A stretch of DNA of 64,000 bases, taken from assembly GCF_019343195.1 (NCBI RefSeq), contig NZ_RPHB01000009.1, positions 186,001-250,000 of the forward strand. Reading direction: 5' to 3'. The DNA is from Arthrospiribacter ruber. GTDB taxonomy: Bacteria > Bacteroidota > Bacteroidia > Cytophagales > Cyclobacteriaceae. The notes under the pieces were generated by a model. It was not told the DNA's origin and searched no databases. It saw nothing but the letters and a program-made list of their open reading frames with translations. The first letter of the stretch is position 1. Each line of letters begins with the position of its first letter. Position numbers and translations under genes: made by a program. This document shows positions 1 to 64,000 of the stretch, one piece after another.

Positions 1-403
1 TGTTCATTGGCCAAATACTATGTAGCATCACTTTGTCTCCCTGCTTCACATATCCCATTATAAATGTGATCTGCTTGCAATATTCATATTCCAGGTAGAT
101 AAACTTCTTTTGATTTTCCCCGACTTTTTTGAAAGTATTGACCAAGGAATAATCCGAAGATTTGCCACAGAGCTCGTTGACAGAATCACGTAAACCTTCC
201 AAGTTTCTCTTTTTGTTTTGTAAAGCGATGGTGGTGGAAAGTCCTTCCGGTTCGAGCATGGGATGATGGATCAATTGCTGAGGATTTCTTACATTTTTTA
301 GAAATCTTTCCGCATCCTTTTTAGCGGATTTGACCATGGGATCAGTATTACAGGAATACAATCCAATAAGCATAAAAAATAAAATTACGAAGCGGATTTT
401 CAT
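1..403 (-). CDS. Lipoprotein of unknown function, C-terminus cut by window edge
   Basis: The reading frame opens with ATG at 403 and runs leftwards off the window, giving about 134 residues. The N-terminus is MKIRFVILFFMLIGLYSC, a short signal peptide ending in a lipobox (LYSC), so the mature protein should be lipid-anchored at Cys18. The rest is hydrophilic, with no family I recognise. It is divergent from nothing and lies downstream of the YraN gene on the same strand, 62 bp away. The gene is partial, so length and function cannot be judged. Confidence 0.7.
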   Translation of the reverse strand, partial: MKIRFVILFFMLIGLYSCNTDPMVKSAKKDAERFLKNVRNPQQLIHHPMLEPEGLSTTIALQNKKRNLEGLRDSVNELCGKSSDYSLVNTFKKVGENQKKFIYLEYEYCKQITFIMGYVKQGDKVMLHSIWPMN

Positions 404-465
404 ATTGAAGATATTTGTCCGAAACTACCTAAATTCTGACAATACTTACCAGTTCCTTTGGTTTT

Positions 466-822
466 TTAATAAAAAGCATCTTCAAAATGCCTGAAATTAA
501 TATTCCCGTTTCGATCCCTGTACACTCCTACAATATCAAAGCGGATATCTTTGTGCCAATCTTTTTCGTGGATATAATGATCCGCAGCCTTGATCAGCAG
601 CTTACGCTTGGTAGCATCGACAAACTCCTCGGCAAACCCAAAGCCAGTACCACTGCGGTATTTAACCTCCACAAAAACCAGCAATCCACGAAATGTAAAT
701 ATCAGGTCAATCTCCGCATGCCCATAGCGGTAATTGGCTTCCTGAAATTCATACCCTTTTCCGGACAACCAAGTTTTGACCAGGTCCTCCGCTTCCTTAC
801 CTTTGTCATTATGAATGGCCAT
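466..822 (-). CDS. YraN/UPF0102 family predicted endonuclease
   Basis: The 118-residue protein is full length for UPF0102. It shows the restriction-endonuclease-like core: G-H-A-E37-I-D39-L-I followed by V-E52-V-K54, the E-x-D ... E-x-K arrangement of the PD-(D/E)XK fold, then the conserved hydrophobic strand around FDIVGVY. The family is small, soluble and widely conserved, with a proposed but poorly proven role in Holliday-junction or DNA processing. The start at 822 (MAIHNDKGKEAEDLV) matches the usual N-terminus. It precedes the partial lipoprotein gene and is divergent from lipB. Confidence 0.85.
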   Translation of the reverse strand: MAIHNDKGKEAEDLVKTWLSGKGYEFQEANYRYGHAEIDLIFTFRGLLVFVEVKYRSGTGFGFAEEFVDATKRKLLIKAADHYIHEKDWHKDIRFDIVGVYRDRNGNINFRHFEDAFY

Positions 823-944
823 TTTTTGTTTTGTTTGTGTGTGTGTTAAAAAACTTAAGTTAAAAACAGGAGCAATTACAATGGCGTCTACAGGAGAACT
901 ATCCGAAAAAAATCAGCGTTTCCATATAGCATCAATTACATCCC

Positions 945-1658
945 GTGAATCAAGTTATCAATAAAAAAGTAAAATTTCTAGACCTAGGCATCAAAGATTA
1001 CAAGGAAACCTGGGATTTTCAGGAAGAAATTTTCGCCAAAACCGTAGCTTTAAAAATCGCAAATAGAAATGCTACTCCCGAAGCGCAACAAATAACGGAC
1101 AACTACCTGATTTTTGTGGAGCATCCCCATGTGTATACATTGGGCAAAAGCGGTGCGGAATCCCATCTTTTGCTGGATCAGATTGGACTGACAGAAAAAA
1201 AAGCTACTTTTTACAAGATCAACCGAGGTGGCGACATTACTTATCACGGTCCTGGGCAACTTGTTGGCTATCCAATTCTGGATTTGGATAATTTCTTTAC
1301 GGATATACACAAGTACCTGAGACTGCTTGAGGAAACCATCATTTTAACTTTGGCTGATTACGGGATTGAGGCCGGAAGAATTGATGGGCTTACGGGTGTC
1401 TGGATTGATCATATCGAGCAAAAAAATCCCAGAAAAATCTGTGCTATGGGAGTCAAATCCAGCAGATGGGTCACCATGCATGGCTTTGCTTTCAATGTCA
1501 ATGCAGATATAGATTACTTCAACAACATCATTCCCTGCGGCATTCCGGACAAAGCAGTGACCTCCATGCACTTGGAATTAGGCAGGCCCTTAGATCAAGA
1601 CGAAGTCAAGGAAAAGGTCAAAAAGCATATCATTCATCTATTTGAAATGGAAGAATGA
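945..1658 (+). CDS. lipB: Octanoyl-[acyl carrier protein]:protein N-octanoyltransferase LipB
   Basis: LipB moves octanoyl groups from octanoyl-ACP to lipoyl domains, the first step of endogenous lipoate synthesis. The family signature RGGDITYHGPGQ lies at residues 94-105, the catalytic Lys at about 171 (GVKSSRW) and the acyl-accepting Cys at 198 (NIIPCGIPD). The length of 237 residues is normal. The start is GTG at 945: an in-frame stop lies at 927 and no ATG exists before the conserved N-terminal region, so GTG is the only credible start. It stands alone, divergent from the YraN gene. Confidence 0.95.
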   Translation: MNQVINKKVKFLDLGIKDYKETWDFQEEIFAKTVALKIANRNATPEAQQITDNYLIFVEHPHVYTLGKSGAESHLLLDQIGLTEKKATFYKINRGGDITYHGPGQLVGYPILDLDNFFTDIHKYLRLLEETIILTLADYGIEAGRIDGLTGVWIDHIEQKNPRKICAMGVKSSRWVTMHGFAFNVNADIDYFNNIIPCGIPDKAVTSMHLELGRPLDQDEVKEKVKKHIIHLFEMEE

Positions 1659-2011
1659 TTTGTGATAAAAATGGATATTTTATTTTCTGGTCAGACCTAA
1701 ATAGAAATAGGTAGAAATATAATTGAAATATGGTTGAAATAAGGTTTTAGATACTAATGGATATTGGATATTAGTGGATATTATGATACAGAAATATGCT
1801 TCGCGAAATAATTAGAAATATGCCTTCGGCGAAATATTTTCAACCCAGAGCTTTAGCGCAAACCAGAAGAGACAATTGATTCGGGATCTCGTTTAAAAAA
1901 CTAGTAGGTATTAGTGGACATTCATATAAAACAAGTCAAAAACTAGATTTCATGTCTTGCATCTTTTGTCTTGCATCTTATGTCTCAAATCTCATGTCTC
2001 AAATCTAAAAA
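1659..2011. repeat. Intergenic GATATT/GAAATA repeat mosaic, copy 1
   Basis: This gene-free 353-bp spacer is built from short repeated words: GGATATT repeated with small changes (about 1756-1780), TAGAAATA/GAAATATG strings, a CTTCGCGAAAT / CTTCGGCGAAAT pair (about 1799-1840), and near 1966-2005 a small tandem of CATGTCT/CATCTTA words (TCTTGCATCTT, TCTCAAATCTCATG). The same words recur at 3240-3460, 33154-33455, 50534-50700, 56232-56480 and 57007-57480. No ORF in it looks coding. Confidence 0.7.
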
Positions 2012-2413
2012 ATGAAAAAAGACATCAACTTTCATCCCGTAACAGGGGTAAAACTAGCCATTGCCAAGGAAGAGGTAAACGGCAATACAGAATGGACAGT
2101 ATATATCATCAACCTCAACCTGATAGAGCTGAATACAGTGATGATCACCTCAAAAGGTTATGGAATCATGGATGGGGAAGAAAAGAAAACCTCCACACTG
2201 CGTCACATGATACAGGAATTGGGAGCACAGTCCATTGCTAAAATTGAACCTATTGATCCCGTACTTTTTGCTTTAAGCAATGAATTCTGGGTGAGTTACT
2301 ATATTCTGGATCAGATTTTTGACAAAAAATTCATCTTCCCCCATGGTAGCATGGATCCCGGCAATGTTAAATTCATTCCTGAACTGGGCCTTGAGGGAGT
2401 TCTGCATGGGTAA
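2012..2413 (+). CDS. Conserved hypothetical protein, 133 residues
   Basis: This is a soluble protein without signal peptide or membrane segment. It begins MKKDINFHPVTGVKLAI and contains a compact alpha/beta-looking region with the segments VMITSKGYGIMDGEE and KTSTLRHMIQEL, then FWVSYYILDQIFDKKFIFP. I have an impression of similar proteins in other Bacteroidota, usually left as hypothetical, but no catalytic motif is visible. It sits 74 bp before the DEDD exonuclease gene on the same strand, so the two may be co-transcribed. Function unknown. Confidence 0.75.
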   Translation: MKKDINFHPVTGVKLAIAKEEVNGNTEWTVYIINLNLIELNTVMITSKGYGIMDGEEKKTSTLRHMIQELGAQSIAKIEPIDPVLFALSNEFWVSYYILDQIFDKKFIFPHGSMDPGNVKFIPELGLEGVLHG

Positions 2414-2487
2414 AAGGATCAAAATTCAATTTTAAAATCCGTGATTTCTAATTAAATTCATCGCTACCAACTTAATAATTAAAGCGA

Positions 2488-3237
2488 ATGAACAATTTTT
2501 TGAATGAACTCAAAGACATCCTTTTTCTCGACATCGAAACAGCCTCTTGCGAATCCTCTTACGAAGACTTGCCTCCGAGGCTGCAAGAAGAATGGTTGAA
2601 AAAAGAAAAACTCATCACCCAAGGAAATAATAAGGAGAAGGAAGAAAAAACTGAAGCCGGGAGTTTGTTTTTCGAGAAGGCTGGCATCTATGCTGAATTT
2701 GGCAAAGTCATCACCGTAGGGGTTGGGTATTTTCATTTTAATGCTGAAGAAAACAAGTTGGAATTCAGGCTCAAGAGTTTTGCAGATGAAAATGAGTACG
2801 ACACCTTATCTGCTTTTGCCGAGCTGCTTCAAAAAAAGAAGTGGATCCTTTGTGCCCACAATGGAAAAGAATTTGATTTCCCTTACCTGAGCAGGAGGAT
2901 TCTGATCAATAGGATTCCATTACCAGAGCCACTTCAGATGGCAGGTAAGAAACCATGGGAAATCCGCCATTTGGACACCCTGGAACTTTGGAAATTCGGG
3001 GATTACAAGCATTACACCAGATTGGAATTGCTGGCTGCAGTTTTTGACATTCCTACTTCCAAAGATGGGATTGATGGTTCTCAGGTCAATGAGGCGTACT
3101 ATGTAGAAAACAACCTTCAAAAAATCCGTGAATATTGCCTAAGGGATGTATTGGTGACCGCACAGATATATTTGGCTTTTCAATGTTTCCCTCCTGATGT
3201 GGAGATGGAGATTATTAATACAGATAATTCTGAATGA
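2488..3237 (+). CDS. 3'-5' exonuclease, DEDD (RNase H-like) superfamily
   Basis: The 249-residue protein carries the ordered acidic motifs of DEDD exonucleases. ExoI is FLDIETA with D15 and E17, ExoII is AHNGKEFDFPYL with D130, and ExoIII is REYCLRDVLVTAQ with Y216-x3-D220, which makes it the DEDDy type. It resembles the stand-alone PolB-like exonuclease domains annotated in Bacteroidota as predicted 3'-5' exonucleases. Residues 40-60 form a charged insert rich in Lys and Glu. It has no signal peptide and presumably acts on DNA or RNA ends in the cytoplasm. The TGA at 3235-3237 is a normal stop. Confidence 0.85.
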   Translation: MNNFLNELKDILFLDIETASCESSYEDLPPRLQEEWLKKEKLITQGNNKEKEEKTEAGSLFFEKAGIYAEFGKVITVGVGYFHFNAEENKLEFRLKSFADENEYDTLSAFAELLQKKKWILCAHNGKEFDFPYLSRRILINRIPLPEPLQMAGKKPWEIRHLDTLELWKFGDYKHYTRLELLAAVFDIPTSKDGIDGSQVNEAYYVENNLQKIREYCLRDVLVTAQIYLAFQCFPPDVEMEIINTDNSE

Positions 3238-3239
3238 TA

Positions 3240-3470
3240 TATGATTAGAGCAGGATTATCGATATTGGTGGATATTGAAATATGCTTCACGAAATCGGAG
3301 TGAAACGGAGATCCCGAGAGCGAAGTGATTTGGGATAAAATTGAAATAATTAGAAATAGAATAGCGGGAAAATCTATAAGAAACAGAGATTCTGAGACCA
3401 GAGCTATTTGGGAGATTATGGAAATAGGATTGAAATAGGGGTTTCGATATTGATGGGAATTTTTCTCTAC
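3240..3470. repeat. Intergenic repeat mosaic, copy 2, with REP-like hairpin
   Basis: The spacer downstream of the exonuclease gene contains GATATTGGTGGATATT, GAAATATGCTTCACGAAAT and then a hairpin-prone module (about 3292-3337) reading GAAATCGGAGTGAAACGGAG, followed by ATCCCGAGAGCGAAGTGA and TTTGGGAT. ATCCCGA and its near-complement TTTGGGAT form the stem. The same module occurs, in direct or inverted form, at 33372-33418 and 56290-56336. Confidence 0.7.
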
Positions 3471-3501
3471 TAAGATAATTAAGGCATTTTACCGCCATGT
3501 C

Positions 3502-3608
3502 AATTCAAAATTCAACTTGTGTTATTTCAAAGTTTATAATATGTTATTTCAAAATTTAACTTGTGTTATTTCAAAGTTAACATTGTGAAATTTCAAAATT
3601 AAACTTAC
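3502..3608. promoter_or_regulatory. Five-unit 22-bp direct repeat array upstream of DUF4143 ATPase
   Basis: Five copies of a TTATTTCAAARTTTAACTTG-like unit follow each other with exact 22-bp spacing: the C of the TTC core falls at 3506, 3528, 3550, 3572 and 3594. A reversed TTTGAAAT closes the array at about 3610, just before the ATG at 3624. Twenty-two base pairs is about two helical turns, so bound proteins would line up on one face of the DNA. I read it as a regulatory array for the ATPase gene; the binding protein is not known. Confidence 0.6.
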
Positions 3609-3623
3609 CTTTGAAATAAAAAC

Positions 3624-4784
3624 ATGCTGGTTTCGAGAGACATAGTGTCAGCAATAAAAAGGATTAGCCCCAAGTACCCGATTCTGGCACTCACAGGCCC
3701 AAGACAATCCGGAAAGACTACCCTGCTCAAAAGTTTATTCCCGGACTACCGATATGTCAGTTTGGAAAATCCTGACAACAGGAACTTCGCTGAGTCAGAT
3801 CCTAATGGCTTTTTGAAAGAATTCCATACACATGTCATTTTTGATGAAGTTCAGCGTGTTCCTGAACTGTTTTCTTACATCCAAAATATCGTTGATGATC
3901 GAAGAGGGGAAATGGGTATTTATGTCCTTTCAGGTTCGCAAAATTTTCACCTGATGCACAGCATCACCCAAAGCCTAGCCGGAAGAGTTGCGATTTTCAA
4001 ATTGTTCCCTTTTGATTTAAAGGAATTGAACAATGCCGGAATATTGGAAGAGAACTATTTGAATTCACTGATCAAAGGATATTACCCGGCCATTTATGAC
4101 CGGGATATCCCTTCAAAGGTCTTTTACTCCAATTACATCGAAACATACATCAACCGGGACATCGGTGAACTTGTTGCTATTCGGAATTTGAGGATTTTCC
4201 AAAACTTCCTTGCCCTTTGCGCTACTAGAGCAGGACAACTATTGAACATGAATGCCTTGGCCAATGAATGCGGCATCAGTCAACCTACTGCTAAAGCCTG
4301 GCTTTCCGCTTTGGAACAAAGTTTCATTACATTTCAACTATACCCCTATCACAAAAATTTCAATAAAAGGATTGTCAAAACACCTAAGCTTTACTTCTAC
4401 GATACAGGTTTATTATGTCACTTGCTCAAAATCAGCAAAACGGAAAGTATACTGACAAATCCTATCAAAGGTGCTTTATTCGAAAACATGATGATTGCAG
4501 AGTATGTGAAACAAATGCACCATCAAAACAATCCTCAAGATCTATGGTTTTGGCGGGATGCTGCTGGGAATGAAATTGACCTATTGGTCGACAAAGGCGA
4601 CAAAATTGATATCATAGAATTCAAAGCCTCCCAAACTATAAAAACCCAAATGTTTGATGGACTTGCCAAGTTTGAAGAAATCTCCCAAATACAAAACCTA
4701 AACAAGTCATTGGTTTATGGAGGAGATACAACTCAAAAAAGAAGTGCTGGAAATTTGGTGTCATGGAGGAGGGTTGAATTATAA
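3624..4784 (+). CDS. AAA-family ATPase with DUF4143 C-terminal domain
   Basis: The 386-residue protein has an N-terminal AAA_14 ATPase with Walker A GPRQSGKTT at 25-33 and Walker B VIFDEVQ at 71-77, then a DUF4143 domain over about 190-355. The latter ends in a nuclease-like core: FWRDAAGNEIDLLVD followed by IIEFKAS, a D-x(n)-E-x-K pattern of PD-(D/E)XK type. Such genes are common, scattered and often variable between strains; their role is unsettled and a defence or nucleic-acid role is only a guess. It stands alone, preceded by the 22-bp repeat array and followed by a convergent broken gene. Confidence 0.85.
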   Translation: MLVSRDIVSAIKRISPKYPILALTGPRQSGKTTLLKSLFPDYRYVSLENPDNRNFAESDPNGFLKEFHTHVIFDEVQRVPELFSYIQNIVDDRRGEMGIYVLSGSQNFHLMHSITQSLAGRVAIFKLFPFDLKELNNAGILEENYLNSLIKGYYPAIYDRDIPSKVFYSNYIETYINRDIGELVAIRNLRIFQNFLALCATRAGQLLNMNALANECGISQPTAKAWLSALEQSFITFQLYPYHKNFNKRIVKTPKLYFYDTGLLCHLLKISKTESILTNPIKGALFENMMIAEYVKQMHHQNNPQDLWFWRDAAGNEIDLLVDKGDKIDIIEFKASQTIKTQMFDGLAKFEEISQIQNLNKSLVYGGDTTQKRSAGNLVSWRRVEL

Positions 4785-4788
4785 AAAT

Positions 4789-5280
4789 TCAATCTTTCCT
4801 CTCGTATACCTCAATCCATCCAAACTCGGTGTTTTTGAGAATCATTTTGCCATCCTCGAAATCAACATTTGAAATTTGAACAAAGTTTGGTGCACCAGGG
4901 ATTGATTGTGAAGGAAAAATATGAATATTGTTTCCCACTATTTTTCAAGCCATCATTTGCGATGCTTCTAAAAATTCTGAAGCTTTCAAAGTCAAGGTCA
5001 GTGATTTTTTGGTAATTACTCCATGGACTTCTTCTGCTTCTCCTTCCACCTCAAAAACACCTGCAAATCCAATTTTACTTTTCCTGCCAACAAACTCTTT
5101 GGAACTTAAATCGGATCGGTAAAGTTTTCCCATTAGCAATTCGCCCTGCTCAGAAACAGATAAAACCAATGGGTTCTCCACGTCAATACTCTGATAGATA
5201 CCCTGAAAATTCTGAGAAAACCCATTTATCTCAAAAGCAAAGCAGGTGAATAATAAAAAAATGCTGATATTCGAGTTCAT
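4789..5280 (-). pseudogene. Secreted protein gene interrupted by an in-frame TGA
   Basis: The frame starts with ATG at 5280 (MNSNISIFLLFTCFAFEING, a signal peptide) and reads 111 residues to TGA at 4945-4947. It then stays open in the same frame for another 51 codons (KIVGNNIHIFPSQS ... GWIEVYERKD) to a second TGA at 4789-4791. The downstream part has no signal peptide or convincing start. One C-to-T change would turn CGA (Arg) into this TGA. The full product would be about 163 residues, secreted, of unknown family. Alternatives are a naturally short protein or a sequencing error. Confidence 0.6.
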
Positions 5281-5436
5281 CTTTTTAGAGGTTAATAACC
5301 TATCACTCTTTAATTAAACTCTAAGTTAAAAATATCCCTCGAAACCCAAATGATTTTAGTAACTTTAATCACAAACAAACAGGCCCAGTTCAAACATATC
5401 AATGGCCTGAAATTAAATAATTCGAAATAAACTTTT

Positions 5437-7629
5437 ATGGGAAGAAAATCAAATAAAAATAGCCAACAGGGCAAAAAGAAAGGCGGAAAAATAACCGACT
5501 CAGCCCAACTGGCACGTAAAGTCCTTAACTTTTTGGACAACCATTACGGGCAGGAATTCAATGCCAAACAAATTATCAAAAAATTGGAAATCAGAGACAG
5601 TCTGACAAAAGGAGCAGTAGAACCTGTCATGCACAAACTGGCCGACTCGGGCAGTATTTCAAAAAGCCCCAGAAACTACTTTTCCTCGGTTAAGGAACCG
5701 GAATTTATAGAAGGGGAGGTGGACTTTGTCAACCCAAGGTTCGCCTATATTATCCCTGACTCCAAATATGGGCTGGATGAAGACATACAGGTCAAAGAAG
5801 CCGATCTCAAGCATGCACTTGATGGAGACAGGGTCAGGATAATGATCCATCCTGCAAAAGGAAGGAGTGGAAGGCAGGAAGGAAAGGTGCTTGAAATCTT
5901 GGAGCGCAACAGAGATGAATTTGTTGGAAGGGTGGAGATTTCACCACGCTTCGCTTTTGTAGTACCCGATTTCAAAAAAATGCATCATGACATTTTCGTA
6001 CACAAAGGAGACTTGGGTGGTGCAGAACACAATCAGAAGGTAGTAGTCAAAATGACCGAATGGAGGGAAGAGGATAAAAATCCAACTGGAAAAATTATCC
6101 GCGTCCTAGGAAAAGCAGGAGAGCATGAAGTAGAGATCCACTCCATCATGGCCGAATTTGGGCTTCCTTTCGAATACCCTCAAGAAGTAGAAGAAGAAGC
6201 CAACGCTATCCCGGATGAAATACCTGAAAAGGAGATCAAAAACAGACGGGACATGCGGGACATTCCTACATTTACCATTGACCCGGCAGACGCCAAAGAC
6301 TTTGACGATGCCATCTCTTACAGGATACTCGAAAACGGAAATTATGAAATCGGTGTGCACATTGCCGATGTAACACATTATGTCAAGCCCAATACCAAGC
6401 TGGAAAAAGAAGCCTACGACAGGGCTACTTCCGTGTATTTGGTGGACAGGACAATCCCCATGCTACCTGAGCGGCTGAGTAATGGACTGTGCTCACTTCG
6501 TCCCAATGAGGACAAACTGACATTTTCCTGTGTATTCGAAATGGATGAAAACGCCGATGTGCTCAATCACTGGATTGGCAGGACGGTAACCCATTCTGAC
6601 AGGCGCTTTGCCTATGAGGAAGCACAGGAATGCATTGACAAGCAAGAAGGCGATTTCTTCCAGGAACTCACCCTACTCAACGAGCTCGCCAAGAAAATCC
6701 GAAAAAGAAGGTTTGATAAAGGTGCTGTCAATTTTGAGACCGTGGAGGTTAAATTCAAATTGGATGAAAAAGGGACTCCACTTGGACTGATGGTCAAAGA
6801 ACGAAAGGATATCCATAAGTTGATCGAGGAATTTATGCTCCTTGCCAATAGAACGGTCGCCGAATATGTATTCAATCAAAACAAAGGCAAGGATACTTTT
6901 GTATATAGGATTCACGACAATCCCGACACGGAAAGACTGGAGACATTTGCCAATTTTGCCAAAAAATTCGGCCATGAACTCAAAATCGGTGAAGGCGTCA
7001 GAATATCCAGGGCTCTCAACCAACTTATGGACGAAATTGTGGGCAAACCGGAACAGAACGTTCTCGAACAGCTCGCTATCCGCAGTATGGCCAAAGCCAA
7101 ATACACCACTGAGCCAAAAGGGCACTTTGGGCTGGCTTTCAAACATTACACTCACTTTACCTCCCCTATCAGGAGGTACCCGGATATGATGGTCCATAGG
7201 CTGCTTCAGCATTACCTAGATGAGGGGAAAAGCCCGGATGCCGAAACCTGGGAAGACAAGTGCGTACATTCATCCGAAAGGGAAAAAAGAGCCGCAGATT
7301 CCGAAAGAGCCTCCATCAAATACAAGCAGGTGGAATACATGGCTTTGGCAGAGGACAAAGATTATGAAGGCATTGTCACAGGAGTCACCGAGTGGGGTGT
7401 ATTTGTAGAAATTACCGAAACCAAATGCGAAGGTATGGTAAGAGTCACCGACATGAAAGACGATTACTATGAGTTTGACGAAAAAAATATGCGTCTCATT
7501 GGGACAAGAAATAAAAAAATGATCACTTTGGGTGAAAAAGTAATGGTACGCGTCATTGCCACAGACATTGACCGTAGAACTATTGACCTCGAATTTGTAA
7601 ATGATGAACAAAACTATAAGCGTAAATGA
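5437..7629 (+). CDS. rnr: Ribonuclease R
   Basis: RNase R is a processive 3'-5' exoribonuclease that degrades structured RNA. The 730-residue protein has a basic N-terminal tail, a winged-helix region (about 20-75), cold-shock domains (about 85-230), the RNB catalytic domain (about 265-600) with the metal-binding motif TIDPADAKDFDDAI at 280-293, and a C-terminal S1 domain starting near 643 (YEGIVTGVTEWGVFVEI). All expected parts are present. The start at 5437 gives the usual MGRKS-type basic N-terminus. Its last 29 bp overlap the start of the polyprenyl synthetase gene, which implies coupled expression. Confidence 0.95.
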   Translation: MGRKSNKNSQQGKKKGGKITDSAQLARKVLNFLDNHYGQEFNAKQIIKKLEIRDSLTKGAVEPVMHKLADSGSISKSPRNYFSSVKEPEFIEGEVDFVNPRFAYIIPDSKYGLDEDIQVKEADLKHALDGDRVRIMIHPAKGRSGRQEGKVLEILERNRDEFVGRVEISPRFAFVVPDFKKMHHDIFVHKGDLGGAEHNQKVVVKMTEWREEDKNPTGKIIRVLGKAGEHEVEIHSIMAEFGLPFEYPQEVEEEANAIPDEIPEKEIKNRRDMRDIPTFTIDPADAKDFDDAISYRILENGNYEIGVHIADVTHYVKPNTKLEKEAYDRATSVYLVDRTIPMLPERLSNGLCSLRPNEDKLTFSCVFEMDENADVLNHWIGRTVTHSDRRFAYEEAQECIDKQEGDFFQELTLLNELAKKIRKRRFDKGAVNFETVEVKFKLDEKGTPLGLMVKERKDIHKLIEEFMLLANRTVAEYVFNQNKGKDTFVYRIHDNPDTERLETFANFAKKFGHELKIGEGVRISRALNQLMDEIVGKPEQNVLEQLAIRSMAKAKYTTEPKGHFGLAFKHYTHFTSPIRRYPDMMVHRLLQHYLDEGKSPDAETWEDKCVHSSEREKRAADSERASIKYKQVEYMALAEDKDYEGIVTGVTEWGVFVEITETKCEGMVRVTDMKDDYYEFDEKNMRLIGTRNKKMITLGEKVMVRVIATDIDRRTIDLEFVNDEQNYKRK

Positions 7630-8590
7630 TATCCTCCAGGATCTGGAATCACATATCGAAAACCTGAATTACGGAGAATCGCCAAAAGAACTTTACGAGC
7701 CTATTTCTTACATCATGAGTCTGGGCGGCAAAAGAATCCGCCCCTTACTGACTTTGCTTTCATATTCTCTTTTTAAAAACGACTACCGACAGGCACTCTC
7801 TCCTGCCGCAGCAGTGGAAGTGTTTCACAATTTCACACTGATGCATGATGATATCATGGATGATGCACCCTTGAGAAGGGGAAAGGCTACAGTACATGAA
7901 AAGTGGAACCCCAACACAGCCATCCTCTCTGGTGATGTCATGCTTGTCAGGGCTTATGATTTATTGGTAGATATTGACCCTGTACTCCTTCCAAAATGTA
8001 TCCGACTCTTCAACAGGACTGCTGCCGAGGTATGTGAAGGGCAGCAGCATGACATGAACTTTGAGTCAATGGACGAGGTGGAAGAAGACACCTATATTAA
8101 TATGATCCGGCTCAAAACAGCCGTATTACTGGGTTTCGCACTCGAACTGGGAGCAATTTTGGCAGGAAGGGACGAAAAAGAGGCTAAGCTATTGTATGAT
8201 TTCGGGGTCAATATCGGCATCGGTTTCCAACTCAAAGATGACCTACTTGATGTGTATGCAGACAAGGCAAAGTTTGGAAAACAAGTAGGGGGAGATATCA
8301 TTGCCAATAAAAAGACTTTTCTTTTGATCAAAGCCAAAGAACTGGCATCTGGGGCAATTAAAGAAGATTTAGAAAGATGGATAGCCTCTAAGGATTTTGA
8401 CAAAGAGGAGAAAGTCAAGGCTGTAACTGCCATTTATGACAAACTCCATATCAAAACGCTGACTGAAAAGAAAATGCAAGAGTATTTTGATTTGGGCTTT
8501 TCCCAATTTGAAAAACTAGAGGTTTCCAATCAGGATACCTTGGAGGTATTGCGTCAACTTACAAAGGACCTGATCAACAGGGAAAAATAA
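7601..8590 (+). CDS. All-trans polyprenyl diphosphate synthase
   Basis: This enzyme condenses isopentenyl diphosphate units onto an allylic primer to make the side chain of menaquinone or related quinones. The first aspartate-rich motif, MHDDIMDD, lies at 81-88 and is followed by LRRGKATVH. The second, QLKDDLLDVYAD, lies near 212. GGKRIRP binds diphosphate near residue 42. The length (329 residues) is typical. The start is ATGATG at 7601/7604, inside the end of rnr. The chain length of the product cannot be read from sequence alone; the likely role is the quinone pool that would feed the nitrate respiration genes further along. Confidence 0.88.
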   Translation: MMNKTISVNDILQDLESHIENLNYGESPKELYEPISYIMSLGGKRIRPLLTLLSYSLFKNDYRQALSPAAAVEVFHNFTLMHDDIMDDAPLRRGKATVHEKWNPNTAILSGDVMLVRAYDLLVDIDPVLLPKCIRLFNRTAAEVCEGQQHDMNFESMDEVEEDTYINMIRLKTAVLLGFALELGAILAGRDEKEAKLLYDFGVNIGIGFQLKDDLLDVYADKAKFGKQVGGDIIANKKTFLLIKAKELASGAIKEDLERWIASKDFDKEEKVKAVTAIYDKLHIKTLTEKKMQEYFDLGFSQFEKLEVSNQDTLEVLRQLTKDLINREK

Positions 8591-8599
8591 CCCATATTT

Positions 8600-9229
8600 A
8601 TGGAATTATCCGCTACGGTAATCTTAATTCTTATCACGGTATTGACTTCCTATCAGGCTTGGAAAAAGCCTGAGCTAATGGAAAGGTGGATGTTTACCCC
8701 TTATGCCATCAAGCATAGAAAACAATGGGACAGATTTGTACTTTCCGGACTCATTCATAAAGACAGCATGCATTTGTTGTTTAACATGTTTACTTTCTTC
8801 TTTTTCGGCAGGGTGATAGAAATGTACCTCAGTTATAAGTTTGGAAGTGGCTTGGGAATAGCCATATATGTCTTGTTTTATTTTGCTGCCATTGTGGTAG
8901 CAGATATCCCCACCTATTTCAAGCACAGTGACCACAGTTACTACAGGGCATTAGGAGCCTCCGGAGGAGTCGCAGCTACTGTTTTTGCCAGCATCATATT
9001 GATGCCATTATCTGATATTTGCCTCTTTGGAATATTGTGCCTTCCTGGCTTTGCTTTGGGGGTTATGTTTTTAATTTATTCGGTCGTAAAGGCAAGGCAA
9101 GGGGATGATGGTATCAACCATGATGCCCATTTGTTTGGTGCACTCTTTGGTATAATATTTATACTTATACTTTCTCCTTCCAGTGCTTTGGACTTTTTTG
9201 AGCAAATAAAAAGCTTCAGGATTTTTTAG
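8600..9229 (+). CDS. Rhomboid family intramembrane serine protease
   Basis: The 209-residue polytopic membrane protein has the rhomboid catalytic pair: Ser121 in ALGASGGVAA and His177 in NHDAHLFGALFG, each within a hydrophobic helix. The HLLFN segment (58-62) resembles the family's conserved His/Asn helix. It would cleave substrates within the membrane. It begins 9 bp after the polyprenyl synthetase stop and is probably in the same operon as rnr. The stop codon lies in the loop of a strong terminator hairpin. Confidence 0.85.
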   Translation: MELSATVILILITVLTSYQAWKKPELMERWMFTPYAIKHRKQWDRFVLSGLIHKDSMHLLFNMFTFFFFGRVIEMYLSYKFGSGLGIAIYVLFYFAAIVVADIPTYFKHSDHSYYRALGASGGVAATVFASIILMPLSDICLFGILCLPGFALGVMFLIYSVVKARQGDDGINHDAHLFGALFGIIFILILSPSSALDFFEQIKSFRIF

Positions 9230-9243
9230 TCCTGAAGCTTTTT
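9208..9243. terminator. Bidirectional terminator overlapping rhomboid stop codon
   Basis: The arm AAAAAGCTTCAGGA (9208-9221) and its complement TCCTGAAGCTTTTT (9230-9243) are separated by an 8-nt loop containing the rhomboid TAG. A-tract and T-tract flank the stem on both sides, so it can end transcription of the rnr-rhomboid operon and of the convergent hpf gene. Confidence 0.85.
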
Positions 9244-9280
9244 GATTTGAGGTGATCCCTCTTGAGTGAATAATGGGGAA

Positions 9281-9589
9281 TTATTTCCCCTTTTTGAGTT
9301 GTCGTACATTTTTATCCGTGACAGATTTGAGCAAAGGGATCCAATGCTCACCTTTATCTTCAGCAAAAACATCCGGACCGGGGATTCCCACACGCATGCT
9401 GACCACACTTTCTGCAGTGCCTCCCTGTCCATCTACTTTAAAGTAAATATCTACTGCATTGATCACGTTAGTGAACTTAGAAAGCTTATCTATGCAGCTT
9501 CTGATCTCTGCCTGAACAGACTCACTGATATCCAGATTTACAGATTGTACATCAATTTTAATTCCTCTATAATTTTCGGTGTAATTCAT
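9281..9589 (-). CDS. hpf: Ribosome hibernation promoting factor, HPF/RaiA family
   Basis: The 102-residue protein matches the short HPF/sigma-54 modulation type: the N-terminus MNYTENYRGIKIDVQSVNLDIS, the central VNAVDIYFKVDGQ strand and the basic C-terminal end (KNVRQLKKGK). These proteins bind the decoding centre of the 30S subunit and promote inactive ribosome dimers in starvation. It lacks the long C-terminal dimerisation domain. It is divergent from the baeRF gene, with a 109-bp shared upstream region, a pairing that suggests linked control of idle ribosomes. Confidence 0.85.
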   Translation of the reverse strand: MNYTENYRGIKIDVQSVNLDISESVQAEIRSCIDKLSKFTNVINAVDIYFKVDGQGGTAESVVSMRVGIPGPDVFAEDKGEHWIPLLKSVTDKNVRQLKKGK

Positions 9590-9698
9590 ATAATATGATT
9601 TAGTTTAAATAAGAATTCCTTGGCGAAGTTTTTGTTCCATTTTAATAGCCGTTCGGGCGTTTATCAAAATTAAATGTTTAATCTAAAATTCAAATCGT

Positions 9699-10868
9699 AT
9701 GGAGATTTTTAATAGAAACGACTTTGTAGACCTATCCAAAAAGAAGGCCAATCCTTTTATCAGTATTTACGTGCCAACATCCCGTCAAAGTTCTGATGGA
9801 TATAAAAAAGATCAGATTCACCTCAAAAATCAACTCAAGGATGTCACCTCCAAACTTGAGCAGGATTATAAGATGGAATCCTCTCAAATAGACAAACTGC
9901 TTTCACCGGCCAATAGGCTCTTGGAAGACCATAAGTTCTGGCAAAATAATTCCGATTTGCTTGCTTGTTTCCTATCAGAAGATGGTATGGACCTGATCAA
10001 GGTTCCTGTAGAAATCAAAGACGGGCAAAACTTTGTAGGGCACAAGCCCATGCTTCTCCCTATGCTCCCTGAGCTTTCGGACGACGGGCATTACTACTTG
10101 TTGCTGCTCAATTTGGACCAGATCAGATTATACGAAGCCACAAGAAATACCATTCAGGAAATTCTTCTTGATCCGGAAGAAGTGGCTGTGTCATTTACCG
10201 CTGAAGAAGAGGAGGACGAAAATCAGAAACAGCTTCATGGACAAGGTGGAGTCGGAAAGGCTGGTGCCATGTACCATGGCCATGCCGGTGGTTCGGATGA
10301 GGAAAAGAAAGTAACTATCCTGAATTATTTTCATAGGATGACCAATATGCTGGAACCAAAGCTTAACAACAATCCCTTACCTTTGATTTTGGCAGGAGTG
10401 GATTATCTTATTCCCATTTTCAATGAAGCCACCAAATACAACCACCTTTTGGAAGGTCATGTGAGTGGTGCATTTGGTGAAAAAGACATGATGACACTGC
10501 ACCAAAAATCATGGGAGTTAGTGGCACCACACTTCGAAAAAGAAAGACTTAAACGAAAAGAAACATTTGAACAAAAATCTGCGGATGGACTTGCTCTGAG
10601 CAATGACAAGCTAAAAATCATCAAGGCTGCTCTTACAGGTGGTGTAGATACGCTTTTGGTCAACACCAACCACAAACACCTTTTTGGCACTTATGACCCT
10701 GAAAACCATCAAATCGCCACATCAGACAAACAGGAAAATGGGCAACATTGCCTTATAGATGAAGCTGCAGCTAAAACGGTAGAGTTCAAAGGAAAAGTAT
10801 ACATGGTCAAAGAGGAAAACATGCCTGAAAGTGCTCAAGTAGCGGCGATCCTTAGGTATCCACTGTAA
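9699..10868 (+). CDS. baeRF-family protein (bacterial relative of archaeo-eukaryotic release factors)
   Basis: The 389-residue soluble protein has the layout of bacterial baeRF proteins: an N-terminal part opening FISIYVPTSRQ, a middle domain (LLLLNLDQIRLYEATR at about 133-150), a Gly/His-rich loop (GQGGVGKAGAMYHGHAGG, near 188-205) at the place where the release-factor GGQ loop would sit, and a C-terminal L7Ae-like domain with LTGGVDTLLVNTN. It has no exact GGQ, but GQGG is present. Comparative work has linked baeRFs with ribosome hibernation factors, and here the neighbour is hpf. A role in rescuing or recycling stalled ribosomes is inference. Confidence 0.7.
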   Translation: MEIFNRNDFVDLSKKKANPFISIYVPTSRQSSDGYKKDQIHLKNQLKDVTSKLEQDYKMESSQIDKLLSPANRLLEDHKFWQNNSDLLACFLSEDGMDLIKVPVEIKDGQNFVGHKPMLLPMLPELSDDGHYYLLLLNLDQIRLYEATRNTIQEILLDPEEVAVSFTAEEEEDENQKQLHGQGGVGKAGAMYHGHAGGSDEEKKVTILNYFHRMTNMLEPKLNNNPLPLILAGVDYLIPIFNEATKYNHLLEGHVSGAFGEKDMMTLHQKSWELVAPHFEKERLKRKETFEQKSADGLALSNDKLKIIKAALTGGVDTLLVNTNHKHLFGTYDPENHQIATSDKQENGQHCLIDEAAAKTVEFKGKVYMVKEENMPESAQVAAILRYPL

Positions 10869-10962
10869 TAAACACATCAAAAGGCGTCTTAGGTTTATCT
10901 TCACTTTAAGACAAAGGTATCAAACTCAGCAAAATAAGTGACTCGAATTATTTTTATCTTTC

Positions 10963-10991
10963 AAAAGGGCAGGTTGATGACCTGCCTTTTT
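10963..10991. terminator. Terminator hairpin between baeRF and PAP2-like genes
   Basis: The stem GGCAGGT / ACCTGCC with a 5-nt loop (TGATG) is flanked by AAAAG and TTTTT, so it works in both directions between two convergent genes. The right edge overlaps the stop codon of the leftward gene. Confidence 0.8.
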
Positions 10992-11607
10992 ACATCCAAT
11001 ACCACATCCCCGTAAAGCAAACCGAAAACCCTACCAAAAATCCCCATAAAATTTCTTTCGGTGTATGGGCATTAAGATAAAGCCTGGAACTCCCGACAGC
11101 TCCGGTTAAAACCAATGCACACAGAAACAAGGGCAAGAGCTGGGATTCAGGCTGCTTGATCAGCACAAAAAGTGTGAAGCCAAGAAGCCCCGACACTCCC
11201 ATCATGTGAGCACTGATTTTGGTAAACATCGTCAAGACGGTCAACAAAATGATGCAGGCTGTAACGAGAAACATAGCCAAAACTATGAGCGGATCTAGTT
11301 CCTGCTTGGTAGAAAACAAATAAGTGGATAATAGAAAAAAAGCACTTACCATCCCAAAAGGCAAAAGTCTATCCTCCCTCTCCCTCATATGCAATGAGCT
11401 GATGTTTTTGGTCAGTTTTAGCGTAATCAAACTTAAAGCAGGAATGATAAACGTGGTAAGAAATACCAAAAACACCAAAATAAGGTTGGTAGTGGTGTTG
11501 AATTGCGGAGGCTGAATGCCTTTAAAAAGCAATAGAGCCACTACCAATGTCGGCATCAGTAGTGGCTGAAATACATATGTAATCAATAAAGCTAAAACTC
11601 TGTACAC
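10990..11607 (-). CDS. PAP2-like polytopic membrane protein
   Basis: The 205-residue protein has about six membrane segments. Three spaced motifs recall the PAP2 phosphatase signature: REREDRLLPFG (about 75-85), TKISAHMMGVSG in place of PSGH, and SRLYLNAHTPKEILWG for SR-x5-H-x3-D. The middle motif is degenerate (SAHMMG), so activity on lipid phosphates is uncertain. The start codon is GTG directly abutting the rpoN stop (TAA then GTG), so the two genes are translated as a coupled pair. Confidence 0.65.
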   Translation of the reverse strand: MYRVLALLITYVFQPLLMPTLVVALLLFKGIQPPQFNTTTNLILVFLVFLTTFIIPALSLITLKLTKNISSLHMREREDRLLPFGMVSAFFLLSTYLFSTKQELDPLIVLAMFLVTACIILLTVLTMFTKISAHMMGVSGLLGFTLFVLIKQPESQLLPLFLCALVLTGAVGSSRLYLNAHTPKEILWGFLVGFSVCFTGMWYWM

Positions 11608-13065
11608 TTAAAGTTCCTTTCTGAGTCTCGCGACAGGGATTTGCAATTGTTCTCTATATTTTGCTACGGTTCTTCTGGCAATGTTATAGCCTTTGTCATT
11701 GAGCAGCTTGACAAGTTTGTCGTCTGAAAGAGGTTTTCTTTTATCTTCATTGTCTACCATCTGCTGAAGGACTGATTTTACTTCTTTGTTGCTGACATCC
11801 TCACCGGAATCTGTTGCAATTCCCTCCGAAAAGAAGTATTTCAGAGGAAAAATACCAAACTCAGTCTGAATAGATTTGCTATTGGCTACCCTGGAAACTG
11901 TAGAGATGTCCATTTCTATTTTTTCAGCTATATCTTTTAAGATCATGGGCTTAAGTTTGGTTTCGTCACCTTCCACGAAGAATTCTGTCTGGTAGTCCAA
12001 AATAGCCTGCATGGTCCTGAGCAGTGTCTGTTGTCTTTGCTTTATGGCGTCAATAAACCACTTTGCTGCATCAAGCTTTTGCTTGACAAAGGTGACAGTA
12101 TCTTTGAGTTTTTTGTCCTTTTTATCACTCTTGTCATAAGCATCAAACATCTCTGAATACGATCTGCTTACTCTTAACTCAGGAGCATTCTTAGAGTTTA
12201 GAGAAATATCCAATTTCCCGTCCACATTGGTCAGAATAAAATCCGGAATGATGTATTGTGTCTTGACCAGTCCATCAGAAATGCCTCCTGGCTTAGGATT
12301 ACACTTAATGATAAGATTGACTGCATCCTTTAAGTCTTCATCCTCAATTTCAAGCTTTTTCTGGATCTTGGTATAATGTTTTTTAGTGAATTCATCAAAA
12401 CATTCCGTAACGATTTTGATGGCATTCTGTACAGCAGGATCATCTGGATGCTCTTTTCTTTCTAGCTGTATCAACAGACATTCCTGTAGATTACGTGCCG
12501 CAATACCTGCTGGATCAAACTCCTGAATCCTTCTTAGTATCTCTTCTACTTCATCCAGATCGGTTTCTACATTTTGGGAAAAAGCCAAGTCATTAATGAT
12601 GGCCTCCAAATCTCTACGGATATATCCATCATTCTCTATACTTCCGATCAGTTGCTTTCCAATATTTTTCTGCCTTTCGTCAAGTTTGAGAAAACCCAAT
12701 TGTGACAGTAGCTGCTCGTGCAAAGATGATCCGCTGGAAATGGGAATTTCTCTGTCTTCATCATCAGGGGAATAATTACCATCTCCTTGCATTTTGTATC
12801 CTCCATAATCATCATTGAGGTAATCATCAAGATTAAGGTCTTTGTCTTCCAAAGACACGTCCTCCTCATAGCTATCCTCAAAATCCTCCTCTTCCGACTC
12901 CTTTTTCTCCTCTTCTCTTCCCTCTTCAAGCGCCGGATTGATTTCCAACTCCTCCTCAACCCTGGCATCTAGTTCTGCAGTAGGCACTTGCAGCAATTTG
13001 ATAAACTGAATCTGCTGAGGAGAAAGCTTCTGGGACAATACTTGGCTTAAATGTAATTTCTGCAT
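11608..13065 (-). CDS. rpoN: RNA polymerase sigma-54 factor
   Basis: Sigma-54 directs polymerase to -24/-12 promoters and needs AAA+ activators. The 485-residue protein has the Gln/Leu-rich activator-interacting region I at the start (LSQVLSQKLSPQQIQFIKLLQ), a very acidic region II (about 45-100, runs of Glu/Asp), the core-binding domain, an HTH and the RpoN box ARRTVAKYRE at 463-472 near the C-terminus. It is complete. It is followed directly by the PAP2-like gene. No bacterial enhancer-binding protein gene is present in the window. Confidence 0.95.
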   Translation of the reverse strand: MQKLHLSQVLSQKLSPQQIQFIKLLQVPTAELDARVEEELEINPALEEGREEEKKESEEEDFEDSYEEDVSLEDKDLNLDDYLNDDYGGYKMQGDGNYSPDDEDREIPISSGSSLHEQLLSQLGFLKLDERQKNIGKQLIGSIENDGYIRRDLEAIINDLAFSQNVETDLDEVEEILRRIQEFDPAGIAARNLQECLLIQLERKEHPDDPAVQNAIKIVTECFDEFTKKHYTKIQKKLEIEDEDLKDAVNLIIKCNPKPGGISDGLVKTQYIIPDFILTNVDGKLDISLNSKNAPELRVSRSYSEMFDAYDKSDKKDKKLKDTVTFVKQKLDAAKWFIDAIKQRQQTLLRTMQAILDYQTEFFVEGDETKLKPMILKDIAEKIEMDISTVSRVANSKSIQTEFGIFPLKYFFSEGIATDSGEDVSNKEVKSVLQQMVDNEDKRKPLSDDKLVKLLNDKGYNIARRTVAKYREQLQIPVARLRKEL

Positions 13066-13409
13066 ATATCTCTTCTGTTGAAAAATCCGGTTTGGTTAAA
13101 TTTTCAATATTCACAATAGATTAAAGGCTACTATTTCAGACTTTAATACACCTTTCAGTGAAGAAAAAGCCCGTTTTTTTCAGACGGACATTCCCATCAA
13201 CCTAAAATGATGCTTTCTTAAAATCTGATACCCTTCAGTCTATGTCACTTGTGAACACCTGAGAGCTCAAATTCTTCTCCCAAGTCACCAAATTTAGGAA
13301 ATTAGAACAATTTATTGATAAAAAGCTGATTATATCGTTTTTTTGCATTCCTTTCAAAAGGGCCTTTTTTAAGGCATAATCTTTATTTCTTCAACATTAT
13401 CAATTTGAT
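13066..13409. other. Divergent intergenic region between rpoN and asnS
   Basis: These 344 bp between two divergent genes hold their promoters. The sequence is AT-rich with a TATCGTTTTTTTGC stretch near 13334, loosely like a Bacteroidota -7 element. No ORF, RNA gene or clear repeat is visible. Confidence 0.4.
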
Positions 13410-14861
13410 ATGGCTTTTAACAAAAGAGTAAAAATCAAGGATCTATTGTCCGATGACTTTCTGGACAAGCAAGTAGACATCATGGGCTGGGTAAGAACCA
13501 AAAGGAGCAACAAGAATGTATCCTTCATTGCCATGAATGATGGCTCTACCATCAAAAATTTTCAGGTGGTGGCAGATCCCAATCAAATTGAGGATGAAAC
13601 CTTAAGAAGAGCCACCACAGGGGCTTGCCTAAAAATCAGTGGCAAGATAGTAGCTTCTCAGGGTGCGGGTCAGCAAGCAGAACTGCTTGCAGAAAAAATC
13701 GAAGTCCTTGGTGATGCAGATCCGGAAAAATATCCCCTTCAACCCAAAAAACACTCTCTGGAGTTTTTGAGAGAAATTGCCCACTTGAGGGTGAGGACAA
13801 ATACATTTGGCGCAGTCTTCAGAGTGAGACATGCCCTGGCATATGCTGTCCACAAGTATTTCAACGACAAAGGTTTTTTTTATATACATACCCCTATAAT
13901 CACAGCTTCCGATGCAGAGGGGGCCGGAGAGACTTTCAAAGTGACTACTTTGGATCTGAAAAATCCTCCTTTGGATGATCAAGGAAATATTGACTACAAA
14001 CAGGACTTTTTCGAAAGAGAAACCAACCTTACCGTTTCAGGTCAATTGGAAGGTGAACTTGCCGCGATGGGATTGGCGGAAATCTATACCTTTGGTCCTA
14101 CTTTCAGAGCGGAAAACTCCAACACCACGAGGCACCTTGCTGAATTTTGGATGATAGAGCCTGAAATGGCCTTTTACGATGCCGAAGACAACCAGGATCT
14201 TGCAGAAGATTTCCTGAAATATATCATTTCCTATGCTTTGGAAAACTGCCAGGATGACTTGGAGTTTTTGGACAAAAGAGCACAAGAAGAAGAAAGTAAC
14301 AAAAAAGCTGAACAAAGAGCTGAAATGGGTCTTCTGGAAAGGCTAAGATTTGTAGTAGACAATAAGTTTGAGCGCTTGACCTATACAGAGGCAATCGACG
14401 TGCTGAAAAACTCCAATCCAAATAAGAAGAAAAAGTTTCAGTACTTAATAGAAGAGTGGGGAGCTGATCTACAGTCAGAGCATGAAAGATACCTGGTAGA
14501 AAAGCACTTCAAAAAACCTGTGATTCTCACCGACTACCCCAAAGACATCAAGGCATTTTACATGCGTCAAAACGACGATGGCAAAACCGTGGCAGCCATG
14601 GACATACTCTTCCCGGGCATAGGTGAAATCATCGGAGGTTCGCAGAGGGAAGAAAGATTGGACAAGCTCACCCAAAGAATGGAAGAAATGGACATTCCTC
14701 AGGAAGAGATGTGGTGGTACTTGGACACGAGAAGGTTTGGCAGCACCCCTCATGCAGGCTTTGGGCTGGGCTTTGAAAGGATGGTCTTGTTTGTCACAGG
14801 GATGGGAAATATCCGTGATGTAATTGCTTTTCCAAGAACTCCTGGAAATGCAGAATTCTAA
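13410..14861 (+). CDS. asnS: Asparaginyl-tRNA synthetase
   Basis: This class IIb synthetase charges tRNA-Asn. The 483-residue protein has an N-terminal OB fold ([19 protein letters not shown] at about 17-35), class II motif 2 around [23 protein letters not shown], and motif 3 near the C-terminus ([10 protein letters not shown]). The presence of FWMIEPE with the insertion region typical of bacterial AsnRS separates it from AspRS. The start ATG at 13410 gives the normal N-terminus. It is monocistronic with a terminator directly downstream. Confidence 0.95.
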
Positions 14862-14872
14862 ACTGAATAAAC

Positions 14873-14899
14873 AAAGGCTGTCAAAATTTGGCAGCCTTT
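14873..14899 (+). terminator. Rho-independent terminator after asnS
   Basis: AAAGGCTGTC pairs with GGCAGCCTTT (one G-T pair) around a 7-nt loop and is followed by GCTTTT. It lies 11 bp after the asnS stop and may also serve the convergent MFS gene. Confidence 0.8.
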
Positions 14900-14916
14900 G
14901 CTTTTAAACCCATATT

Positions 14917-16161
14917 TTATTTTTCCAATACAATCGCCTTATCTTTTTCCGAATCAGCGACAATTTCGGTTTCCACATCTACTACCTTTATCCTTCTGAT
15001 CAAAGGAATACACAGGAGGCTGAAAACAATGGCAATGTATCCGATCGTATCAAAATTTACCAATTCCCCATTTGGCCCTTCTGCTAATACTAATCCCGCA
15101 AAAAATGATGCAACCCCGGCACCCAATTGCTGAACAGCCGAATTGAAACTTAGAAAGCTTCCTCTATTTTCTGCCTTTGCTGTTCCAGTAATCAAAGCAG
15201 CTGCCGGTACCATTCTGCCATTTGATGTCACAAAAAACATGGTCGTGATCAACAACACATAAGGAATGGGGGTCACTCCCAAATGAGTAATGACTCCAAT
15301 AGGTATGATATTTAAAGACATGAAGATGGTGAAAATCCGGATCTTACCGTACCTGTCAGTCAACTTACCCACCCAAGGTGAGGTAAATATGGTGAACAGC
15401 CCACCTGCTATATAGATGTATGTCAGTTCCAAATCAGTAAATCCAACATTGGCCACCATGTATGGGCTTAAAAAAGGAATGATAGTAAACTGTCCCAGCA
15501 TCATCATGATCGTAAGTGTAATGGCCCTCATCTGGTTGGCATTACCGGTCACTCTGCGTACTACCTGAATAGGACTGGGCTTGAGGCGACCAGAGACCAA
15601 GTGAGCTGTGATACTCGGGATATATTTATATATCATCCAAAGGATAATAAGCGATAGTCCTGCCAAAAAGAAAAATGGTGCATGCCAATTGGACATGCTT
15701 GCAATAAATAAACCAAAAGGCACTCCAAAGACAGAGGCCACAGAAAAGGCAGCCATGACCAAGCCCATGGCCCTGCCTCTACGGGAATCAGGGATAACAT
15801 CCCCTATGATGGCCAATACCAATGCCGAGGTAAGTCCTCCGAAAACTCCTGCAACAATCCTTGACACGAGTAGGATAGGATAGTTGGGTGAAAGGGCACA
15901 GGCCAAAGTACCAAGTAAAAAACCTACAAAAACCCAGAGAGTAATTTTTTTACGGTCATATTTGTCCAGGACAAATGCACCTAAAAAACTGCTTAATCCG
16001 GCACTAAAGGTGTAAGAAGATACCAGTAAACCAAATTCCCTTGGGCTGATTTCAAAAATCCTCATCAATTGAGGACCCAGAGGCATCAAAATCATAAAGT
16101 CAACAATGTGGGTAAAGTTGATGGCAGCCAGTGTCCACAGCAGAAGTTTCTCTTTATTCAT
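14917..16161 (-). CDS. MFS transporter, drug/sugar efflux type
   Basis: The 414-residue protein has about 12 membrane helices and the MFS loop motif between helices 2 and 3 (GAFVLDKYDRKKIT). The fold and the sequence GPQLMRIFEISPREFGLLVSSYTFSAGLSSFLGAF are typical of the AraJ/YdhP-like DHA1 group. The substrate cannot be told. It ends close to the asnS terminator, converging on asnS, and is followed upstream by 271 bp of spacer without a visible gene. Confidence 0.8.
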   Translation of the reverse strand: MNKEKLLLWTLAAINFTHIVDFMILMPLGPQLMRIFEISPREFGLLVSSYTFSAGLSSFLGAFVLDKYDRKKITLWVFVGFLLGTLACALSPNYPILLVSRIVAGVFGGLTSALVLAIIGDVIPDSRRGRAMGLVMAAFSVASVFGVPFGLFIASMSNWHAPFFFLAGLSLIILWMIYKYIPSITAHLVSGRLKPSPIQVVRRVTGNANQMRAITLTIMMMLGQFTIIPFLSPYMVANVGFTDLELTYIYIAGGLFTIFTSPWVGKLTDRYGKIRIFTIFMSLNIIPIGVITHLGVTPIPYVLLITTMFFVTSNGRMVPAAALITGTAKAENRGSFLSFNSAVQQLGAGVASFFAGLVLAEGPNGELVNFDTIGYIAIVFSLLCIPLIRRIKVVDVETEIVADSEKDKAIVLEK

Positions 16162-16432
16162 TCTTACAAAATTCCACTCTACAACCTTTACCGATCGGAT
16201 TAAGTTCTTCCCGTCCTAAAATTGTTTGATCCTGAAGGTCACTCGATCTAAAAAAAACAGCTAACTGAAAATTTTATTTGTTCCCGATTTATTAAAGGTA
16301 CCTAAACCATTATGATACCCTTCCACATAAAATAGCAACTGACAACATTTGTATTGTGATCAGGACAAATTTCCGCAAATTCTCTAGATCATTCCAGGAC
16401 AGGATGCAACCCTGTCGACACCTCACATAAAA

Positions 16433-17905
16433 TCAGTCAATACCCAATTTCAAAAAGCTTTCCGGAATCTTCTCCAAGATATCAGAGGCAATGGTTCCCC
16501 GTACTTTTTCTTTTGAAGCAATCTCGCCTGCCAATCCGTGATGGTATACACCAGCAACGCAGGCATTGAAAGGAGAATATCCCTGCCCTAAAAAAGAGGT
16601 CAGAATTCCTGTCAGCACATCACCTGAGCCTGCTGTAGCCATATGTTTGGTTCCTGTAGAGTTAAAATACTGCTTCCCATCTGGAGTTGAGATACAGGTA
16701 TAAGCTCCTTTCAAAACCAAATATATCTTATTTTTCTCGGCAAGAGTTTTCGCTTTTTTCAAACGATCAAAATGATCCATTGACTTACCTGCCAGTCTGT
16801 CAAACTCTCCCACATGAGGGGTCAGAATACTTCCTGAAGGCAAAAGATCCCATAGTTCACTGTGCCTTGCAATCATGTTCAACGCGTCTGCATCCAGAAC
16901 AATGGGCTTTCTAAATGACCGCAAAATTTCCTCAAAAACCATCTCAGGTATCTCTCCCATTCCAGGCCCTATCCCTAAAGCATCAAAATCATCAATCCGC
17001 TTCATCACCTCTTCTCCTTCGGTCATCAGCTCCAAAGCTGAAGCATGGATCACATCTTCCGAGGATCCTTCTGCCCATACATGCACAAGACCGCTGCCTG
17101 TCCTTAATGCAGCCTTGGCACTCAAAATAATGGCGCCTACCTTGCCCTTGCGTCCCCCAATGAACAAAACACGGCCAAAGTCCCCCTTATGGCTGAATTT
17201 GTGAAATTTAGTATGCCCCTGTTTGACGGAAGCAGATTGGATAAAATAATAGGGAGATTCAAACCTTTCCAAAAAAGAACTCGGGATCCCTAAATCGACC
17301 ACTTCTAAATCTCCGACAAACTTTACATGGTCGGGTACCAATAATGACAATTTAGGAAACTGAAAACTTACGGTTACATCTGCCAAAAATGCTTCACCTT
17401 CAACTAAATCGTCCGAAGGCAAGCCGGAAGGAATATCTATGGCAATCTTTTCTCCCCCGATTTTATTGAGGGACAAAATGGCTTTCAGAAATTTACCTTC
17501 CAATGGTCTGTTGATACCTATTCCAAACAGGGCATCTATAATTATTCCTCCATCTGCCAATTGAAAGTCAAAATCATCAAATTGAAATTTACCTATGTCC
17601 TCTGGAAGCATTTTGAAGTTCTCCTGCCAATCTTTACTACTATTTGAAAGGGATGAAAAAAGAACAACTGAAACCGAAAATCCTTTATCAAATAATTGTC
17701 GGGCAATGGCCAAACCATCTCCCCCATTATTTCCAGGCCCGCAAAATACAAAGACTTTGTCTCCACTATTCCCGTGAGATTGCATAAACCAATTGGAAAA
17801 TGCCAAGGAAGCCCTTTCCATCAATTGCCATGAACTTATATTTTCATGTTTTATAAAACTTTGGTCCAGTTCTGAAACCTTATTTCCTGAAAGAATTTTA
17901 AGCAT
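16433..17905 (-). CDS. nnr: Bifunctional NAD(P)H-hydrate epimerase / ADP-dependent dehydratase
   Basis: The enzyme repairs hydrated NAD(P)H. The N-terminal YjeF_N epimerase half (about 1-220) carries CGPGNNGGDGLAIARQL at 55-71. The C-terminal carbohydrate-kinase-like half (about 225-490) has GRKGKVGAIILSAKAALRTG, the catalytic loop GIGPGMGE and TAGSGDVLTGIL. The length of 490 matches the fused bacterial form. Its start overlaps the end of the upstream MFS gene by 8 bp, so the two are co-transcribed leftwards. Confidence 0.92.
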   Translation of the reverse strand: MLKILSGNKVSELDQSFIKHENISSWQLMERASLAFSNWFMQSHGNSGDKVFVFCGPGNNGGDGLAIARQLFDKGFSVSVVLFSSLSNSSKDWQENFKMLPEDIGKFQFDDFDFQLADGGIIIDALFGIGINRPLEGKFLKAILSLNKIGGEKIAIDIPSGLPSDDLVEGEAFLADVTVSFQFPKLSLLVPDHVKFVGDLEVVDLGIPSSFLERFESPYYFIQSASVKQGHTKFHKFSHKGDFGRVLFIGGRKGKVGAIILSAKAALRTGSGLVHVWAEGSSEDVIHASALELMTEGEEVMKRIDDFDALGIGPGMGEIPEMVFEEILRSFRKPIVLDADALNMIARHSELWDLLPSGSILTPHVGEFDRLAGKSMDHFDRLKKAKTLAEKNKIYLVLKGAYTCISTPDGKQYFNSTGTKHMATAGSGDVLTGILTSFLGQGYSPFNACVAGVYHHGLAGEIASKEKVRGTIASDILEKIPESFLKLGID

Positions 17906-19223
17906 GCTTCACTTCAATTATATTCTGCAAATCCTGTTTTGGAATCCTCACCAAAAATAAAAAGCCTAAGCCAACAACAAAAAACAATCCCAAGGCCAAA
18001 GATGAGTTCCTCATATTTCCGGTAAGTTGTTCAATAAAACCATACGAAAAAGTTCCCAAAACGATTGCCACTTTTTCAGTTACATCAAAAAAACTAAAGA
18101 AAGAAGCATGATCTGTAGTATCAGGAGGGATCAGTTTGGAATATGTGGACCTGGAAAGAGATTGTATCCCCCCCATTACCATACCTACAACAAATGCCAA
18201 TGCGTAGAACTGGTATTCATTTATGACATAATAGGCAGCTCCACAAATCAAAACCCAAATGAAAACCATAATAACCAAGGAGTACTTATTTCCGAATTTT
18301 TTGGAAACAAAAGCAAAAAGGTAACTCCCTACAATGGCAACCAGTTGAATGATCAAAATAGTAATGATCAGCTTATCACCTGGAAGTCCAAGTTCTTTGT
18401 CTCCAAAAGTAGCTGCCAAATACATTACCGTCTGCACTCCCATACTGTAAAAAAGAAAGGCCGCCAAAAACCTATTCATCACAGGTTTGCTTTTGACAAT
18501 TTCAAATACATTTTTAATTTCTTGGTACCCCTTAAAAATAAGCGCCTTCTGCACTTTTTTATTATACGGATTATCAGGAAGATACTTAAAAGGTATCTGC
18601 GAAAAACCTGCCCACCAAATTCCTGTAATCAAAAATGACCATCTGGCAGCCTGACCGCCATCAGACAATCCGAATGAAGACGGAAATTCTATCATTAACA
18701 GGTTTAAAATCAATAATATTACACTTCCTATATAACCTAGGGCAAATCCCCTTGCACTTAAAAAATCATATTCTTCTTCTTTGGAAATTTCAGGCAAAAA
18801 GGCATTGTAAAACACAATACTTCCTGCATATCCTATGCTTGCCAAAACTGCACAGAGAATTCCATATTCAAGATTGTCCCCATCGAAGAAAAACAACCCA
18901 ACACAAGATACGGAGCCCAGATAGGCAAAGAATTTCATAAAAGTAAGCTTCTTACCACCTGTATCAGCAATTCCGGAAAGTAGTGGTGAAATAATGGCTA
19001 TTACTAAAAATGAAAAAGAAATAGAGTATGAATAGAGTACGGTATTGACAATATCAATCCCAAAAAAAGAGACCACATCACCTCTATTCTCTGTTTTGGT
19101 GACGCTATTGAAATACACCGGAAATATGGTTGAAGTAATGACAAGGCTATAGACTGAGTTGGCCCAATCATACATTGCCCAGGCATTTTGCACTTTTTTG
19201 TTTGAAGTAACTACAGTTGTCAT
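17898..19223 (-). CDS. MFS transporter, UMF1/Atg22-like family
   Basis: The 441-residue protein has about 12 membrane segments. The N-terminal WAMYDWANSVYSLVITSTIFPVYF and the motif SPLLSGIADTGGKKLTFM are hallmarks of the UMF1 (Atg22-related) family; the second-half motif SRSTYSKLIPP also fits. In other organisms the family is linked to amino-acid or metabolite efflux, but the substrate here is unknown. It overlaps nnr by 8 bp and is separated from the exb operon by a terminator. Confidence 0.8.
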   Translation of the reverse strand: MTTVVTSNKKVQNAWAMYDWANSVYSLVITSTIFPVYFNSVTKTENRGDVVSFFGIDIVNTVLYSYSISFSFLVIAIISPLLSGIADTGGKKLTFMKFFAYLGSVSCVGLFFFDGDNLEYGILCAVLASIGYAGSIVFYNAFLPEISKEEEYDFLSARGFALGYIGSVILLILNLLMIEFPSSFGLSDGGQAARWSFLITGIWWAGFSQIPFKYLPDNPYNKKVQKALIFKGYQEIKNVFEIVKSKPVMNRFLAAFLFYSMGVQTVMYLAATFGDKELGLPGDKLIITILIIQLVAIVGSYLFAFVSKKFGNKYSLVIMVFIWVLICGAAYYVINEYQFYALAFVVGMVMGGIQSLSRSTYSKLIPPDTTDHASFFSFFDVTEKVAIVLGTFSYGFIEQLTGNMRNSSLALGLFFVVGLGFLFLVRIPKQDLQNIIEVKHA

Positions 19224-19236
19224 CAGGATTTAAATT

Positions 19237-19266
19237 AAAAAAGCTATTCCAAGTGGAATAGCTTTT
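19237..19266 (-). terminator. Terminator for the exbB-exbD operon
   Basis: AAAAGCTATTCCA and TGGAATAGCTTTT form a 13-bp stem with a short loop, with a T-run on the leftward strand. It lies 23 bp beyond the last exbD stop and ahead of the UMF1 gene, isolating the two transcription units. Confidence 0.85.
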
Positions 19267-19289
19267 CATTATTAAATTTTAAATATCGA

Positions 19290-19751
19290 TTAATTTTGAA
19301 CCCTGCCTACTGCTGCATAGAGCAATTTTCTGGCGTCCGCTTCCCTTAGTTCAAACTGAACATCTGAGATTGGACCCATTTTCACATCACGGTCAGCTTT
19401 CATCGAAATGGTTATCTGATCTCTTTCTACTTCAGAAAGTTTATCTTTTTCCTGATTTACCCAAAGCACAATGTCATTGGTACTTATCAACACGTCATTA
19501 GCCTGTACTCTTGGTTCGGTACCGTACATAGCGGTATTTTTTGGCTTACCCACATAAAGGTAAGAAATCAATGATTTCTTTTCCAGCTTTTGAAGCTGGG
19601 TTGCCTGTGGGATTTTTTGCTCTACCAAGATTTCATTTTCCCTCAATACAGTAGTCACCATAAAGAAGAACAAAAGCATGAAGATAATATCCGGAAGTGC
19701 AGAAGTCGGGATATTTTCGGAAGTGCCTGTTTTTTTCTTAAACTTTGACAT
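19290..19751 (-). CDS. exbD: ExbD/TolR biopolymer transport protein, second copy
   Basis: The 153-residue protein has one N-terminal membrane helix with the essential Asp21 (SALPDIIFMLLFFFMV), then a periplasmic domain. ExbD works with ExbB as a proton-driven stator that energises TonB at outer-membrane receptors. It begins 1 bp after the preceding exbD stop and is last in the four-gene operon. The periplasmic part (KADRDVKMGPISDVQFEL) keeps the TolR/ExbD fold. Paired, non-identical ExbD proteins are usual in Bacteroidota. Confidence 0.88.
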   Translation of the reverse strand: MSKFKKKTGTSENIPTSALPDIIFMLLFFFMVTTVLRENEILVEQKIPQATQLQKLEKKSLISYLYVGKPKNTAMYGTEPRVQANDVLISTNDIVLWVNQEKDKLSEVERDQITISMKADRDVKMGPISDVQFELREADARKLLYAAVGRVQN

Positions 19752-19752
19752 A

Positions 19753-20394
19753 TCAATTTCCTCCTATTTTGTCTGGTTCTGCAATCGAGATTGCCATTGG
19801 TATACCTTCTTTTCCTCTATCCTGTAGTTCTCTTTCTGCCGGGTTTCTTCCTGTCAATGCCCTGTATTGGTCTGCTGTTAGTCCAACACGCTCAGCATAG
19901 ATTTCAAAGTAAGCCTTTTTCACCTGATCCAAGACCTCAAGATACATTTCATAAGACGTACCTCTGTTGGTTTTGATGGATACTACCGCACCACCGGACA
20001 TAGGGTGATCAGAAGAGGAAGGATCTCTCCTCGCTTTTTCACGAAGGGAAGCTGGCAGGCTGTTGAACAGGGCTACTGCCTCCTCATCCGGAGCACCGAA
20101 GTTGAGAAGAAACTCTTTAACTTGCTCAGCAAGGTTATTGGTATTTTCCAAATAATCTCCTTCCACCAAAAGCTGATCATTTGCATTGACGAGAATATTG
20201 AAAATATTTCTCTCGTTCAATAAAATTTCAGGTGGTGGTTGGTTTGGATCCTGCTTTGGAGGCAGGAAGTTAAGAATACCCTTGTCTGAGGCAATTGTAG
20301 TGGTCACCAAGAAGAAGATAAGCAACAGGAACGCGATATCCGCCATGGATCCTGCATTTACTTCCTGACTCATTCTACCTTTTTTCCTTGCCAT
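19753..20394 (-). CDS. exbD: ExbD/TolR biopolymer transport protein, first copy
   Basis: The 213-residue protein has the N-terminal helix with Asp19 (GSMADIAFLLLIFFLVTTTI), the proton-carrying residue, and a longer periplasmic domain than the second copy, with an insert around GAPDEEAVALFNSLP and SLREKARRDPSSSDHP. It overlaps the upstream small gene by one base (TAATG). A TonB gene is absent from the operon, so the partner must be encoded elsewhere. Confidence 0.88.
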   Translation of the reverse strand: MARKKGRMSQEVNAGSMADIAFLLLIFFLVTTTIASDKGILNFLPPKQDPNQPPPEILLNERNIFNILVNANDQLLVEGDYLENTNNLAEQVKEFLLNFGAPDEEAVALFNSLPASLREKARRDPSSSDHPMSGGAVVSIKTNRGTSYEMYLEVLDQVKKAYFEIYAERVGLTADQYRALTGRNPAERELQDRGKEGIPMAISIAEPDKIGGN

Positions 20395-20723
20395 TACTTA
20401 ATTGCTTTATTGATTTCTGTAAATACGATACCTATCAAGGCTACGAAGAATAATACGTAGGTTGTTAGGAGTGCACCCCCTACGAACCTTGACAGTTCTG
20501 GGGTTAAATTGAAGGGATCAGCAGCATATCTTGGCAACACTGTATCATCTGCAATGGAATACATTACAAAGAACACAACTGCCAATGCTACGACCGCCGC
20601 ACCGGTTTTGACCAAACTTCCGGGATCACTCAAGGACTTGATTAATGGCATCAAGATCGCAAGAATGGCACCGATAACGATCATCGCCTCAGCTACGAAT
20701 AAAAAGATGTCTATAGAATCCAT
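20394..20723 (-). CDS. Small membrane protein of the ExbB-ExbD operon
   Basis: The 109-residue protein has three predicted membrane helices (about 5-27, 38-60 and 82-104) and a short periplasmic-looking loop (DDTVLPRYAADPFNLTPELS). It lies between exbB and the first exbD, overlapping exbD by one base. I recognise this as a small protein often found at this place in Bacteroidota exb operons; a role in the stator complex is suggested by position only. Confidence 0.7.
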   Translation of the reverse strand: MDSIDIFLFVAEAMIVIGAILAILMPLIKSLSDPGSLVKTGAAVVALAVVFFVMYSIADDTVLPRYAADPFNLTPELSRFVGGALLTTYVLFFVALIGIVFTEINKAIK

Positions 20724-20780
20724 AATAATATTTTCTTTAGTTAATTGATAATTCTAATTGGAGTCCGTACTCCTATTAGA

Positions 20781-21608
20781 TTACTTGGTCAATTTGTGCT
20801 TTACAAGCAAGTCTACCAAAGAGATGGAAGCATCTTCCATGTCATTAACCAAAGAGTCAATTTTTGCAACACAATAGTTGTAGAACAACTGAAGGATAAT
20901 CGCTACGATCAAACCAGCTACTGTAGTCAAAAGGGCGATTTTGATACCACCGGCCACAAGAGATGGAGAGATGTCACCAGCCGCCTCGATAGCGTCAAAG
21001 GCACCGATCATACCGATTACCGTACCCATGAAACCAAGCATCGGAGCAAGGGAGATGAATAGGGAGATCCAAACCAATCCTTTTTCCAAACGACCCATTT
21101 CCACAGATCCGTATGCAATGATTGATTTTTCTACCATTTCGATACCTTCAGTGTATCTCATCAAGCCTTGGGTAAAGATAGAAGCAACTGGACCTTTAGT
21201 GTTTTTGGTCACATCTTTTGCAGCTTCAATACCGCCTTGTTCAAGAGCTTCTTCAACTCTGGCCAAAAGCTTTTTGGTGTTGGTAGTAGAAAGGTTCAAA
21301 GTGATGATTCTTTCCAATGCTACAGCAAGACCTAAAATCAAACAGATCAATACTGGAGACATGAAAGTAGGATCACCTTCAATAAACTTCTCTTTGATGA
21401 TTTGGTGGAAGCCTTTCTCTTCGTCGATGATTTCATCATCAACTACTGCTGGAGCAGCCGGAGCAGGTTCGACAACTTGCTCTTCTTCTTCCTGGTCCAT
21501 AACTTCTTCAGTGGTTTCGTCTGCAGATTCGTCTGCGTCCTGAGCTTTTGTAATCACCGGAGAGAATAGGAATCCGGCAAGCATGAACAAAGCGATTAAC
21601 TTTTTCAT
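20781..21608 (-). CDS. exbB: MotA/TolQ/ExbB proton channel protein with acidic N-terminal extension
   Basis: The 275-residue protein begins with a signal-like helix (MKKLIALFMLAGFLFSPVI), then an acidic stretch (about 24-65, many Glu/Asp and Pro/Ala), then the ExbB core with three helices; the core motif AAGDISPSLVAGGIKIALLTTVAGL is typical. The signal peptide plus acidic linker is longer than E. coli ExbB. It is first in the operon exbB-small protein-exbD-exbD. Confidence 0.88.
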   Translation of the reverse strand: MKKLIALFMLAGFLFSPVITKAQDADESADETTEEVMDQEEEEQVVEPAPAAPAVVDDEIIDEEKGFHQIIKEKFIEGDPTFMSPVLICLILGLAVALERIITLNLSTTNTKKLLARVEEALEQGGIEAAKDVTKNTKGPVASIFTQGLMRYTEGIEMVEKSIIAYGSVEMGRLEKGLVWISLFISLAPMLGFMGTVIGMIGAFDAIEAAGDISPSLVAGGIKIALLTTVAGLIVAIILQLFYNYCVAKIDSLVNDMEDASISLVDLLVKHKLTK

Positions 21609-22065
21609 AATGTAGATTTTAAATAGAATTTAAATAAAGGTTAAACGGTTTCTAATTTAATATTGAGATTTTAAAGTTATCATTTTTTCGAATCAAATTG
21701 CAAAGGAAATATTCATATTTTTTTTATCCCAAGCGATTATCACCTACACAAAGGCGTATTTAATAGGTTAAATAATGGATAATGAACTGCTTATATTTTG
21801 TATTAAATTCATTCAGAAAATCATTTCCCTGACAAATAGGCATATAGCTCCGCAATTATCTTTCTACAAATAATACCATTATGATTCAGGTTTTGGCAGA
21901 CAACCGTTCATGTGAATCTGTACAAAAACCAGAACCATCTCAATTTTCAAGATTAATAAAGATTTTTTAAAGCACCATGCTTTTTGTGTAAGTCGGAAAA
22001 TATGCCCCATGACTGGAGTATATTCAAAAAGAATTGAAAATTCGGAATTTCAGGACTTTTGGACT
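21609..22065. other. Gene-free spacer upstream of exbB
   Basis: These 457 AT-rich bases lie between the exbB start and the 3' end of the Rrf2 gene. They must hold the exbB promoter, but I see no convincing -33/-7 pair, hairpin, repeat or small gene. Confidence 0.4.
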
Positions 22066-22506
22066 TTATCCTATAAGCCTTGAAAGTACTGTTTCTCCAT
22101 TGTTGACTTCTAAGGCCAGTTCCCTTAGTGTTTTTTTAGTCAACATTTCAAGGACATGGTTTCTCACCTTTTTGATTTCCGAATGAAGGGGGCAGGGGTT
22201 TTCTTCCGAGCACTCCCTGAGACCTAAACTACATCCACTGAACAGCCCATCCCCATCTATTGCCGAAACCAAATCCTTTAAAGTAAACTTTTCATGCGAT
22301 TTGTCTACATAAAATCCTCCATTGGGCCCCTTTTGTGAACCAACGATTTTTTTCCTGACCAAATCCTGAAGAATCTTAGCCGTAAAAGGCTCCGGGGCAT
22401 CAACATGAACTGCAATTTCCTTGGCTCCTACTCTCGCTCCAGATAAACTTTGAACCCAAATGTAGATTACCGCTTTGATGCCATATTGGCAAGCTTTTGA
22501 AAACAT
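22066..22506 (-). CDS. Rrf2-family transcriptional regulator (NsrR/IscR-like), copy 1
   Basis: The 146-residue protein has an N-terminal winged helix (MFSKACQYGIKAVIYI, then the recognition region EPFTAKILQDLVRKKIV) and a conserved three-cysteine set C92-x6-C99-x5-C105 (CSLGLRECSEENPC) that in NsrR and IscR binds an iron-sulfur cluster. Its paralogue at 58492 has the same Cys positions. It lies just downstream of the NnrS-like gene on the same strand. An 18-bp palindrome (22531-22548) precedes its start by 24 bp, which suggests autoregulation. An NO-sensing role is inferred from context. Confidence 0.85.
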   Translation of the reverse strand: MFSKACQYGIKAVIYIWVQSLSGARVGAKEIAVHVDAPEPFTAKILQDLVRKKIVGSQKGPNGGFYVDKSHEKFTLKDLVSAIDGDGLFSGCSLGLRECSEENPCPLHSEIKKVRNHVLEMLTKKTLRELALEVNNGETVLSRLIG

Positions 22507-22523
22507 ATTAAATAGATTTGAAG

Positions 22524-23630
22524 CTAAATTAAGGATAAAAATGTCTTAATAATAAAATTAAACCTTTTCTTTAAGCTTTTGATAAGCACAATCAAAGCCA
22601 TCAAGGCAAACATTGCCAAAATGCTGTAGCCGTTAATCAGACCAAACATGGTCCTCCCTATTTGAATTTCCAAAGCACTGAATACAATCCTCCCTATTAA
22701 ACTCATTTGGAATACAATCCACCCAAACCATAATATGGGATGATAGGGCTTCTCTTTAATATTTAATACGACAGGTAAAATAATGGGGGCATGTGCCCAA
22801 ATCATAGAAAATGTAAAACCTAAAAAGAAACTATGAACAAACAAGTCATAATGAAAAGGACTGTGCGAAAAGAAACTCAGAATCAATCCGCTCAGTCCTA
22901 ACCAAATATAACCAAACCTCAAACCTATTCCTATATAACAAAACTGTCCCACCTTTTTAGCTGCCACTTTGGCCATATCAAAAGCAGATAGCCACAATGC
23001 AGCTAAAACCATCGACATTCCCAGCAAAAGGCCTCCATATCCATGGAAAGGCAGGAGCAAACTGACGAAGAAAATAAATATCAGCGCTAATAAAATTACT
23101 TTGGCCCATTGAGGAGTAGGTAAAAACTTGCTAAGTTCTAGCCGCTCTCCTACTATAGTCAATAATATAAACCCGATCCACCAAGACACCCCAGCAGGTA
23201 TAAATCCAGTTTTCAGTACCATCGCATTGCCCAACAACCAACAAACAGCACCTAATGAAATTACATATTGTTCCAAAACCTGGTGTTGGAAACTCTGAAA
23301 GTACATGATCAATACCAGTCCAATGCTGGCCATTAGTAGCATTATACCTCCGAGAGTGGGATTGCCCATCCACAACATTACCGGAACAGACAACCCACTC
23401 AGGAGAGGAACAACCAACCAACTTTTATGCTTCATGACCATTGCTCTTTCTAAGGAAATCAAGGTGCCCAAAAACCCCCCTACCATCAACAAACCATGCT
23501 GAGCGGCAGCGCCAGGAACAACCCAAGATAAATCCCCCAACCTAACCCATCCTCCGGAAATACCCATCAGTAAGGCCAATAGAACCAGAGGTAAAATATA
23601 GTTAGGCTTAATTATTTTCATGGTAAGCAA
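22524..23630 (-). CDS. NnrS-like polytopic membrane protein
   Basis: The 368-residue protein has about 10-12 membrane helices with His residues set inside them: AAAQHGLLMVGGFLG (near 44), FHYDLFVHSFFLGFTFSMIWAHAP (near 265-290). This resembles NnrS family proteins, haem/copper membrane proteins linked to denitrification and NO tolerance. The start may be Met4 (23621) rather than 23630. Two copies of the 18-bp palindrome lie upstream (23634-23651 and 23728-23745) with a good -7 element between them. It probably forms an operon with the Rrf2 gene 17 bp downstream. Confidence 0.6.
   Translation of the reverse strand: MLTMKIIKPNYILPLVLLALLMGISGGWVRLGDLSWVVPGAAAQHGLLMVGGFLGTLISLERAMVMKHKSWLVVPLLSGLSVPVMLWMGNPTLGGIMLLMASIGLVLIMYFQSFQHQVLEQYVISLGAVCWLLGNAMVLKTGFIPAGVSWWIGFILLTIVGERLELSKFLPTPQWAKVILLALIFIFFVSLLLPFHGYGGLLLGMSMVLAALWLSAFDMAKVAAKKVGQFCYIGIGLRFGYIWLGLSGLILSFFSHSPFHYDLFVHSFFLGFTFSMIWAHAPIILPVVLNIKEKPYHPILWFGWIVFQMSLIGRIVFSALEIQIGRTMFGLINGYSILAMFALMALIVLIKSLKKRFNFIIKTFLSLI
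22531..22548. promoter_or_regulatory. Candidate Rrf2 operator (AAGGATA-N4-TGTCTTA) before rrf2 copy 1
   Basis: AAGGATAAAAATGTCTTA differs from the site at 23728-23745 (read on the other strand) at a single base. It lies at the 3' end of the NnrS-like gene, 24 bp ahead of the Rrf2 start. Confidence 0.55.
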
Positions 23631-23633
23631 TTT

Positions 23634-23651
23634 AAGGACTTTTTTATCCTT
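23634..23651. promoter_or_regulatory. Candidate Rrf2 operator in NnrS-like leader
   Basis: AAGGACTTTTTTATCCTT is a 5-8-5 palindrome (AAGGA / TCCTT) placed just before the NnrS-like start, downstream of its likely -7 box. Confidence 0.6.
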
Positions 23652-23705
23652 TATTGTATTGTAAGAAAAGGGAGCAAGAACTCCCTCATTTTTGTTTCTT
23701 GATTA

Positions 23706-23713
23706 CAAAGGTA
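23706..23713 (-). promoter_or_regulatory. Bacteroidota -7 element of the NnrS-like gene
   Basis: On the leftward strand this reads TACCTTTG, a perfect TAnnTTTG. The candidate operator at 23728-23745 covers the expected -33 zone and a second operator lies in the leader, so a repressor could block this promoter from both sides. Confidence 0.55.
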
Positions 23714-23727
23714 AAAGAAAAATATTA

Positions 23728-23745
23728 TAAGACAATTTTATCCTT
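23728..23745. promoter_or_regulatory. Candidate Rrf2 operator over the NnrS-like -33 zone
   Basis: TAAGACAATTTTATCCTT; its complement AAGGATAAAATTGTCTTA is nearly identical to the sites at 22531 and 58461. Confidence 0.6.
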
Positions 23746-24008
23746 TATTATTTTCGTTTACAATTTCACCTTTTAAATAAAGTCATCTGACATAATCTAT
23801 TATTCTAAGATTCTCTTTGAACATAATCATCCGTTCTATAACCAGTGGAATTTTCACAATAGAATAAGCCTACGATTTCTATCCAATCCCGATAAACCGG
23901 GAAAAGTTATCAATGAGTAACCAACCCCGAAGACTCTGGGCCGGGTTGATTCAAGCCCCACATTAAATAGGTTACTGGTCTAATTCCGGATATACATATA
24001 TTTGAAAA
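23746..24008. other. Spacer between NnrS-like promoter and the 619-residue gene
   Basis: Beyond the promoter elements this stretch has no gene. A hairpin CAACCCCG ... CGGGTTG (about 23922-23948) lies downstream of the leftward gene ending at 24009 and could end its transcript, though no clear T-run follows. Confidence 0.4.
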
Positions 24009-25868
24009 TCACATGGACAATACCTTCTCATTTTTGAAGAAATTCAAGCCATTTAATTCCTCTTTCATTTGATCCAGTTGTTGAAAAAACTGATTCTTAA
24101 CATTTCCAGCTTCTTCTGAAAATTGCAACTCCAAATTTTGATAATATTCAATCCCACCCAAAAGGTTTGATTTGAATTTCTCTACGTATGCCTCGTATTT
24201 TTTGCTTGGATCGGGTAGATTTTTTTGAATATCTTTTTTCAGATACTCAAAATACAATTGGAGCTCTTTTACAAAAATATGAGGCCTTTCCGCCTGGACC
24301 TTTAATTGAAGCTTTCCGTAAATATGGCCCACCATTTCACTTAAAGTGAAAACACCTTTGAAATAAGCCAGATTTGGTCCAGGACAAATGGTCACCGCAT
24401 TTAAGTTTCTTTTAGGTGTTCCTCCTTCATTTAAAATCGCAGGGGCACTTAAACCTTCACATAGACAATCTTTTTCCAAGACTTCATCCAGCGCTGCTTT
24501 GCTGGTATTTCCAGCGTTAAATTGCTTGATTTTAAGATCCTGATATTGTCGTGAAGCCGTACAAATAGCCTTTTCTGTAAACTCAGTATTAAAGGACAAA
24601 AACTTTTTATAGCAAGGACTTCCGGGTCTGTTTTTAGCTATCCTCATTTTCCTTTGATCCTCTCCACTACTGATTCGGAGGTTATTGAAAGGAACCCCCA
24701 GAGGAGAAGCATGGCTGAGGTAATAATCGGAGTTCTTGGCCTGAATCAACCTATCTAAGGTGTCCTTATCCACTGAGGTAGCCTCCGGAACAAGCAAAAA
24801 CGGACTTCCCCAACCTGTTCCATCGAGTTGGTAATAAGTCATCAAAAATTCATTTTCTTCCGAAGTACCTATTCCACCTTGATAAGTGATTTTAGGAATA
24901 ATATTCTCTGGAAGTGGATTTTTCCCTTTGGTCTCAAGTGCTTGTTGACAAGAAGAAAACAACATCTGGGTAAGGTTTGCCTTCTCTTTTTTAAACTCCT
25001 CCAATATAGGACCAATAAGCACCCCTTCTGTAGCAAATGCATGACCTCCACAATTGAGGCCGGATTCAATTCTAAACTCTGAAATCCATATTCCTTTTTT
25101 CGCTAAAAACCTTCCTTGTATCATCGCAGAACGATAATCAGAAACTTTCAAAATAATCTTCTTTTTCAACCTCCCCTGACTATCAGGGAAAAAGTCATCG
25201 AACTCTTCTATATAGCTGTAAAGGGCTGGGTTCATGCCTGCAGAAAATACAACAGAACTTTGAAGTGAAGATTGAGCAAATCCACGCAATGCAGACAAGG
25301 CGTCCGAATAAGTTCTAGGCAATTCATTCCCTTCCTTATCGAAGTTTATTTTATCCACTTTAGTCATGATGTTGACATCTATGTCCCCAGGTCTTACAGC
25401 TTCGATTAATTCTCGTTCCAGTTCCGATTTTTCAATAGATTCAGGGATACTCAAGTATTTTTTGAATTTTAAATAAAGAGAATTCTGAGGGTGAAGCAAT
25501 TCAAAATACTTAAACAACACACTACCTGGACTGAATGCCTGAGATTTGACCTCATTGATTTGTCTCGATACTATACCGTGCAAAAGATTAAGATAACTTT
25601 TAATCCGCTCGGCTCTGTAATCTGGAGTATTGGGTTCTATTGGTATATAAGGAATATTTCTTTTTCTGGAATGGAGCCGTCTCATGTCTTCCAGCAAATG
25701 GTCATCCATAATGGAAACTACAGAGCTGATACCAAAATTGGCTACCTTTAAAGGAGAGTCGACTGTGAAGCCTAATCCCATTACTGGGATATGAAATGCG
25801 TGATTTGGGGTCATTGGAATTTTTAAAATATAGGTAACTGAAATTTCCTCCAAAGGTACCTGACCCAA
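24009..25868 (-). CDS. Large conserved protein, possibly FMN TIM-barrel enzyme related to nitronate monooxygenase
   Basis: The 619-residue soluble protein matches no family I can name with certainty. Three segments recall nitronate monooxygenase-type FMN barrels: the opening VMGLGFTVDSPLKVANFGI, NCGGHAFATEGVLIGPILEE (compare the GGH loop), and GGIGTSEENEFLMTYYQL with DGTGWGSPFLLVPEAT (compare the phosphate-binding GGI and the following D-G-x3-G-x-x-F). The C-terminal third has clustered Cys (KDCLCEGL, CPGP) and a helical end. The true start may be Met19 at 25814. It lies 44 bp downstream of the UDG gene in one operon whose promoter carries a candidate Rrf2 operator, so a nitrosative-stress role is plausible. 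Confidence 0.45.
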   Translation of the reverse strand: MGQVPLEEISVTYILKIPMTPNHAFHIPVMGLGFTVDSPLKVANFGISSVVSIMDDHLLEDMRRLHSRKRNIPYIPIEPNTPDYRAERIKSYLNLLHGIVSRQINEVKSQAFSPGSVLFKYFELLHPQNSLYLKFKKYLSIPESIEKSELERELIEAVRPGDIDVNIMTKVDKINFDKEGNELPRTYSDALSALRGFAQSSLQSSVVFSAGMNPALYSYIEEFDDFFPDSQGRLKKKIILKVSDYRSAMIQGRFLAKKGIWISEFRIESGLNCGGHAFATEGVLIGPILEEFKKEKANLTQMLFSSCQQALETKGKNPLPENIIPKITYQGGIGTSEENEFLMTYYQLDGTGWGSPFLLVPEATSVDKDTLDRLIQAKNSDYYLSHASPLGVPFNNLRISSGEDQRKMRIAKNRPGSPCYKKFLSFNTEFTEKAICTASRQYQDLKIKQFNAGNTSKAALDEVLEKDCLCEGLSAPAILNEGGTPKRNLNAVTICPGPNLAYFKGVFTLSEMVGHIYGKLQLKVQAERPHIFVKELQLYFEYLKKDIQKNLPDPSKKYEAYVEKFKSNLLGGIEYYQNLELQFSEEAGNVKNQFFQQLDQMKEELNGLNFFKNEKVLSM

Positions 25869-25912
25869 TTCTCAAACTGTAATTTGATGAAGTCTAAAAA
25901 ATATGATTTTGA

Positions 25913-26512
25913 TCAGGATTCGCCTTTTATAAACTCCTCTCCTATTATTCTTAGCACAACCTCCCTAAGCTCAGGAACCACATTTTCTTCAAACCAAGGA
26001 TTTCTTTTTTGCCAAATTTTATTTCTGGGAGAAGGATGAACTAAAGGAAAAAAATCCGGTAGGTAGTCATGGAAGTTTCTGACAGTTTCGGTAAGGTTAT
26101 TCTTTACCTCTGAACCGATATAATACTTTTGAGCATATTGCCCGATCAAAAAAGTCAGTTTTACTTGAGGAAGGTAATTCAAAACAGATCGATGCCAGGC
26201 AGGAGCACACTCTGGCCTAGGAGGCAAATCCCCACCTTTCCCCTTTCCTGGATAGCAAAACCCCATCGGCATAATTCCAAAAACCGATGTGTCATAAAAG
26301 GTCTCCTTATCCACTCCCAGCCATCTCCTGAGTTCTTTACCACTTTGATCATCCCAAGGAATCCCCGATGCATGTACCTTTGTCCCAGGTGCCTGGCCTA
26401 TTATCAGAATTTTACTTTCGGAGGAAATATGTAAAACAGGCCTTGGAGCAAACGGCAGTTTTTCTTTACAGATTTCACAATTACTGATTTCCTTTAACAA
26501 TCTTTCCAGCAT
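25913..26512 (-). CDS. Uracil-DNA glycosylase superfamily protein
   Basis: The 199-residue protein has the UDG-fold motifs: an N-terminal CEIC pair (C12, C15), motif 1 GQAPGTKVHASGIPW at 39-53, a middle PAWHRSVLNYLP and the C-terminal HPSPRN motif. It would remove uracil or other deaminated bases from DNA. Its leftward promoter has TAAATTTG (complement of 26603-26610) next to an 18-bp candidate Rrf2 operator (26611-26628). Since NO derivatives deaminate DNA bases, control with the denitrification genes would make sense. The exact UDG family cannot be fixed by eye. Confidence 0.8.
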   Translation of the reverse strand: MLERLLKEISNCEICKEKLPFAPRPVLHISSESKILIIGQAPGTKVHASGIPWDDQSGKELRRWLGVDKETFYDTSVFGIMPMGFCYPGKGKGGDLPPRPECAPAWHRSVLNYLPQVKLTFLIGQYAQKYYIGSEVKNNLTETVRNFHDYLPDFFPLVHPSPRNKIWQKRNPWFEENVVPELREVVLRIIGEEFIKGES

Positions 26513-26602
26513 AGCTTTTTTTGCAATACATAAACATATAAAAATTCAGACTTTTATCTTTTTTTAAACTTTCAAACTGCCTTTCATCTTAAAAATATGA
26601 TT

Positions 26603-26628
26603 CAAATTTAGAGGACAAAATTATCTTT
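26603..26628 (-). promoter_or_regulatory. UDG operon promoter with candidate Rrf2 operator
   Basis: CAAATTTA at 26603-26610 reads TAAATTTG leftwards, a perfect -7 element. Immediately upstream of it GAGGACAAAATTATCTTT (26611-26628) matches the regulon palindrome with one weak position. The site lies between the UDG and nrdD genes and might affect both. Confidence 0.5.
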
Positions 26629-26775
26629 TTTTAGGTTTTCACCCAAATTTCCAGCCTGATTTTTTCCCTGATTTAAGTCATTTCAACTCATGACAATTCC
26701 CCGCTTGCAAAGCTGCCCGATTCCCTACATTGGAGATGATTTTAATTAATAACACCCATAACCTTTAGCATAAAT

Positions 26776-28890
26776 ATGAATCAATTTGTCATCAAAAGAA
26801 ACGGGGAATACGCCCCATTTGAACCTTTCAAAATAGAAGATGCCCTGATCAAGGCATTTCAGAGTGTGCATCAACCGTATCATTCCCTCACTTTTAAAAA
26901 AGTCCTTCACCATTTACAATCCAAAACGACCTGGGCAGTAGAGGAGATTCAGGATATCATCGAAAAGGAATTGTATGCATTCGGGTATTTTGATGTCATG
27001 CGCTCCTTTATGCTCTACCGGCATACCCGCAAAATGCAACGGGAGCATGTGGCAGGACTCAACGAAGACACAACCTACGTGGACAGCACGCAGACCATCG
27101 AAGAATACATCCATCAAACCGACTGGCGGATCAATGCCAATGCCAATACATCCTACTCCAATGCAGGACTTGTCAATAATGTAGCGGGAAAAATCATCGC
27201 CAATTACTGGCTCGATAAGGTTTATAGCAAGGAAGAAGGTTATGCACACCGCAATGGAGACATTCATATCCATGACCTGGACTGTCTGACCGGATATTGT
27301 GCAGGTTGGAGTTTGAGAGTTTTGCTCAATGAAGGTTTCAATGGTGTAAGAGGCAGGGTTGAAAGCAAGCCTCCCTCCCACTTCAGAGAGGCACTTGGTC
27401 AAATGGCCAATTTCCTTGGAATCCTCCAAAGTGAATGGGCAGGAGCACAGGCATTCAGTTCATTTGATACTTACCTGGCTCCCTATGTCTTCAAAGACCA
27501 ACTTTCACAGAAGGATGTAGAAAAAGCCATCCGCTCTTTTGTCTACAACCTCAATGTACCTGCCCGGTGGGGACAGTCTCCTTTTACCAATATTACTTTG
27601 GATTGGGTTGTTCCTGAGGACTTAAAAGATCAGATCCCCACTAAAAATGACATTCATTTGTTCAAATTTATCCAAGATGAAAAACTACTGGAAATCGCCA
27701 AAAGCAGAGGTGTAAACAGCTTGGAAGATTTGAGCTACAAGTATTTTCAAAAGGAAATGAATATGATCAACAAGGCCTATTACACTGTAATGACAGAAGG
27801 TGATGCCAATGGTCAGCCCTTTACTTTCCCCATTCCCACTGTCAACATCACGGAAGATTTTGATTGGTATGGAGAAAATACCGACCTGCTGTTCGAAAAT
27901 ACCGCCAAAATCGGCTCCTCGTATTTCCAGAATTTTATAGGAAGTCAATACACCTATGATGAATCGGGCAACAAGGTCGAAAACCCAAATGCCTATAAAC
28001 CCAACGCTGTGCGCAGCATGTGTTGTAGATTGCAACTGGATCTCAGAGAACTTCTTAAAAGAGGAAATGGCCTTTTTGGCTCGGCAGAGATGACCGGAAG
28101 CATTGGCGTAGTCACCATCAATATGGCAAGGTTAGGCTATATCTACCAAGGAAACTTGGAGGGATTATACCAAAGGTTGGATCATCTTTTGGAAATAGCC
28201 AAATCCACCCTGGAGAAGAAGCGACAATTTATCCAAGAGATGTATGACAGAGGTCTTTTCCCTTATACCAAAAGGTACCTTCCCCATTTCCGAAATCACT
28301 TCAGCACCATCGGTGTCAATGGCATCAATGAAATGATCCTCAATTTCACCGACGGTGTGGATGATCTCACCTTTGACTCAGGGCAAAAATTGTCGGCAGA
28401 TATCCTGGAATATATCCGGGAGAAGATGAAAGTCTATCAGGAGGCGACAGGTAACCTTTACAACCTTGAAGCCACGCCTGCTGAAGGCACTACCTACAGA
28501 TTTGCCAAAGAAGACAAAAAACGCTTTGATGATATCATTCAGGCTGGAATGGAGGAAAACATCTACTACACCAATTCCTCGCAGATTCCTGTAGACTACA
28601 CCGATGATCCATTCGAGGCATTGATGCTACAGGATGATCTCCAATGCAAATACACCGGAGGCACGGTTTTGCACCTTTACATGAGGGAAAAAGTATCTTC
28701 AGCAGAGGCTTGCCGAAACTTGGTCAAAAAAGTACTCTCTAACTTTAAACTGCCTTACATAACTGTCACCCCGGTATTCAGCATTTGCCCTGTACATGGA
28801 TATCTGAACGGTGAACATGAATTCTGCCCAAAATGCGATGAAATCCTATTAGATAATTTAAACCAAAATAAACAAGAACATGCAAACTGA
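26776..28890 (+). CDS. nrdD: Anaerobic ribonucleoside-triphosphate reductase, large part lacking the glycyl-radical loop
   Basis: Class III reductase makes deoxyribonucleotides without oxygen. The 704-residue protein has an N-terminal ATP cone (about 3-90) and the ten-stranded barrel; the C-terminal zinc module CPVHGYLNGEHEFCPKC ends the protein. The usual last 50 residues with the glycyl-radical motif R-V-x-G-Y-x-R-P are absent from this frame. They occur in an overlapping ORF (28880-29050) in the +1 frame. nrdG follows. So the enzyme appears to be encoded as two polypeptides, or the gene carries a natural or artefactual frameshift. Confidence 0.88.
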   Translation: MNQFVIKRNGEYAPFEPFKIEDALIKAFQSVHQPYHSLTFKKVLHHLQSKTTWAVEEIQDIIEKELYAFGYFDVMRSFMLYRHTRKMQREHVAGLNEDTTYVDSTQTIEEYIHQTDWRINANANTSYSNAGLVNNVAGKIIANYWLDKVYSKEEGYAHRNGDIHIHDLDCLTGYCAGWSLRVLLNEGFNGVRGRVESKPPSHFREALGQMANFLGILQSEWAGAQAFSSFDTYLAPYVFKDQLSQKDVEKAIRSFVYNLNVPARWGQSPFTNITLDWVVPEDLKDQIPTKNDIHLFKFIQDEKLLEIAKSRGVNSLEDLSYKYFQKEMNMINKAYYTVMTEGDANGQPFTFPIPTVNITEDFDWYGENTDLLFENTAKIGSSYFQNFIGSQYTYDESGNKVENPNAYKPNAVRSMCCRLQLDLRELLKRGNGLFGSAEMTGSIGVVTINMARLGYIYQGNLEGLYQRLDHLLEIAKSTLEKKRQFIQEMYDRGLFPYTKRYLPHFRNHFSTIGVNGINEMILNFTDGVDDLTFDSGQKLSADILEYIREKMKVYQEATGNLYNLEATPAEGTTYRFAKEDKKRFDDIIQAGMEENIYYTNSSQIPVDYTDDPFEALMLQDDLQCKYTGGTVLHLYMREKVSSAEACRNLVKKVLSNFKLPYITVTPVFSICPVHGYLNGEHEFCPKCDEILLDNLNQNKQEHAN

Positions 28891-29050
28891 AATCAAAGAA
28901 CCCCAAACCAAAAACCTACTTTCCCAACATAAAGACAAAAGGACGAAATGTCTGGTATATACTCGGGTCATGGGTTACCACAGACCTGTAGAAAGTTTTA
29001 ACATTGGCAAAAAAGGGGAGCACAAACAGAGAACCCATTTCAAAGAATAA
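28880..29050 (+). CDS. Separate glycyl-radical C-terminal domain of anaerobic ribonucleotide reductase
   Basis: This 56-residue ORF starts with ATG at 28880, overlapping the last 11 bp of the large nrdD frame, and ends at TAA 29048-29050, 5 bp before nrdG. It contains RTKCLVYTRVMGYHRPVESF, which matches the radical-bearing end of class III reductases (R-V-x-G-Y-x-R-P), with Gly32 as the radical site, then the NIGKKGEHKQR basic tail typical of NrdD C-termini. The N-terminal 20 residues are not part of the usual domain and give it its own start. The frame is closed by a stop at 28859-28861, so a frameshift would have to occur in the short overlap. Confidence 0.75.
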   Translation: MQTEIKEPQTKNLLSQHKDKRTKCLVYTRVMGYHRPVESFNIGKKGEHKQRTHFKE

Positions 29051-29055
29051 ACTTA

Positions 29056-29733
29056 ATGGTCAAAAAGCCAATTTACAGTATCACCCCATTTACGCTGCTG
29101 GATTATCCAGATCATACAGCCTGCATCCTTTGGTTTGCAGGCTGTAATATGCGTTGCGGCTATTGCTACAATCCTGAAATCGTCAGGGGAAAAGGAAAGG
29201 TCGGTTTCGATGAAGTGCTCAGCTTTTTAGAAAAAAGGAAAAACCTGCTTGATGGTGTTGTCTTCAGCGGCGGGGAGTGCACGATGCACCAAGACCTACC
29301 TTACTATGCCTCGGAAGTAAAGCGCCTTGGGATGAAAGTCAAAATAGATACCAACGGAAGTCGTCCACACGTGCTCGAGGATTTGCTTTATGAAGGATTG
29401 GTGGATTATGTCGCACTGGATTTCAAAGCTTTGCCAGAAGATTTTGAAAGCATCACCCACTCTGATTTCTTTGAGCAGTTTAAAGAAAGTCTGGAAGTAT
29501 TGATAGGCCACGATGTTCCCTTTGAAATAAGGACAACCGTCCATTCAGAATTGATCAACGTAGAAAAGCTTTCGAAAATGGCTAGTTTCCTTCGTGACCA
29601 AGGCTACAAGGGAAAATATTATTTACAACACTTTGTAGGCGAAAAAGAAACAATCAAGACCTTATCTCACAGCAAAAAACCAAATTTGGCATTCACAGAT
29701 TATCCCGAACTTGAATTAGTCTGGCGAAACTAA
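29056..29733 (+). CDS. nrdG: Anaerobic ribonucleotide reductase activating enzyme (radical SAM)
   Basis: The 225-residue protein has the radical-SAM cluster motif C-x3-C-x2-C in FAGCNMRCGYCYNPEIV, followed by FSGGEC. It generates the glycyl radical on NrdD. It is the third gene of nrdD-glycyl domain-nrdG. The closest spacing in the set (5 bp) is to the small glycyl-domain ORF, which fits their functional pairing. The length is slightly above the usual NrdG and nearer to the YjjW/NrdG-2 type. Confidence 0.88.
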   Translation: MVKKPIYSITPFTLLDYPDHTACILWFAGCNMRCGYCYNPEIVRGKGKVGFDEVLSFLEKRKNLLDGVVFSGGECTMHQDLPYYASEVKRLGMKVKIDTNGSRPHVLEDLLYEGLVDYVALDFKALPEDFESITHSDFFEQFKESLEVLIGHDVPFEIRTTVHSELINVEKLSKMASFLRDQGYKGKYYLQHFVGEKETIKTLSHSKKPNLAFTDYPELELVWRN

Positions 29734-29743
29734 GATTTTTCCC

Positions 29744-30044
29744 TTGCCACCGAAGCACTGAATACACGGAAATAAATTCTAAAAAAGTAAATCTCTTTTC
29801 CGTGATCCACCGAGTCTCCGTGGTAACTATTTTTGCCACAGAAGCACCAAAGACTTGGAGAAATATCTCAAAACAATAAAACCCTAAATACCGCTAACCC
29901 TCCCTTTCCGTGCTCCTCCGAACCTCCGTGGCAAATATTCTATTGCCACAGAAGCACCGAAAACACGGAAGAAATATCTCAAAACAATAAAATCCTAAGT
30001 ACCACTAACCACCCCCTCCGTGCTCCTCCGAACCTCCGTGGCAA
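29744..30044. repeat. Three CCACGGAG-type inverted-end repeat units beside the GxxExxY gene
   Basis: Three units each start TTGCCAC(A/C)GAAGCAC and end CTCCGTGG(C/T)AA, so each has complementary ends: 29744-29826, 29833-29934 and 29943-30044. The last two are both 102 bp and share the interior words GAAATATCTCAAAACAATAAA, CCTAA(A/G)TACC(G/A)CTAACC and TCCGTGCTCCTCCGAACC. The block fills the spacer between nrdG and the GxxExxY gene. Such repeats are often seen beside GxxExxY genes in Bacteroidota. Confidence 0.8.
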
Positions 30045-30052
30045 TAATAATA

Positions 30053-30439
30053 TCAAAGCAATACCCTTTTAATATCCAACTTTACCTTCCCAAAATTAAG
30101 AATCAACCCAACTTCACATCCTGAGCATTTCAAGTAATTGATCGTTTGAGCCATATCTTCATTGGCAATTGAACTTTTGGCTTTGATTTCCAAAATCACA
30201 GAATCAAAAACAACAAAATCGGCAAAAAACTTATGGGGCAAAATCACTGTCTTATACGGGACATCATACATTTTTTCTCGCTCATAGAAAATGTTGTTCC
30301 TGTTGAATTCATACTCCAAAGCATCCTTATAAACCACCTCCAAAAACCCCATCCCCAATGTCTTGTGTACCTCGATTGCCAATCCAATGATAATTTCAGT
30401 GTCCCCTGCTAGAGGGAAAAATTCTTGCTTAATTTCCAT
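30053..30439 (-). CDS. GxxExxY family protein (PD-(D/E)XK-like)
   Basis: The 128-residue protein carries the naming motif G-F-L-E-V-V-Y (GMGFLEVVYKDAL near 30-42) and a nuclease-like core FFADFVVFDSVILEIKA, with D-x(n)-E-x-K spacing of the PD-(D/E)XK fold. Family members occur in many copies per genome, usually next to short GC-rich repeats such as those at 29744-30044, and their function is not established. Its base use resembles the island. It ends 8 bp from the last repeat unit and lies downstream of norF, possibly outside the nor operon. Confidence 0.85.
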   Translation of the reverse strand: MEIKQEFFPLAGDTEIIIGLAIEVHKTLGMGFLEVVYKDALEYEFNRNNIFYEREKMYDVPYKTVILPHKFFADFVVFDSVILEIKAKSSIANEDMAQTINYLKCSGCEVGLILNFGKVKLDIKRVLL

Positions 30440-30526
30440 ATTTTAAAAGTTTTAGTGAAAAATAATGAACTAAATTAATGATTCTCAGAAAATTATTCAA
30501 TCACTACAGCCCTCGATTAGTGAATT

Positions 30527-30769
30527 TCAAAAAGACATCCCCACCACTATCACGACCAACATCCCTACCATGATAGTTGCAATCTTCCAGAAAACATGCG
30601 CTTTTCTCAACTCCATAAACTCAAAGGCTACCAAATAAAACTTGACCCCTGCGATTCCCATAACCATAAGAGACAGTAGCCTTGAATCTCCCCAAAAACT
30701 GACTATCAGTGCAGTAGTCAAAGTCAATCCTATCAAAACCGAGAGCGTAAATAAATTTTCATTTTTCAT
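30527..30769 (-). CDS. norF: NorF-like small membrane protein (cytochrome c oxidase subunit IV type)
   Basis: The protein from ATG at 30769 (MKNENLFTLSVLIG) has 80 residues and three membrane helices, as in the prokaryotic COX4/NorF group; the segment GIAGVKFYLVAFEFMELR with a charged helix end is typical. An ATG at 30781 would overlap norE; the start at 30769, one base after the norE stop, is preferred. NorE and NorF assist NO reductase activity in known denitrifiers. It is the last gene of the nor cluster. Confidence 0.7.
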   Translation of the reverse strand: MKNENLFTLSVLIGLTLTTALIVSFWGDSRLLSLMVMGIAGVKFYLVAFEFMELRKAHVFWKIATIMVGMLVVIVVGMSF

Positions 30770-30770
30770 A

Positions 30771-31358
30771 TCAAAACACAAGATAAAGTGCCGGGAAAAG
30801 CAACAACCATATCAGGTCACACATATGCCAAAATGCAGCTCCAGACTCAACATCAGCCAGCTCTACTGCCATAGATTTACTTTTCATATTGATCCAGATT
30901 ACCAGCAAAATCACCAAACCCACGAGCACATGCGCCAAATGAAAACCTGTCAGTAGCCAATAAAAAGTAAAAAACATATTATCTGCCATTTCTATGTCTG
31001 ATGAAAGCTTTTCATAATATTCCCAGCTTTTCAGACCTACGAATACCAGGCCGCCAAGCATGGTCAACAAAAGACTCCTCTTAGAGGCTTCCATTTCCCA
31101 AGATTTCAACTTCGCAACAGTGTCGGCCATAAAATATCCACTCACTAAAAGTACCAAGGTATTCAGCATTCCCAGCGGCGCATTGAGCATCAATCTCGAT
31201 GTATGAAAAAGTTCCGTCTCTAAATTTCCATAATAAACCAAACCTCCAATCCCCAATCCAAAGGTGACCAACTCCAATATGATGATAATCCATAACAGGA
31301 TTCCACCTGGAGGATAAGAAATGTCTCTATGATCTATGGAATGTGTTTTTATTTGCAT
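30771..31358 (-). CDS. norE: NorE-like cytochrome c oxidase subunit III family protein
   Basis: The 195-residue protein has five membrane helices and COX3 signatures: SYPPGGILLWIIIILEL at the start, LGGLVFVGLKSWEYYEKL in the middle and the terminal GFHLAHVLVGL and FWHMCDLIWLLLFPALYL. This short five-helix form next to norB is NorE, thought to support NO reductase stability or activity. It starts 1 bp after the norD stop and is followed by norF. Confidence 0.82.
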   Translation of the reverse strand: MQIKTHSIDHRDISYPPGGILLWIIIILELVTFGLGIGGLVYYGNLETELFHTSRLMLNAPLGMLNTLVLLVSGYFMADTVAKLKSWEMEASKRSLLLTMLGGLVFVGLKSWEYYEKLSSDIEMADNMFFTFYWLLTGFHLAHVLVGLVILLVIWINMKSKSMAVELADVESGAAFWHMCDLIWLLLFPALYLVF

Positions 31359-31359
31359 T

Positions 31360-33153
31360 CTACTGGTGTTTAATCCTTTCGTACAACTTGACCAGTGAGC
31401 TTAACAACTCCACTGGTGTGGTCAGAATCTGATAATGATTTTGTCCAAACATCTGAGGCAGGTAGTATTTGGCTTGGGCTTCAATGGCAAGGGCATAGGA
31501 ATGTATCTGCCTCTCATTCAGTTCGCGTAGTGCCTGCTTGATGTCCTGAATGCCGTATTTCCCTTCATATCGGTCATAATCGTTGGGCTTGCCATCTGAT
31601 ATCAGGATTACCCATTTGTTTTTGGTCTTTCGTTGATCTAGCCTGGCACCGGCATGACGCAGTGCAGCCCCAATTCTGGTATAGCCTTGAGGTTCGACCG
31701 CCCCAATTCTTTGTTTGCCTAAATTCCAGCTTTCATCAAATTCCTTAAGAGTAAGGTACGTGGAGTAATTTCTGGTTTTGGAATAAAAACTATCAATGGA
31801 AAAATCTATATCAAACTCATTCAAAATCTCTCCGAAAAGAATGGAGACTTCTTTTTCCACGTCAATCACCCGATTATTGTCAGCATATCCATCGCTGGAT
31901 AAACTCACGTCCAAAAGAAGTAATATGGAAAGGTCTTTCTCTTTTTTCCGTTTGGAGAGATAAATATTTTCAGCAGGAGTTTTCCGGGCATGTACATCCG
32001 TATATAAATCCGTCAAAGCATCTATATCAAACTCATCCCCTTGATTCTGCCTGCGCTGCTGCTGCATTTTGTTGTTGACGGAAGTAAGCATTTTACGTAA
32101 ACCCAACAAGGTATTTGCATGCTTGGAAATGGTATTTCGGTAATAGTCCAAATCAGTTTTCACCAAAGTTTGGGGATACACTTTACAAAAATCAGGTTTA
32201 TAAATCCGCTTTTTAAAATCCCATTCATCATAGAGCAAATGGAAGCCTTTTTCATCCCGCTCAGCACTTTCAGAGACGGTAGTATTTTCTACAAATTCTG
32301 CCTGATAAATCGAATGCGCAGGGTCATCCACCCTAACAGTAAATTTCATGCTCAACTCTTCCAATGCATCCTGATGGTCTTCCAACTCGTCTTTGCCATC
32401 AAAATCCCGCCAAACCCCATTGGATTCTTCAGCCGTTTCCACCTTTTCAAAGTTGTGCAGTAAAACATAGTCTTCCTGCTGCTTTTTATCGATGGTGAGG
32501 TTTTTTACTTCCTCCACCGCTTTGGCCATCAATGTGGTTGTTGGATTTTCTTCTTTGCCCTTTTTGGTTCGATCGTCAAAATTCTGAAGGGAATCATCTA
32601 CATCTGCCAAAGGGTCAGCATACATCCATTTTCCATAAAGTAAACTCAAATCCGCTTGCTCTCCGGGCTTGGTCTTGGACTCAAAATGGCTTTTTATTTT
32701 ATCATGCAGTTGGGCAGCAATCCTAAACTCATCAGCTAACTTTTCCATGACGGCAGGAGCCGTCTGTTCGGCCATCTGACGGGAAAGGATCAGATCGTCC
32801 GTTTCCTTAGTCCAATTATAGCCTAGGTCTTGTTGTGCGCTCAGATAAAGTGTTCTAAAAAAATAGAAATAGAGGTTTTCTTCCCAAGTTGGAAACTCGG
32901 CAAAAGAAATGGGAAGGAAGAAATTATTGTTTTTAAAACCTCCCTCTGCTTCAGCAGGATAAATGTCAATTGCTTTCCCGGTAATGGCCCTGGCCAAAAA
33001 AGTCAATCTTGGCCGGATTACTTCCAAATCCACCTTCTGGTGCATTTCCAATTCGGCTTTCAGTCGGCTTTTTTTAAAATACCGAACCAACCTGCCATAT
33101 ACCCATTCATCTATATCCAGTCCCATTTTCTGATTTATTTCTATTTTGTTCAA
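31360..33153 (-). CDS. norD: NorD, von Willebrand factor A domain protein for NO reductase activation
   Basis: The 597-residue soluble protein has a long N-terminal part and a C-terminal VWA domain (about 400-590) with an intact metal site: LLLLDVSLSSDG (DxSxS), a Thr in GYTRIGAALRHAGARL and the Asp in ISDGKPNDYD. NorD acts with the AAA+ protein NorQ to insert iron or otherwise activate the NorBC complex. norQ lies upstream on the same strand, but the two are separated by a 302-bp repeat-filled spacer. Confidence 0.9.
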   Translation of the reverse strand: MNKIEINQKMGLDIDEWVYGRLVRYFKKSRLKAELEMHQKVDLEVIRPRLTFLARAITGKAIDIYPAEAEGGFKNNNFFLPISFAEFPTWEENLYFYFFRTLYLSAQQDLGYNWTKETDDLILSRQMAEQTAPAVMEKLADEFRIAAQLHDKIKSHFESKTKPGEQADLSLLYGKWMYADPLADVDDSLQNFDDRTKKGKEENPTTTLMAKAVEEVKNLTIDKKQQEDYVLLHNFEKVETAEESNGVWRDFDGKDELEDHQDALEELSMKFTVRVDDPAHSIYQAEFVENTTVSESAERDEKGFHLLYDEWDFKKRIYKPDFCKVYPQTLVKTDLDYYRNTISKHANTLLGLRKMLTSVNNKMQQQRRQNQGDEFDIDALTDLYTDVHARKTPAENIYLSKRKKEKDLSILLLLDVSLSSDGYADNNRVIDVEKEVSILFGEILNEFDIDFSIDSFYSKTRNYSTYLTLKEFDESWNLGKQRIGAVEPQGYTRIGAALRHAGARLDQRKTKNKWVILISDGKPNDYDRYEGKYGIQDIKQALRELNERQIHSYALAIEAQAKYYLPQMFGQNHYQILTTPVELLSSLVKLYERIKHQ

Positions 33154-33455
33154 TTTTATCCCGAATCACTTCTCTCTTCTGGTTTGCGCTAAAGCTCTGG
33201 TTTGAAAATATTTCGCCGAAGGCATATTTCAACTTTATTTCACGAAGTATATTTCAATAACCAATACCCAAGATCACTTTCAGCCAGTATCCATAAATAT
33301 CAATCAGTATCCACCAATATCTATTTCAATCATATTTCGCGAAGCATATTTCCATTATATTTCTACAATATCCCGAATCGCTTCGCTCTCGGGATCTCCG
33401 TTTCACTCCGATTTCGCACCGCATATTTCAATTATATTTCAACCCTATTCCAATA
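33154..33455. repeat. Intergenic repeat mosaic, copy 3, inside the nor gene cluster
   Basis: The spacer between norQ and norD is a mosaic in inverted orientation of the same words as copies 1, 2 and 5: ATTTCGCCGAAGGCATATTTC, CACTTCTCTCTTCTGGTTTG, repeated CAATATC/AGTATCCA words (33270-33320), the CCCGAATCGCTTCGCTCTCG hairpin (33372-33394) and TCCGTTTCACTCCGATTTCG. No coding ORF. Its position breaks an otherwise tightly packed operon. Confidence 0.75.
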
Positions 33456-34235
33456 TCATATCATCAAATCCACCAAATCCTTCATAGACTCAATGGTCTG
33501 TGCATCATCGCTAAGGGGTTCGACAATCGCCACATGACAGGCAAGCCTCTTGGGTAGACCACTATTGATCAGTTTAGCCGCATCCACCAACAAGCGGGTA
33601 GAAACCGTTTCTGTCAAACCCAATTCGGTAAGATTCCGGATTTTACCACCTATAGCCACCAGCTTTTTGGCAATATCCTGCTCCACTCCAGTTTCGTTGA
33701 CAAGAATTTCTGTTTCAATTTTTGCTGTTGGATAACCAAAGCTCAAAGCCACAAAACGTTGCCTTGTGGAAGGTTTCAGCTCTTTGAAACCTCTTTGGTA
33801 ACCTGGATTGAAGGAAGCAATCAACATGAAGTTTTCATGGGCTTTGACCGTCTCTCCGAGTTTATCAATGAACAATTCCCTTCTGTGATCTGTCAGCGAG
33901 TGGATAGCCACTATCACATCAGGTCGGGCCTCAGCCACCTCATCCAGGTAAAGGATTGCCCCTTCCCTGACTGCTGTAGTCAATGGGCCATCTATCCATA
34001 CCGTTTCAGCTCCTTTGATAATAAACCTACCTATCAAATCCGTAGAGGATGTTTCTTCATGGCAGGAAATAGTGATCAGTTTCTGACCTGTTGTGTGGGC
34101 CATATATTCCACAAACCGGGATTTCCCACTTCCTGTTGGCCCTTTTAGCAGTAAAGGCATGCGGTTTTGGAAGGTTTGTAAAAAAACCTCCGATTCCTGA
34201 TGTGTCTGATGATAATAAGGTGCTTCGATGACCAT
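33456..34235 (-). CDS. norQ: NorQ, MoxR-type AAA+ ATPase
   Basis: The 259-residue protein has Walker A GPTGSGKSRFVE at about 34-45, the MoxR-type loop SCHEETSSTDLIGRFI, Walker B GAILYLDEVAEA and sensor region FMLIASFNPGYQRG. It is the ATPase partner of NorD in maturing NO reductase. It lies 130 bp downstream of norB in the order norC-norB-norQ-norD-norE-norF. Confidence 0.92.
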   Translation of the reverse strand: MVIEAPYYHQTHQESEVFLQTFQNRMPLLLKGPTGSGKSRFVEYMAHTTGQKLITISCHEETSSTDLIGRFIIKGAETVWIDGPLTTAVREGAILYLDEVAEARPDVIVAIHSLTDHRRELFIDKLGETVKAHENFMLIASFNPGYQRGFKELKPSTRQRFVALSFGYPTAKIETEILVNETGVEQDIAKKLVAIGGKIRNLTELGLTETVSTRLLVDAAKLINSGLPKRLACHVAIVEPLSDDAQTIESMKDLVDLMI

Positions 34236-34365
34236 AATATTGAGTTTTGAGTTTTGAAAGCCGGGCTGCCAGAAGAGACAACCCAGCTAAAATCAGGAAT
34301 CGGCAAATCTGATAAAGAAACAGACCGATGGCCTATTTTCCTGTTTGAGAATTAAAATGAAGGCT

Positions 34366-35721
34366 TTAACTAACCAAAACAGCTTCTTCATTTTTGGTTA
34401 GTGCTTCATCAGTAGGCCTACCATATTTGATAAATTCATAAATATAGATTCCGATTCCGGTTGCAAACATGGTAGCACAAAGCAGCATCACCACAAAGTG
34501 GATTTTGACTTCTTCCTGAGCCACCATAAAATCCATGCTGAGTCTTCTTTCCAGATAGACTTGTACTACACCTGCAACACCAAGTGCTACCACCATCCCT
34601 AGCATACCGATATTTGACAGCCAGAAAGCAAGATGTCCGTTGGTTTTGTCATGTCGTTTTCTGCCGGTGATATTAGGCATGGCATAACTGATGATGGCCA
34701 ATACAATCATCACATAAGCACCCCAAAAAGCATAATGTCCATGCATAGCCGTCACCAAAGTACCGTGGGTGTAGAGATTGGTCTGTGGAAGTGTATGGGC
34801 AAAGCCCAGCAACCCTGCACCGATAAAAGAAACAATAGCCGCTCCGATAGTCCAGAAAAGGGCGATTTTGTTGGGGTGGTTTTTCTCACCTTTGCGGTAC
34901 ATATAGACTGCAAACAATGCCATGGCCAAGAATGCAAGTGGCTCCAAGGCAGAGAATACTCCCCCTACGATTAACCAGATTTTATTCACTCCTATATAGT
35001 AATAGTGGTGACCTGTACCCAGGATCCCTGATAGGAAGGTCAAACCAACGATCACATAAAGCCATTTTTCAATGACTTCTCTATCTACCCCTGTCAATTT
35101 GATCAGAAGGAAGGCTAATATTCCGCCCATGATCAATTCCCAAACTCCTTCTACCCAAAGATGAACTACCCACCATCTAAAAAAGGAGTCGGTTACCTGT
35201 GAATCAAACCATATCATTCCAGGGAGGTACAAGAGCGCGGCAAAAACCAGCCCCATAGTCATAACCAAAGCTGTGGTGGTCTGCCTTTTCCCTTTAAACA
35301 AAGTAGCTAAGATTATTCCCAAAAACAGCAGTACATTGATGACCACCAGATAATCCAGTTCTCGGGGGATTTCCAAAAACTTTCTTCCTTCCCAGATATT
35401 AAAGTGGTAGCCTGTGATGGCAGCCACCCCAACCACAGCCAGAGAAATCAACTGCACGTATGCCAGTTTTACACTGACGAGTTCCCTTTGTGCTTCTTCC
35501 GGAATGATGTAATATGCTGCACCCATAAATCCGGTCAGCAACCAAACAACCAATAAATTGGTATGAACCGCCCTCGCGGTATTGAAGGGAATCCAGTCAT
35601 GGAGTCCATCCATGCCGATTCTGGCAAATCCCATGATAAATCCATAGACGATCTGTAGAGCGAAGAGCAGCATACATAAGGCAAAAAACCAGTAGGCTAC
35701 CTGTTGTGATTTATATTTCAT
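34366..35721 (-). CDS. norB: Nitric oxide reductase large subunit (cytochrome c-dependent type)
   Basis: NorB reduces two NO to N2O at a haem b3/FeB centre. The 451-residue, 12-helix protein keeps the ligand set: H53 (AVHTNLL) and H329/H327 (MHGHYAF) for the haems, H187 (VVHLWVEGVWE), H238 and H239 (GTGHHYY) for FeB, and the conserved Glu residues E191, E195 and E260. It lacks the N-terminal extension of quinol-dependent qNor, and norC is directly upstream, so it is cNor. It is fully intact. Confidence 0.95.
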   Translation of the reverse strand: MKYKSQQVAYWFFALCMLLFALQIVYGFIMGFARIGMDGLHDWIPFNTARAVHTNLLVVWLLTGFMGAAYYIIPEEAQRELVSVKLAYVQLISLAVVGVAAITGYHFNIWEGRKFLEIPRELDYLVVINVLLFLGIILATLFKGKRQTTTALVMTMGLVFAALLYLPGMIWFDSQVTDSFFRWWVVHLWVEGVWELIMGGILAFLLIKLTGVDREVIEKWLYVIVGLTFLSGILGTGHHYYYIGVNKIWLIVGGVFSALEPLAFLAMALFAVYMYRKGEKNHPNKIALFWTIGAAIVSFIGAGLLGFAHTLPQTNLYTHGTLVTAMHGHYAFWGAYVMIVLAIISYAMPNITGRKRHDKTNGHLAFWLSNIGMLGMVVALGVAGVVQVYLERRLSMDFMVAQEEVKIHFVVMLLCATMFATGIGIYIYEFIKYGRPTDEALTKNEEAVLVS

Positions 35722-35834
35722 GTGTTTGTTTTTTGTTTACAATGGTCATAACCTGCCCCGATAATCGGGGTGGAATCTCGCATGACAGCATTTTGTCTCT
35801 AAAAGAGATTTTTGACATGCTCGATTTCATAGTT

Positions 35835-36275
35835 CTAGTCTTTTATTTTGTCTTTTGCCAATGGTGAAACAATCCTCTCAAAGCCATTGAGGTCGATCTC
35901 CCCAATCCACTTGAGGTATTCAACCATGGCTTCTGCATCTTCGTCGTTCATTTCGTAAGCAACCATTTTCCTTCCGTTGGGTGCCCAAGGTATCGGGGAT
36001 TGAAGGATAGCCTTTACCATTGGGGCTCCTTTTCTATCGATGACTTTGGTAAGCTCAGGAGCATAGTAGCCCCCTTCTCCCAGAATAGCGTGGCAACCCA
36101 TGCAATTATTGGTTTCCCAAATGTGCTTGCCTTTAATTACCTGTTCGGTAATGTTCTGATGATTGGACTGGTCATTGCTAGGAGCCATGGAATAAATGGT
36201 CAATCCGATAAATATCAGAAAGGTCACCACCGTACCACCCAGAAAGAATGTCCTTGCCTGTGATTTTGATAGCAT
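35835..36275 (-). CDS. norC: Nitric oxide reductase small subunit, membrane-bound cytochrome c
   Basis: The 146-residue protein has one N-terminal membrane anchor (FFLGGTVVTFLIFIGLTIYS) and a single haem c site CMGCH at 58-62, with a Met ligand near 104 (GRKMVAYEM). It passes electrons from periplasmic carriers to NorB. It is first in the nor cluster. Upstream, its promoter has a near -7 element (36332-36339), a candidate Rrf2 operator (36306-36323) and an FNR-like palindrome (36396-36415). Confidence 0.93.
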   Translation of the reverse strand: MLSKSQARTFFLGGTVVTFLIFIGLTIYSMAPSNDQSNHQNITEQVIKGKHIWETNNCMGCHAILGEGGYYAPELTKVIDRKGAPMVKAILQSPIPWAPNGRKMVAYEMNDEDAEAMVEYLKWIGEIDLNGFERIVSPLAKDKIKD

Positions 36276-36305
36276 ATATAACCGGGTTTAAATATTTTAG
36301 TATTA

Positions 36306-36339
36306 AAAGACCTTTTTATCTTTTATTGAAACGAAGGTA
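36306..36339 (-). promoter_or_regulatory. norC promoter with candidate Rrf2 operator
   Basis: Leftwards TACCTTCG (complement of 36332-36339) is one base from the TAnnTTTG -7 element. Eight bases further downstream, over the likely transcription start, lies AAAGACCTTTTTATCTTT (36306-36323), a copy of the regulon palindrome. Confidence 0.55.
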
Positions 36340-36395
36340 CAACCAGAATTGAAAAATCAAATAGGATTTTGAAAAAAAATTACCAAATTGAAAAA

Positions 36396-36415
36396 AACCT
36401 GATGTAGATCAGGTT
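36396..36415. promoter_or_regulatory. FNR/CRP-type palindrome between norC and fnr genes
   Basis: A perfect palindromic pair of arms, AACCTGAT-GTAG-ATCAGGTT, fits the FNR/Dnr layout TTGAT-N4-ATCAA with one changed base per arm. It lies 61 bp before the FNR-type gene and about 80 bp upstream of the likely norC start point. Confidence 0.6.
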
Positions 36416-36475
36416 TAGACTTGGCGCAGGTCAGAAAAAAAAGCTTCAACAAAAGTTTACTTGCATCTTCAAATT

Positions 36476-37180
36476 ATGGAAGTCAATTGTAAAGTATGTA
36501 TAACTTCTTCTTGCCTTGTGAAAAATTGTAGCGATGCATGGCTGGAGAAATTATCCCTTGCCAAAAACTCCCCTATTTACCCCAAAGGGCAGTTTATTTT
36601 TATGGAAGGGAGTTTGGTGATGGGTGCTTATTTTATCTTGAAAGGAAAAGTCAAAGTCATCAGTTCCAGCTTGGACGGAAAAGAACATACAGTCCGATTG
36701 GCCCGTGAAGGCCATATGCTGGGGCATACCGCCATAGGTATGGAAAAATACAGTATTGGCGCTGTTACCCTGACAGATTCTCAGGTTTGCTTTATTGATA
36801 ATCAAACTTTGCAGGCTGCATTTATGGAGAATCCCAAATTCACTTTTGAGGTGATGCGCTTTTATTCAAGAGAGTTAAGAAAAAGTGAAATCAGAACTAA
36901 ATGTCTTGCCTTGATGAACAATGAAGAGAAGGTAATTTTAGGTTTATTGTACATAGCTGACAATTACTTACCCGATCCAAATGATAATCAGGTAGAGATC
37001 AATCTCAGCAGACAGGAAATTGCCCAGATCATAGGTACCAATTCCGAACAGGTCAGCAGGGTTCTTTCTTCTCTCAAAAAAGATGGCCTGATAGAAACCC
37101 ATGAAAGGGCAATTTTGCTCTGTGATATCCGAAAACTGAAAGAAGTTATCAGCCACTATGCTTTTGCAACACAATATTAA
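36476..37180 (+). CDS. Crp/Fnr-family regulator with N-terminal cysteine cluster
   Basis: The start ATG at 36476 gives MEVNCKVCITSSCLVKNC with C5, C8, C13 and C18, an FNR-like [4Fe-4S] ligand set; a TTG further upstream is less likely. A cyclic-nucleotide-binding fold follows (about 30-140) and a C-terminal HTH reads SRQEIAQIIGTNSEQVSRVLSSL, whose E-x2-S-R pattern is that of FNR recognition helices. The 234-residue protein lies between norC (divergent) and nirK. It probably senses oxygen or NO and switches on denitrification. FNR-like sites lie near norC, nirK and narK. Confidence 0.85.
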   Translation: MEVNCKVCITSSCLVKNCSDAWLEKLSLAKNSPIYPKGQFIFMEGSLVMGAYFILKGKVKVISSSLDGKEHTVRLAREGHMLGHTAIGMEKYSIGAVTLTDSQVCFIDNQTLQAAFMENPKFTFEVMRFYSRELRKSEIRTKCLALMNNEEKVILGLLYIADNYLPDPNDNQVEINLSRQEIAQIIGTNSEQVSRVLSSLKKDGLIETHERAILLCDIRKLKEVISHYAFATQY

Positions 37181-37232
37181 ACCCAAACCTGCGATTTCGC
37201 AGATATTTTTCTGCCAAAATAGTTAAATCGGA

Positions 37233-37246
37233 TTGACTCCAATCAT
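37233..37246. promoter_or_regulatory. FNR-like half-palindrome upstream of nirK
   Basis: TTGAC-TCCA-ATCAT is an imperfect TTGAT-N4-ATCAA. Its centre lies 29.5 bp before a weak -7 candidate (TTTCTTTG at 37269-37276), the same distance as seen at narK. Confidence 0.4.
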
Positions 37247-37323
37247 GAGCTTTCTATAGCTTATCTATTTTCTTTGTAGTGACAAAAAGCCTAATCGCCT
37301 TTTGAAGTCAATGAAGTAAATCC

Positions 37324-38826
37324 ATGAAATTAAAAAAATACGAAACCATGAACTACAAAAACATTTGCCCAAATAAAGGATATTTTTATCCTTTACTCTT
37401 TATCTTAGCTTTAGCTTTTACAGCCTGCACCCAAAGCCAGTCTAGGAACACAGGAGCCAAGAGCTATACAAAGGATTACAGCAAAACCAAAGTATTCGGA
37501 GAAATGGTAGCAGAACTGACTGCACCTCCCCATGTACCTCCACCTGTTGGAAACAGACCAGCCATGAAACTCTACATGGAAATGGAAATCACCGAAGAAG
37601 AAATGGAAATGGCAGATGGGGTATCTTACCTTTTCTGGACATTTGGCGGAACTGTACCAGGATCATTTATCCGCGCTAGGGTTGGTGATGAAGTAGAATT
37701 TAAAATCAAAAATCACCCTGATAATAAACTTCCTCACAATATTGACCTCCACGCAGTGACAGGTCAGGGAGGTGGCGCCGAAGCTTCATTCGTTGCTCCG
37801 GGTCATGAAAAAACCTTCTCCTTCAAACTGATCAATCCTGGGCTTTATGTTTATCACTGTGCCACAGCTCCAGTGGGCATGCACATCGCCAACGGAATGT
37901 ATGGACTGATTCTCGTGGAACCAGAAGGCGGTTTACCTCCAGTAGACAAAGAGTTCTATGTGATGCAAGGAGACTTTTATACTGAAGGTAGATTTGGAGA
38001 ACCTGGTTTACAGCCTTTCGACATGCAAAAAGCTTACGACGAAAGACCTGATTATGTGGTATTCAACGGTAGCGTCAATGGACTCAGTGGAGAAAATGCC
38101 CTCCAAGCCAAAGCAGGAGAAACCATCAGGATCTTCTTTGGAAACGGCGGCCCTAACCTGGCTTCTTCCTTCCACGTCATCGGAGAAATTTTCGATAAAG
38201 TCTATGTAGATGGTGGTGATCAGATCAATTCCAATGTAGGTACGACTTTGGTTCCGGCAGGTGGAGCAGCGATCCTGGAATTCAAAGCTGATGTACCCTC
38301 TAACCTTGTCCTCGTAGATCACTCCATTTTCAGGGCATTTAATAAAGGTGCTTTGGGAATCTTAAGTGTAACTGGTGAAGAAAATGAAAAAATCTTTGCC
38401 GGAGAAATCATGGAAGGGATCTATCTCCCTGAAGGAAGTACCATTCAGAAAATGCCCAAAGATGGCAATGTTGTAAGCCCTCCAGTGACTATGACCAAAA
38501 GTGAGCTGATCGATACAGGAAAGAAAATCTACATGCAGGCCTGCTTTGCCTGTCACCAAGCCAATGGTGAAGGGGTAGCTAATGCCTTCCCTCCCCTAGC
38601 CAATGCCGACTATCTGAATGCTGACGTCAATCGCTCTATAGATGTATTACTTCATGGGCTTTCAGGTGAAATCACAGTAAACGGCAAAAAATACAACAGC
38701 ATCATGCCTTCCCAGCAGCTCAAAGATGAAGAGGTAGCAGCCGTATTGACTTATGTGTACAACAGCTGGGGGAATAACGGTTCCGAAGTCACCCCTGAAA
38801 TGGTGAACAAAAGAAGAAAGAAATGA
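37324..38826 (+). CDS. nirK: Copper nitrite reductase NirK with fused C-terminal cytochrome c
   Basis: NirK reduces nitrite to NO. The 500-residue precursor has a lipoprotein signal (LALAFTAC, Cys35; Met9 at 37348 is a possible start), two cupredoxin domains and a haem domain. Type 1 Cu ligands: H138, C179, H187, M192. Type 2 Cu: H143, H178, H333. Catalytic D141 and H284. The C-terminal cytochrome c has CFACH at 407-411 and a Met ligand near 461. The fused haem likely takes electrons directly from periplasmic carriers. It overlaps the SUMF1-like gene by 4 bp (ATGA). A perfect 18-bp regulon palindrome lies within its signal-peptide codons (37376-37393). Confidence 0.93.
   Translation: MKLKKYETMNYKNICPNKGYFYPLLFILALAFTACTQSQSRNTGAKSYTKDYSKTKVFGEMVAELTAPPHVPPPVGNRPAMKLYMEMEITEEEMEMADGVSYLFWTFGGTVPGSFIRARVGDEVEFKIKNHPDNKLPHNIDLHAVTGQGGGAEASFVAPGHEKTFSFKLINPGLYVYHCATAPVGMHIANGMYGLILVEPEGGLPPVDKEFYVMQGDFYTEGRFGEPGLQPFDMQKAYDERPDYVVFNGSVNGLSGENALQAKAGETIRIFFGNGGPNLASSFHVIGEIFDKVYVDGGDQINSNVGTTLVPAGGAAILEFKADVPSNLVLVDHSIFRAFNKGALGILSVTGEENEKIFAGEIMEGIYLPEGSTIQKMPKDGNVVSPPVTMTKSELIDTGKKIYMQACFACHQANGEGVANAFPPLANADYLNADVNRSIDVLLHGLSGEITVNGKKYNSIMPSQQLKDEEVAAVLTYVYNSWGNNGSEVTPEMVNKRRKK
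37376..37393. promoter_or_regulatory. Perfect regulon palindrome inside the nirK signal-peptide codons
   Basis: AAGGATATTTTTATCCTT has complete 7-bp arms (AAGGATA / TATCCTT) and is the best match of all sites. It lies 28 bp after Met9 of nirK, an unusual place that would suit a roadblock type of repression. Confidence 0.5.
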
Positions 38827-39611
38827 GAAAGTTAATCTTACTGATGGCAGGCTTTTTTCTAATCAGCAATGCCTCAGCCCAAAATAATCAAATGGCTCTT
38901 ATAGAGGGGGGGAATTACACCCCCCTCTACGGAGTAGGTGAACAGTCCGAAACTGCTGTGGGGGACTTCTATTTGGACAAACTCCCTGTCACCTATGCGG
39001 ACTTTCAGGAATTTGTCCGAAATCACTCCAAATGGCAAAAATCCAATGTCACCAAGTTATTTGCTGACAGCAGGTATTTGTCCAATTGGGAAAATGACCT
39101 GAAAGCGCCTGCCAATCTGATGGACAAGCCGGTTACTATGGTATCTTGGTTTGCTGCCAAAGCTTACTGCGAGTGTCAGGGAAAAAGACTTCCTACAGTG
39201 GATGAATGGGAATATGCTGCCATGGCCTCAACTTCCAAAAGAGATTCCCGCTCAGACAGCCTCTATAATGTATCCATACTCAGAAGCTATGAACAACCCA
39301 AAACCTACATGAAAACTGTAGGGAACTCTGAAGCCAATTACTGGGGAGTCCAAGACATGCATGGCATGGTCTGGGAATGGACTCAGGACTTCAATTCCAT
39401 CATCCTGACCGGAGAATCCAGAAACAACGGCAACACAGATGCAGGATTATTCTGCGCCGCAGGTGCTATCGGTGCCAAAGACATGATGAATTACGCAGCA
39501 TTTATGCGCTTTGCCATGCGCTCCAGCCTGAAGGCCAACTTCTCCCTCACAACTCTGGGGTTCAGATGTGCCAAAGATGCCGGCCCACAAAATCAACTCA
39601 CATTTAAATAA
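38823..39611 (+). CDS. SUMF1/formylglycine-generating-enzyme-fold protein, NirK-linked
   Basis: The 262-residue protein has a signal peptide (MRKLILLMAGFFLISNASAQ) and the SUMF1 fold: FYLDKLPVTYADFQEFV, KPVTMVSWFAAKAYCECQGKRLPTVDEWEYA in two parts, NYWGVQDMHGMVWEWTQDF and the final LGFRCA. True sulfatase-activating enzymes have a C-x4-C copper site near the end; here that region reads AGLFCAAGAIGAKDMM with one Cys, so a formylglycine activity is unlikely. It overlaps nirK by 4 bp and is followed by SCO, which suggests a periplasmic accessory role, perhaps in copper-site assembly or NirK stability. Confidence 0.75.
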   Translation: MRKLILLMAGFFLISNASAQNNQMALIEGGNYTPLYGVGEQSETAVGDFYLDKLPVTYADFQEFVRNHSKWQKSNVTKLFADSRYLSNWENDLKAPANLMDKPVTMVSWFAAKAYCECQGKRLPTVDEWEYAAMASTSKRDSRSDSLYNVSILRSYEQPKTYMKTVGNSEANYWGVQDMHGMVWEWTQDFNSIILTGESRNNGNTDAGLFCAAGAIGAKDMMNYAAFMRFAMRSSLKANFSLTTLGFRCAKDAGPQNQLTFK

Positions 39612-39618
39612 ACCTGTC

Positions 39619-40209
39619 ATGCGTTACTTCAGCCTTATACTTCTATCTTTTTTCCTTTTCTCTTGTCAGGAAAACACCCAAATAGAACAATCTGAAAATA
39701 TGGAAGAGACCATGGATGACCTCTCTATTTATCAGCTTCCTTCTGAATGGAATACCCAGGATGGCCAGACCATCGAGTTCAAAGACCTCAAAGGAAAACC
39801 ATTGGTCGTAGTGATGATCTATACGGCCTGTAGAACAGCCTGTCCTAGATTGGTAGCCGATATGCGCATGATCGAGGAAAGAGTTTCATCCAAAAAAATG
39901 AAAGATGTCCAATACGTGATGGTCAGTATTGACCCTATCAATGATACCCCAGAAAAACTAAAGCAATTTGCCAAGGACAACCAAATGGAAGGCCCGGAAT
40001 GGCTTTTCCTACAAGGCACCGAAGATGGCGTGAGGGATTTTGCCAATATCATGGCCGTCAAGTACAAACAAATCAATCCCATAGATTTTTCCCATTCCAA
40101 CATCATCTCCGTTTTTGACCGTCAAGGAGTCATGAAGTACCAAAAAGAAGGGCTTGGATTGGTCAATGAGGAGATCGTAAACAAGATTGTGGCTGTGGCA
40201 AAAAATTAG
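39619..40209 (+). CDS. SCO1/SenC family copper-binding lipoprotein
   Basis: From ATG at 39619 the protein has a lipoprotein signal (MRYFSLILLSFFLFSC, Cys16), then a thioredoxin fold with the copper-binding C71-x3-C75 (CRTACPRL) and His159 (DFSHSN). SCO proteins carry copper to cuproenzymes; the tight link to nirK suggests copper delivery to this nitrite reductase. An upstream ATG at 39568 lies within the previous gene and would spoil the signal peptide. The gene starts 7 bp after the SUMF1-like stop. Confidence 0.85.
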   Translation: MRYFSLILLSFFLFSCQENTQIEQSENMEETMDDLSIYQLPSEWNTQDGQTIEFKDLKGKPLVVVMIYTACRTACPRLVADMRMIEERVSSKKMKDVQYVMVSIDPINDTPEKLKQFAKDNQMEGPEWLFLQGTEDGVRDFANIMAVKYKQINPIDFSHSNIISVFDRQGVMKYQKEGLGLVNEEIVNKIVAVAKN

Positions 40210-40214
40210 CTGTA

Positions 40215-40331
40215 CCTCGAAATTTGCAATTTCGAGGATAGATAAAAGGAATTTTAAATTCCATTTTACCCTAAACCGGAAAAAGGATTACAAATCCTAT
40301 TTATCTAGGTTTGGGATTGCAAATCCCGAAC
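40215..40331. repeat. Multi-hairpin REP-like element, copy A
   Basis: A 117-bp unit with four palindromes in series: CCTCGAAATTTGCAATTTCG (40215-40234, closing GAGG), GGAATTTTAAATTCC, GGATTACAAATCC and the last one, GGGATTGCAAATCCC. Between them stands CTAAACCGGAAAAA. Copies B (41385-41502) and C (42667-42785) have the same order. Confidence 0.85.
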
Positions 40332-40414
40332 AGCTTAGGTTGGTGCTTGGTCATTTTTTGAAATCTAAGATGGTTTAAAACATGACATAAGGCAATTTGC
40401 CTATTTTTGCAGCC

Positions 40415-41050
40415 ATGAAAAAGAAAAAGCTGAAAAAGTCCTTCCAAAAAGCCCGATACATTGTCTATAAAGAAACGAGACACAACCCAAGGGATAATGC
40501 ATGGTCTTTTTTTGGTGGCTTTTTAGGTTTAAGTACTATAGGCATCCTTCAAGGACTCTTCCACACTGATGACAATTCGGATATTTTATTTTTGATTGGA
40601 GCATTTGGAGCCACCTCAGTCATATTATTCGGCAATCCTCACGGTCCATTTGCTCAACCCAGAAATTTATTCTTGGGAAGCTTAATCTCGGCAGTTATTG
40701 GAGTTACAGTTTATAAGTTTTTTTACATTGAATCAATGATCTGGTTTTCACCTGCATTGTCTGTTTCATTGGCTATTCTGGCCATGCAATACACCAAAAC
40801 TTTACATCCTCCTGGGGGTGCCATTGCCTTGATTGCCAACATCGGTTCGGATGAAATCAAATCAATGGGCTACTTTTATGTCATCAACCCGATCCTGACC
40901 GGTATCATCATTCTTTTTGTAATGGCCATTTTATTCAATAATTTATCCAAAAACAGGGTTTATCCATACAGAGATGAAGAAATCCGGCCTTTAAAATATG
41001 GAGAGAAAGTCTATTTTTGGAAAAAGGAAACCAAACAGACTGAATTTTAA
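40415..41050 (+). CDS. HPP family membrane protein, possible nitrite/nitrate-linked transporter
   Basis: From ATG at 40415 (MKKKKLKKSFQKARYIVY) the 211-residue protein has a basic N-terminus and four or five membrane helices with the family motif TLHPPGGAIALIA that names HPP proteins. Plant chloroplast HPP proteins have been reported to carry nitrite. Its position between the nirK group and narK fits a role in nitrite movement, but this is inference. An upstream TTG start (40397) is less likely. It is preceded by REP copy A. Confidence 0.75.
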   Translation: MKKKKLKKSFQKARYIVYKETRHNPRDNAWSFFGGFLGLSTIGILQGLFHTDDNSDILFLIGAFGATSVILFGNPHGPFAQPRNLFLGSLISAVIGVTVYKFFYIESMIWFSPALSVSLAILAMQYTKTLHPPGGAIALIANIGSDEIKSMGYFYVINPILTGIIILFVMAILFNNLSKNRVYPYRDEEIRPLKYGEKVYFWKKETKQTEF

Positions 41051-41054
41051 GCAA

Positions 41055-41369
41055 ATGGCTAATACCTCTGAACTTCAAAATCTACTTCAAAAAATTCAGG
41101 CAGGGGAATTTCAGGATATGACCAATTCAATACAAAAAGAATTAAACTTGACATACCTTCCTGACAACAACCCCACAGCCAATCTTTGTCTTAGAGAAGT
41201 GGCAGAGATTCGGGATGAATACCGAACCCATTTTTCAAGCCTGGATCTCGCATTTTACCTTGTAGGAATTGATTTTGAAGAGAAAATTAAGAGTGATTTT
41301 AATTCAGCTATTCCAAAGTCAACCGAGATGTTTTGGGAAAATATCAGAATTGGTTCCGGGAAAACTTGA
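41055..41369 (+). CDS. Small soluble protein of unknown function downstream of HPP gene
   Basis: The start at 41055 (MANTSELQNLLQKIQAGEF) gives 104 residues; a longer reading from 40998 would overlap the HPP gene. It is mostly helical and hydrophilic with no motif I know. It begins 4 bp after the HPP stop, so it is surely co-transcribed with it. REP copy B follows 15 bp later. Confidence 0.6.
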   Translation: MANTSELQNLLQKIQAGEFQDMTNSIQKELNLTYLPDNNPTANLCLREVAEIRDEYRTHFSSLDLAFYLVGIDFEEKIKSDFNSAIPKSTEMFWENIRIGSGKT

Positions 41370-41384
41370 ACCGTTATCCTTGCT

Positions 41385-41502
41385 CCTCGAAATTTGCAAT
41401 TTCGAGGTACAGTTAAAAGGAATTTCTAATTCCATTCTACCCTAAACCGGAAAAAGGATTACAAATCCTATTTATCTAGGTTCGGGATTGCAAATCCCGA
41501 AC
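41385..41502. repeat. Multi-hairpin REP-like element, copy B
   Basis: Same layout as copy A with small changes, such as GGAATTTCTAATTCC for GGAATTTTAAATTCC and TTCGGGATTGCAAATCCCGA at the end. It lies between the small unknown gene and the convergent interrupted gene and could act as a terminator for both. Confidence 0.85.
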
Positions 41503-41545
41503 GGCTGGGAACAGCTGGCAGCTGGGCAGCCCTAACAGCCAGTAT

Positions 41546-42421
41546 CTACTTCAAAATATAACGGACTAAAATACTTCCATCTATAAAACTCCCTCCCCAA
41601 TGGTTGAAATAAAAATAAGGAATAAGGTCTATGCCGAGCGTAAATGGGATATCCTTAAATTTATATTCCAAACCTCCAATCCCCAGTAATCCCACTGCTG
41701 TAAACCCACCTGTACGATAGCGGTTATAATAGGGGTAACATCTCGGATTATTCGGATCCTGACAATTTCCCGGACCTCTATAGCCATAATAATAGTAATA
41801 CCTATCATAATGACCTACCCTTGCACCGAGTCCATATACCCATGAAAGTTCAGGCACTCCCAAGGCTCCAGATTGATGCATCTGATACATCCCCGAAATG
41901 GAAACTCCATGCCATCGAGAACCAACAACGAATTCAAGAGCACCTCTCGAACTGGTAAAGTGTTTCAAAGAAACTCCAGAGGTAAATCCACCTCTCAAAC
42001 CAATAGCAGTAGTATATCCGGAAGCACCTCTCGCAACGCTTGATGTTCTTGCACCTCAACTGCCCCTATTCGAATAAGATGAATTATTTTGAGAGGACCT
42101 GCCTTGCTTTTCGCTAAGCAGAGAAGAGCTGATATACCCTGTATTCCCATTGTATTCGACTCTTTTCCAGGAACCTTCATTCCCGACTACTTTTACCTGA
42201 TTGTTGTACCCAACTGTACTGATCACATTGTAATCAGTTCCAGGCCCATTTCTTAAGTTTGCTCCAACAGTGGAGCTGACATACATGGATTGAGCAAAGG
42301 AGCTGGAGAAAAAAAAGGAGAATGCAACAAAACTAAATAGAATTTTTTTTTGCCTTGAAAAGGATTTTAAAAATAAGGCACCAATCTTTTTTCGTGATAA
42401 GAATTGTGAAATTAAAAGCAT
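41546..42421 (-). pseudogene. SH3 plus outer-membrane-like protein gene interrupted by in-frame TGA
   Basis: The frame starts at 42421 with a long N-terminus containing a signal peptide (KKILFSFVAFSFFFSSSFAQ), then a bacterial SH3 domain (VGANLRNGPGTDYNVI ... GNTGYISSSLLS). It meets TGA at 42056-42058 after SNRGS, yet the same frame continues for about 170 codons: GARTSSVARGASGYTTAIG, then a Gly/aromatic-rich beta-barrel-like region with a Tyr-rich loop (YDRYYYYYGYRGPGN) and a final LVRYILK. The second part has no ATG or signal of its own. TGA could come from CGA (Arg), in keeping with the Arg/Gly/Ser-rich linker. Total 291 sense codons. Confidence 0.65.
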
Positions 42422-42666
42422 AGCTAAGTTGTTGGTTTATCCAATCACATTTTCAATTATTGTGCCAATAGATTTACATTCTTTCAAACTTTTTTACCAT
42501 TGTACACTAGTTCAATTGAGACAATTCCTATAATATTTTCACAGAGAACCATAGATAATACTTATTTTATCAATCTGGTAATCATCCAATTCTCACCATC
42601 AACAAAACCAAAACCACGCCCGCCATAAGCCAGCTGTGGACGGCAGAACTTTATCTTATCCTTGCT
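42422..42666. other. Spacer upstream of the interrupted SH3 gene
   Basis: AT-rich DNA without a gene; it should contain the leftward promoter of the interrupted gene. I see no clear motif. REP copy C follows. Confidence 0.4.
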
Positions 42667-42785
42667 CCTCGAAATTTGCAATTTCGAGGTACAGATAACG
42701 TGAATTTTAAATTTCATTTTACCCTAAACCGGAAAAGAGGATTTGAAATCCTCTTTATCTAGGTTCGGGATTGCAAATCCCTAAC
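42667..42785. repeat. Multi-hairpin REP-like element, copy C
   Basis: Third copy of the 117-119-bp unit, preceded by the same TTATCCTTGCT as copy B. One stem differs in both arms at once (GAGGATTTGAAATCCTC for GGATTACAAATCC), which keeps pairing. Confidence 0.85.
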
Positions 42786-42800
42786 AGCAGAATACGGTCA

Positions 42801-43208
42801 TCAATCTTTCCATCTTGCATAGCAAGTCGCAGTTTCATAGAGGGTCAAACCTTCCAATTTTACATGGGAAGGCAATTGGGGAGCAATCCTATCTTTCATC
42901 CAAAGCAATATCCGTTCTGCCGTAGGTTCATAAGGCATCCAAAAAATCTTCTGGCCAATTTTTTCAAAATCAATCAGGTTTTTTTCGGATTCTTTTAAAA
43001 GAAGGGCATGATCAAATACTTCAATCACCTCCTCTTGTACTATTTTCTTCAAATCTTTAAAATCCAGCAGCATGTCCTTTTTCAAATCATCTCCTGATAC
43101 TGTCACATGCAGACTATAGCTATGCCCATGTAGTTGACTGCAGGCTCCATCATGATCTGAAATCCGGTGCGCTGCTTCAAATGTGAAAATTTTTGTAATA
43201 CTCAACAT
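42801..43208 (-). CDS. queD: 6-carboxytetrahydropterin synthase QueD / 6-pyruvoyltetrahydropterin synthase family
   Basis: The 135-residue protein has the zinc His set and catalytic Cys of the family: FEAAHRI (H14), then CSQLHGHSYSL (C23, H27, H29). QueD makes the precursor of queuosine; related enzymes make pterins. The length is normal. A candidate Rrf2 operator (43227-43244) lies 19 bp before its start, over the likely transcription start, which is odd for a queuosine gene and hints at a pterin-linked role in NO response or at use by the divergent narK. The product class cannot be split further by eye. Confidence 0.85.
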   Translation of the reverse strand: MLSITKIFTFEAAHRISDHDGACSQLHGHSYSLHVTVSGDDLKKDMLLDFKDLKKIVQEEVIEVFDHALLLKESEKNLIDFEKIGQKIFWMPYEPTAERILLWMKDRIAPQLPSHVKLEGLTLYETATCYARWKD

Positions 43209-43226
43209 AATTTAAACCTTTATTTA

Positions 43227-43257
43227 AAAGACAAATTTATCTTTAAATGCAAAGGTT
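43227..43257 (-). promoter_or_regulatory. queD promoter with candidate Rrf2 operator
   Basis: AAAGACAAATTTATCTTT (43227-43244) is a regulon palindrome. Leftwards AACCTTTG (complement of 43250-43257) is one base from TAnnTTTG, so the operator would cover the start point, as at norC. Confidence 0.5.
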
Positions 43258-43284
43258 TTCATTTCATTTGTATCATCATTCTTT

Positions 43285-43328
43285 ATGACTTTTGTCATCT
43301 TTTGTTGTGTTTTAGTAAATTACCTTTG
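43285..43328 (+). promoter_or_regulatory. narK promoter with FNR-like palindrome
   Basis: ATGAC-TTTT-GTCAT (43285-43298) is a perfect palindrome of FNR spacing. TACCTTTG (43321-43328) is a perfect -7 element. The centre-to--7 distance is 29.5 bp, placing the palindrome near -43, close to the classic activating position. Confidence 0.55.
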
Positions 43329-43350
43329 CTTCCAATAAAAGCAAAAAACT

Positions 43351-44691
43351 ATGGCTACTTGGCTGAAAGAATGGAATCCTGAAGACAACGATTTTTGGGA
43401 ATCAACCGGAAAAAAAATTGCTTGGCGTACCCTCACGATCACTACTATCGCATTGACCCTGTCGTTTTGTACCTGGTTTATGATGTCCGCTATCGTCACC
43501 CGACTACCGGGTATCGGCTTTTCATTCACAGATAACCAACTGTTTTGGCTTGCTGCTCTCCCCGGACTGGCTGCAGGAACTTTAAGGATTGTCCATACAT
43601 TCCTGATCCCGATCTATGGCAGCAGACATACCATTACAGTAGCTACAATACTTAAACTTGTCCCGGTGATTGGGATTGGTTTGGCAGTGATGAATCCTGG
43701 AACACCTTTCTGGGTATTTGTAGTTCTTGCCCTTACGGCAGGATTTGGAGGAGGAGATTTCTCTTCTTTTATGCCATCGACCAATATGTTTTTCCCAGCC
43801 AGGTTAAAGGGAACAGCTTTGGGAATTCAGGCAGGCATCGGTAATTTTGGTGTCAGCATAGCCCAGTTCATGACCCCTGTCATGATCGGAGTAGCCTTAT
43901 ATGGAGCACCTCAGCTTTTCCAAAGTGTAGATAAGGCAACAGGAGAAGTGGTTTCAAAAGAGATTTACCTGCAAAGTGGTGCTTTTTGGTATGCTCCTCT
44001 TTTGATCATCATGGGTATCATTAGTTGGAAATACCTAAAAAGTATTCCAATCAAAGCCTCTTTCAAAGAACAGTTGGATATTTTTGGAGACAAACATACC
44101 TGGTATTGTACCATCACCTACTTTATGACCTTTGGTACTTTTGCTGGACTTTCAGCTGCCTTCCCCTTGCTGATGAAGGTACTTTATGGCAGCTTTGACC
44201 CCAGCTTGGATCCATTGAAATATGCTTTTTACGGGCCCTTAGTGGGCTCTGCATCCAGAATTCTTTTTGGATTTGTGGCAGATAAAACCGGCGGGGCTGT
44301 TTTGACTACTATAACAGGTGTAGGACTCTTAGGCGGAGTGATCGTCTTGCTTTCATTTGGATTGGTCAATCCAACGGGAATGGAGCAGTTTCCACTCTTT
44401 GTGGGCACCATGATGGCCTTGTTTTTTTTCACAGGAATCGGAAATGCCTCGACTTTTCGACAATTTCCTATTATATTTAAGCATAACCCTAGACAAGCGG
44501 CCGGGGTAATTGGTTGGACAGCGGCAATTGCGGCATATGGCCCATTTATATTCTCCTTGGCCCTTGGTGCCTTTATCGGGAGCACTGGCCATGCAGAAGG
44601 CTTCTTCTGGATACTTGCTATCTTCCTGGTCCTCGCGACAGTTATCAACTGGTATTTCTACGATAGAAAAGGAGCTGAGAGACCTTCATAA
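43351..44691 (+). CDS. narK: NarK-family nitrate/nitrite MFS transporter
   Basis: The 446-residue protein has about 12 helices. The nitrate-signature glycine-rich segments are visible: ALTAGFGGGDFSSFMPSTN in helix 5 and FFTGIGNASTFRQFPIIF in helix 11, with Arg residues in the helix 2 and 8 zones. It would import nitrate or exchange it for nitrite, which is needed because the nitrate reductase lacks an export signal. It heads the run of nitrate reductase genes and has an FNR-like promoter. A second, different NarK is at 53379. Confidence 0.92.
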   Translation: MATWLKEWNPEDNDFWESTGKKIAWRTLTITTIALTLSFCTWFMMSAIVTRLPGIGFSFTDNQLFWLAALPGLAAGTLRIVHTFLIPIYGSRHTITVATILKLVPVIGIGLAVMNPGTPFWVFVVLALTAGFGGGDFSSFMPSTNMFFPARLKGTALGIQAGIGNFGVSIAQFMTPVMIGVALYGAPQLFQSVDKATGEVVSKEIYLQSGAFWYAPLLIIMGIISWKYLKSIPIKASFKEQLDIFGDKHTWYCTITYFMTFGTFAGLSAAFPLLMKVLYGSFDPSLDPLKYAFYGPLVGSASRILFGFVADKTGGAVLTTITGVGLLGGVIVLLSFGLVNPTGMEQFPLFVGTMMALFFFTGIGNASTFRQFPIIFKHNPRQAAGVIGWTAAIAAYGPFIFSLALGAFIGSTGHAEGFFWILAIFLVLATVINWYFYDRKGAERPS

Positions 44692-44863
44692 TAAATGCTT
44701 TAGGTGTAAAGTGAATTCAAGAAGCCAAATGATGTCCAGAATGTTTGAAAGTAATGGATTCTAGCAATTGATTGATATCGGGGCTTTCGAAAAGATTTGT
44801 CAAAATATAAATTTCTTTACTAGACTATAATACTCACAAAATCATTATTAATAGAACCACACT

Positions 44864-45919
44864 ATGCTGAAATTATTTCAAACGCTAAACCGGGTAGCCT
44901 TTATCAAAGCCACCATTGCCGCTCTGGCAGTGGTGATTTTGGTGTTTATTGGTTCCAGGAATCTGCAAAATTTTGATGCAGCGCTTATCGCCTACCTGTT
45001 CGGAACCATCTTTGCCGTTTTTGGAATAGCTTACCGTTATTCTGTGTGGTTACAAAGACCACCCACTCGGCTTTACTGGAGACGTAGTATGCAGTTTTTA
45101 TTCAGCAAGGATTTTATCACTTATGCCAGCAGATCCGTGTATCTTCTATTTAGAAACATCCTTTTTCAGCGTTTTATAGCCTACAGAAGCAGAACCAGAT
45201 GGTGGGGACACTTTTTATTGGCCACAGGATGTCTGTTGTCTTTTGCCATAACCGTCCCATTGACTTTTGGATGGATACATTTCACCTTGGAGCCCGGAAG
45301 CTATGAAATCTACAATGCCAATTTTTTCGGATTCAAAGTAGGCTCTTTTGAATTGGGAGGACTAATATCAATATTAGCCTTCAAAGCCTTATTCCTGACT
45401 TCTTTCCCTGTCATCATCGGAGCAGTGATCATGATGAAAAGAAGAGTGAAAGATGGTGGAGTAATCGCAACCCAGTCATTGGAAGGCGATTGGCTTCCCT
45501 TGGTCTTGTTGATCGCTATTTCGGTAACAGGATTGGGTATAGGTTACGATTACACCTTTTTGGATGGAAGGACGCACCAGTTTATGGCCGTAACCCATGC
45601 CATCACAGTGATTCTCTTTTTGATTTGGATGCCTTTCGGAAAATTCTTTCACATTTTCCAGAGGCTGGCCCAACTTGGAGCAAACTTGTATAAAATTGAA
45701 GGAAAAAAACGAGGCATGGCAGTCTGCCCACATACCAAAGAAGAGTTTGCCACTCAAACACACATCAATGATCTCAAAAGAGTTACCAAAGAAGTTGGCT
45801 TTGACTTTACACTTGCTGATGGCAGCAGCCATTTAGACCTCTCTCCCGAAGGAAAAAGGTCTGCCCTGGCAAAAGCACATTTCGAGGCCAGACAAGCTTC
45901 TGGAAAATTCTTCGGTTAA
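44864..45919 (+). CDS. Membrane protein with His pairs, probable b-type cytochrome subunit of the nitrate reductase
   Basis: The 351-residue protein has six or so membrane helices with histidines suited to haem b binding: H116 (RWWGHFLLATG), H139, H238 and H245 (THQFMAVTHAI) and H263 (FFHIFQR). The last segment recalls NarI and other quinol-oxidising cytochrome b anchors. A hydrophilic C-terminal domain of about 75 residues follows. It lies 24 bp before the molybdenum subunit gene, so it is probably the membrane anchor that feeds electrons from menaquinol. The family name is uncertain. Confidence 0.6.
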   Translation: MLKLFQTLNRVAFIKATIAALAVVILVFIGSRNLQNFDAALIAYLFGTIFAVFGIAYRYSVWLQRPPTRLYWRRSMQFLFSKDFITYASRSVYLLFRNILFQRFIAYRSRTRWWGHFLLATGCLLSFAITVPLTFGWIHFTLEPGSYEIYNANFFGFKVGSFELGGLISILAFKALFLTSFPVIIGAVIMMKRRVKDGGVIATQSLEGDWLPLVLLIAISVTGLGIGYDYTFLDGRTHQFMAVTHAITVILFLIWMPFGKFFHIFQRLAQLGANLYKIEGKKRGMAVCPHTKEEFATQTHINDLKRVTKEVGFDFTLADGSSHLDLSPEGKRSALAKAHFEARQASGKFFG

Positions 45920-45943
45920 ACAATAATTCTGAATAATCCCATT

Positions 45944-48175
45944 ATGGCCAAACTACCAGTTTCCGCTGAAAAAATCATAAAACAATACGGTCCCAAAAAG
46001 AACTACACCCCATTGGGTGGTTTCGAAGGATCCAATGAACCTGACCGATTGGTCAAAACCCACTGCTGCTTTTGTGGCATGCAGTGCGGTATACAGCTCA
46101 AGGTAAAAGACAATCAGATAGCAGGCTTTGAACCCTGGATGGAATTTCCTTTCAACGAAGGAAGGCTCTGTCCCAAAGGTGTACAACGCTACCTGCAAAA
46201 CAACCATCCGGATAGAATATTAAGCCCTCTTCAACGCGTAGAAGGCAAAGGTTTTGAACCCATTGACTGGGAATCAGCCATGGGCCGTACCGTCAATGAA
46301 ATCAAAAGAATTCAATCTACCTATGGTAATGATGCCTTTGCCATGCTATCCGGCGTATCTCTGACCAACGAAAAGAGCTACATGGTGGGTAAATTTGCCC
46401 GATTGGCACTCAAAACCAAAAACCTTGACTATAATGGCCGGCTTTGTATGGTTTCAGCGGGGGCAGGAAACAAGAAAGCTTTTGGCTTGGATAGAATTTC
46501 CAATTCCTGGGCAGATTTGAAGCATGCCAAAGTGATCATCATAGCAGGAACCAATATCAGTGAGTGCTTCCCTACCCTTACCCACTACATATGGGAAGCT
46601 AGGGACAATGGAGCTAAATTGATCGTGGTGGATCCAAGAGTTACGCCTATAGCCAGAACTGCTGATCTGCATCTGCCCGTTAAACCAGGCAGAGACTCGG
46701 CACTTTTTGGAGCCATTCTCAAGCAATTGGTAGACAATGATTGGCTAGATCACGACTTTATAGATTACCATACAAGTGGTTTTGAAGAAGCTATAGACGC
46801 AGTTAAAGAATATGATCTGGACTGGGCAGAAGCGACTACAGGCATAGATAAAGAAAAAATCAGACTGGCCGCCGAATGGTGGGGCAAAGCAGATACTTCC
46901 TTTCTGCTACACGCCAGAGGCATTGAGCACCATACCAAAGGGGTGGATAATGTGGTCAGCTGTATCAATATTGTATTGGCTACCGGCCGTATTGGAAAGC
47001 CATATTGCGGATATGGAACCATTACAGGTCAAGGGAATGGGCAAGGAGGTCGCGAGCATGGACATAAATGTGATCAATTGCCTGGCAATAGAGACATCAC
47101 CAATCCCGAGCACAGAAAATACATCGCTGAAGTCTGGGGCGTAGAAGAAAAAGAAATTCCCGGCAAAGGTCTCTCTGCCTACGAAATTATAGAGGCCATT
47201 CATAGAGGAGAAATCAAAGGATTGATTTCCATCTGTTTCAACCCCCTCGTTTCTCTTCCTAATAACAATTTTGTGAGAGAAGCACTGGAAAAACTGGAGT
47301 ATTATATGTGCATAGACTTTTTCCTCAATGAAACTGCCCGGCATGCGGATGTCATCATGGCGGGTTCGTTACACGAAGAAGAAGACGGCACGGTAACCAC
47401 AGCCGAAGGTAGGGTAGTAAAAATCAACCAAGCCATCACTCCTCCAGGCCAAGCCAGAAAAGATAGTGATATCCTGATAGAACTGGCACAAAGATTAGGT
47501 GCAGGTGACAAGTTTAATTACAGCAAAGCTGAAGACATCTTCAACGAGCTCCGGGTAGCTTCCAAAGGAGGCACGGCGGATTATTACGGCATTACCTACA
47601 AAAAAATCGAGGAAAACATGGGCATTTTCTGGCCATGTCCATCCGAAGACCATCCAGGAACCCCTAGACTTTGGGAAGATAAAAAATTCAAAACCCCTGA
47701 TGGAAAAGCTCACTTCAATGCAGTACCCTACAGGGAACCTTCTGAGGTGACCGATAAAGAATTCCCGGTGACCCTCACCACAGGAAGGGTAGTGTCCCAA
47801 TATCTGTCTGGAACGCAAACCAGAAGAATCGGCAAACTTGTAGACCAATACCCTGAACCGCTTTTGGAGATCCATCCAAGCTTGGCCCAGCAGTTTGGCA
47901 TCAAGGAGCGGGAATTGGTCAGGGTATCTACCAGAAGAGGAGAAGCCGTTTTCCCTGCCCAAATTGTAGAGACTATCCGGCCCGACACAGTTTTTATTCC
48001 CTACCACTGGGGAGGCAGCCAATCTGCCAATCAATTGACCATTGGCACATTGGATCCTGTATCCAAAATTCCGGAATTTAAAGTCTGTGCCTGCAAATTG
48101 GAGCCGCTCAAAAAATGGGCTGCCCCATCCACTGATTCATTGGCATTTCAAAGCCACGAAACCCTAAAACCATAA
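45944..48175 (+). CDS. Molybdopterin oxidoreductase, cytoplasmic-type nitrate reductase catalytic subunit
   Basis: The 743-residue protein has a [4Fe-4S] site C41-x2-C44-x3-C48-x27-C76 and a Mo-binding Cys169 ([10 protein letters not shown]), the Cys-ligated pattern of the NasA/NapA branch. The C-terminal cap has [16 protein letters not shown] and FIPYHWGG, again like NasA. There is no twin-arginine signal, so the active site should face the cytoplasm. No sirohaem nitrite reductase is nearby and the genes sit with ferredoxin, Rieske and membrane partners, so a respiratory use of a Nas-like catalytic subunit is inferred. Confidence 0.85.
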
Positions 48176-48187
48176 ACCACATCTATT

Positions 48188-48760
48188 ATGCCTAGTAGTA
48201 CAAAATATGACCAGCAAATGGGATTTTTCATTGACATGCAGCGGTGTATCGGCTGCCATGCCTGCGAAATGGCCTGCGCTGAATGTGAAACCAACGGCCA
48301 GGAAAGCATGATCCATATTCACTATGTGGAAAGGGCTGTTTCTACGCAGACTACCGTTCAAGTCTGTATGCATTGCGAAGACCCTGCCTGTGCCAATGTC
48401 TGTCCAGCAGATGCCATTTCCAAAGACGAATTTGGTGTAGTTCATACCGCAGAGACATCCCGCTGTATCGGTTGCTCTAACTGCGTGTTGGCCTGTCCTT
48501 TTGGAGTTCCGCAAAAACAGGAAAAAGCTGAACTGATGATGAAGTGTAACATGTGTTATGACCGTACCTCAGCAGGTAAAAAACCGATGTGCGCTACAGT
48601 TTGCCCTTCACAGGCACTGTTTTATGGAACCAGAGAAGAAATCGAGAAAAAGAGACCTGACAGTGTTCCTGTTGACACCTTTTTCTTCGGGGAGCAGGAA
48701 GTAAAGACCAAAGTAAAAATTATGATGCCGAAAGGCAGCAATTACCTCAAAGTGCAATAA
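48188..48760 (+). CDS. Four-cluster ferredoxin-type electron transfer subunit
   Basis: The 190-residue protein has the DmsB/NrfC-like set of cysteine motifs: [40 protein letters not shown] and CNMCYDR ... [10 protein letters not shown], enough for four [4Fe-4S] clusters. It has no export signal. It lies 12 bp after the molybdenum subunit gene and should carry electrons from the membrane part to the catalytic subunit. Confidence 0.9.
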
Positions 48761-48772
48761 TCAGCCAGTACT

Positions 48773-49285
48773 ATGAAAGAAGAAAAAGCAGGTGAAACAC
48801 CACAGTGGAAAAATGATTTCCCTATAGACAAGGAGGAAGCTACCCACGTTTCCAGAAGAGAGTTTGCCAAGTTCCTCACCCTATTCTCCGGCGCACTTGC
48901 CCTTGGAAATGGAGCTATTGTGCTCAAAAGCATCGCCTTTCCTGAAAAAGAACTGGAAGGCCAGCATTTCATTTGTGAAGAAGGTCAAGTTCCTATGGGC
49001 GAAATGCTCCAATTTGAGATTGAGGGCGATAAGGTCATTCCTTATATTCTGATCCATTTGGAAGATGGAGAATGGAGGGCCTTTGAACAGAAATGTACGC
49101 ACTTGGCCTGTGCAGTCATTTACCGAAAAGATTTAAATTTGATTGAGTGTCCATGTCACAAGGGCTATTTTGATCCCAAAACTGGTGTTGTGACCCAGGG
49201 TCCACCTCCTAGACCTTTGCCTCAATTGGAAGTAGTGATTGAAAATGGGAAAGTGTTTGTCAAAGCTAAAAGCCATAAAGCCTAA
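48773..49285 (+). CDS. Rieske [2Fe-2S] protein with twin-arginine-like N-terminus
   Basis: The 170-residue protein has S-R-R-E-F-A-K-F-L (27-35) followed by a hydrophobic stretch (36-53), as in Rieske Tat signal anchors, then the cluster motifs CTHLACAV (C108, H110) and CPCHKGYFD (C126, H129). If exported by Tat, its cluster would face the periplasm, opposite to the catalytic subunit. A Rieske subunit within a nitrate reductase cluster is unusual in bacteria; halophilic archaeal nar operons provide a parallel. It is placed 12 bp after the ferredoxin gene. Confidence 0.85.
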   Translation: MKEEKAGETPQWKNDFPIDKEEATHVSRREFAKFLTLFSGALALGNGAIVLKSIAFPEKELEGQHFICEEGQVPMGEMLQFEIEGDKVIPYILIHLEDGEWRAFEQKCTHLACAVIYRKDLNLIECPCHKGYFDPKTGVVTQGPPPRPLPQLEVVIENGKVFVKAKSHKA

Positions 49286-49290
49286 ACGAT

Positions 49291-49545
49291 ATGAGTAATT
49301 TCAGATATTCCCAAAAAGAAGCACACCCTAATAAAACCAATACCCTGATGACAGGCATCACGCTATTACTGATTCTATTGGTCAGTATTCAGATTTGGTT
49401 ATTATATTCGGCATTGAACAATGCCCTGACAGATAATTTCAATATTGCATTGGGAACATTTATCGGTTCATCGGTATTGTTTATAGCAGCAGCTTGGCTT
49501 TTACGCTATTTACCTGAGCCAAGAAAACCCAAAATCAAAGAATAA
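49291..49545 (+). CDS. Small two-helix membrane protein of the nitrate reductase cluster
   Basis: The 84-residue protein has a basic N-terminus, two membrane helices (about 22-43 and 53-72) and a charged tail (LPEPRKPKIKE). It lies 5 bp after the Rieske gene and 7 bp before moaA, so it is surely part of the operon. The layout resembles small DUF6755-type proteins found beside Rieske genes, but I am not certain. A structural role in the membrane complex is likely. Confidence 0.65.
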   Translation: MSNFRYSQKEAHPNKTNTLMTGITLLLILLVSIQIWLLYSALNNALTDNFNIALGTFIGSSVLFIAAAWLLRYLPEPRKPKIKE

Positions 49546-49552
49546 AAGCAAC

Positions 49553-50533
49553 ATGCTCCAAGATCGGTTTCAACGTGTACATGATTACCTAAGAATCTCT
49601 CTGACAGATAGCTGCAACTTCCGTTGTACTTATTGTATGCCTGAGGAAAATATCCAGTGCATGCCCAATGCACATCTGATGCAGCCGGATGAAATCGAGA
49701 CCATTGCCAAAATATTCGTTTCACTAGGTGTGAAAAAAATCAGACTGACAGGAGGAGAACCAATGGTTCGCAAGGAGTTTGCCGAAATTGTAGAACGATT
49801 GGCAAAACTTCCTGTAGAACTCACCCTTACAACCAATGGGGTCTTGGTTCATCAATATTTAGGTCTTTTCAAAAAAGCCGGTATCCGGTCATTGAATGTA
49901 AGCTTGGATTCTCTCAAGCAAGAAACATTCTTCAAGCTAACCAAAAGGGATAAATTCCAACAAGTCTGGGACAACATAGAATTACTTCTAAAACATGATT
50001 TTCGTATAAAAATCAATGTAGTTGCACTTAATGGTATTATTGAAAATGAACTTTTGGATTTTGTAAAAATCACCAAACAACTTCCCCTTCATGTAAGGTT
50101 CATAGAGTTTATGCCCTTTGCTGGCAATCTTTGGGATAGTTCGAAGGTGCTGACTGCTCAGAAAATGTTAGATATGGTCAAAGAAGAGTTTGATGTAGTC
50201 AAACTCAAGGACGAACCCCATGCCACGGCCAAAAAATACAAAGCAATTGGTCATGAAGGCACTTTTGCTTTTATTACGACTATGAGCGAGCATTTTTGTG
50301 GTAGTTGTAATCGTATGCGAATCACTGCTGATGGCAAAATGAAAAACTGCCTTTTCGGAAAAGAAGAAATGGATCTTCTCGGTACCCTGAGAGCGGGTAA
50401 GGAAATTGAACCACTGATTCGACTCTCTCTATACAACAAACATGCTGCATTAGGCGGTCAATTTTCCCCTGATTACCAAAAGGCTGAAGCTGACAAAATC
50501 GAAAATCGTAGTATGATTAAGATTGGGGGATAA
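49553..50533 (+). CDS. moaA: GTP 3',8-cyclase MoaA
   Basis: MoaA is the radical-SAM first enzyme of molybdenum cofactor synthesis. The 326-residue protein has the N-terminal cluster motif CNFRCTYC (C21, C25, C28), the C-terminal cluster C-x2-C-x13-C (CGSCNRMRITADGKMKNC) and the conserved terminal Gly-Gly (MIKIGG) needed for activity. It follows the small nitrate reductase membrane gene by 7 bp, linking cofactor supply with the enzyme that uses it. Confidence 0.95.
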   Translation: MLQDRFQRVHDYLRISLTDSCNFRCTYCMPEENIQCMPNAHLMQPDEIETIAKIFVSLGVKKIRLTGGEPMVRKEFAEIVERLAKLPVELTLTTNGVLVHQYLGLFKKAGIRSLNVSLDSLKQETFFKLTKRDKFQQVWDNIELLLKHDFRIKINVVALNGIIENELLDFVKITKQLPLHVRFIEFMPFAGNLWDSSKVLTAQKMLDMVKEEFDVVKLKDEPHATAKKYKAIGHEGTFAFITTMSEHFCGSCNRMRITADGKMKNCLFGKEEMDLLGTLRAGKEIEPLIRLSLYNKHAALGGQFSPDYQKAEADKIENRSMIKIGG

Positions 50534-50838
50534 AAAGGATATTAATTGATATTAGTGGATATTGATGGATATTTTGAGGGGAAGTTTGTTTTTGAAATAT
50601 GGTAGAAATACAATTGAAATATTTAGAAATAGAAATACTATTGGATATTTTGGGTAAAGTTGGTTTTGGAAAATGATGGATATATGATTGAAAAGATGTA
50701 GTTCTAACCTCTAACCCTGCTTTAGCTTATAAACCTGGCAGGTTGATCTAATCTGCTACTTTGACAAAGTAAGACTAATCAGTCAAAGAAGTTCCAAAAA
50801 GAAAAAATAGAAGAAGCCCATTTTAGTAAAATACAAAT
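50534..50838. repeat. Intergenic repeat mosaic, copy 4
   Basis: The first half (about 50537-50690) is made of GGATATTAATTGATATTAG, TGGATATTGATGGATATTTT, GAAATATGGTAGAAATAC and similar words. The second half (50700-50838) is plain spacer with the moeA promoter; a GGCAGGTTGATCTAATCTGC stretch near 50738 could form a weak hairpin. Confidence 0.65.
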
Positions 50839-52014
50839 ATGATCTCAGTCAATCAGGCTAAATCAATACTTCAAAAGCACACCCCTTCAGCGAAATCTAA
50901 CATTTTACCGCTCGAAAAAGCCATAGGCTTGATCTGCACCAAAGACATTCATTCCCCGATTGCAGTTCCTTCTTTTGACAATTCAGCGATGGATGGCTAC
51001 GCTATTAGCTGGGATGATCAGCAAGAGCCATGGCAAGTGGTATCAGAAGTAGCTGCTGGAGATGGTGAATTTCATGTATTGCAAAAAGGCCAAGCCAGTA
51101 GAATTTTTACCGGAGCCCCGATACCTAAAGGAGCGGATACTGTAATCCCACAAGAATGGGTTGAAAGAGATGGAAATCAAATTACATTTGACAAAAGCAG
51201 CTTCACAAGAGGCAGCAACGTTCGTCTAAAAGGAGCTCAGACGGAAGCTGGAGGTATTATTTTAAAAAAAGGTGCGCTAATCAACCCCGGCGGCATAGGT
51301 CTTTTAGCATCTGTGGGGATTGCTGAAATTCCTGTGTACAGCCCTCCAAAAGTTGCGGTAATTATCACTGGAAACGAATTGCAAGAGCTGGGAAAGCCCC
51401 TATCTTTTGGCCAAATTTACAATTCAAATGGACCTGTTCTGCAAAGTTACTTAAATACCTTAGGTGTAGAGGAGGTGCAGAGTACGCAAGCCATTGATGA
51501 ACCACATGAATTGCAAAAAGCCATAGAAAACTCCCTTGCAAACGCTGATATCCTGATTCTTTCTGGCGGTATTTCTGTCGGAGATTATGACTATGTAAAA
51601 ACAGGATTAACAAAAGCAGGAGTTGAGGAATTATTTTACAAAATAAAACAAAGACCCGGGAAGCCCCTTTACGTTGGGATTTTGGGTGAAAAATTAATCT
51701 TCGCCTTACCAGGTAACCCTGCTTCTGTCATTACTTGTTTCAATCAATATGTCAAGCCATCACTTTTACAATACATGGGGCATAAGAATTCCTGGCAACC
51801 TACAGCAAAGCTTCCTTTGGCCGAACCTCTAAAAAGAAAAGCGGGACTCACTTTCTTCCTAAAAGCCAAGATTGAAAATAACCAGGTGCACATCTTGACT
51901 GGGCAGGAATCATTCAATCTGATCTCCTTTGGAGCAGCTGACTGTTTTGCTGAAGTTGCAGAAGAAACTGAAGAGATGGCGGCAGGCTCTTTGATAAATG
52001 TGTATCATTGGTAA
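50839..52014 (+). CDS. moeA: Molybdopterin molybdenumtransferase MoeA
   Basis: MoeA inserts molybdenum into adenylylated molybdopterin. The 391-residue protein has the MoeA N-terminal domain with FDNSAMDGYAI, the ligand region IFTGAPIPKGADTVIPQEW, the MoCF-like domain with TGNELQELGKPLSFGQIYNSNG and SGGISVGDYDYVK, and LPGNPASV. It is complete. The stop lies 4 bp before the TauE/SafE start. Confidence 0.94.
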   Translation: MISVNQAKSILQKHTPSAKSNILPLEKAIGLICTKDIHSPIAVPSFDNSAMDGYAISWDDQQEPWQVVSEVAAGDGEFHVLQKGQASRIFTGAPIPKGADTVIPQEWVERDGNQITFDKSSFTRGSNVRLKGAQTEAGGIILKKGALINPGGIGLLASVGIAEIPVYSPPKVAVIITGNELQELGKPLSFGQIYNSNGPVLQSYLNTLGVEEVQSTQAIDEPHELQKAIENSLANADILILSGGISVGDYDYVKTGLTKAGVEELFYKIKQRPGKPLYVGILGEKLIFALPGNPASVITCFNQYVKPSLLQYMGHKNSWQPTAKLPLAEPLKRKAGLTFFLKAKIENNQVHILTGQESFNLISFGAADCFAEVAEETEEMAAGSLINVYHW

Positions 52015-52018
52015 TAAC

Positions 52019-52753
52019 ATGGACGAGGCTTGGATTATGCTATTCGTCTTGATGCCTTTGGCTGCATTCCTCTATGCGGCAGTTGGGCATGGTGGCGCCA
52101 GTAGCTACCTGATGTTTTTGGCACTTTTTAATTTTGCTCCAGAGCAGATTCGACCTACAGCTTTGATGCTGAATATGGTGGTATCCCTGCTTGCATTTTT
52201 AGCATATCGGAAAACAGTTGCATTTCCTACTAACCTATTCCTTTCTCTAATTATCTTTTCCATCCCTGCTGCATACCTAGGGGGAACGATTTTAGTCGAT
52301 ACTGTTCTATACAAGCAAATATTAGGGATGCTTTTGTTCTTCCCAATCCTACGTTTTTTAAATGTATTCCCAATAGCCAAAGAGCGGGTAATTCAAAGAG
52401 TATGGTGGATGGCACCAATATTAGGCATTTCGATAGGTTTCTTTTCTGGCTTGATCGGCATAGGAGGTGGTATCATCCTATCTCCCATCTTGCTAATGCT
52501 GGGTTGGACCTCAATGAAAGAAACTGCTGCATTGAGTGCCTTATTCATCTTCTTCAACTCAGTAGCTGGATACATAGGAGCTGATGCAGTAAATATTTCC
52601 ATCGATGCTAAGCTTTGGTATTTGATGCCCTTGACTGTAGCTGGAGGAGCGATTGGCGCTTATTTGGGAGCAAAGCGCTTCAATGTAAATGTTGTAAAAT
52701 ACATCCTTACAACCGTCCTTTTCTTTGCTGCTATAAAATTAATTTGGGCATGA
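52019..52753 (+). CDS. TauE/SafE family membrane transporter
   Basis: From ATG at 52019 (MDEAWIMLFVLMPLAAFLYA) the protein has 244 residues and about eight helices. The repeats GHGGASSYLMFLALFN and GLIGIGGGIILSPILLML are the paired TauE/SafE motifs. The family exports or imports sulfite, sulfonates and related anions. Here it is embedded between moeA and mobA with overlaps on both sides, so a role tied to molybdenum cofactor (sulfur or anion handling) is suspected. A 51998 start would overlap moeA and is not needed. Confidence 0.82.
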   Translation: MDEAWIMLFVLMPLAAFLYAAVGHGGASSYLMFLALFNFAPEQIRPTALMLNMVVSLLAFLAYRKTVAFPTNLFLSLIIFSIPAAYLGGTILVDTVLYKQILGMLLFFPILRFLNVFPIAKERVIQRVWWMAPILGISIGFFSGLIGIGGGIILSPILLMLGWTSMKETAALSALFIFFNSVAGYIGADAVNISIDAKLWYLMPLTVAGGAIGAYLGAKRFNVNVVKYILTTVLFFAAIKLIWA

Positions 52754-53337
52754 AAGAATTAGAAATTTACATTTTGGCAGGCGGAAAAAGCAGTAGAATG
52801 GGCAGTGACAAAGGTCTGGTCAAAATCACTGGTAAGCCTATGATTCAGTATTTGATCGAATCAATAGGTACTCTTCCCTACCCTCTTCGAATAATCGCAC
52901 ATGACCCTGCATATCGGCAGTTTGACCTGAAAGTTATTGAAGACACTATCCCAGAGAAAGGCCCACTTGGAGGGTTATTAACCGCTTTGACTAATGCTAA
53001 GGGAAATAACGTTTGCCTTTTAAGCTGTGATATGCCTTTTTTAAAGACAGAAACTTTGAATGCTTTGATCACTCAATCCAGAGAAAACTACATCACAGTT
53101 TCAAGGTTAAAAGACAGAACACTCCCCTTTCCAGGAGTATACCCAGAAAGCTTAATTTCCGCCGTTGAAGAGCATGTGGTCAACGATAAATTAAAACTTC
53201 AAAGTTTCATCCAAGAAAAGCCCCATCAATTTTTCGCTTTGGATGAACGCCATAAATTAAGCCCTATAGAATTTATAAATATCAACACGCCAACAGACAT
53301 AGCCCAAGCTGCAACTTGGCTGAAGAAAAATCATTGA
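52750..53337 (+). CDS. mobA: Molybdenum cofactor guanylyltransferase MobA
   Basis: From ATG at 52750, overlapping the TauE stop (ATGA), the protein has 195 residues. The nucleotide-binding signature LAGGKSSRMGSDKG is at 9-22 and the Mg-binding region LLSCDMPFLKTE near 96. MobA attaches GMP to Mo-molybdopterin to make the bis-MGD form used by the nitrate reductase at 45944. An upstream alternative start (52615) lies inside the TauE gene and adds a nonsense leader. Confidence 0.9.
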   Translation: MKELEIYILAGGKSSRMGSDKGLVKITGKPMIQYLIESIGTLPYPLRIIAHDPAYRQFDLKVIEDTIPEKGPLGGLLTALTNAKGNNVCLLSCDMPFLKTETLNALITQSRENYITVSRLKDRTLPFPGVYPESLISAVEEHVVNDKLKLQSFIQEKPHQFFALDERHKLSPIEFININTPTDIAQAATWLKKNH

Positions 53338-53378
53338 TTATCTTAAACGGTAAAGGAAAAAACTAAAACCTCAAAACT

Positions 53379-54881
53379 ATGCAGGAACAAATCAACTCTC
53401 TTTCCTACAGAATGCTTTTTTTGAATACCTTGGCATTCACTATCTGCTTTGCTGTTTGGACTTTCAACGGGGTCATGGTGACTTACCTGACCGACAATGG
53501 AATTTTTGAATGGGGTCCTGTAGAGATTGGCTGGCTTTTGGGAATCCCGATTTTGACAGGAGCAATTTTCAGACTTCCCTTGGGAATTCTTACGGATAAA
53601 TATGGAGGGAAATGGATTTTTGCTGCTTTGTTACTATTCTGCGCCATCCCCATGTACCTGATTTCTTTTGCGGACAGCTTCATGTTTTACGCAGTCCTCA
53701 GTTTTTTCTTTGGATTTGCCGGTGCTGGATTTGCAGTTGGTATAGGCTATACTTCTGTCTGGTTCCCAAAAAGCTGGCAAGGTCGAGCACTGGGGATTTT
53801 CGGTGCAGGGAATGCAGGAGCGGCATTGACCACCCTATTGGCTCCTACCCTTTTGAATAATTTCACAGCTAATGGATTAAACCCTGAAAACTGGAGGCTT
53901 TTGCCTCAGTACTATGCCGGGGTTTTGGTTGTGATGGCATTGGTTTTTATGTTCTTTTCAGTCAATAAAAAATCAAACGCCCCTGCACGAACCATGGCAG
54001 TGATATTAAAACCGCTTCAAAGCATCCGCGTGTGGCGATTTGGCTTTTATTACTTCTTGGTATTCGGTTGCTTCGTAGCTTTTGCCCAATGGCTCGTACC
54101 ATACTTTGTCAATGTATATGGAGCAAGCTTGGTTGTAGCCGGACTATTTGCTTCCTTATTCTCCTTTCCTTCCGGAGTGATTCGTGTACTTGGTGGGTGG
54201 ATGAGTGACAAGTTAGGTGCAAGAAGAGTCATGTTGGGGACTTTTAGATGGTCGATTATCTTAGCGGCACTTTTGATGGTTCCCAAAATGGACATCATTA
54301 CACCTGGAAAGGGCATCATGGCTACACAGGCTGGTGAAGTAAGTGGAGTTACAGACCAAGCAATTGAAGTGGGGAATAGAAATTATGCGCTGGCTTCAAA
54401 AGATGACGCAATGGAGCGAATGAATGATCCATCCGCTACTGCTTCTTTTTTACCACATAAATATAGCTGGCAAGAACCGGTAGTAAGGCCTGGACAGGAA
54501 GTTGGAAAAAAAGAATTGTTAGCAAAAGGGGTTACACAGATTTCTTTTGAAGCAAACATGTGGGTGTATGCCGTATTGGTATTGTTGATTGGGATAGTTT
54601 GGGGAATAGGCAAAGCGGGAGTTTACAGGTTTATTCCAGACTATTTCCCCAATGAAGTGGGAACCGTTGGTGGTATGGTTGGGGTAATCGGAGGTTTGGG
54701 AGGTTTTGTTTGTCCCATCCTATTTGGCTATTTGTTGGACTGGACAGGCCTTTGGACCAGCAGTTGGATCCTGATGTTTATCCTTTCTGTAGTGTGTTTG
54801 TTTTGGATGCTAAGAGTCACAAGAAACATAGTCAAAACTGAATCTCCAGAAATCGCCCATAAAATTGATCGGGTGGAGTGA
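53379..54881 (+). CDS. narK: NarK-family nitrate/nitrite transporter with large internal loop
   Basis: The 500-residue protein has about 12 helices and the MFS nitrate motifs: GFAGAGFAVGIGYTSVWFPK and AGNAGAALTTLLAPT in the first half and GGLGGFVCPILFGYL near the end. It differs from the first NarK by a hydrophilic loop of about 85 residues (roughly 305-395, MDIITPGKGIMATQAGEVSG to VTQISFEANMW) between helices in the second half. The loop has no domain I know. It lies between mobA and moaD, 41 bp after mobA. Confidence 0.88.
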   Translation: MQEQINSLSYRMLFLNTLAFTICFAVWTFNGVMVTYLTDNGIFEWGPVEIGWLLGIPILTGAIFRLPLGILTDKYGGKWIFAALLLFCAIPMYLISFADSFMFYAVLSFFFGFAGAGFAVGIGYTSVWFPKSWQGRALGIFGAGNAGAALTTLLAPTLLNNFTANGLNPENWRLLPQYYAGVLVVMALVFMFFSVNKKSNAPARTMAVILKPLQSIRVWRFGFYYFLVFGCFVAFAQWLVPYFVNVYGASLVVAGLFASLFSFPSGVIRVLGGWMSDKLGARRVMLGTFRWSIILAALLMVPKMDIITPGKGIMATQAGEVSGVTDQAIEVGNRNYALASKDDAMERMNDPSATASFLPHKYSWQEPVVRPGQEVGKKELLAKGVTQISFEANMWVYAVLVLLIGIVWGIGKAGVYRFIPDYFPNEVGTVGGMVGVIGGLGGFVCPILFGYLLDWTGLWTSSWILMFILSVVCLFWMLRVTRNIVKTESPEIAHKIDRVE

Positions 54882-54920
54882 AAGAATGTTTATCTTTGAA
54901 AAAAGCCAAGTAACATTATT

Positions 54921-55148
54921 ATGAAACTATTAGCCTTCGGAAAAATAGCAGAGATCATTGGAAAGCAGGAGATAGAAATTGAAAATTTTCCAAATACGGA
55001 TATCCTAGTGGGCTATTTGCAACAACAATACCCCGCATTGAAAGACCTTAAATTCAGCATTGCCATAGATAAAAAACAAGTCAACGGAAATATAAGCATA
55101 GCCACAGGTGCTGAGGTAGCTTTGCTGCCACCATTCTCCGGAGGGTGA
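54921..55148 (+). CDS. moaD: Molybdopterin synthase small subunit MoaD
   Basis: The 75-residue ubiquitin-like protein ends in LLPPFSGG, the Gly-Gly tail that is adenylated and then thiocarboxylated to donate sulfur to molybdopterin. It lies 3 bp before moeB, its activating enzyme. Confidence 0.9.
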   Translation: MKLLAFGKIAEIIGKQEIEIENFPNTDILVGYLQQQYPALKDLKFSIAIDKKQVNGNISIATGAEVALLPPFSGG

Positions 55149-55151
55149 TCC

Positions 55152-56231
55152 ATGGATAGATTTGAAAGACAATATATACTCCCGGGATTTGGTCCCGCAT
55201 CACAGCAAAAACTCAGAAAAACTTCAGTTCTGATTATAGGTGCCGGCGGTTTGGGTTGCCCAGCTTTACTTTACCTCAGCGCAGCAGGAATTGGAAAAAT
55301 CGGCATCATAGACGGGGATGTGGTTTCCCTATCCAACCTTAACAGACAGGTCCTGTTCGGAAAGGAAGATCTCGGAAAAAACAAAGCCGAAACAGCTGCC
55401 AAAATCATCCAGAAAAAATACAATGACATAGAGGTAGAAGCTTTCCCCTATTTCCTGACGAAAGAAAACATTCTGGGCATCATCCAAAACTACGACCTGA
55501 TCATAGATGGCTCGGACAATTTCCACACGCGGTATTTGGTCAATGATGCTTGCCTGATCGCTGGCAAACCTTTGGTTTTCGGCGCCATCTATCAGCACGA
55601 GGGACAAGTAGCTATTTTCAATGCAAAAGGACCCCATTCTATCAATTACAGGGACCTCTACCCCATACCACCATCAGCTCGTGAAGTACCCAACTGCAAT
55701 GAAACAGGCGTATTGGGTGTGCTACCAGGGATCATCGGAACGTGGATGGCTGCAGAATGTATCAAATACCTGACTGGATATGGGAACTCGCTTGAAGACA
55801 AAATGCTCTTCTACGACCTGCAAAACCACAATTCCTATCAGGTTCAACTTGCCAAAAATCAAGACAGCAATCAAAGCAGGCCAAAAAACCATTCCGAACT
55901 CCAAGAAATGGACTATCAGGACTTCTGTGGCTTGAGTGCACAAACGGATTGGGAAGCTGCTTTGAGCTTATTGAAAAACGCCAATCATTCCGTATTGGTG
56001 GATGTTCGGGAACTTGGAGAACAACCGGAACTGGACGATATTGACCACCTCCAGATTGCTTTGGCTGACCTACCCAATTCCAGAAGTCAGCTAGCATCCT
56101 TTCAGAACATCCTCCTTTTCTGTCAATCAGGAAGCAGAAGCCTGAAAGCCGTCGACATGCTCAAAAGTCAGTTTCCTGATAAAAATATTCAATCTGTTGA
56201 AGGGGGAATTTTAAGGTACCTTTTTGATTGA
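55152..56231 (+). CDS. moeB: MoeB/ThiF-type adenylyltransferase with C-terminal rhodanese domain
   Basis: The enzyme activates MoaD. The 359-residue protein has an N-terminal Rossmann-type ATP site (GAGGLGCPALLYLSAAGIG near 29-47), the Arg finger zone SLSNLNRQVLF and the CNETGVLGVLPG segment near 177. The C-terminal rhodanese-like domain (about 265-359) has the active loop FCQSGSR near 322, for sulfur transfer. The CxxC zinc pairs of E. coli MoeB are not visible. It directly follows moaD. Confidence 0.9.
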   Translation: MDRFERQYILPGFGPASQQKLRKTSVLIIGAGGLGCPALLYLSAAGIGKIGIIDGDVVSLSNLNRQVLFGKEDLGKNKAETAAKIIQKKYNDIEVEAFPYFLTKENILGIIQNYDLIIDGSDNFHTRYLVNDACLIAGKPLVFGAIYQHEGQVAIFNAKGPHSINYRDLYPIPPSAREVPNCNETGVLGVLPGIIGTWMAAECIKYLTGYGNSLEDKMLFYDLQNHNSYQVQLAKNQDSNQSRPKNHSELQEMDYQDFCGLSAQTDWEAALSLLKNANHSVLVDVRELGEQPELDDIDHLQIALADLPNSRSQLASFQNILLFCQSGSRSLKAVDMLKSQFPDKNIQSVEGGILRYLFD

Positions 56232-56559
56232 AATAAGATATTGATTGATATTAGATACTAATGGATATTATGATACAGAAATATGCTATGCGAAATCGTA
56301 GTGAAGCGGAGATCCCGAGAGCGAAGTGATTCGGGATATAGTAGAAATAGAATGGAAATATGCTTCGAAAAACCTGAATGAAACACGAAGACAAACCCTA
56401 TTTCAACAATATTTCTATAATATTTCCACCATATTTCTATCAAATTTCTATCAAAAACAAGCCCCAAAGAGCCAAAACCAATAATACCTTAGTGTCTTAG
56501 CACCTTTGTGGCAAAAACCATTATAACTCAGTGCCTTTGTGGCCTAAATAAAAAAAACC
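56232..56559. repeat. Intergenic repeat mosaic, copy 5, plus CACAAAGG-type repeats
   Basis: The stretch 56236-56420 shows GATATTGATTGATATTAG, the ATCCCGAGAGCGAAGTGA hairpin with GAAATCGTAGTGAAGCGGAG, and TTTCTAT/CATATTT words. At about 56486-56546 two copies of a different unit appear: CCTTAGTGTCTTAGCACCTT then TGTGGC, and AACTCAGTGCCTTTGTGGCC. No coding ORF. Confidence 0.7.
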
Positions 56560-57006
56560 ATGGAAAAGAAAAGAACACCAAAAAACATATTTGTAGAAGG
56601 AGCGATCTCTCCTGATAAAATCGCGAAATCCATCGCCAATCATAGCACAAAAACAAATATTGGCGGACATAGCATCTTTCTCGGACAGGTTAGAGCTGAT
56701 GAAAAAGAAGACGGATCGGTAGTGGCTATTGAATATAAAGCCTATGAAGACATGGCTTTGCAACAGGCCTTCGAAATCCGTGAAGCCATCTTTGCCAAAT
56801 ATCCATTGACCTGCATGCATATTTACCATAGCTTGGGCGAGGTCAAAACAGGAGAAATCTGCCTCTTTGTCTTTACTTCCTCCAAACATCGCAAAGCTGC
56901 CATCGATGCCTGTGAAGAACTCGTCGAGCGCATCAAAAAAGAATTGCCCATCTGGGGAAAGGAAATCCTGGACAATGAAAAATCTGAGTGGAAGGTGAAT
57001 ACTTGA
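56560..57006 (+). CDS. moaE: Molybdopterin synthase large subunit MoaE
   Basis: The 148-residue protein has the MoaE core: GGHSIFLGQVRADEK, AIEYKAYEDMA, HIYHSLGEVKTGEICLFVF and the terminal KELPIWGKEIL with the active-site Lys. It joins MoaD to form the synthase that makes molybdopterin. It is separated from moeB and moaCB by repeat-filled spacers of 328 and 482 bp. Confidence 0.92.
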   Translation: MEKKRTPKNIFVEGAISPDKIAKSIANHSTKTNIGGHSIFLGQVRADEKEDGSVVAIEYKAYEDMALQQAFEIREAIFAKYPLTCMHIYHSLGEVKTGEICLFVFTSSKHRKAAIDACEELVERIKKELPIWGKEILDNEKSEWKVNT

Positions 57007-57488
57007 AAATTAGATATTGATTGATTTTTGATATTAATGGACATGTATATCCGCAATTATACCCCTAACCAATTTAAATAAGGGCCTATTTAAATCCGAT
57101 ACTAATAGATATTGGATATTCATTGATATTGGCTATAAATCGCAGGTTTGTTCCATTATTTAGGTTCTACTTGTAAGTTAGCGGATAAACATGATAATGG
57201 ATATTGAATTCGAAGCAAACCTAAAACTCAAGATATTGAAGCAAATAATATAGAAACAATGAGTCAAATTGCCTAAATCGATATTGATGGATATTGGATA
57301 CTAATGGATAATGGTTCCGAAGCATCCCATAAGCCTAAACATTAAAGCTATTGGTATCGAAGTTTTGGGTTAAATTTGAGGGTAGTAGATATATTTCATG
57401 CTGACCTAATATCCCAATATCGCAACAGCTAATATCCATCAATATCTAACCCTTTTCCCTACTTACTTCATATAAAGCTAAAGATATA
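57007..57488. repeat. Intergenic GATATT repeat mosaic, copy 6
   Basis: This 482-bp spacer has the densest GATATT content: ATATTGATTGATTTTTGATA, CTAATAGATATTGGATATTC, ATTGATATTGGC, ATGATAATGGATATTG, CGATATTGATGGATATTGGA and TACTAATGGATAATGG. It lacks the hairpin module of copies 2, 3 and 5. No gene or RNA is evident. Confidence 0.7.
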
Positions 57489-58403
57489 ATGATCAACATC
57501 ACCCACAAATCCACCACCCTTAGAAAAGCCATAGCGCAGGCCATTGTTAAAGTGAGTTCGGACGAAACCATCGCCGCTGTGGTCAATAAAACAGTGCCCA
57601 AGGGAGATGTATTTGAAATGGCCAAGGTGGCGGGACTTTTTGCTGCCAAGCGTACTGCTGACATGATTCCGGATTGCCATCCTCTTCCTGTGGAGTTTAC
57701 TTCCGTGAATTACGAAATCAAAGGTTTGGAGATTTATGTCTTGGTAGAAATCCACACCATCTACAAAACAGGCGTGGAGGTGGAAGCCATGCATGCTGCA
57801 TCTGTGGTGGCCCTGACCATGTATGACATGCTCAAACCCATAGACAAAAACATCAGCATAGAGCAGATCAAGTTAGTGGAGAAAAAAGGGGGAAAAACAG
57901 ATTATGCCAAAGACAAGGAGCAAAACCTCAAAGCCGCTGTTATTGTCTGTTCGGACAGCATAGCTTCAGGGCAAAAGGAAGACAGGGCAGGCAAGGTAAT
58001 AATCCAAAAATTAGAAACTTCAAAAGTCAGCATTGAAGATTATTCCATCATCCCTGACGAAAAAGAAAAAATCCAAAGCAAGCTCAAAGGATTTATTGAG
58101 GTAGGCATGGACATGGTCATCTTTTCAGGAGGTACAGGACTTTCACCGAAAGATGTAACCCCCGAGGCCATCAGACCGCTGATAGAACGGGAAGTACCCG
58201 GTATAGAAGAGGCTATCCGCAGCTATGGGCAAGCCCGAATGCCCTACTCCATGCTCTCCAGGTCTGTTGCTGGCTTGATCGGCAACACCCTCGTACTAGC
58301 CCTACCAGGATCAACCAAAGGCGCCGAAGAATCTATGGACGCCATTTTCCCTGCTGTTTTACACCTATTCAAAGTTTTGGAAGGGCCTAAGTATAGGCAT
58401 TGA
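57489..58403 (+). CDS. moaCB: Bifunctional MoaC-MoaB/MogA molybdenum cofactor protein
   Basis: The 304-residue fusion has an N-terminal MoaC domain (1-150; ADMIPDCHPLPVEF, VEVEAMHAASVVALTMYDMLK, KKGGKT), which makes cyclic pyranopterin phosphate, and a C-terminal MoaB/MogA domain (about 155-304; VCSDSIASGQKEDRAGK, SGGTGLSPKDVTPEA, LPGSTKGAEE), which adenylylates molybdopterin. With moaA, moaD, moaE, moeB, moeA and mobA the pathway is complete in the window. It ends just upstream of the rrf2 copy 2 promoter. Confidence 0.93.
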   Translation: MINITHKSTTLRKAIAQAIVKVSSDETIAAVVNKTVPKGDVFEMAKVAGLFAAKRTADMIPDCHPLPVEFTSVNYEIKGLEIYVLVEIHTIYKTGVEVEAMHAASVVALTMYDMLKPIDKNISIEQIKLVEKKGGKTDYAKDKEQNLKAAVIVCSDSIASGQKEDRAGKVIIQKLETSKVSIEDYSIIPDEKEKIQSKLKGFIEVGMDMVIFSGGTGLSPKDVTPEAIRPLIEREVPGIEEAIRSYGQARMPYSMLSRSVAGLIGNTLVLALPGSTKGAEESMDAIFPAVLHLFKVLEGPKYRH

Positions 58404-58433
58404 TCTTTTTAATCCTGTGGTCAAAAAATAATT

Positions 58434-58478
58434 AAGGATATTTTTGTCCTTAATTAAATAAAGGATACATTTGTCTTA
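58434..58478 (+). promoter_or_regulatory. rrf2 copy 2 promoter embedded in two operators
   Basis: Two regulon palindromes lie 27 bp apart: AAGGATATTTTTGTCCTT (58434-58451) and AAGGATACATTTGTCTTA (58461-58478). TTTG at 58443-58446 and TACATTTG at 58466-58473, spaced by 19 nt, form a textbook Bacteroidota promoter with one element inside each operator. Repressor bound to either would hide polymerase contacts. Confidence 0.7.
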
Positions 58479-58491
58479 TAATAAGGGGGAG

Positions 58492-58923
58492 ATGTTTTCA
58501 AAAACCTGTAAATACGCCATCAATGCCATGATCTATGTGCCCGGTAGTTCTTCTGAAAAAGAAAGGACAAACCTGAAGGAAATATCTAAAGCCATTGTTT
58601 CTCCAGAAGCATTCACTGCCAAAATCCTTCAAGTATTGGTAAAGAACAAGTTATTGATTTCGGTAAAAGGACCTCATGGTGGTTTTTCCATGAATGGAGA
58701 CCCTTCCAAAATATTTCTTTCTTGGATAGTGGACGCTATAGATGGGGACATGCTTTTTACAGGATGTGCCCTAGGATTAAAAAAATGCGCAGAAGAACAT
58801 CCCTGTGCAGTACATTACAAATTCAAGGCAATCCGGGAACATCTCACAGGAATGCTCCACTCTACCAGTCTCACAGATATGGCAGATAGGGTGAATAATG
58901 GTATCAGTTTTTTAAAACATTAA
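58492..58923 (+). CDS. Rrf2-family transcriptional regulator (NsrR/IscR-like), copy 2
   Basis: From ATG at 58492, with a purine-rich AAGGGGGAG just before it, the 143-residue protein aligns end to end with copy 1 (MFSKTCKYAINAMIYV; EAFTAKILQVLVKNKLL; CALGLKKCAEEHPC with C92, C99, C105). An earlier start (58471) would place its first codons in the operator. It is followed by the RIC gene, a common target of NO-sensing Rrf2 regulators. Self-repression through the two upstream palindromes is likely. Confidence 0.87.
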   Translation: MFSKTCKYAINAMIYVPGSSSEKERTNLKEISKAIVSPEAFTAKILQVLVKNKLLISVKGPHGGFSMNGDPSKIFLSWIVDAIDGDMLFTGCALGLKKCAEEHPCAVHYKFKAIREHLTGMLHSTSLTDMADRVNNGISFLKH

Positions 58924-58930
58924 ACTATTA

Positions 58931-58948
58931 AAAGATATAAGGATCCTT
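58931..58948. promoter_or_regulatory. Candidate Rrf2 operator before ric
   Basis: AAAGATATAAGGATCCTT fits the regulon palindrome with one off base (GATCCTT for TATCCTT). It lies 14 bp before the RIC start and 7 bp after the rrf2 stop. Confidence 0.45.
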
Positions 58949-58962
58949 AAATATTAATTAAA

Positions 58963-59685
58963 ATGGAAGCATTAGAAAAAAGAAAAGTCGGAGGAATAGT
59001 CGCGGAAAATTTTAAAACAGCTAAAATTTTCACAGCCTATGGCATTGATTTCTGCTGTAAAGGCGGAATAAGCATTCAGGATGCTTGCGAGAAAAACGGA
59101 GTAGTTTTGGAAAACCTGCTCAATGATCTGAAAAGCGAATTGACTCATGCCCAAAAGCCCACGCATACAGCAATGTCTCTCACAGAGCTTATAGACCATA
59201 TCATCAGCACACATCACTATTATGTGGAGTCGAGTCTATCGCCAATCAAAGCCTATCTTCAAAAATTGAGTCAGGTACACGGAGACCGACACCCTGAACT
59301 GCATGAAATCAAAGATTTGTTTTTTGAAGCTTCAGATGGCCTTACGGCCCACATGAAAAAGGAAGAACTTATCCTTTTCCCCTTTATCAAAGCCATGGAA
59401 ACAGCTGAAGAAAATGGCTTCCCCCTTTCCCAACCCCATTTTGGCCATATTGTCAATCCCATAGCCATGATGGAGCATGAACATGACACTGAAGGTGACA
59501 GGTTTAGACAAATTTCCCAACTCAGCGGCGGTTATAATACTCCTGCTGATGGATGTCAGACCTATCGGGTTGCTTATGCCATGTTGAAGGAATTCGAAGA
59601 AGACCTTCACACCCACATCCATTTGGAAAACAACATCCTTTTCCCCAAAGCAAAAGACTTGTATCAAACCATGTATAGCGAATAA
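58963..59685 (+). CDS. Iron-sulfur cluster repair di-iron protein RIC (YtfE/ScdA/DnrN)
   Basis: The 240-residue protein has the N-terminal ScdA domain with CCKGG at 31-35 (FCCKGGISIQDACEK) and a hemerythrin-like four-helix domain with the iron ligands in HHYYVES, LTAHMKKEELILFPF, MMEHEHD and HTHIHLENNILFP. RIC repairs iron-sulfur clusters damaged by NO or peroxide. Its gene follows rrf2 copy 2 by 39 bp and is followed at 5 bp by an oxidase-like membrane protein gene. Confidence 0.92.
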   Translation: MEALEKRKVGGIVAENFKTAKIFTAYGIDFCCKGGISIQDACEKNGVVLENLLNDLKSELTHAQKPTHTAMSLTELIDHIISTHHYYVESSLSPIKAYLQKLSQVHGDRHPELHEIKDLFFEASDGLTAHMKKEELILFPFIKAMETAEENGFPLSQPHFGHIVNPIAMMEHEHDTEGDRFRQISQLSGGYNTPADGCQTYRVAYAMLKEFEEDLHTHIHLENNILFPKAKDLYQTMYSE

Positions 59686-59690
59686 ATCGA

Positions 59691-61100
59691 ATGAAAACCG
59701 CGCATCAAAACTTAGGTGTAGAAAGCCTTTCTAGAAATGGAGCCAGGCTGTTGCCCAACATGTGGATAAAATGGGCGGTTTTCTTCTTTTTCGTTGCAGC
59801 CCTTTTTGGATTGGCTTTGAGGTATTTTTTTATTGGTCACCTGCCAGCGTTCGTGGATTACAAAAATATTCTCCACGCACACTCCCATTTGGCACTTTTG
59901 GGCTGGGGATACTTACTGGTTTCAGGTATGTTGCTGTTTACTTTTGTTCCTCAACCGTTAAGAAGGAACTCTTATAAAATCATTCTTATTCTGAACATCC
60001 TAGCCAACTTGGGAATGATGGCTACCTTCCCGGTTCAGGGCTATGGTCCAGGTAGTATAGCTTTTTCAACACTTCATTTGCTTGTTTCTTATGTTTTTTC
60101 CTTTCGCTTTTTAAAAGATATCAAGGGCCTTACAAGCACCCCATATCTATCTCTGATCAAATATGGGGTACGATGGATGGTCTTATCATCTGTTGGTTTA
60201 TGGTCTATTGCACCTGTAGGCATTATCCTTGGAAAACTTCATCCGCTTTACCACCTCAGTGTACAGTGGTTCCTACATTTCCAACTACAAGGCTGGTTTG
60301 TCTATTGCCTTTTAGGCTTGTTACTTTTTTTCCTCAAAAAAGGGAATAATCTCCTCTCTTTTTCCAAAAAAGAGGAACTGTACCTGCATCTATCACTTTT
60401 CCTCACTTTCGGAGGCACAATATTTCACAGCTATGCGTGGATGGGCTGGTATTGGCTCAACCTAATAGGTGTTGGACTTCAGGCATATGTTTTATTTAGG
60501 TTGCTTTTGCCTCTATGGAATTGTACTTTCTCCAATTTCTATCTAGCCGAAAAATGGGTAAAGAGGCTGATTGCTTTGGGCATTATTAGCTTGTTGTTAA
60601 AAGCTACCCTACAACTAATATTGGTTATTCCTGATGTTCTGGCGGCTTCTCATTACATAAGAAGCTATGTGATAGCCTTTATACATTTGATACTGTTAGG
60701 GGCGGTGACATTTGGAATTGGCGGTATGGCCATACAATCCCGGATTTTTCCCAGCAATACCGCCAGCATCTCAGGATGGTATATTTTGGCTTCGGGATTT
60801 CTTATTACAGAATTGTTGCTCTTTGGTCAAGGAACCCTGGCTTGGGCCAAATGGGGCAGTATTCCAGCATATCACCAGATTATGTTCTTCGGCTCTTTAC
60901 TTTTTCCCATAGGCCTAGGCATGGTTTTCGTTTCCTTTTACACCAAAGGTCAAAAGGACCTGCTATGCCCCAGCACATCCAATCTGACAACTAAATCAAA
61001 AAATCATGAAAAACCGACTAAGACAGTTTCTCAAAAGCACTCTTCCACTTTTTCTCTTGGTAATGATCCCATTTCTGAGCTTTGGACAAAAACGACCTGA
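59691..61100 (+). CDS. His-rich polytopic membrane protein related to haem-copper oxidase subunit I
   Basis: The 469-residue protein has about 12 helices with histidines typical of haem-copper oxidase relatives: LHAHSHLALLGWGYLLVSG (near 65-83), LHPLYHLSVQWFLHF, FHSYAWMGWYW and FIHLILLGAVTFGIGG. The complete FeB/CuB set of NorB is not evident, so it may be an NO-binding or sensing relative rather than a reductase. The last about 45 residues are hydrophilic and the final 31 codons overlap the next gene out of frame, so the annotated end may reflect a lost stop. It follows ric at 5 bp. Confidence 0.65.
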   Translation: MKTAHQNLGVESLSRNGARLLPNMWIKWAVFFFFVAALFGLALRYFFIGHLPAFVDYKNILHAHSHLALLGWGYLLVSGMLLFTFVPQPLRRNSYKIILILNILANLGMMATFPVQGYGPGSIAFSTLHLLVSYVFSFRFLKDIKGLTSTPYLSLIKYGVRWMVLSSVGLWSIAPVGIILGKLHPLYHLSVQWFLHFQLQGWFVYCLLGLLLFFLKKGNNLLSFSKKEELYLHLSLFLTFGGTIFHSYAWMGWYWLNLIGVGLQAYVLFRLLLPLWNCTFSNFYLAEKWVKRLIALGIISLLLKATLQLILVIPDVLAASHYIRSYVIAFIHLILLGAVTFGIGGMAIQSRIFPSNTASISGWYILASGFLITELLLFGQGTLAWAKWGSIPAYHQIMFFGSLLFPIGLGMVFVSFYTKGQKDLLCPSTSNLTTKSKNHEKPTKTVSQKHSSTFSLGNDPISELWTKTT

Positions 61101-61281
61101 CCTACCAAAACCACAGGGGCCTATAGATCTCTCCGACCCTACCAATATTCTTCTTTATATCATCATACCCGCAATTATTCTAATTGCATTTTTCGTCTTC
61201 CGAAAAAGGATATTTAAAGTAAAGGAAGAACAAAAGGAAAGACTTAAAGAAAAAAATCAGGAAAGAAACAAAGAAAATTAA
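61006..61281 (+). CDS. Small single-helix membrane protein
   Basis: The 91-residue protein has an N-terminal signal peptide (LPLFLLVMIPFLSFGQ), a short Pro-rich spacer, one membrane helix (NILLYIIIPAIILIAFFVF) and a highly charged tail rich in Lys/Glu. It overlaps the previous gene by 95 bp in another frame. The intact signal peptide and the terminator just behind argue that it is real. Function unknown, presumably linked with the oxidase-like protein. Confidence 0.65.
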   Translation: MKNRLRQFLKSTLPLFLLVMIPFLSFGQKRPDLPKPQGPIDLSDPTNILLYIIIPAIILIAFFVFRKRIFKVKEEQKERLKEKNQERNKEN

Positions 61282-61283
61282 AA

Positions 61284-61310
61284 AAGGGGTTTGCCACTAA
61301 CAAACCCCTT
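61284..61310 (+). terminator. Rho-independent terminator at the end of the denitrification island
   Basis: AAGGGGTTTG and CAAACCCCTT pair over a 7-nt loop and are followed by AACCTTTTT. It ends the rrf2-ric-membrane protein operon. Confidence 0.88.
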
Positions 61311-61393
61311 AACCTTTTTAAACTTCTTACTTGCAAAATGGGGATTTAGGTCAAGCTAACTCGGAATACATCTGGATTTTAATTTTAATAAGC

Positions 61394-63685
61394 TCAGTTC
61401 CAATTGACTTTTGTCTTAATCAAGTCTTGGGAATTGCCACCTACCATGATCTCAAACTCTCCTGCTTCCCAGACAAATTCCGCATCCTGATTGTAAAACA
61501 TCAAGTCTTTTTTGGTGAGTTCAAAAGTTACTGACCTGGTCTCACCGGCCTTTACAAATACCTTTTCAAAGCCTTTCAACTCTTTAACAGGCCTCGTGAT
61601 ACTTGCCACTAAATCCCTCACGTACAACTGAACCACTTCTGACCCGTCCAAAGATCCTGCATTGCGAACATCAACCGTGATTTGCAAGGTTTCATCTCCA
61701 CTGAGTTCCTCTGCACTCAGCTGAAGTCCGCTGTAGTCAAACTCCGTATAGCTCAACCCATAGCCAAATGGATAAAGGGGTTCGTTTGAAACATCAAGGT
61801 AATTGGACCGGAATTTTTGGAACCATTGACCTTCAGGCAGTGGTCTTCCGGTGTTTTTATGGTTGTAAAAAATCGGAATCTGTCCAACATTTTGTGGGAA
61901 AGTAGCTGTAAGTTTACCTGAAGGATTGACATCTCCAAAAAGCACATCTGCTATTGCATCTCCAGCCTCAGATCCCGCAAACCAAACATTCAAGATACCT
62001 GGGACATGCTCTGCTTCCCACTTGATCGCCAATGGCCTTCCGGTAAACAAGACCAATACTACAGGCTTCCCTGTTTCCAAAAGTGCTTCCAGCAACCTTC
62101 TTTGATTGGCAGGCATTTCAATATCCGATCTGCTCGCTGCCTCCCCGCTCATTTCGGCCGACTCTCCCATTGCAGCGATGATCACATCCGCTTCCCTGGC
62201 GATTTCCAATGCCTCGCTGATCAAAGTCTCCTCTGGCCTTTCATCTCTGTAGGTAGGCTTCCCGAAAATACTTACCCTTTCCTCGTATTCTGCATCCTCC
62301 ACCACATTTGCACCTCTGGCTGTAAGCAAGGTAACCTCATTTCCCAATGCATTTTCCAATCCATCTTTCAAGGAAATGGCTTCCGTAAACCTCCCCGCTA
62401 CGGACCAAGTCCCTGACATGTTTTCCCTGTTGTCTGCCATTGGGCCAACTAAGGCAATTTTACCCGATTTTTTTAGAGGTAAAATGCTCCCTTCATTTTT
62501 GAGTAATACAAATGATTGTGCTGCGATTTCCCTGGCCGTCTTCCTGTGCTCTTGGGTAAAAATTTCCTTTTCGGACCTGTCCAAATCTGAATAGCGATAT
62601 GGATCATCAAAAAGCCCCAATTTGTATTTGGCTACCAGAATCCTTTTTACAGCCGTATCAATATGGCTTTCGGATATTTTCCCTTCTTCCAAAGACTTTT
62701 CCAGAGTGGTAAGAAACCCCTCCCCTACCATATCCATGTCCACTCCCGCCAATAATGCAAGTGCAGATACATGCTGCAAATCTCCCAGGCCATGGGCTGT
62801 CATTTCATTGATCGCTGTGTAGTCGGTCACCACAAATCCATCAAAACCCCACTGCTCCCTTAATACATCTGTCATCAGCCATTTATTAGCTGATGCAGGA
62901 ATACCATCCACATCATTGAAGGCTGTCATCACCGAGCCCACTCCAGCCTCCACTGCTGCTTGATAGGGCAGAAAATACTCATTGTACATCCGTTGCCTGC
63001 TCATGTCTACTGTATTGTAGTCACGCCCCGCTTCAGGGGCTCCATATAAGGCAAAATGCTTTACACATGCCATGATGGTATTGTAAGCGGTCAGGTCATC
63101 TCCTTGATACCCCTTGATCATGGCCTGGGCGATTTTTGCTCCTAAAAAGGGATCTTCACCATTGCCTTCCGAAACCCTGCCCCATCTCGGATCTCTTGAC
63201 ACGTCTACCATAGGAGAAAAAGTCCAATTGATGCCATCAGCACTCGCCTCAATAGCGGCTATCCTAGCGGATTTTTCGATCAATTTCATATCCCAGGTAC
63301 TTGAAAGACCCAATGGAATTGGAAAAAGTGTCTCATAGCCATGGATTACATCCATCCCTATCAACAAAGGTATTTTAAGCCTGCTTTCTTCTATGGCTAC
63401 CCTTTGGGCTTCTTTGATTTTTTCAGCTGACTTGAGGTTGAACAATCCCCCAACTTTACCTTCCCTGATGCTATTGAGTACATCAGAACTGCCCGCCTCA
63501 CCTGTGGTAATGTCACCTCCAACGGGCAGGTTCAGTTGGCCTAATTTTTCATTCAAGGTCATCAGAGAAATAATAGAATCAGCCTTAGCAGCATACTCAT
63601 CGATGGAAACCGGTGTAGGTTGGCTTGTTTTGAAGGAAATCAATCCAAAAAAACAGAGCATCAGAACTGGAAAATATTTTTTCAT
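61394..63685 (-). CDS. bglX: Glycoside hydrolase family 3 beta-glucosidase, BglX-like
   Basis: From ATG at 63685 (MKKYFPVLMLCFFGLISF, a signal peptide) the protein has 763 residues: GH3 N-terminal barrel, GH3 C-terminal domain (SFVLLKNEGSILPLKKSGK, AAMGESAEMSGEAASRSD) and a fibronectin III-like end (VDVRNAGSLDGSEVVQLYVRD). The nucleophile Asp is in GFDGFVVTDYTAINEM, and KHFALYGAPEAGRDYN lines the site. It would hydrolyse beta-glucosides in the periplasm. A start at 63766 adds an unlikely leader before the signal peptide. It is unrelated to the denitrification genes and converges with them. Confidence 0.93.
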   Translation of the reverse strand: MKKYFPVLMLCFFGLISFKTSQPTPVSIDEYAAKADSIISLMTLNEKLGQLNLPVGGDITTGEAGSSDVLNSIREGKVGGLFNLKSAEKIKEAQRVAIEESRLKIPLLIGMDVIHGYETLFPIPLGLSSTWDMKLIEKSARIAAIEASADGINWTFSPMVDVSRDPRWGRVSEGNGEDPFLGAKIAQAMIKGYQGDDLTAYNTIMACVKHFALYGAPEAGRDYNTVDMSRQRMYNEYFLPYQAAVEAGVGSVMTAFNDVDGIPASANKWLMTDVLREQWGFDGFVVTDYTAINEMTAHGLGDLQHVSALALLAGVDMDMVGEGFLTTLEKSLEEGKISESHIDTAVKRILVAKYKLGLFDDPYRYSDLDRSEKEIFTQEHRKTAREIAAQSFVLLKNEGSILPLKKSGKIALVGPMADNRENMSGTWSVAGRFTEAISLKDGLENALGNEVTLLTARGANVVEDAEYEERVSIFGKPTYRDERPEETLISEALEIAREADVIIAAMGESAEMSGEAASRSDIEMPANQRRLLEALLETGKPVVLVLFTGRPLAIKWEAEHVPGILNVWFAGSEAGDAIADVLFGDVNPSGKLTATFPQNVGQIPIFYNHKNTGRPLPEGQWFQKFRSNYLDVSNEPLYPFGYGLSYTEFDYSGLQLSAEELSGDETLQITVDVRNAGSLDGSEVVQLYVRDLVASITRPVKELKGFEKVFVKAGETRSVTFELTKKDLMFYNQDAEFVWEAGEFEIMVGGNSQDLIKTKVNWN

Positions 63686-64000
63686 AGGTTTATTGTTTGT
63701 ACTTCTAAATCGACAAATGATTACTACAGGTTTTTTTTCGATCCCAATTAGCAAAGATTGTATCAATTTAAATAATTGAAGACTACATCAAAAATTTCTC
63801 AACCTATACTACAAATGATTTTTTATGCTGAATATCAGTATTTTAAAAATCAAACATATTAACCCATTGATACGATCAGAGAGACCAAAAACTCAAATGG
63901 ATTGGGTAAGAACAGAATCGGAGATTCTAGAATAAAGAGAATTGAACCGCAATTTTAAAAAGCAAACTTTATAATATAATATGAGTATACGCATCACTGC
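63686..64000. other. Spacer at right window edge
   Basis: AT-rich DNA upstream of the GH3 gene. An ATG at 63981 (MSIRIT) follows a purine-poor, TATAAT-like AT stretch and might start a gene continuing beyond the window, but 20 bases are too few to support it. Nothing else seen. Confidence 0.35.

Follow-up and report, generated by a model that had tools for sequence, protein, structure and literature searches.

A probable two-polypeptide class III ribonucleotide reductase in Arthrospiribacter ruber, with the glycyl-radical domain encoded by its own small gene

Results

The nrdD locus

We analyzed a window of 64,000 nucleotides (that is, the whole stretch of DNA under analysis) from Arthrospiribacter ruber, in which a class III ribonucleotide reductase (RNR) gene, nrdD, is followed by a short open reading frame (ORF) and by nrdG. 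The relevant features are as follows:

26776..28890, + strand: nrdD, catalytic subunit without a radical domain (ATP-cone, barrel and putative zinc module), 704 aa, 81.2 kDa, TGA stop
26785..27033, + strand: ATP-cone domain, nrdD residues 4-86 (PF03477, 62.5 bits)
28021..28026, + strand: Cys416-Cys417 in RSMCCRLQLDL of nrdD, located by alignment to the Prevotella copri NrdD chain
28786..28836, + strand: putative zinc module CPVHG...CPKC, nrdD residues 671-687, the last conserved part ahead of the split (from the sequence)
28880..28890, + strand: 11-bp overlap of the ATG of the glycyl-radical domain (GRD) ORF (28880) with the nrdD stop TGA (28888-28890)
28880..29050, + strand: stand-alone GRD gene, 56 aa, 6.7 kDa, ATG...TAA (PF13597)
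28973..28975, + strand: codon of the presumed radical glycine, Gly32 in RVMGYHRP (by homology)
29056..29733, + strand: nrdG, radical-SAM activase, 225 aa (TIGR02495, 210.7 bits)

The nrdD ORF matches positions 2-528 of the 562 positions of PF13597 (NRDD) with 540.4 bits and the GRD ORF matches positions 531-562 with 29.2 bits (cut-off 26.2), such that the two ORFs jointly span one NrdD. The former also matches NF006126 (PRK08270; 1079.5 bits) and TIGR02487 (419.1 bits), and nrdG corresponds to TIGR02495 NrdG2, well above the cut-off of 131.15. The features of a class III NrdD, namely the NRDD catalytic domain, the ATP-cone, the finger-loop Cys and the NrdG partner, are all found at the locus, as is the RVxGY glycyl-radical loop, but the loop lies on a separate ORF. 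Indeed, ICPVHGYLNGEHEFCPKCDE stands shortly before the nrdD stop, the Gly-radical motif is absent from the 704-aa ORF, and it is the GRD ORF, shifted by +1 from the nrdD frame (28880-26776 = 2104, remainder 1), that encodes KRTKCLVYTRVMGYHRPVESFNIGKKGEHKQRTHF. A gap of 5 bp (29051-29055) then separates the GRD ORF from nrdG. The description in the earlier note, of an nrdD ending after the zinc module without the radical motif and followed by an overlapping 56-residue ORF with its own ATG and by nrdG, was thus exact.

Cys417 pairs in the alignment with the TMGCRT Cys of the P. copri NrdD chain (Cys416 there), which the accessible text of PMC11226230 gives as the radical-initiator cysteine, and Cys417 is accordingly taken to be the thiyl-radical cysteine on the basis of this alignment. 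The CPVHG...CPKC stretch holds three Cys and one His, with C-x2-H...C-x2-C as the putative Zn ligand set.

Beyond the nrdD body and the GRD ORF, no other PF13597 match was found in the genome at E <= 0.001; the genome is estimated by the tool used to be 100% complete and 0.25% contaminated. At the gene level, the GRD is not covalently part of NrdD and a fused copy was not found in the genome. Two Ribonuc_red_lgC loci are also present, and the split nrdD sits within a denitrification cluster. A search for FNR-like boxes that allowed two mismatches gave 98 matches, where 74 are expected, and is uninformative, PADLOC returned no result, and the GRD profile matched none of the PDB chains at E <= 1.

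Conservation of the split among relatives

A frameshift at the end of a gene is a common assembly fault, and the split could in principle be an error of sequencing, or the gene a pseudogene that is decaying in this one genome. The earlier note had proposed comparison with related genomes as one check. NrdD was found in 34 of the 245 genomes of the same family (Cyclobacteriaceae). In 26 of these the NrdD is of the same type, and every one of the 26 genes is split at this position; the NrdDs of the remaining 8 genomes belong to distant, undivided types. No undivided nrdD of the same type was thus found among the family genomes, and the few fused members are found further away. The GRD ORF core, moreover, is under strong purifying selection, as judged from the codons, with a median pN of 0.053 and a median pS of 0.89, the latter being close to saturation (35 codons compared with 119 other loci). 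As the core is under such selection and the same split recurs in relatives, the GRD ORF is beyond chance. Given also the completeness and contamination estimates above, a sequencing error was rejected on the conservation of the split in the family, and we consider an error or pseudogene, which this conservation refutes, the least credible of the readings.

The same arrangement extends well beyond the family. Scanning the order yielded matches in 21 of 390 genomes and scanning the class in 11 of 395, all of them short open frames of 56-85 aa, and other Bacteroidia also have a split nrdD. The 22 matches of the phylum scan comprise 10 short frames (56-92 aa, E <= 3e-29), 11 distant fused ones (E >= 1e-10) and one weak broken match. 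In Campylobacterota, NrdD was found in 75 of 150 genomes, of which, as counted from the table, 59 carry a split, 15 an undivided and 1 a fragmentary gene; this tally includes genome G1446, the GRD of which was found in a separate search. When all kept loci on genome contigs are considered, 79/80 are split, while the remaining one lacks a body because its contig ends. Split nrdD genes are also carried on plasmids, in Sulfuricurvum, Bradyrhizobium, Cupriavidus, Cereibacter, Sulfuricystis, Azospira, Shinella, Thiothrix, Aquabacterium and Paracoccus. Both the NrdD body and the GRD are strongly conserved over three phyla. A few fused relatives do exist (Actinomyces L210, Acidiphilium L215, and Campylobacterota L253 and L254), so that the split is not required for function. 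The NrdD of Pseudomonas aeruginosa (PA1920), which is listed as 76 kDa in the accessible text of PMC12284477, may also be split, as suggested by this size.

Geometry of the junction

The earlier note had left two options, namely a two-polypeptide NrdD or a programmed frameshift in the overlap. That ribosomal frameshifting or stop read-through fuses both ORFs into one NrdD would agree with the overlap seen in the window and with the single in-frame stop that separates nrdD from the GRD in four relatives (L004, L109, L246 and L247). Across 120 distinct split junctions, however, the GRD lies in the +1, +2 and 0 frame relative to nrdD in 82, 20 and 18 cases, respectively, the distance from nrdD to the GRD runs from -41 to +1587 nt, and the GRD ORF has its own ATG in every one of the 120. 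In several same-frame junctions, two to eight stops stand between the two parts. At three loci (L242, L243 and L244), other genes intervene, while at L236 and L237 the GRD is found elsewhere on the chromosome, adjoining nrdG; in one genome, the GRD-nrdG pair lies ~95 kb from nrdD, and the same genome also has two prophage GRDs adjoining holins. As neither the frame nor the overlap is conserved at these junctions, the programmed frameshift was rejected as a mechanism in general, and a fusion by frameshifting or read-through is to be regarded as very improbable, also in view of the unlinked GRDs and of those that stand alone in prophages. The option of two polypeptides, on the other hand, gains support from the 26 of 26 split genes in the family, the absence of any fixed frame or spacing, the same-frame junctions with stops, the intervening genes and the GRD at ~95 kb.

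Phylogeny of the NrdD bodies

Trees of the bodies were built in two quick runs of IQ-TREE, for which SH-aLRT was the sole support measure. The first tree holds the 82 rows that were left after 138 distinct bodies of >= 430 aa had been thinned by similarity, with loci L032-L049 excluded; it requires 3 state changes, which, with the fused outgroups as the root, correspond to 1 gain and 2 re-fusions. For the second (70 rows), 13 Campylobacterota rows were brought in and 25 of the earlier rows taken out; it requires 5, i.e., 1 gain and 4 re-fusions. These numbers should be considered with the uncertain placement of several long branches (L220, L221, L192 and L031), and with the fact that other phyla contribute too few fused relatives, as our sampling began from split GRDs. 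It is possible that nrdD was split more than once in evolution.

Structure model

A chain reading through the stop was modeled with AlphaFold, giving a pLDDT of 85.6, with values of 93, 84, 88 and 90 for the GRD blocks and 57 for the last block. Aligned to P. copri NrdD (8p2s_B) with VIA-align, the model gave a Z of 33.6 and 2.7 Å over 549 residues; from the first to the last aligned residue, the range is 80-760, on residues 85-735 of the chain, and it ends inside the GRD. In the Foldseek comparison, class III RNRs made up all of the 36 best chains. With another alignment of 48 rows, AlphaFold performed poorly (mean pLDDT 70.3, last 28 residues below 50). As the model is a single read-through chain and as fused NrdDs are part of its alignment, it cannot show non-covalent docking.

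Discussion

Comparison with known systems

Like the class III NrdD/NrdG systems of P. copri (8p2s/8p23), Thermotoga maritima and phage T4, the locus has an ATP-cone and a barrel, a finger-loop Cys, a putative zinc module, an RVxGY loop and an NrdG. In the solved NrdDs, however, the GRD is part of the same chain (residues 676-739 in P. copri, as given in the accessible text of PMC11226230), whereas here it is a separate gene. Phage nrdD genes can likewise code for NrdD in several pieces, yet according to the available parts of PMC3653736 and PMC12363816 most of them are broken up by introns, inteins or endonuclease genes. At our locus, the break falls at a domain border and is widely shared, and no intron, intein or homing-endonuclease insert is found between nrdD and the GRD, which overlap by 11 bp.

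Plasmid pHG1 of Cupriavidus necator H16 carries the same split (676 aa, 66 aa and nrdG) in the proteobacterial branch of the tree, although its GRD ORF begins 142 nt past nrdD rather than overlapping it. An NrdD of ~76 kDa was reportedly described for C. necator by Siedow in 1999, a size that would fit the body alone; this study is a probable precedent. One could argue that the class III reductase of A. ruber is non-functional, with class I/II RNRs being enough and the split locus kept by drift or transfer, as the two Ribonuc_red_lgC loci would allow. Against this stand the strong conservation of the body and the GRD across three phyla, the nrdG that still adjoins them, the location in a denitrification cluster and the report that the split nrdDG on pHG1 is essential for complete denitrification in C. 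necator H16 (accessible text of PMC2864759). We thus give this reading even less weight than the fusion of the two ORFs.

YfiD/GrcA (PMC12338860, accessible part) and the 56-aa GRD of the window have in common that each is a small stand-alone glycyl-radical domain, expected to act on a large glycyl-radical enzyme in trans. Of the comparison with YfiD drawn in the earlier note, the analogy of mechanism is a good one, but the GRD sequence belongs to NrdD and not to the PFL/YfiD family: PF13597 was its sole match at E <= 0.01, with no match to the PFL-type Gly_radical domain. The enzyme rescued by GrcA, moreover, possesses a GRD itself, while the GRD of the window is the sole copy in its genome. 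That the stand-alone GRD serves as a backup for a separate intact NrdD, in the way that YfiD/GrcA rescues oxygen-damaged PFL (same source), might draw on the extra prophage GRDs of some genomes. The PF13597 search of the A. ruber genome, however, found no intact NrdD but a single body, which stops at profile position 528, and a single GRD, so that the small subunit must be obligate here and not a backup. A backup role in A. ruber is, therefore, about as improbable as the frameshift.

A probable two-polypeptide reductase

We consider it highly probable that the locus encodes a two-polypeptide class III RNR with a separate small radical subunit. The 704-aa NrdD would provide the ATP-cone, the barrel, the thiyl-radical cysteine and the putative zinc module. 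The 56-aa protein would have its translation started at a separate ATG, probably coupled to termination at the overlapping nrdD stop, and would provide the glycyl-radical loop and the C-terminal tail. We infer that NrdG loads the small protein with the radical and that this protein would dock non-covalently where other NrdDs have their fused GRD and pass the radical to the catalytic cysteine, such that the two-chain enzyme could make dNTPs in anaerobic, denitrifying growth. The likely benefit is that when oxygen cuts the glycyl radical, just a cheap and replaceable small subunit would be lost, which suggests a way for facultative anaerobes and denitrifiers to cut the cost of oxygen damage.

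Class III RNR is regarded as a single-chain radical enzyme, and a description of a separate NrdD radical subunit was not found in the accessible portions of the literature searched. If true, our reading places the radical on a subunit of 6-7 kDa that can be labeled, mutated or titrated separately from the catalytic part, and allows a direct test of obligate glycyl-radical delivery in trans. Surveys that demand a C-terminal glycine would misclassify split NrdDs as truncated.

GRDs in viruses and prophages

Of the 48 viral contigs that bear a GRD, 46 show no NrdD body. A broader proposal, which we hold tentatively and with slightly more doubt than belief, is that the NrdD GRD is a mobile, interchangeable radical cofactor: a host body would be loaded with GRDs encoded beside nrdD, beside a distant nrdG, or on plasmids and on resident or infecting phages that carry the GRD without a body (in several cases in the lysis cassette), reviving an oxygen-damaged or limiting reductase for phage dNTPs. 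Phage-borne GRDs may also serve as a backup. A separate radical subunit would offer a concrete candidate function for small unannotated phage genes. The window GRD (E 9.6e-9) and the viral-contig GRD L159 (E 3.3e-9) both match phrog_4132, which comprises phage proteins of unknown function; the likeness is in sequence match, near the end of a model that is 179 positions long and carries no annotation.

In five viral contigs (G1331, G1332 and G1335-G1337), the Pfam match begins already at profile position 482-508, crossing stop codons, which gives the appearance of an nrdD end before the GRD; in two of the five (L261 and L262, read with code 11 or 4), the NrdD body profile found nothing real. 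Among the 50,697 phage records of a curated set, neither the window GRD nor the prophage GRD L240 had a match. Two weak matches to these records were obtained with the C. necator GRD; one of them continues the end of an NrdD match, and the other is annotated as NrdD.

The split locus and its conservation in the family

In the window, the class III ribonucleotide reductase (NrdD) is encoded in two pieces, followed by the gene of its radical-SAM activase:

26776-28890, nrdD, 704 aa
28880-29050, glycyl-radical domain (GRD) ORF, 56 aa, ATG start, +1 frame, 11-bp overlap with nrdD
29056-29733, nrdG, beginning 5 bp past the GRD ORF

The ORFs, frame, overlap and nrdG spacing had been described in an earlier note, and all were correct on re-examination. 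As the large ORF covers positions 2-528 of the Pfam NRDD profile and the small ORF positions 531-562, the pair corresponds to a single NrdD, divided after the zinc module and ahead of the glycyl loop. One NrdD body (NrdD without the radical domain), one GRD and two class I/II large-subunit loci were found in the genome (5.36 Mb, 20 contigs; completeness estimated by the tool at 100%).

The comparison of nrdD ends among relatives, proposed in the same note, bears the split out. NrdD is present in 34 of 245 Cyclobacteriaceae genomes, all 34 of which were opened; 26 are split like that of the window and the 8 undivided ones are of other types, namely five of the RVTGY kind (L015, L023, L024, L031, L257) and three of a shorter RVIGY kind (L258-L260). 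Within the family split set, the GRD occurs in all three frames relative to nrdD, with its ATG anywhere from ~23 bases upstream of the end of the nrdD stop to 145-193 bases downstream of it (the downstream figure is that of locus L017 and varies with the choice of ATG).

Two polypeptides or a programmed frameshift

Both readings had been put forward for the window. We passed 163 loci through a junction script (15 were without one of the two motif patterns and 4 were fused), which gave 120 distinct split junctions. An ATG precedes the glycyl motif in all 120, and the GRD lies in the +1, +2 and 0 frames relative to nrdD in 82, 20 and 18 of them, respectively. The GRD start overlaps nrdD in 76 junctions, falls 0-50 nt past its stop in 29, 51-300 nt in 12 and beyond this in 3; these distances are approximate, as the ATG nearest the motif was taken, which is probably internal in some loci (e.g. 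L017 and L118). In same-frame junctions, one to eight stops separate body from GRD. Whole genes may also intervene: a nicotinamide phosphoribosyltransferase-type gene in L243 and L244 (Pfam was run on L243 only), and nrdG-like and c-type-cytochrome-like genes, named from sequence, in L242. In genome G1419, nrdD (C1:104221) lacks a GRD, its downstream neighbour being a malate:quinone-oxidoreductase-like gene; near 9.4 kb of the same contig, ~95 kb from nrdD, a GRD is paired with an nrdG-type radical-SAM gene. With such variable frame and spacing, intervening stops and genes, and an unlinked GRD, programmed frameshifting was rejected. The two-gene NrdD is real, conserved and widely spread, and is best read, from its sequences, as two polypeptides. 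Purifying selection acts on the 35 codons of the GRD core (median pN 0.053 vs pS 0.89, n=119). Our literature search, conducted without most subscription journals, found no published description of a separate NrdD radical subunit.

Structure model

In Cecembia lonarensis (L109), body and GRD share a frame with one stop between them. This locus, read through its stop as a single chain, was modeled with AlphaFold2 on an alignment of 58 rows (pLDDT 85.6, pTM 0.81); an earlier AlphaFold model from a different alignment was poor. The GRD blocks have pLDDT values of 93, 84, 88 and 90, with 57 for the last block, and a short helix (715-721) is present in the N-terminal extension of the GRD. VIA-align placed the model on the P. 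copri NrdD 8p2s_B with Z 33.6 and 2.7 Å over 549 residues (model 80-760 on 85-735, end points only), the rmsd being larger for other NrdD rows. As the GRD of P. copri NrdD is given as residues 676-739 (PMC11226230), the alignment extends into the GRD range, and the model thus suggests that body and GRD together, read as a single chain, can form the canonical NrdD fold.

Spread and history of the split

For wider searches, we used a profile of 16 rows built from the small ORF. Matches were found in 21 of 390 genomes of the order Cytophagales and 11 of 395 of the class Bacteroidia, all being short open frames (56-85 aa), and in 22 of 395 genomes of Bacteroidota, where the 10 strong matches are short frames (56-92 aa), fused NrdDs (frames of 714-805 aa) account for 11 weak ones and one weak match is broken; the three samples share some genomes. 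Named genomes gave at least 80 loci (560 stretches listed), of which 79 of 80 are split and one, at a contig end, is without a body. Among the matches listed there are Cyclobacteriaceae, Flavobacterium, Sphingobacteriaceae, Chitinophagaceae and Nautiliaceae. The nrdD of C. necator H16 is likewise split, and for C. metallidurans CH34 nrdD is reported as Rmet_5137 and nrdG as Rmet_5139, which would leave one number for a GRD between them.

In Campylobacterota, NrdD is present in 75 of 150 genomes. By manual count of the table, 15 are undivided and one is a fragment; the GRD stands behind one or two in-frame TAA codons in 16, and in 43 the body stops at position 528-537 and the GRD is separate (42 tabulated plus G1446, observed in locus L245). 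G1346 and G1414, tabulated with a long frame, carry TAA or TGA between body and GRD.

GRD matches occur in 28 plasmid records. We opened 17 plasmid loci (L206-L220, L222, L223), of which 12 are split (L216 among the split loci), three are fused (Actinomyces L210, Acidiphilium L215, Geoalkalibacter L220) and two have a GRD without nrdD (Allochromatium L209 and L223, the GRD ORF alone being annotated nrdD); Allochromatium is absent from the 29 plasmid records with an NrdD body. For several of these plasmid loci, existing gene tables give the small ORF, uncommented, as a separate 'nrdD'. In L217, a Thiothrix fructosivorans plasmid, the nrdD body is apparently broken (matching open frame 321 aa); its GRD and nrdG are nonetheless annotated as genes.

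In trees of NrdD bodies, the split sequences cluster together, with a few fused members nested inside. Bacteroidota rows are placed among Campylobacterota, which points to transfer between the phyla; most simply, the history would comprise one old split, this transfer and two to four re-fusions.

Denitrification setting

Judging by its gene content, nrdD-GRD-nrdG sits in a denitrification-type cluster, the nor/nir-type part of which (30771-38826) lies beside it. The Nor/Nir-type names below are our own assignment.

22066-22506, Rrf2
22524-23630, membrane protein, no Pfam match
30771-31358, COX3 (NorE-type)
31360-33153, VWA (NorD-type)
33456-34235, CbbQ/NorQ
34366-35721, COX1 (NorB-type)
35835-36275, cytochrome c (NorC-type)
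36461-37180, Crp-type regulator
37324-38826, Cu-oxidase with cytochrome c (NirK-type)

Elsewhere, the C. necator nrdD locus adjoins a nitric-oxide reductase gene, that of Sulfuricurvum has NnrS-family and napA genes nearby and that of Shinella has nosL. In C. necator H16, nrdDG is reported to be required for denitrification to run to completion (PMC2864759). When 91 loci (90 with a body) were compared, 40 had a nearby gene homologous to those for the nor/nir-type proteins of the window or for the membrane protein at 22524-23630, and 42 had Rrf2 in the neighbourhood. The cytochrome c query matched in 16 loci and the NirK-type query in 10, some of which may be generic, as the latter query also has a cytochrome c part. 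A 619-aa protein of the window (24009-25868, minus strand), with no Pfam match at E <= 0.001, has homologues in 13 of the 91 loci around the GRD.

Stand-alone radical domains in prophage-like stretches and viral contigs

The newest part of these results is a mobile, stand-alone GRD. G1419 has two further GRDs in two prophage-like stretches (L238, L239), in each case with a holin gene on one side and a gene of the DUF5675 type on the other (the domain scan covered L238; the L239 counterpart has an identical start). In G1455, one stop separates nrdD from the genome's own GRD, and a second GRD, in a prophage-like stretch (L240), adjoins an endolysin with a terminase close by.

In IMG/VR, 48 contigs encode a GRD (L158-L205). 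No NrdD body was found along the whole contig in 46 and a split nrdD in 2, although a body elsewhere is possible, as the contigs are fragments (the longest being 183, 177, 81 and 73 kb); the 177-kb contig has an extra weak match spanning 27 profile positions. In L162, the GRD is next to an amidase/endolysin; the GRD of L158 lies behind a tail-fibre gene, and terminase and neck genes are no more than 4 kb away. Of 29 contigs >20 kb tested, 13 have a terminase match (phrog_2), which is weak proof of a virus since phrog_2 also matches 11 of 14 control genomes. The GRD of the window itself matches phrog_4132 (function unassigned), and the search of 50,697 curated phage records yielded no GRD of its kind outside NrdDs. 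We suggest that phage-borne GRDs may act on the NrdD of the host.

The terminase match in several of the IMG/VR contigs reads through many TGA codons, as in recoded phages. The one phage locus opened alongside the plasmids (L221, MT835493.1) has a fused NrdD, whose C-terminal tail looks thioredoxin-like by eye.
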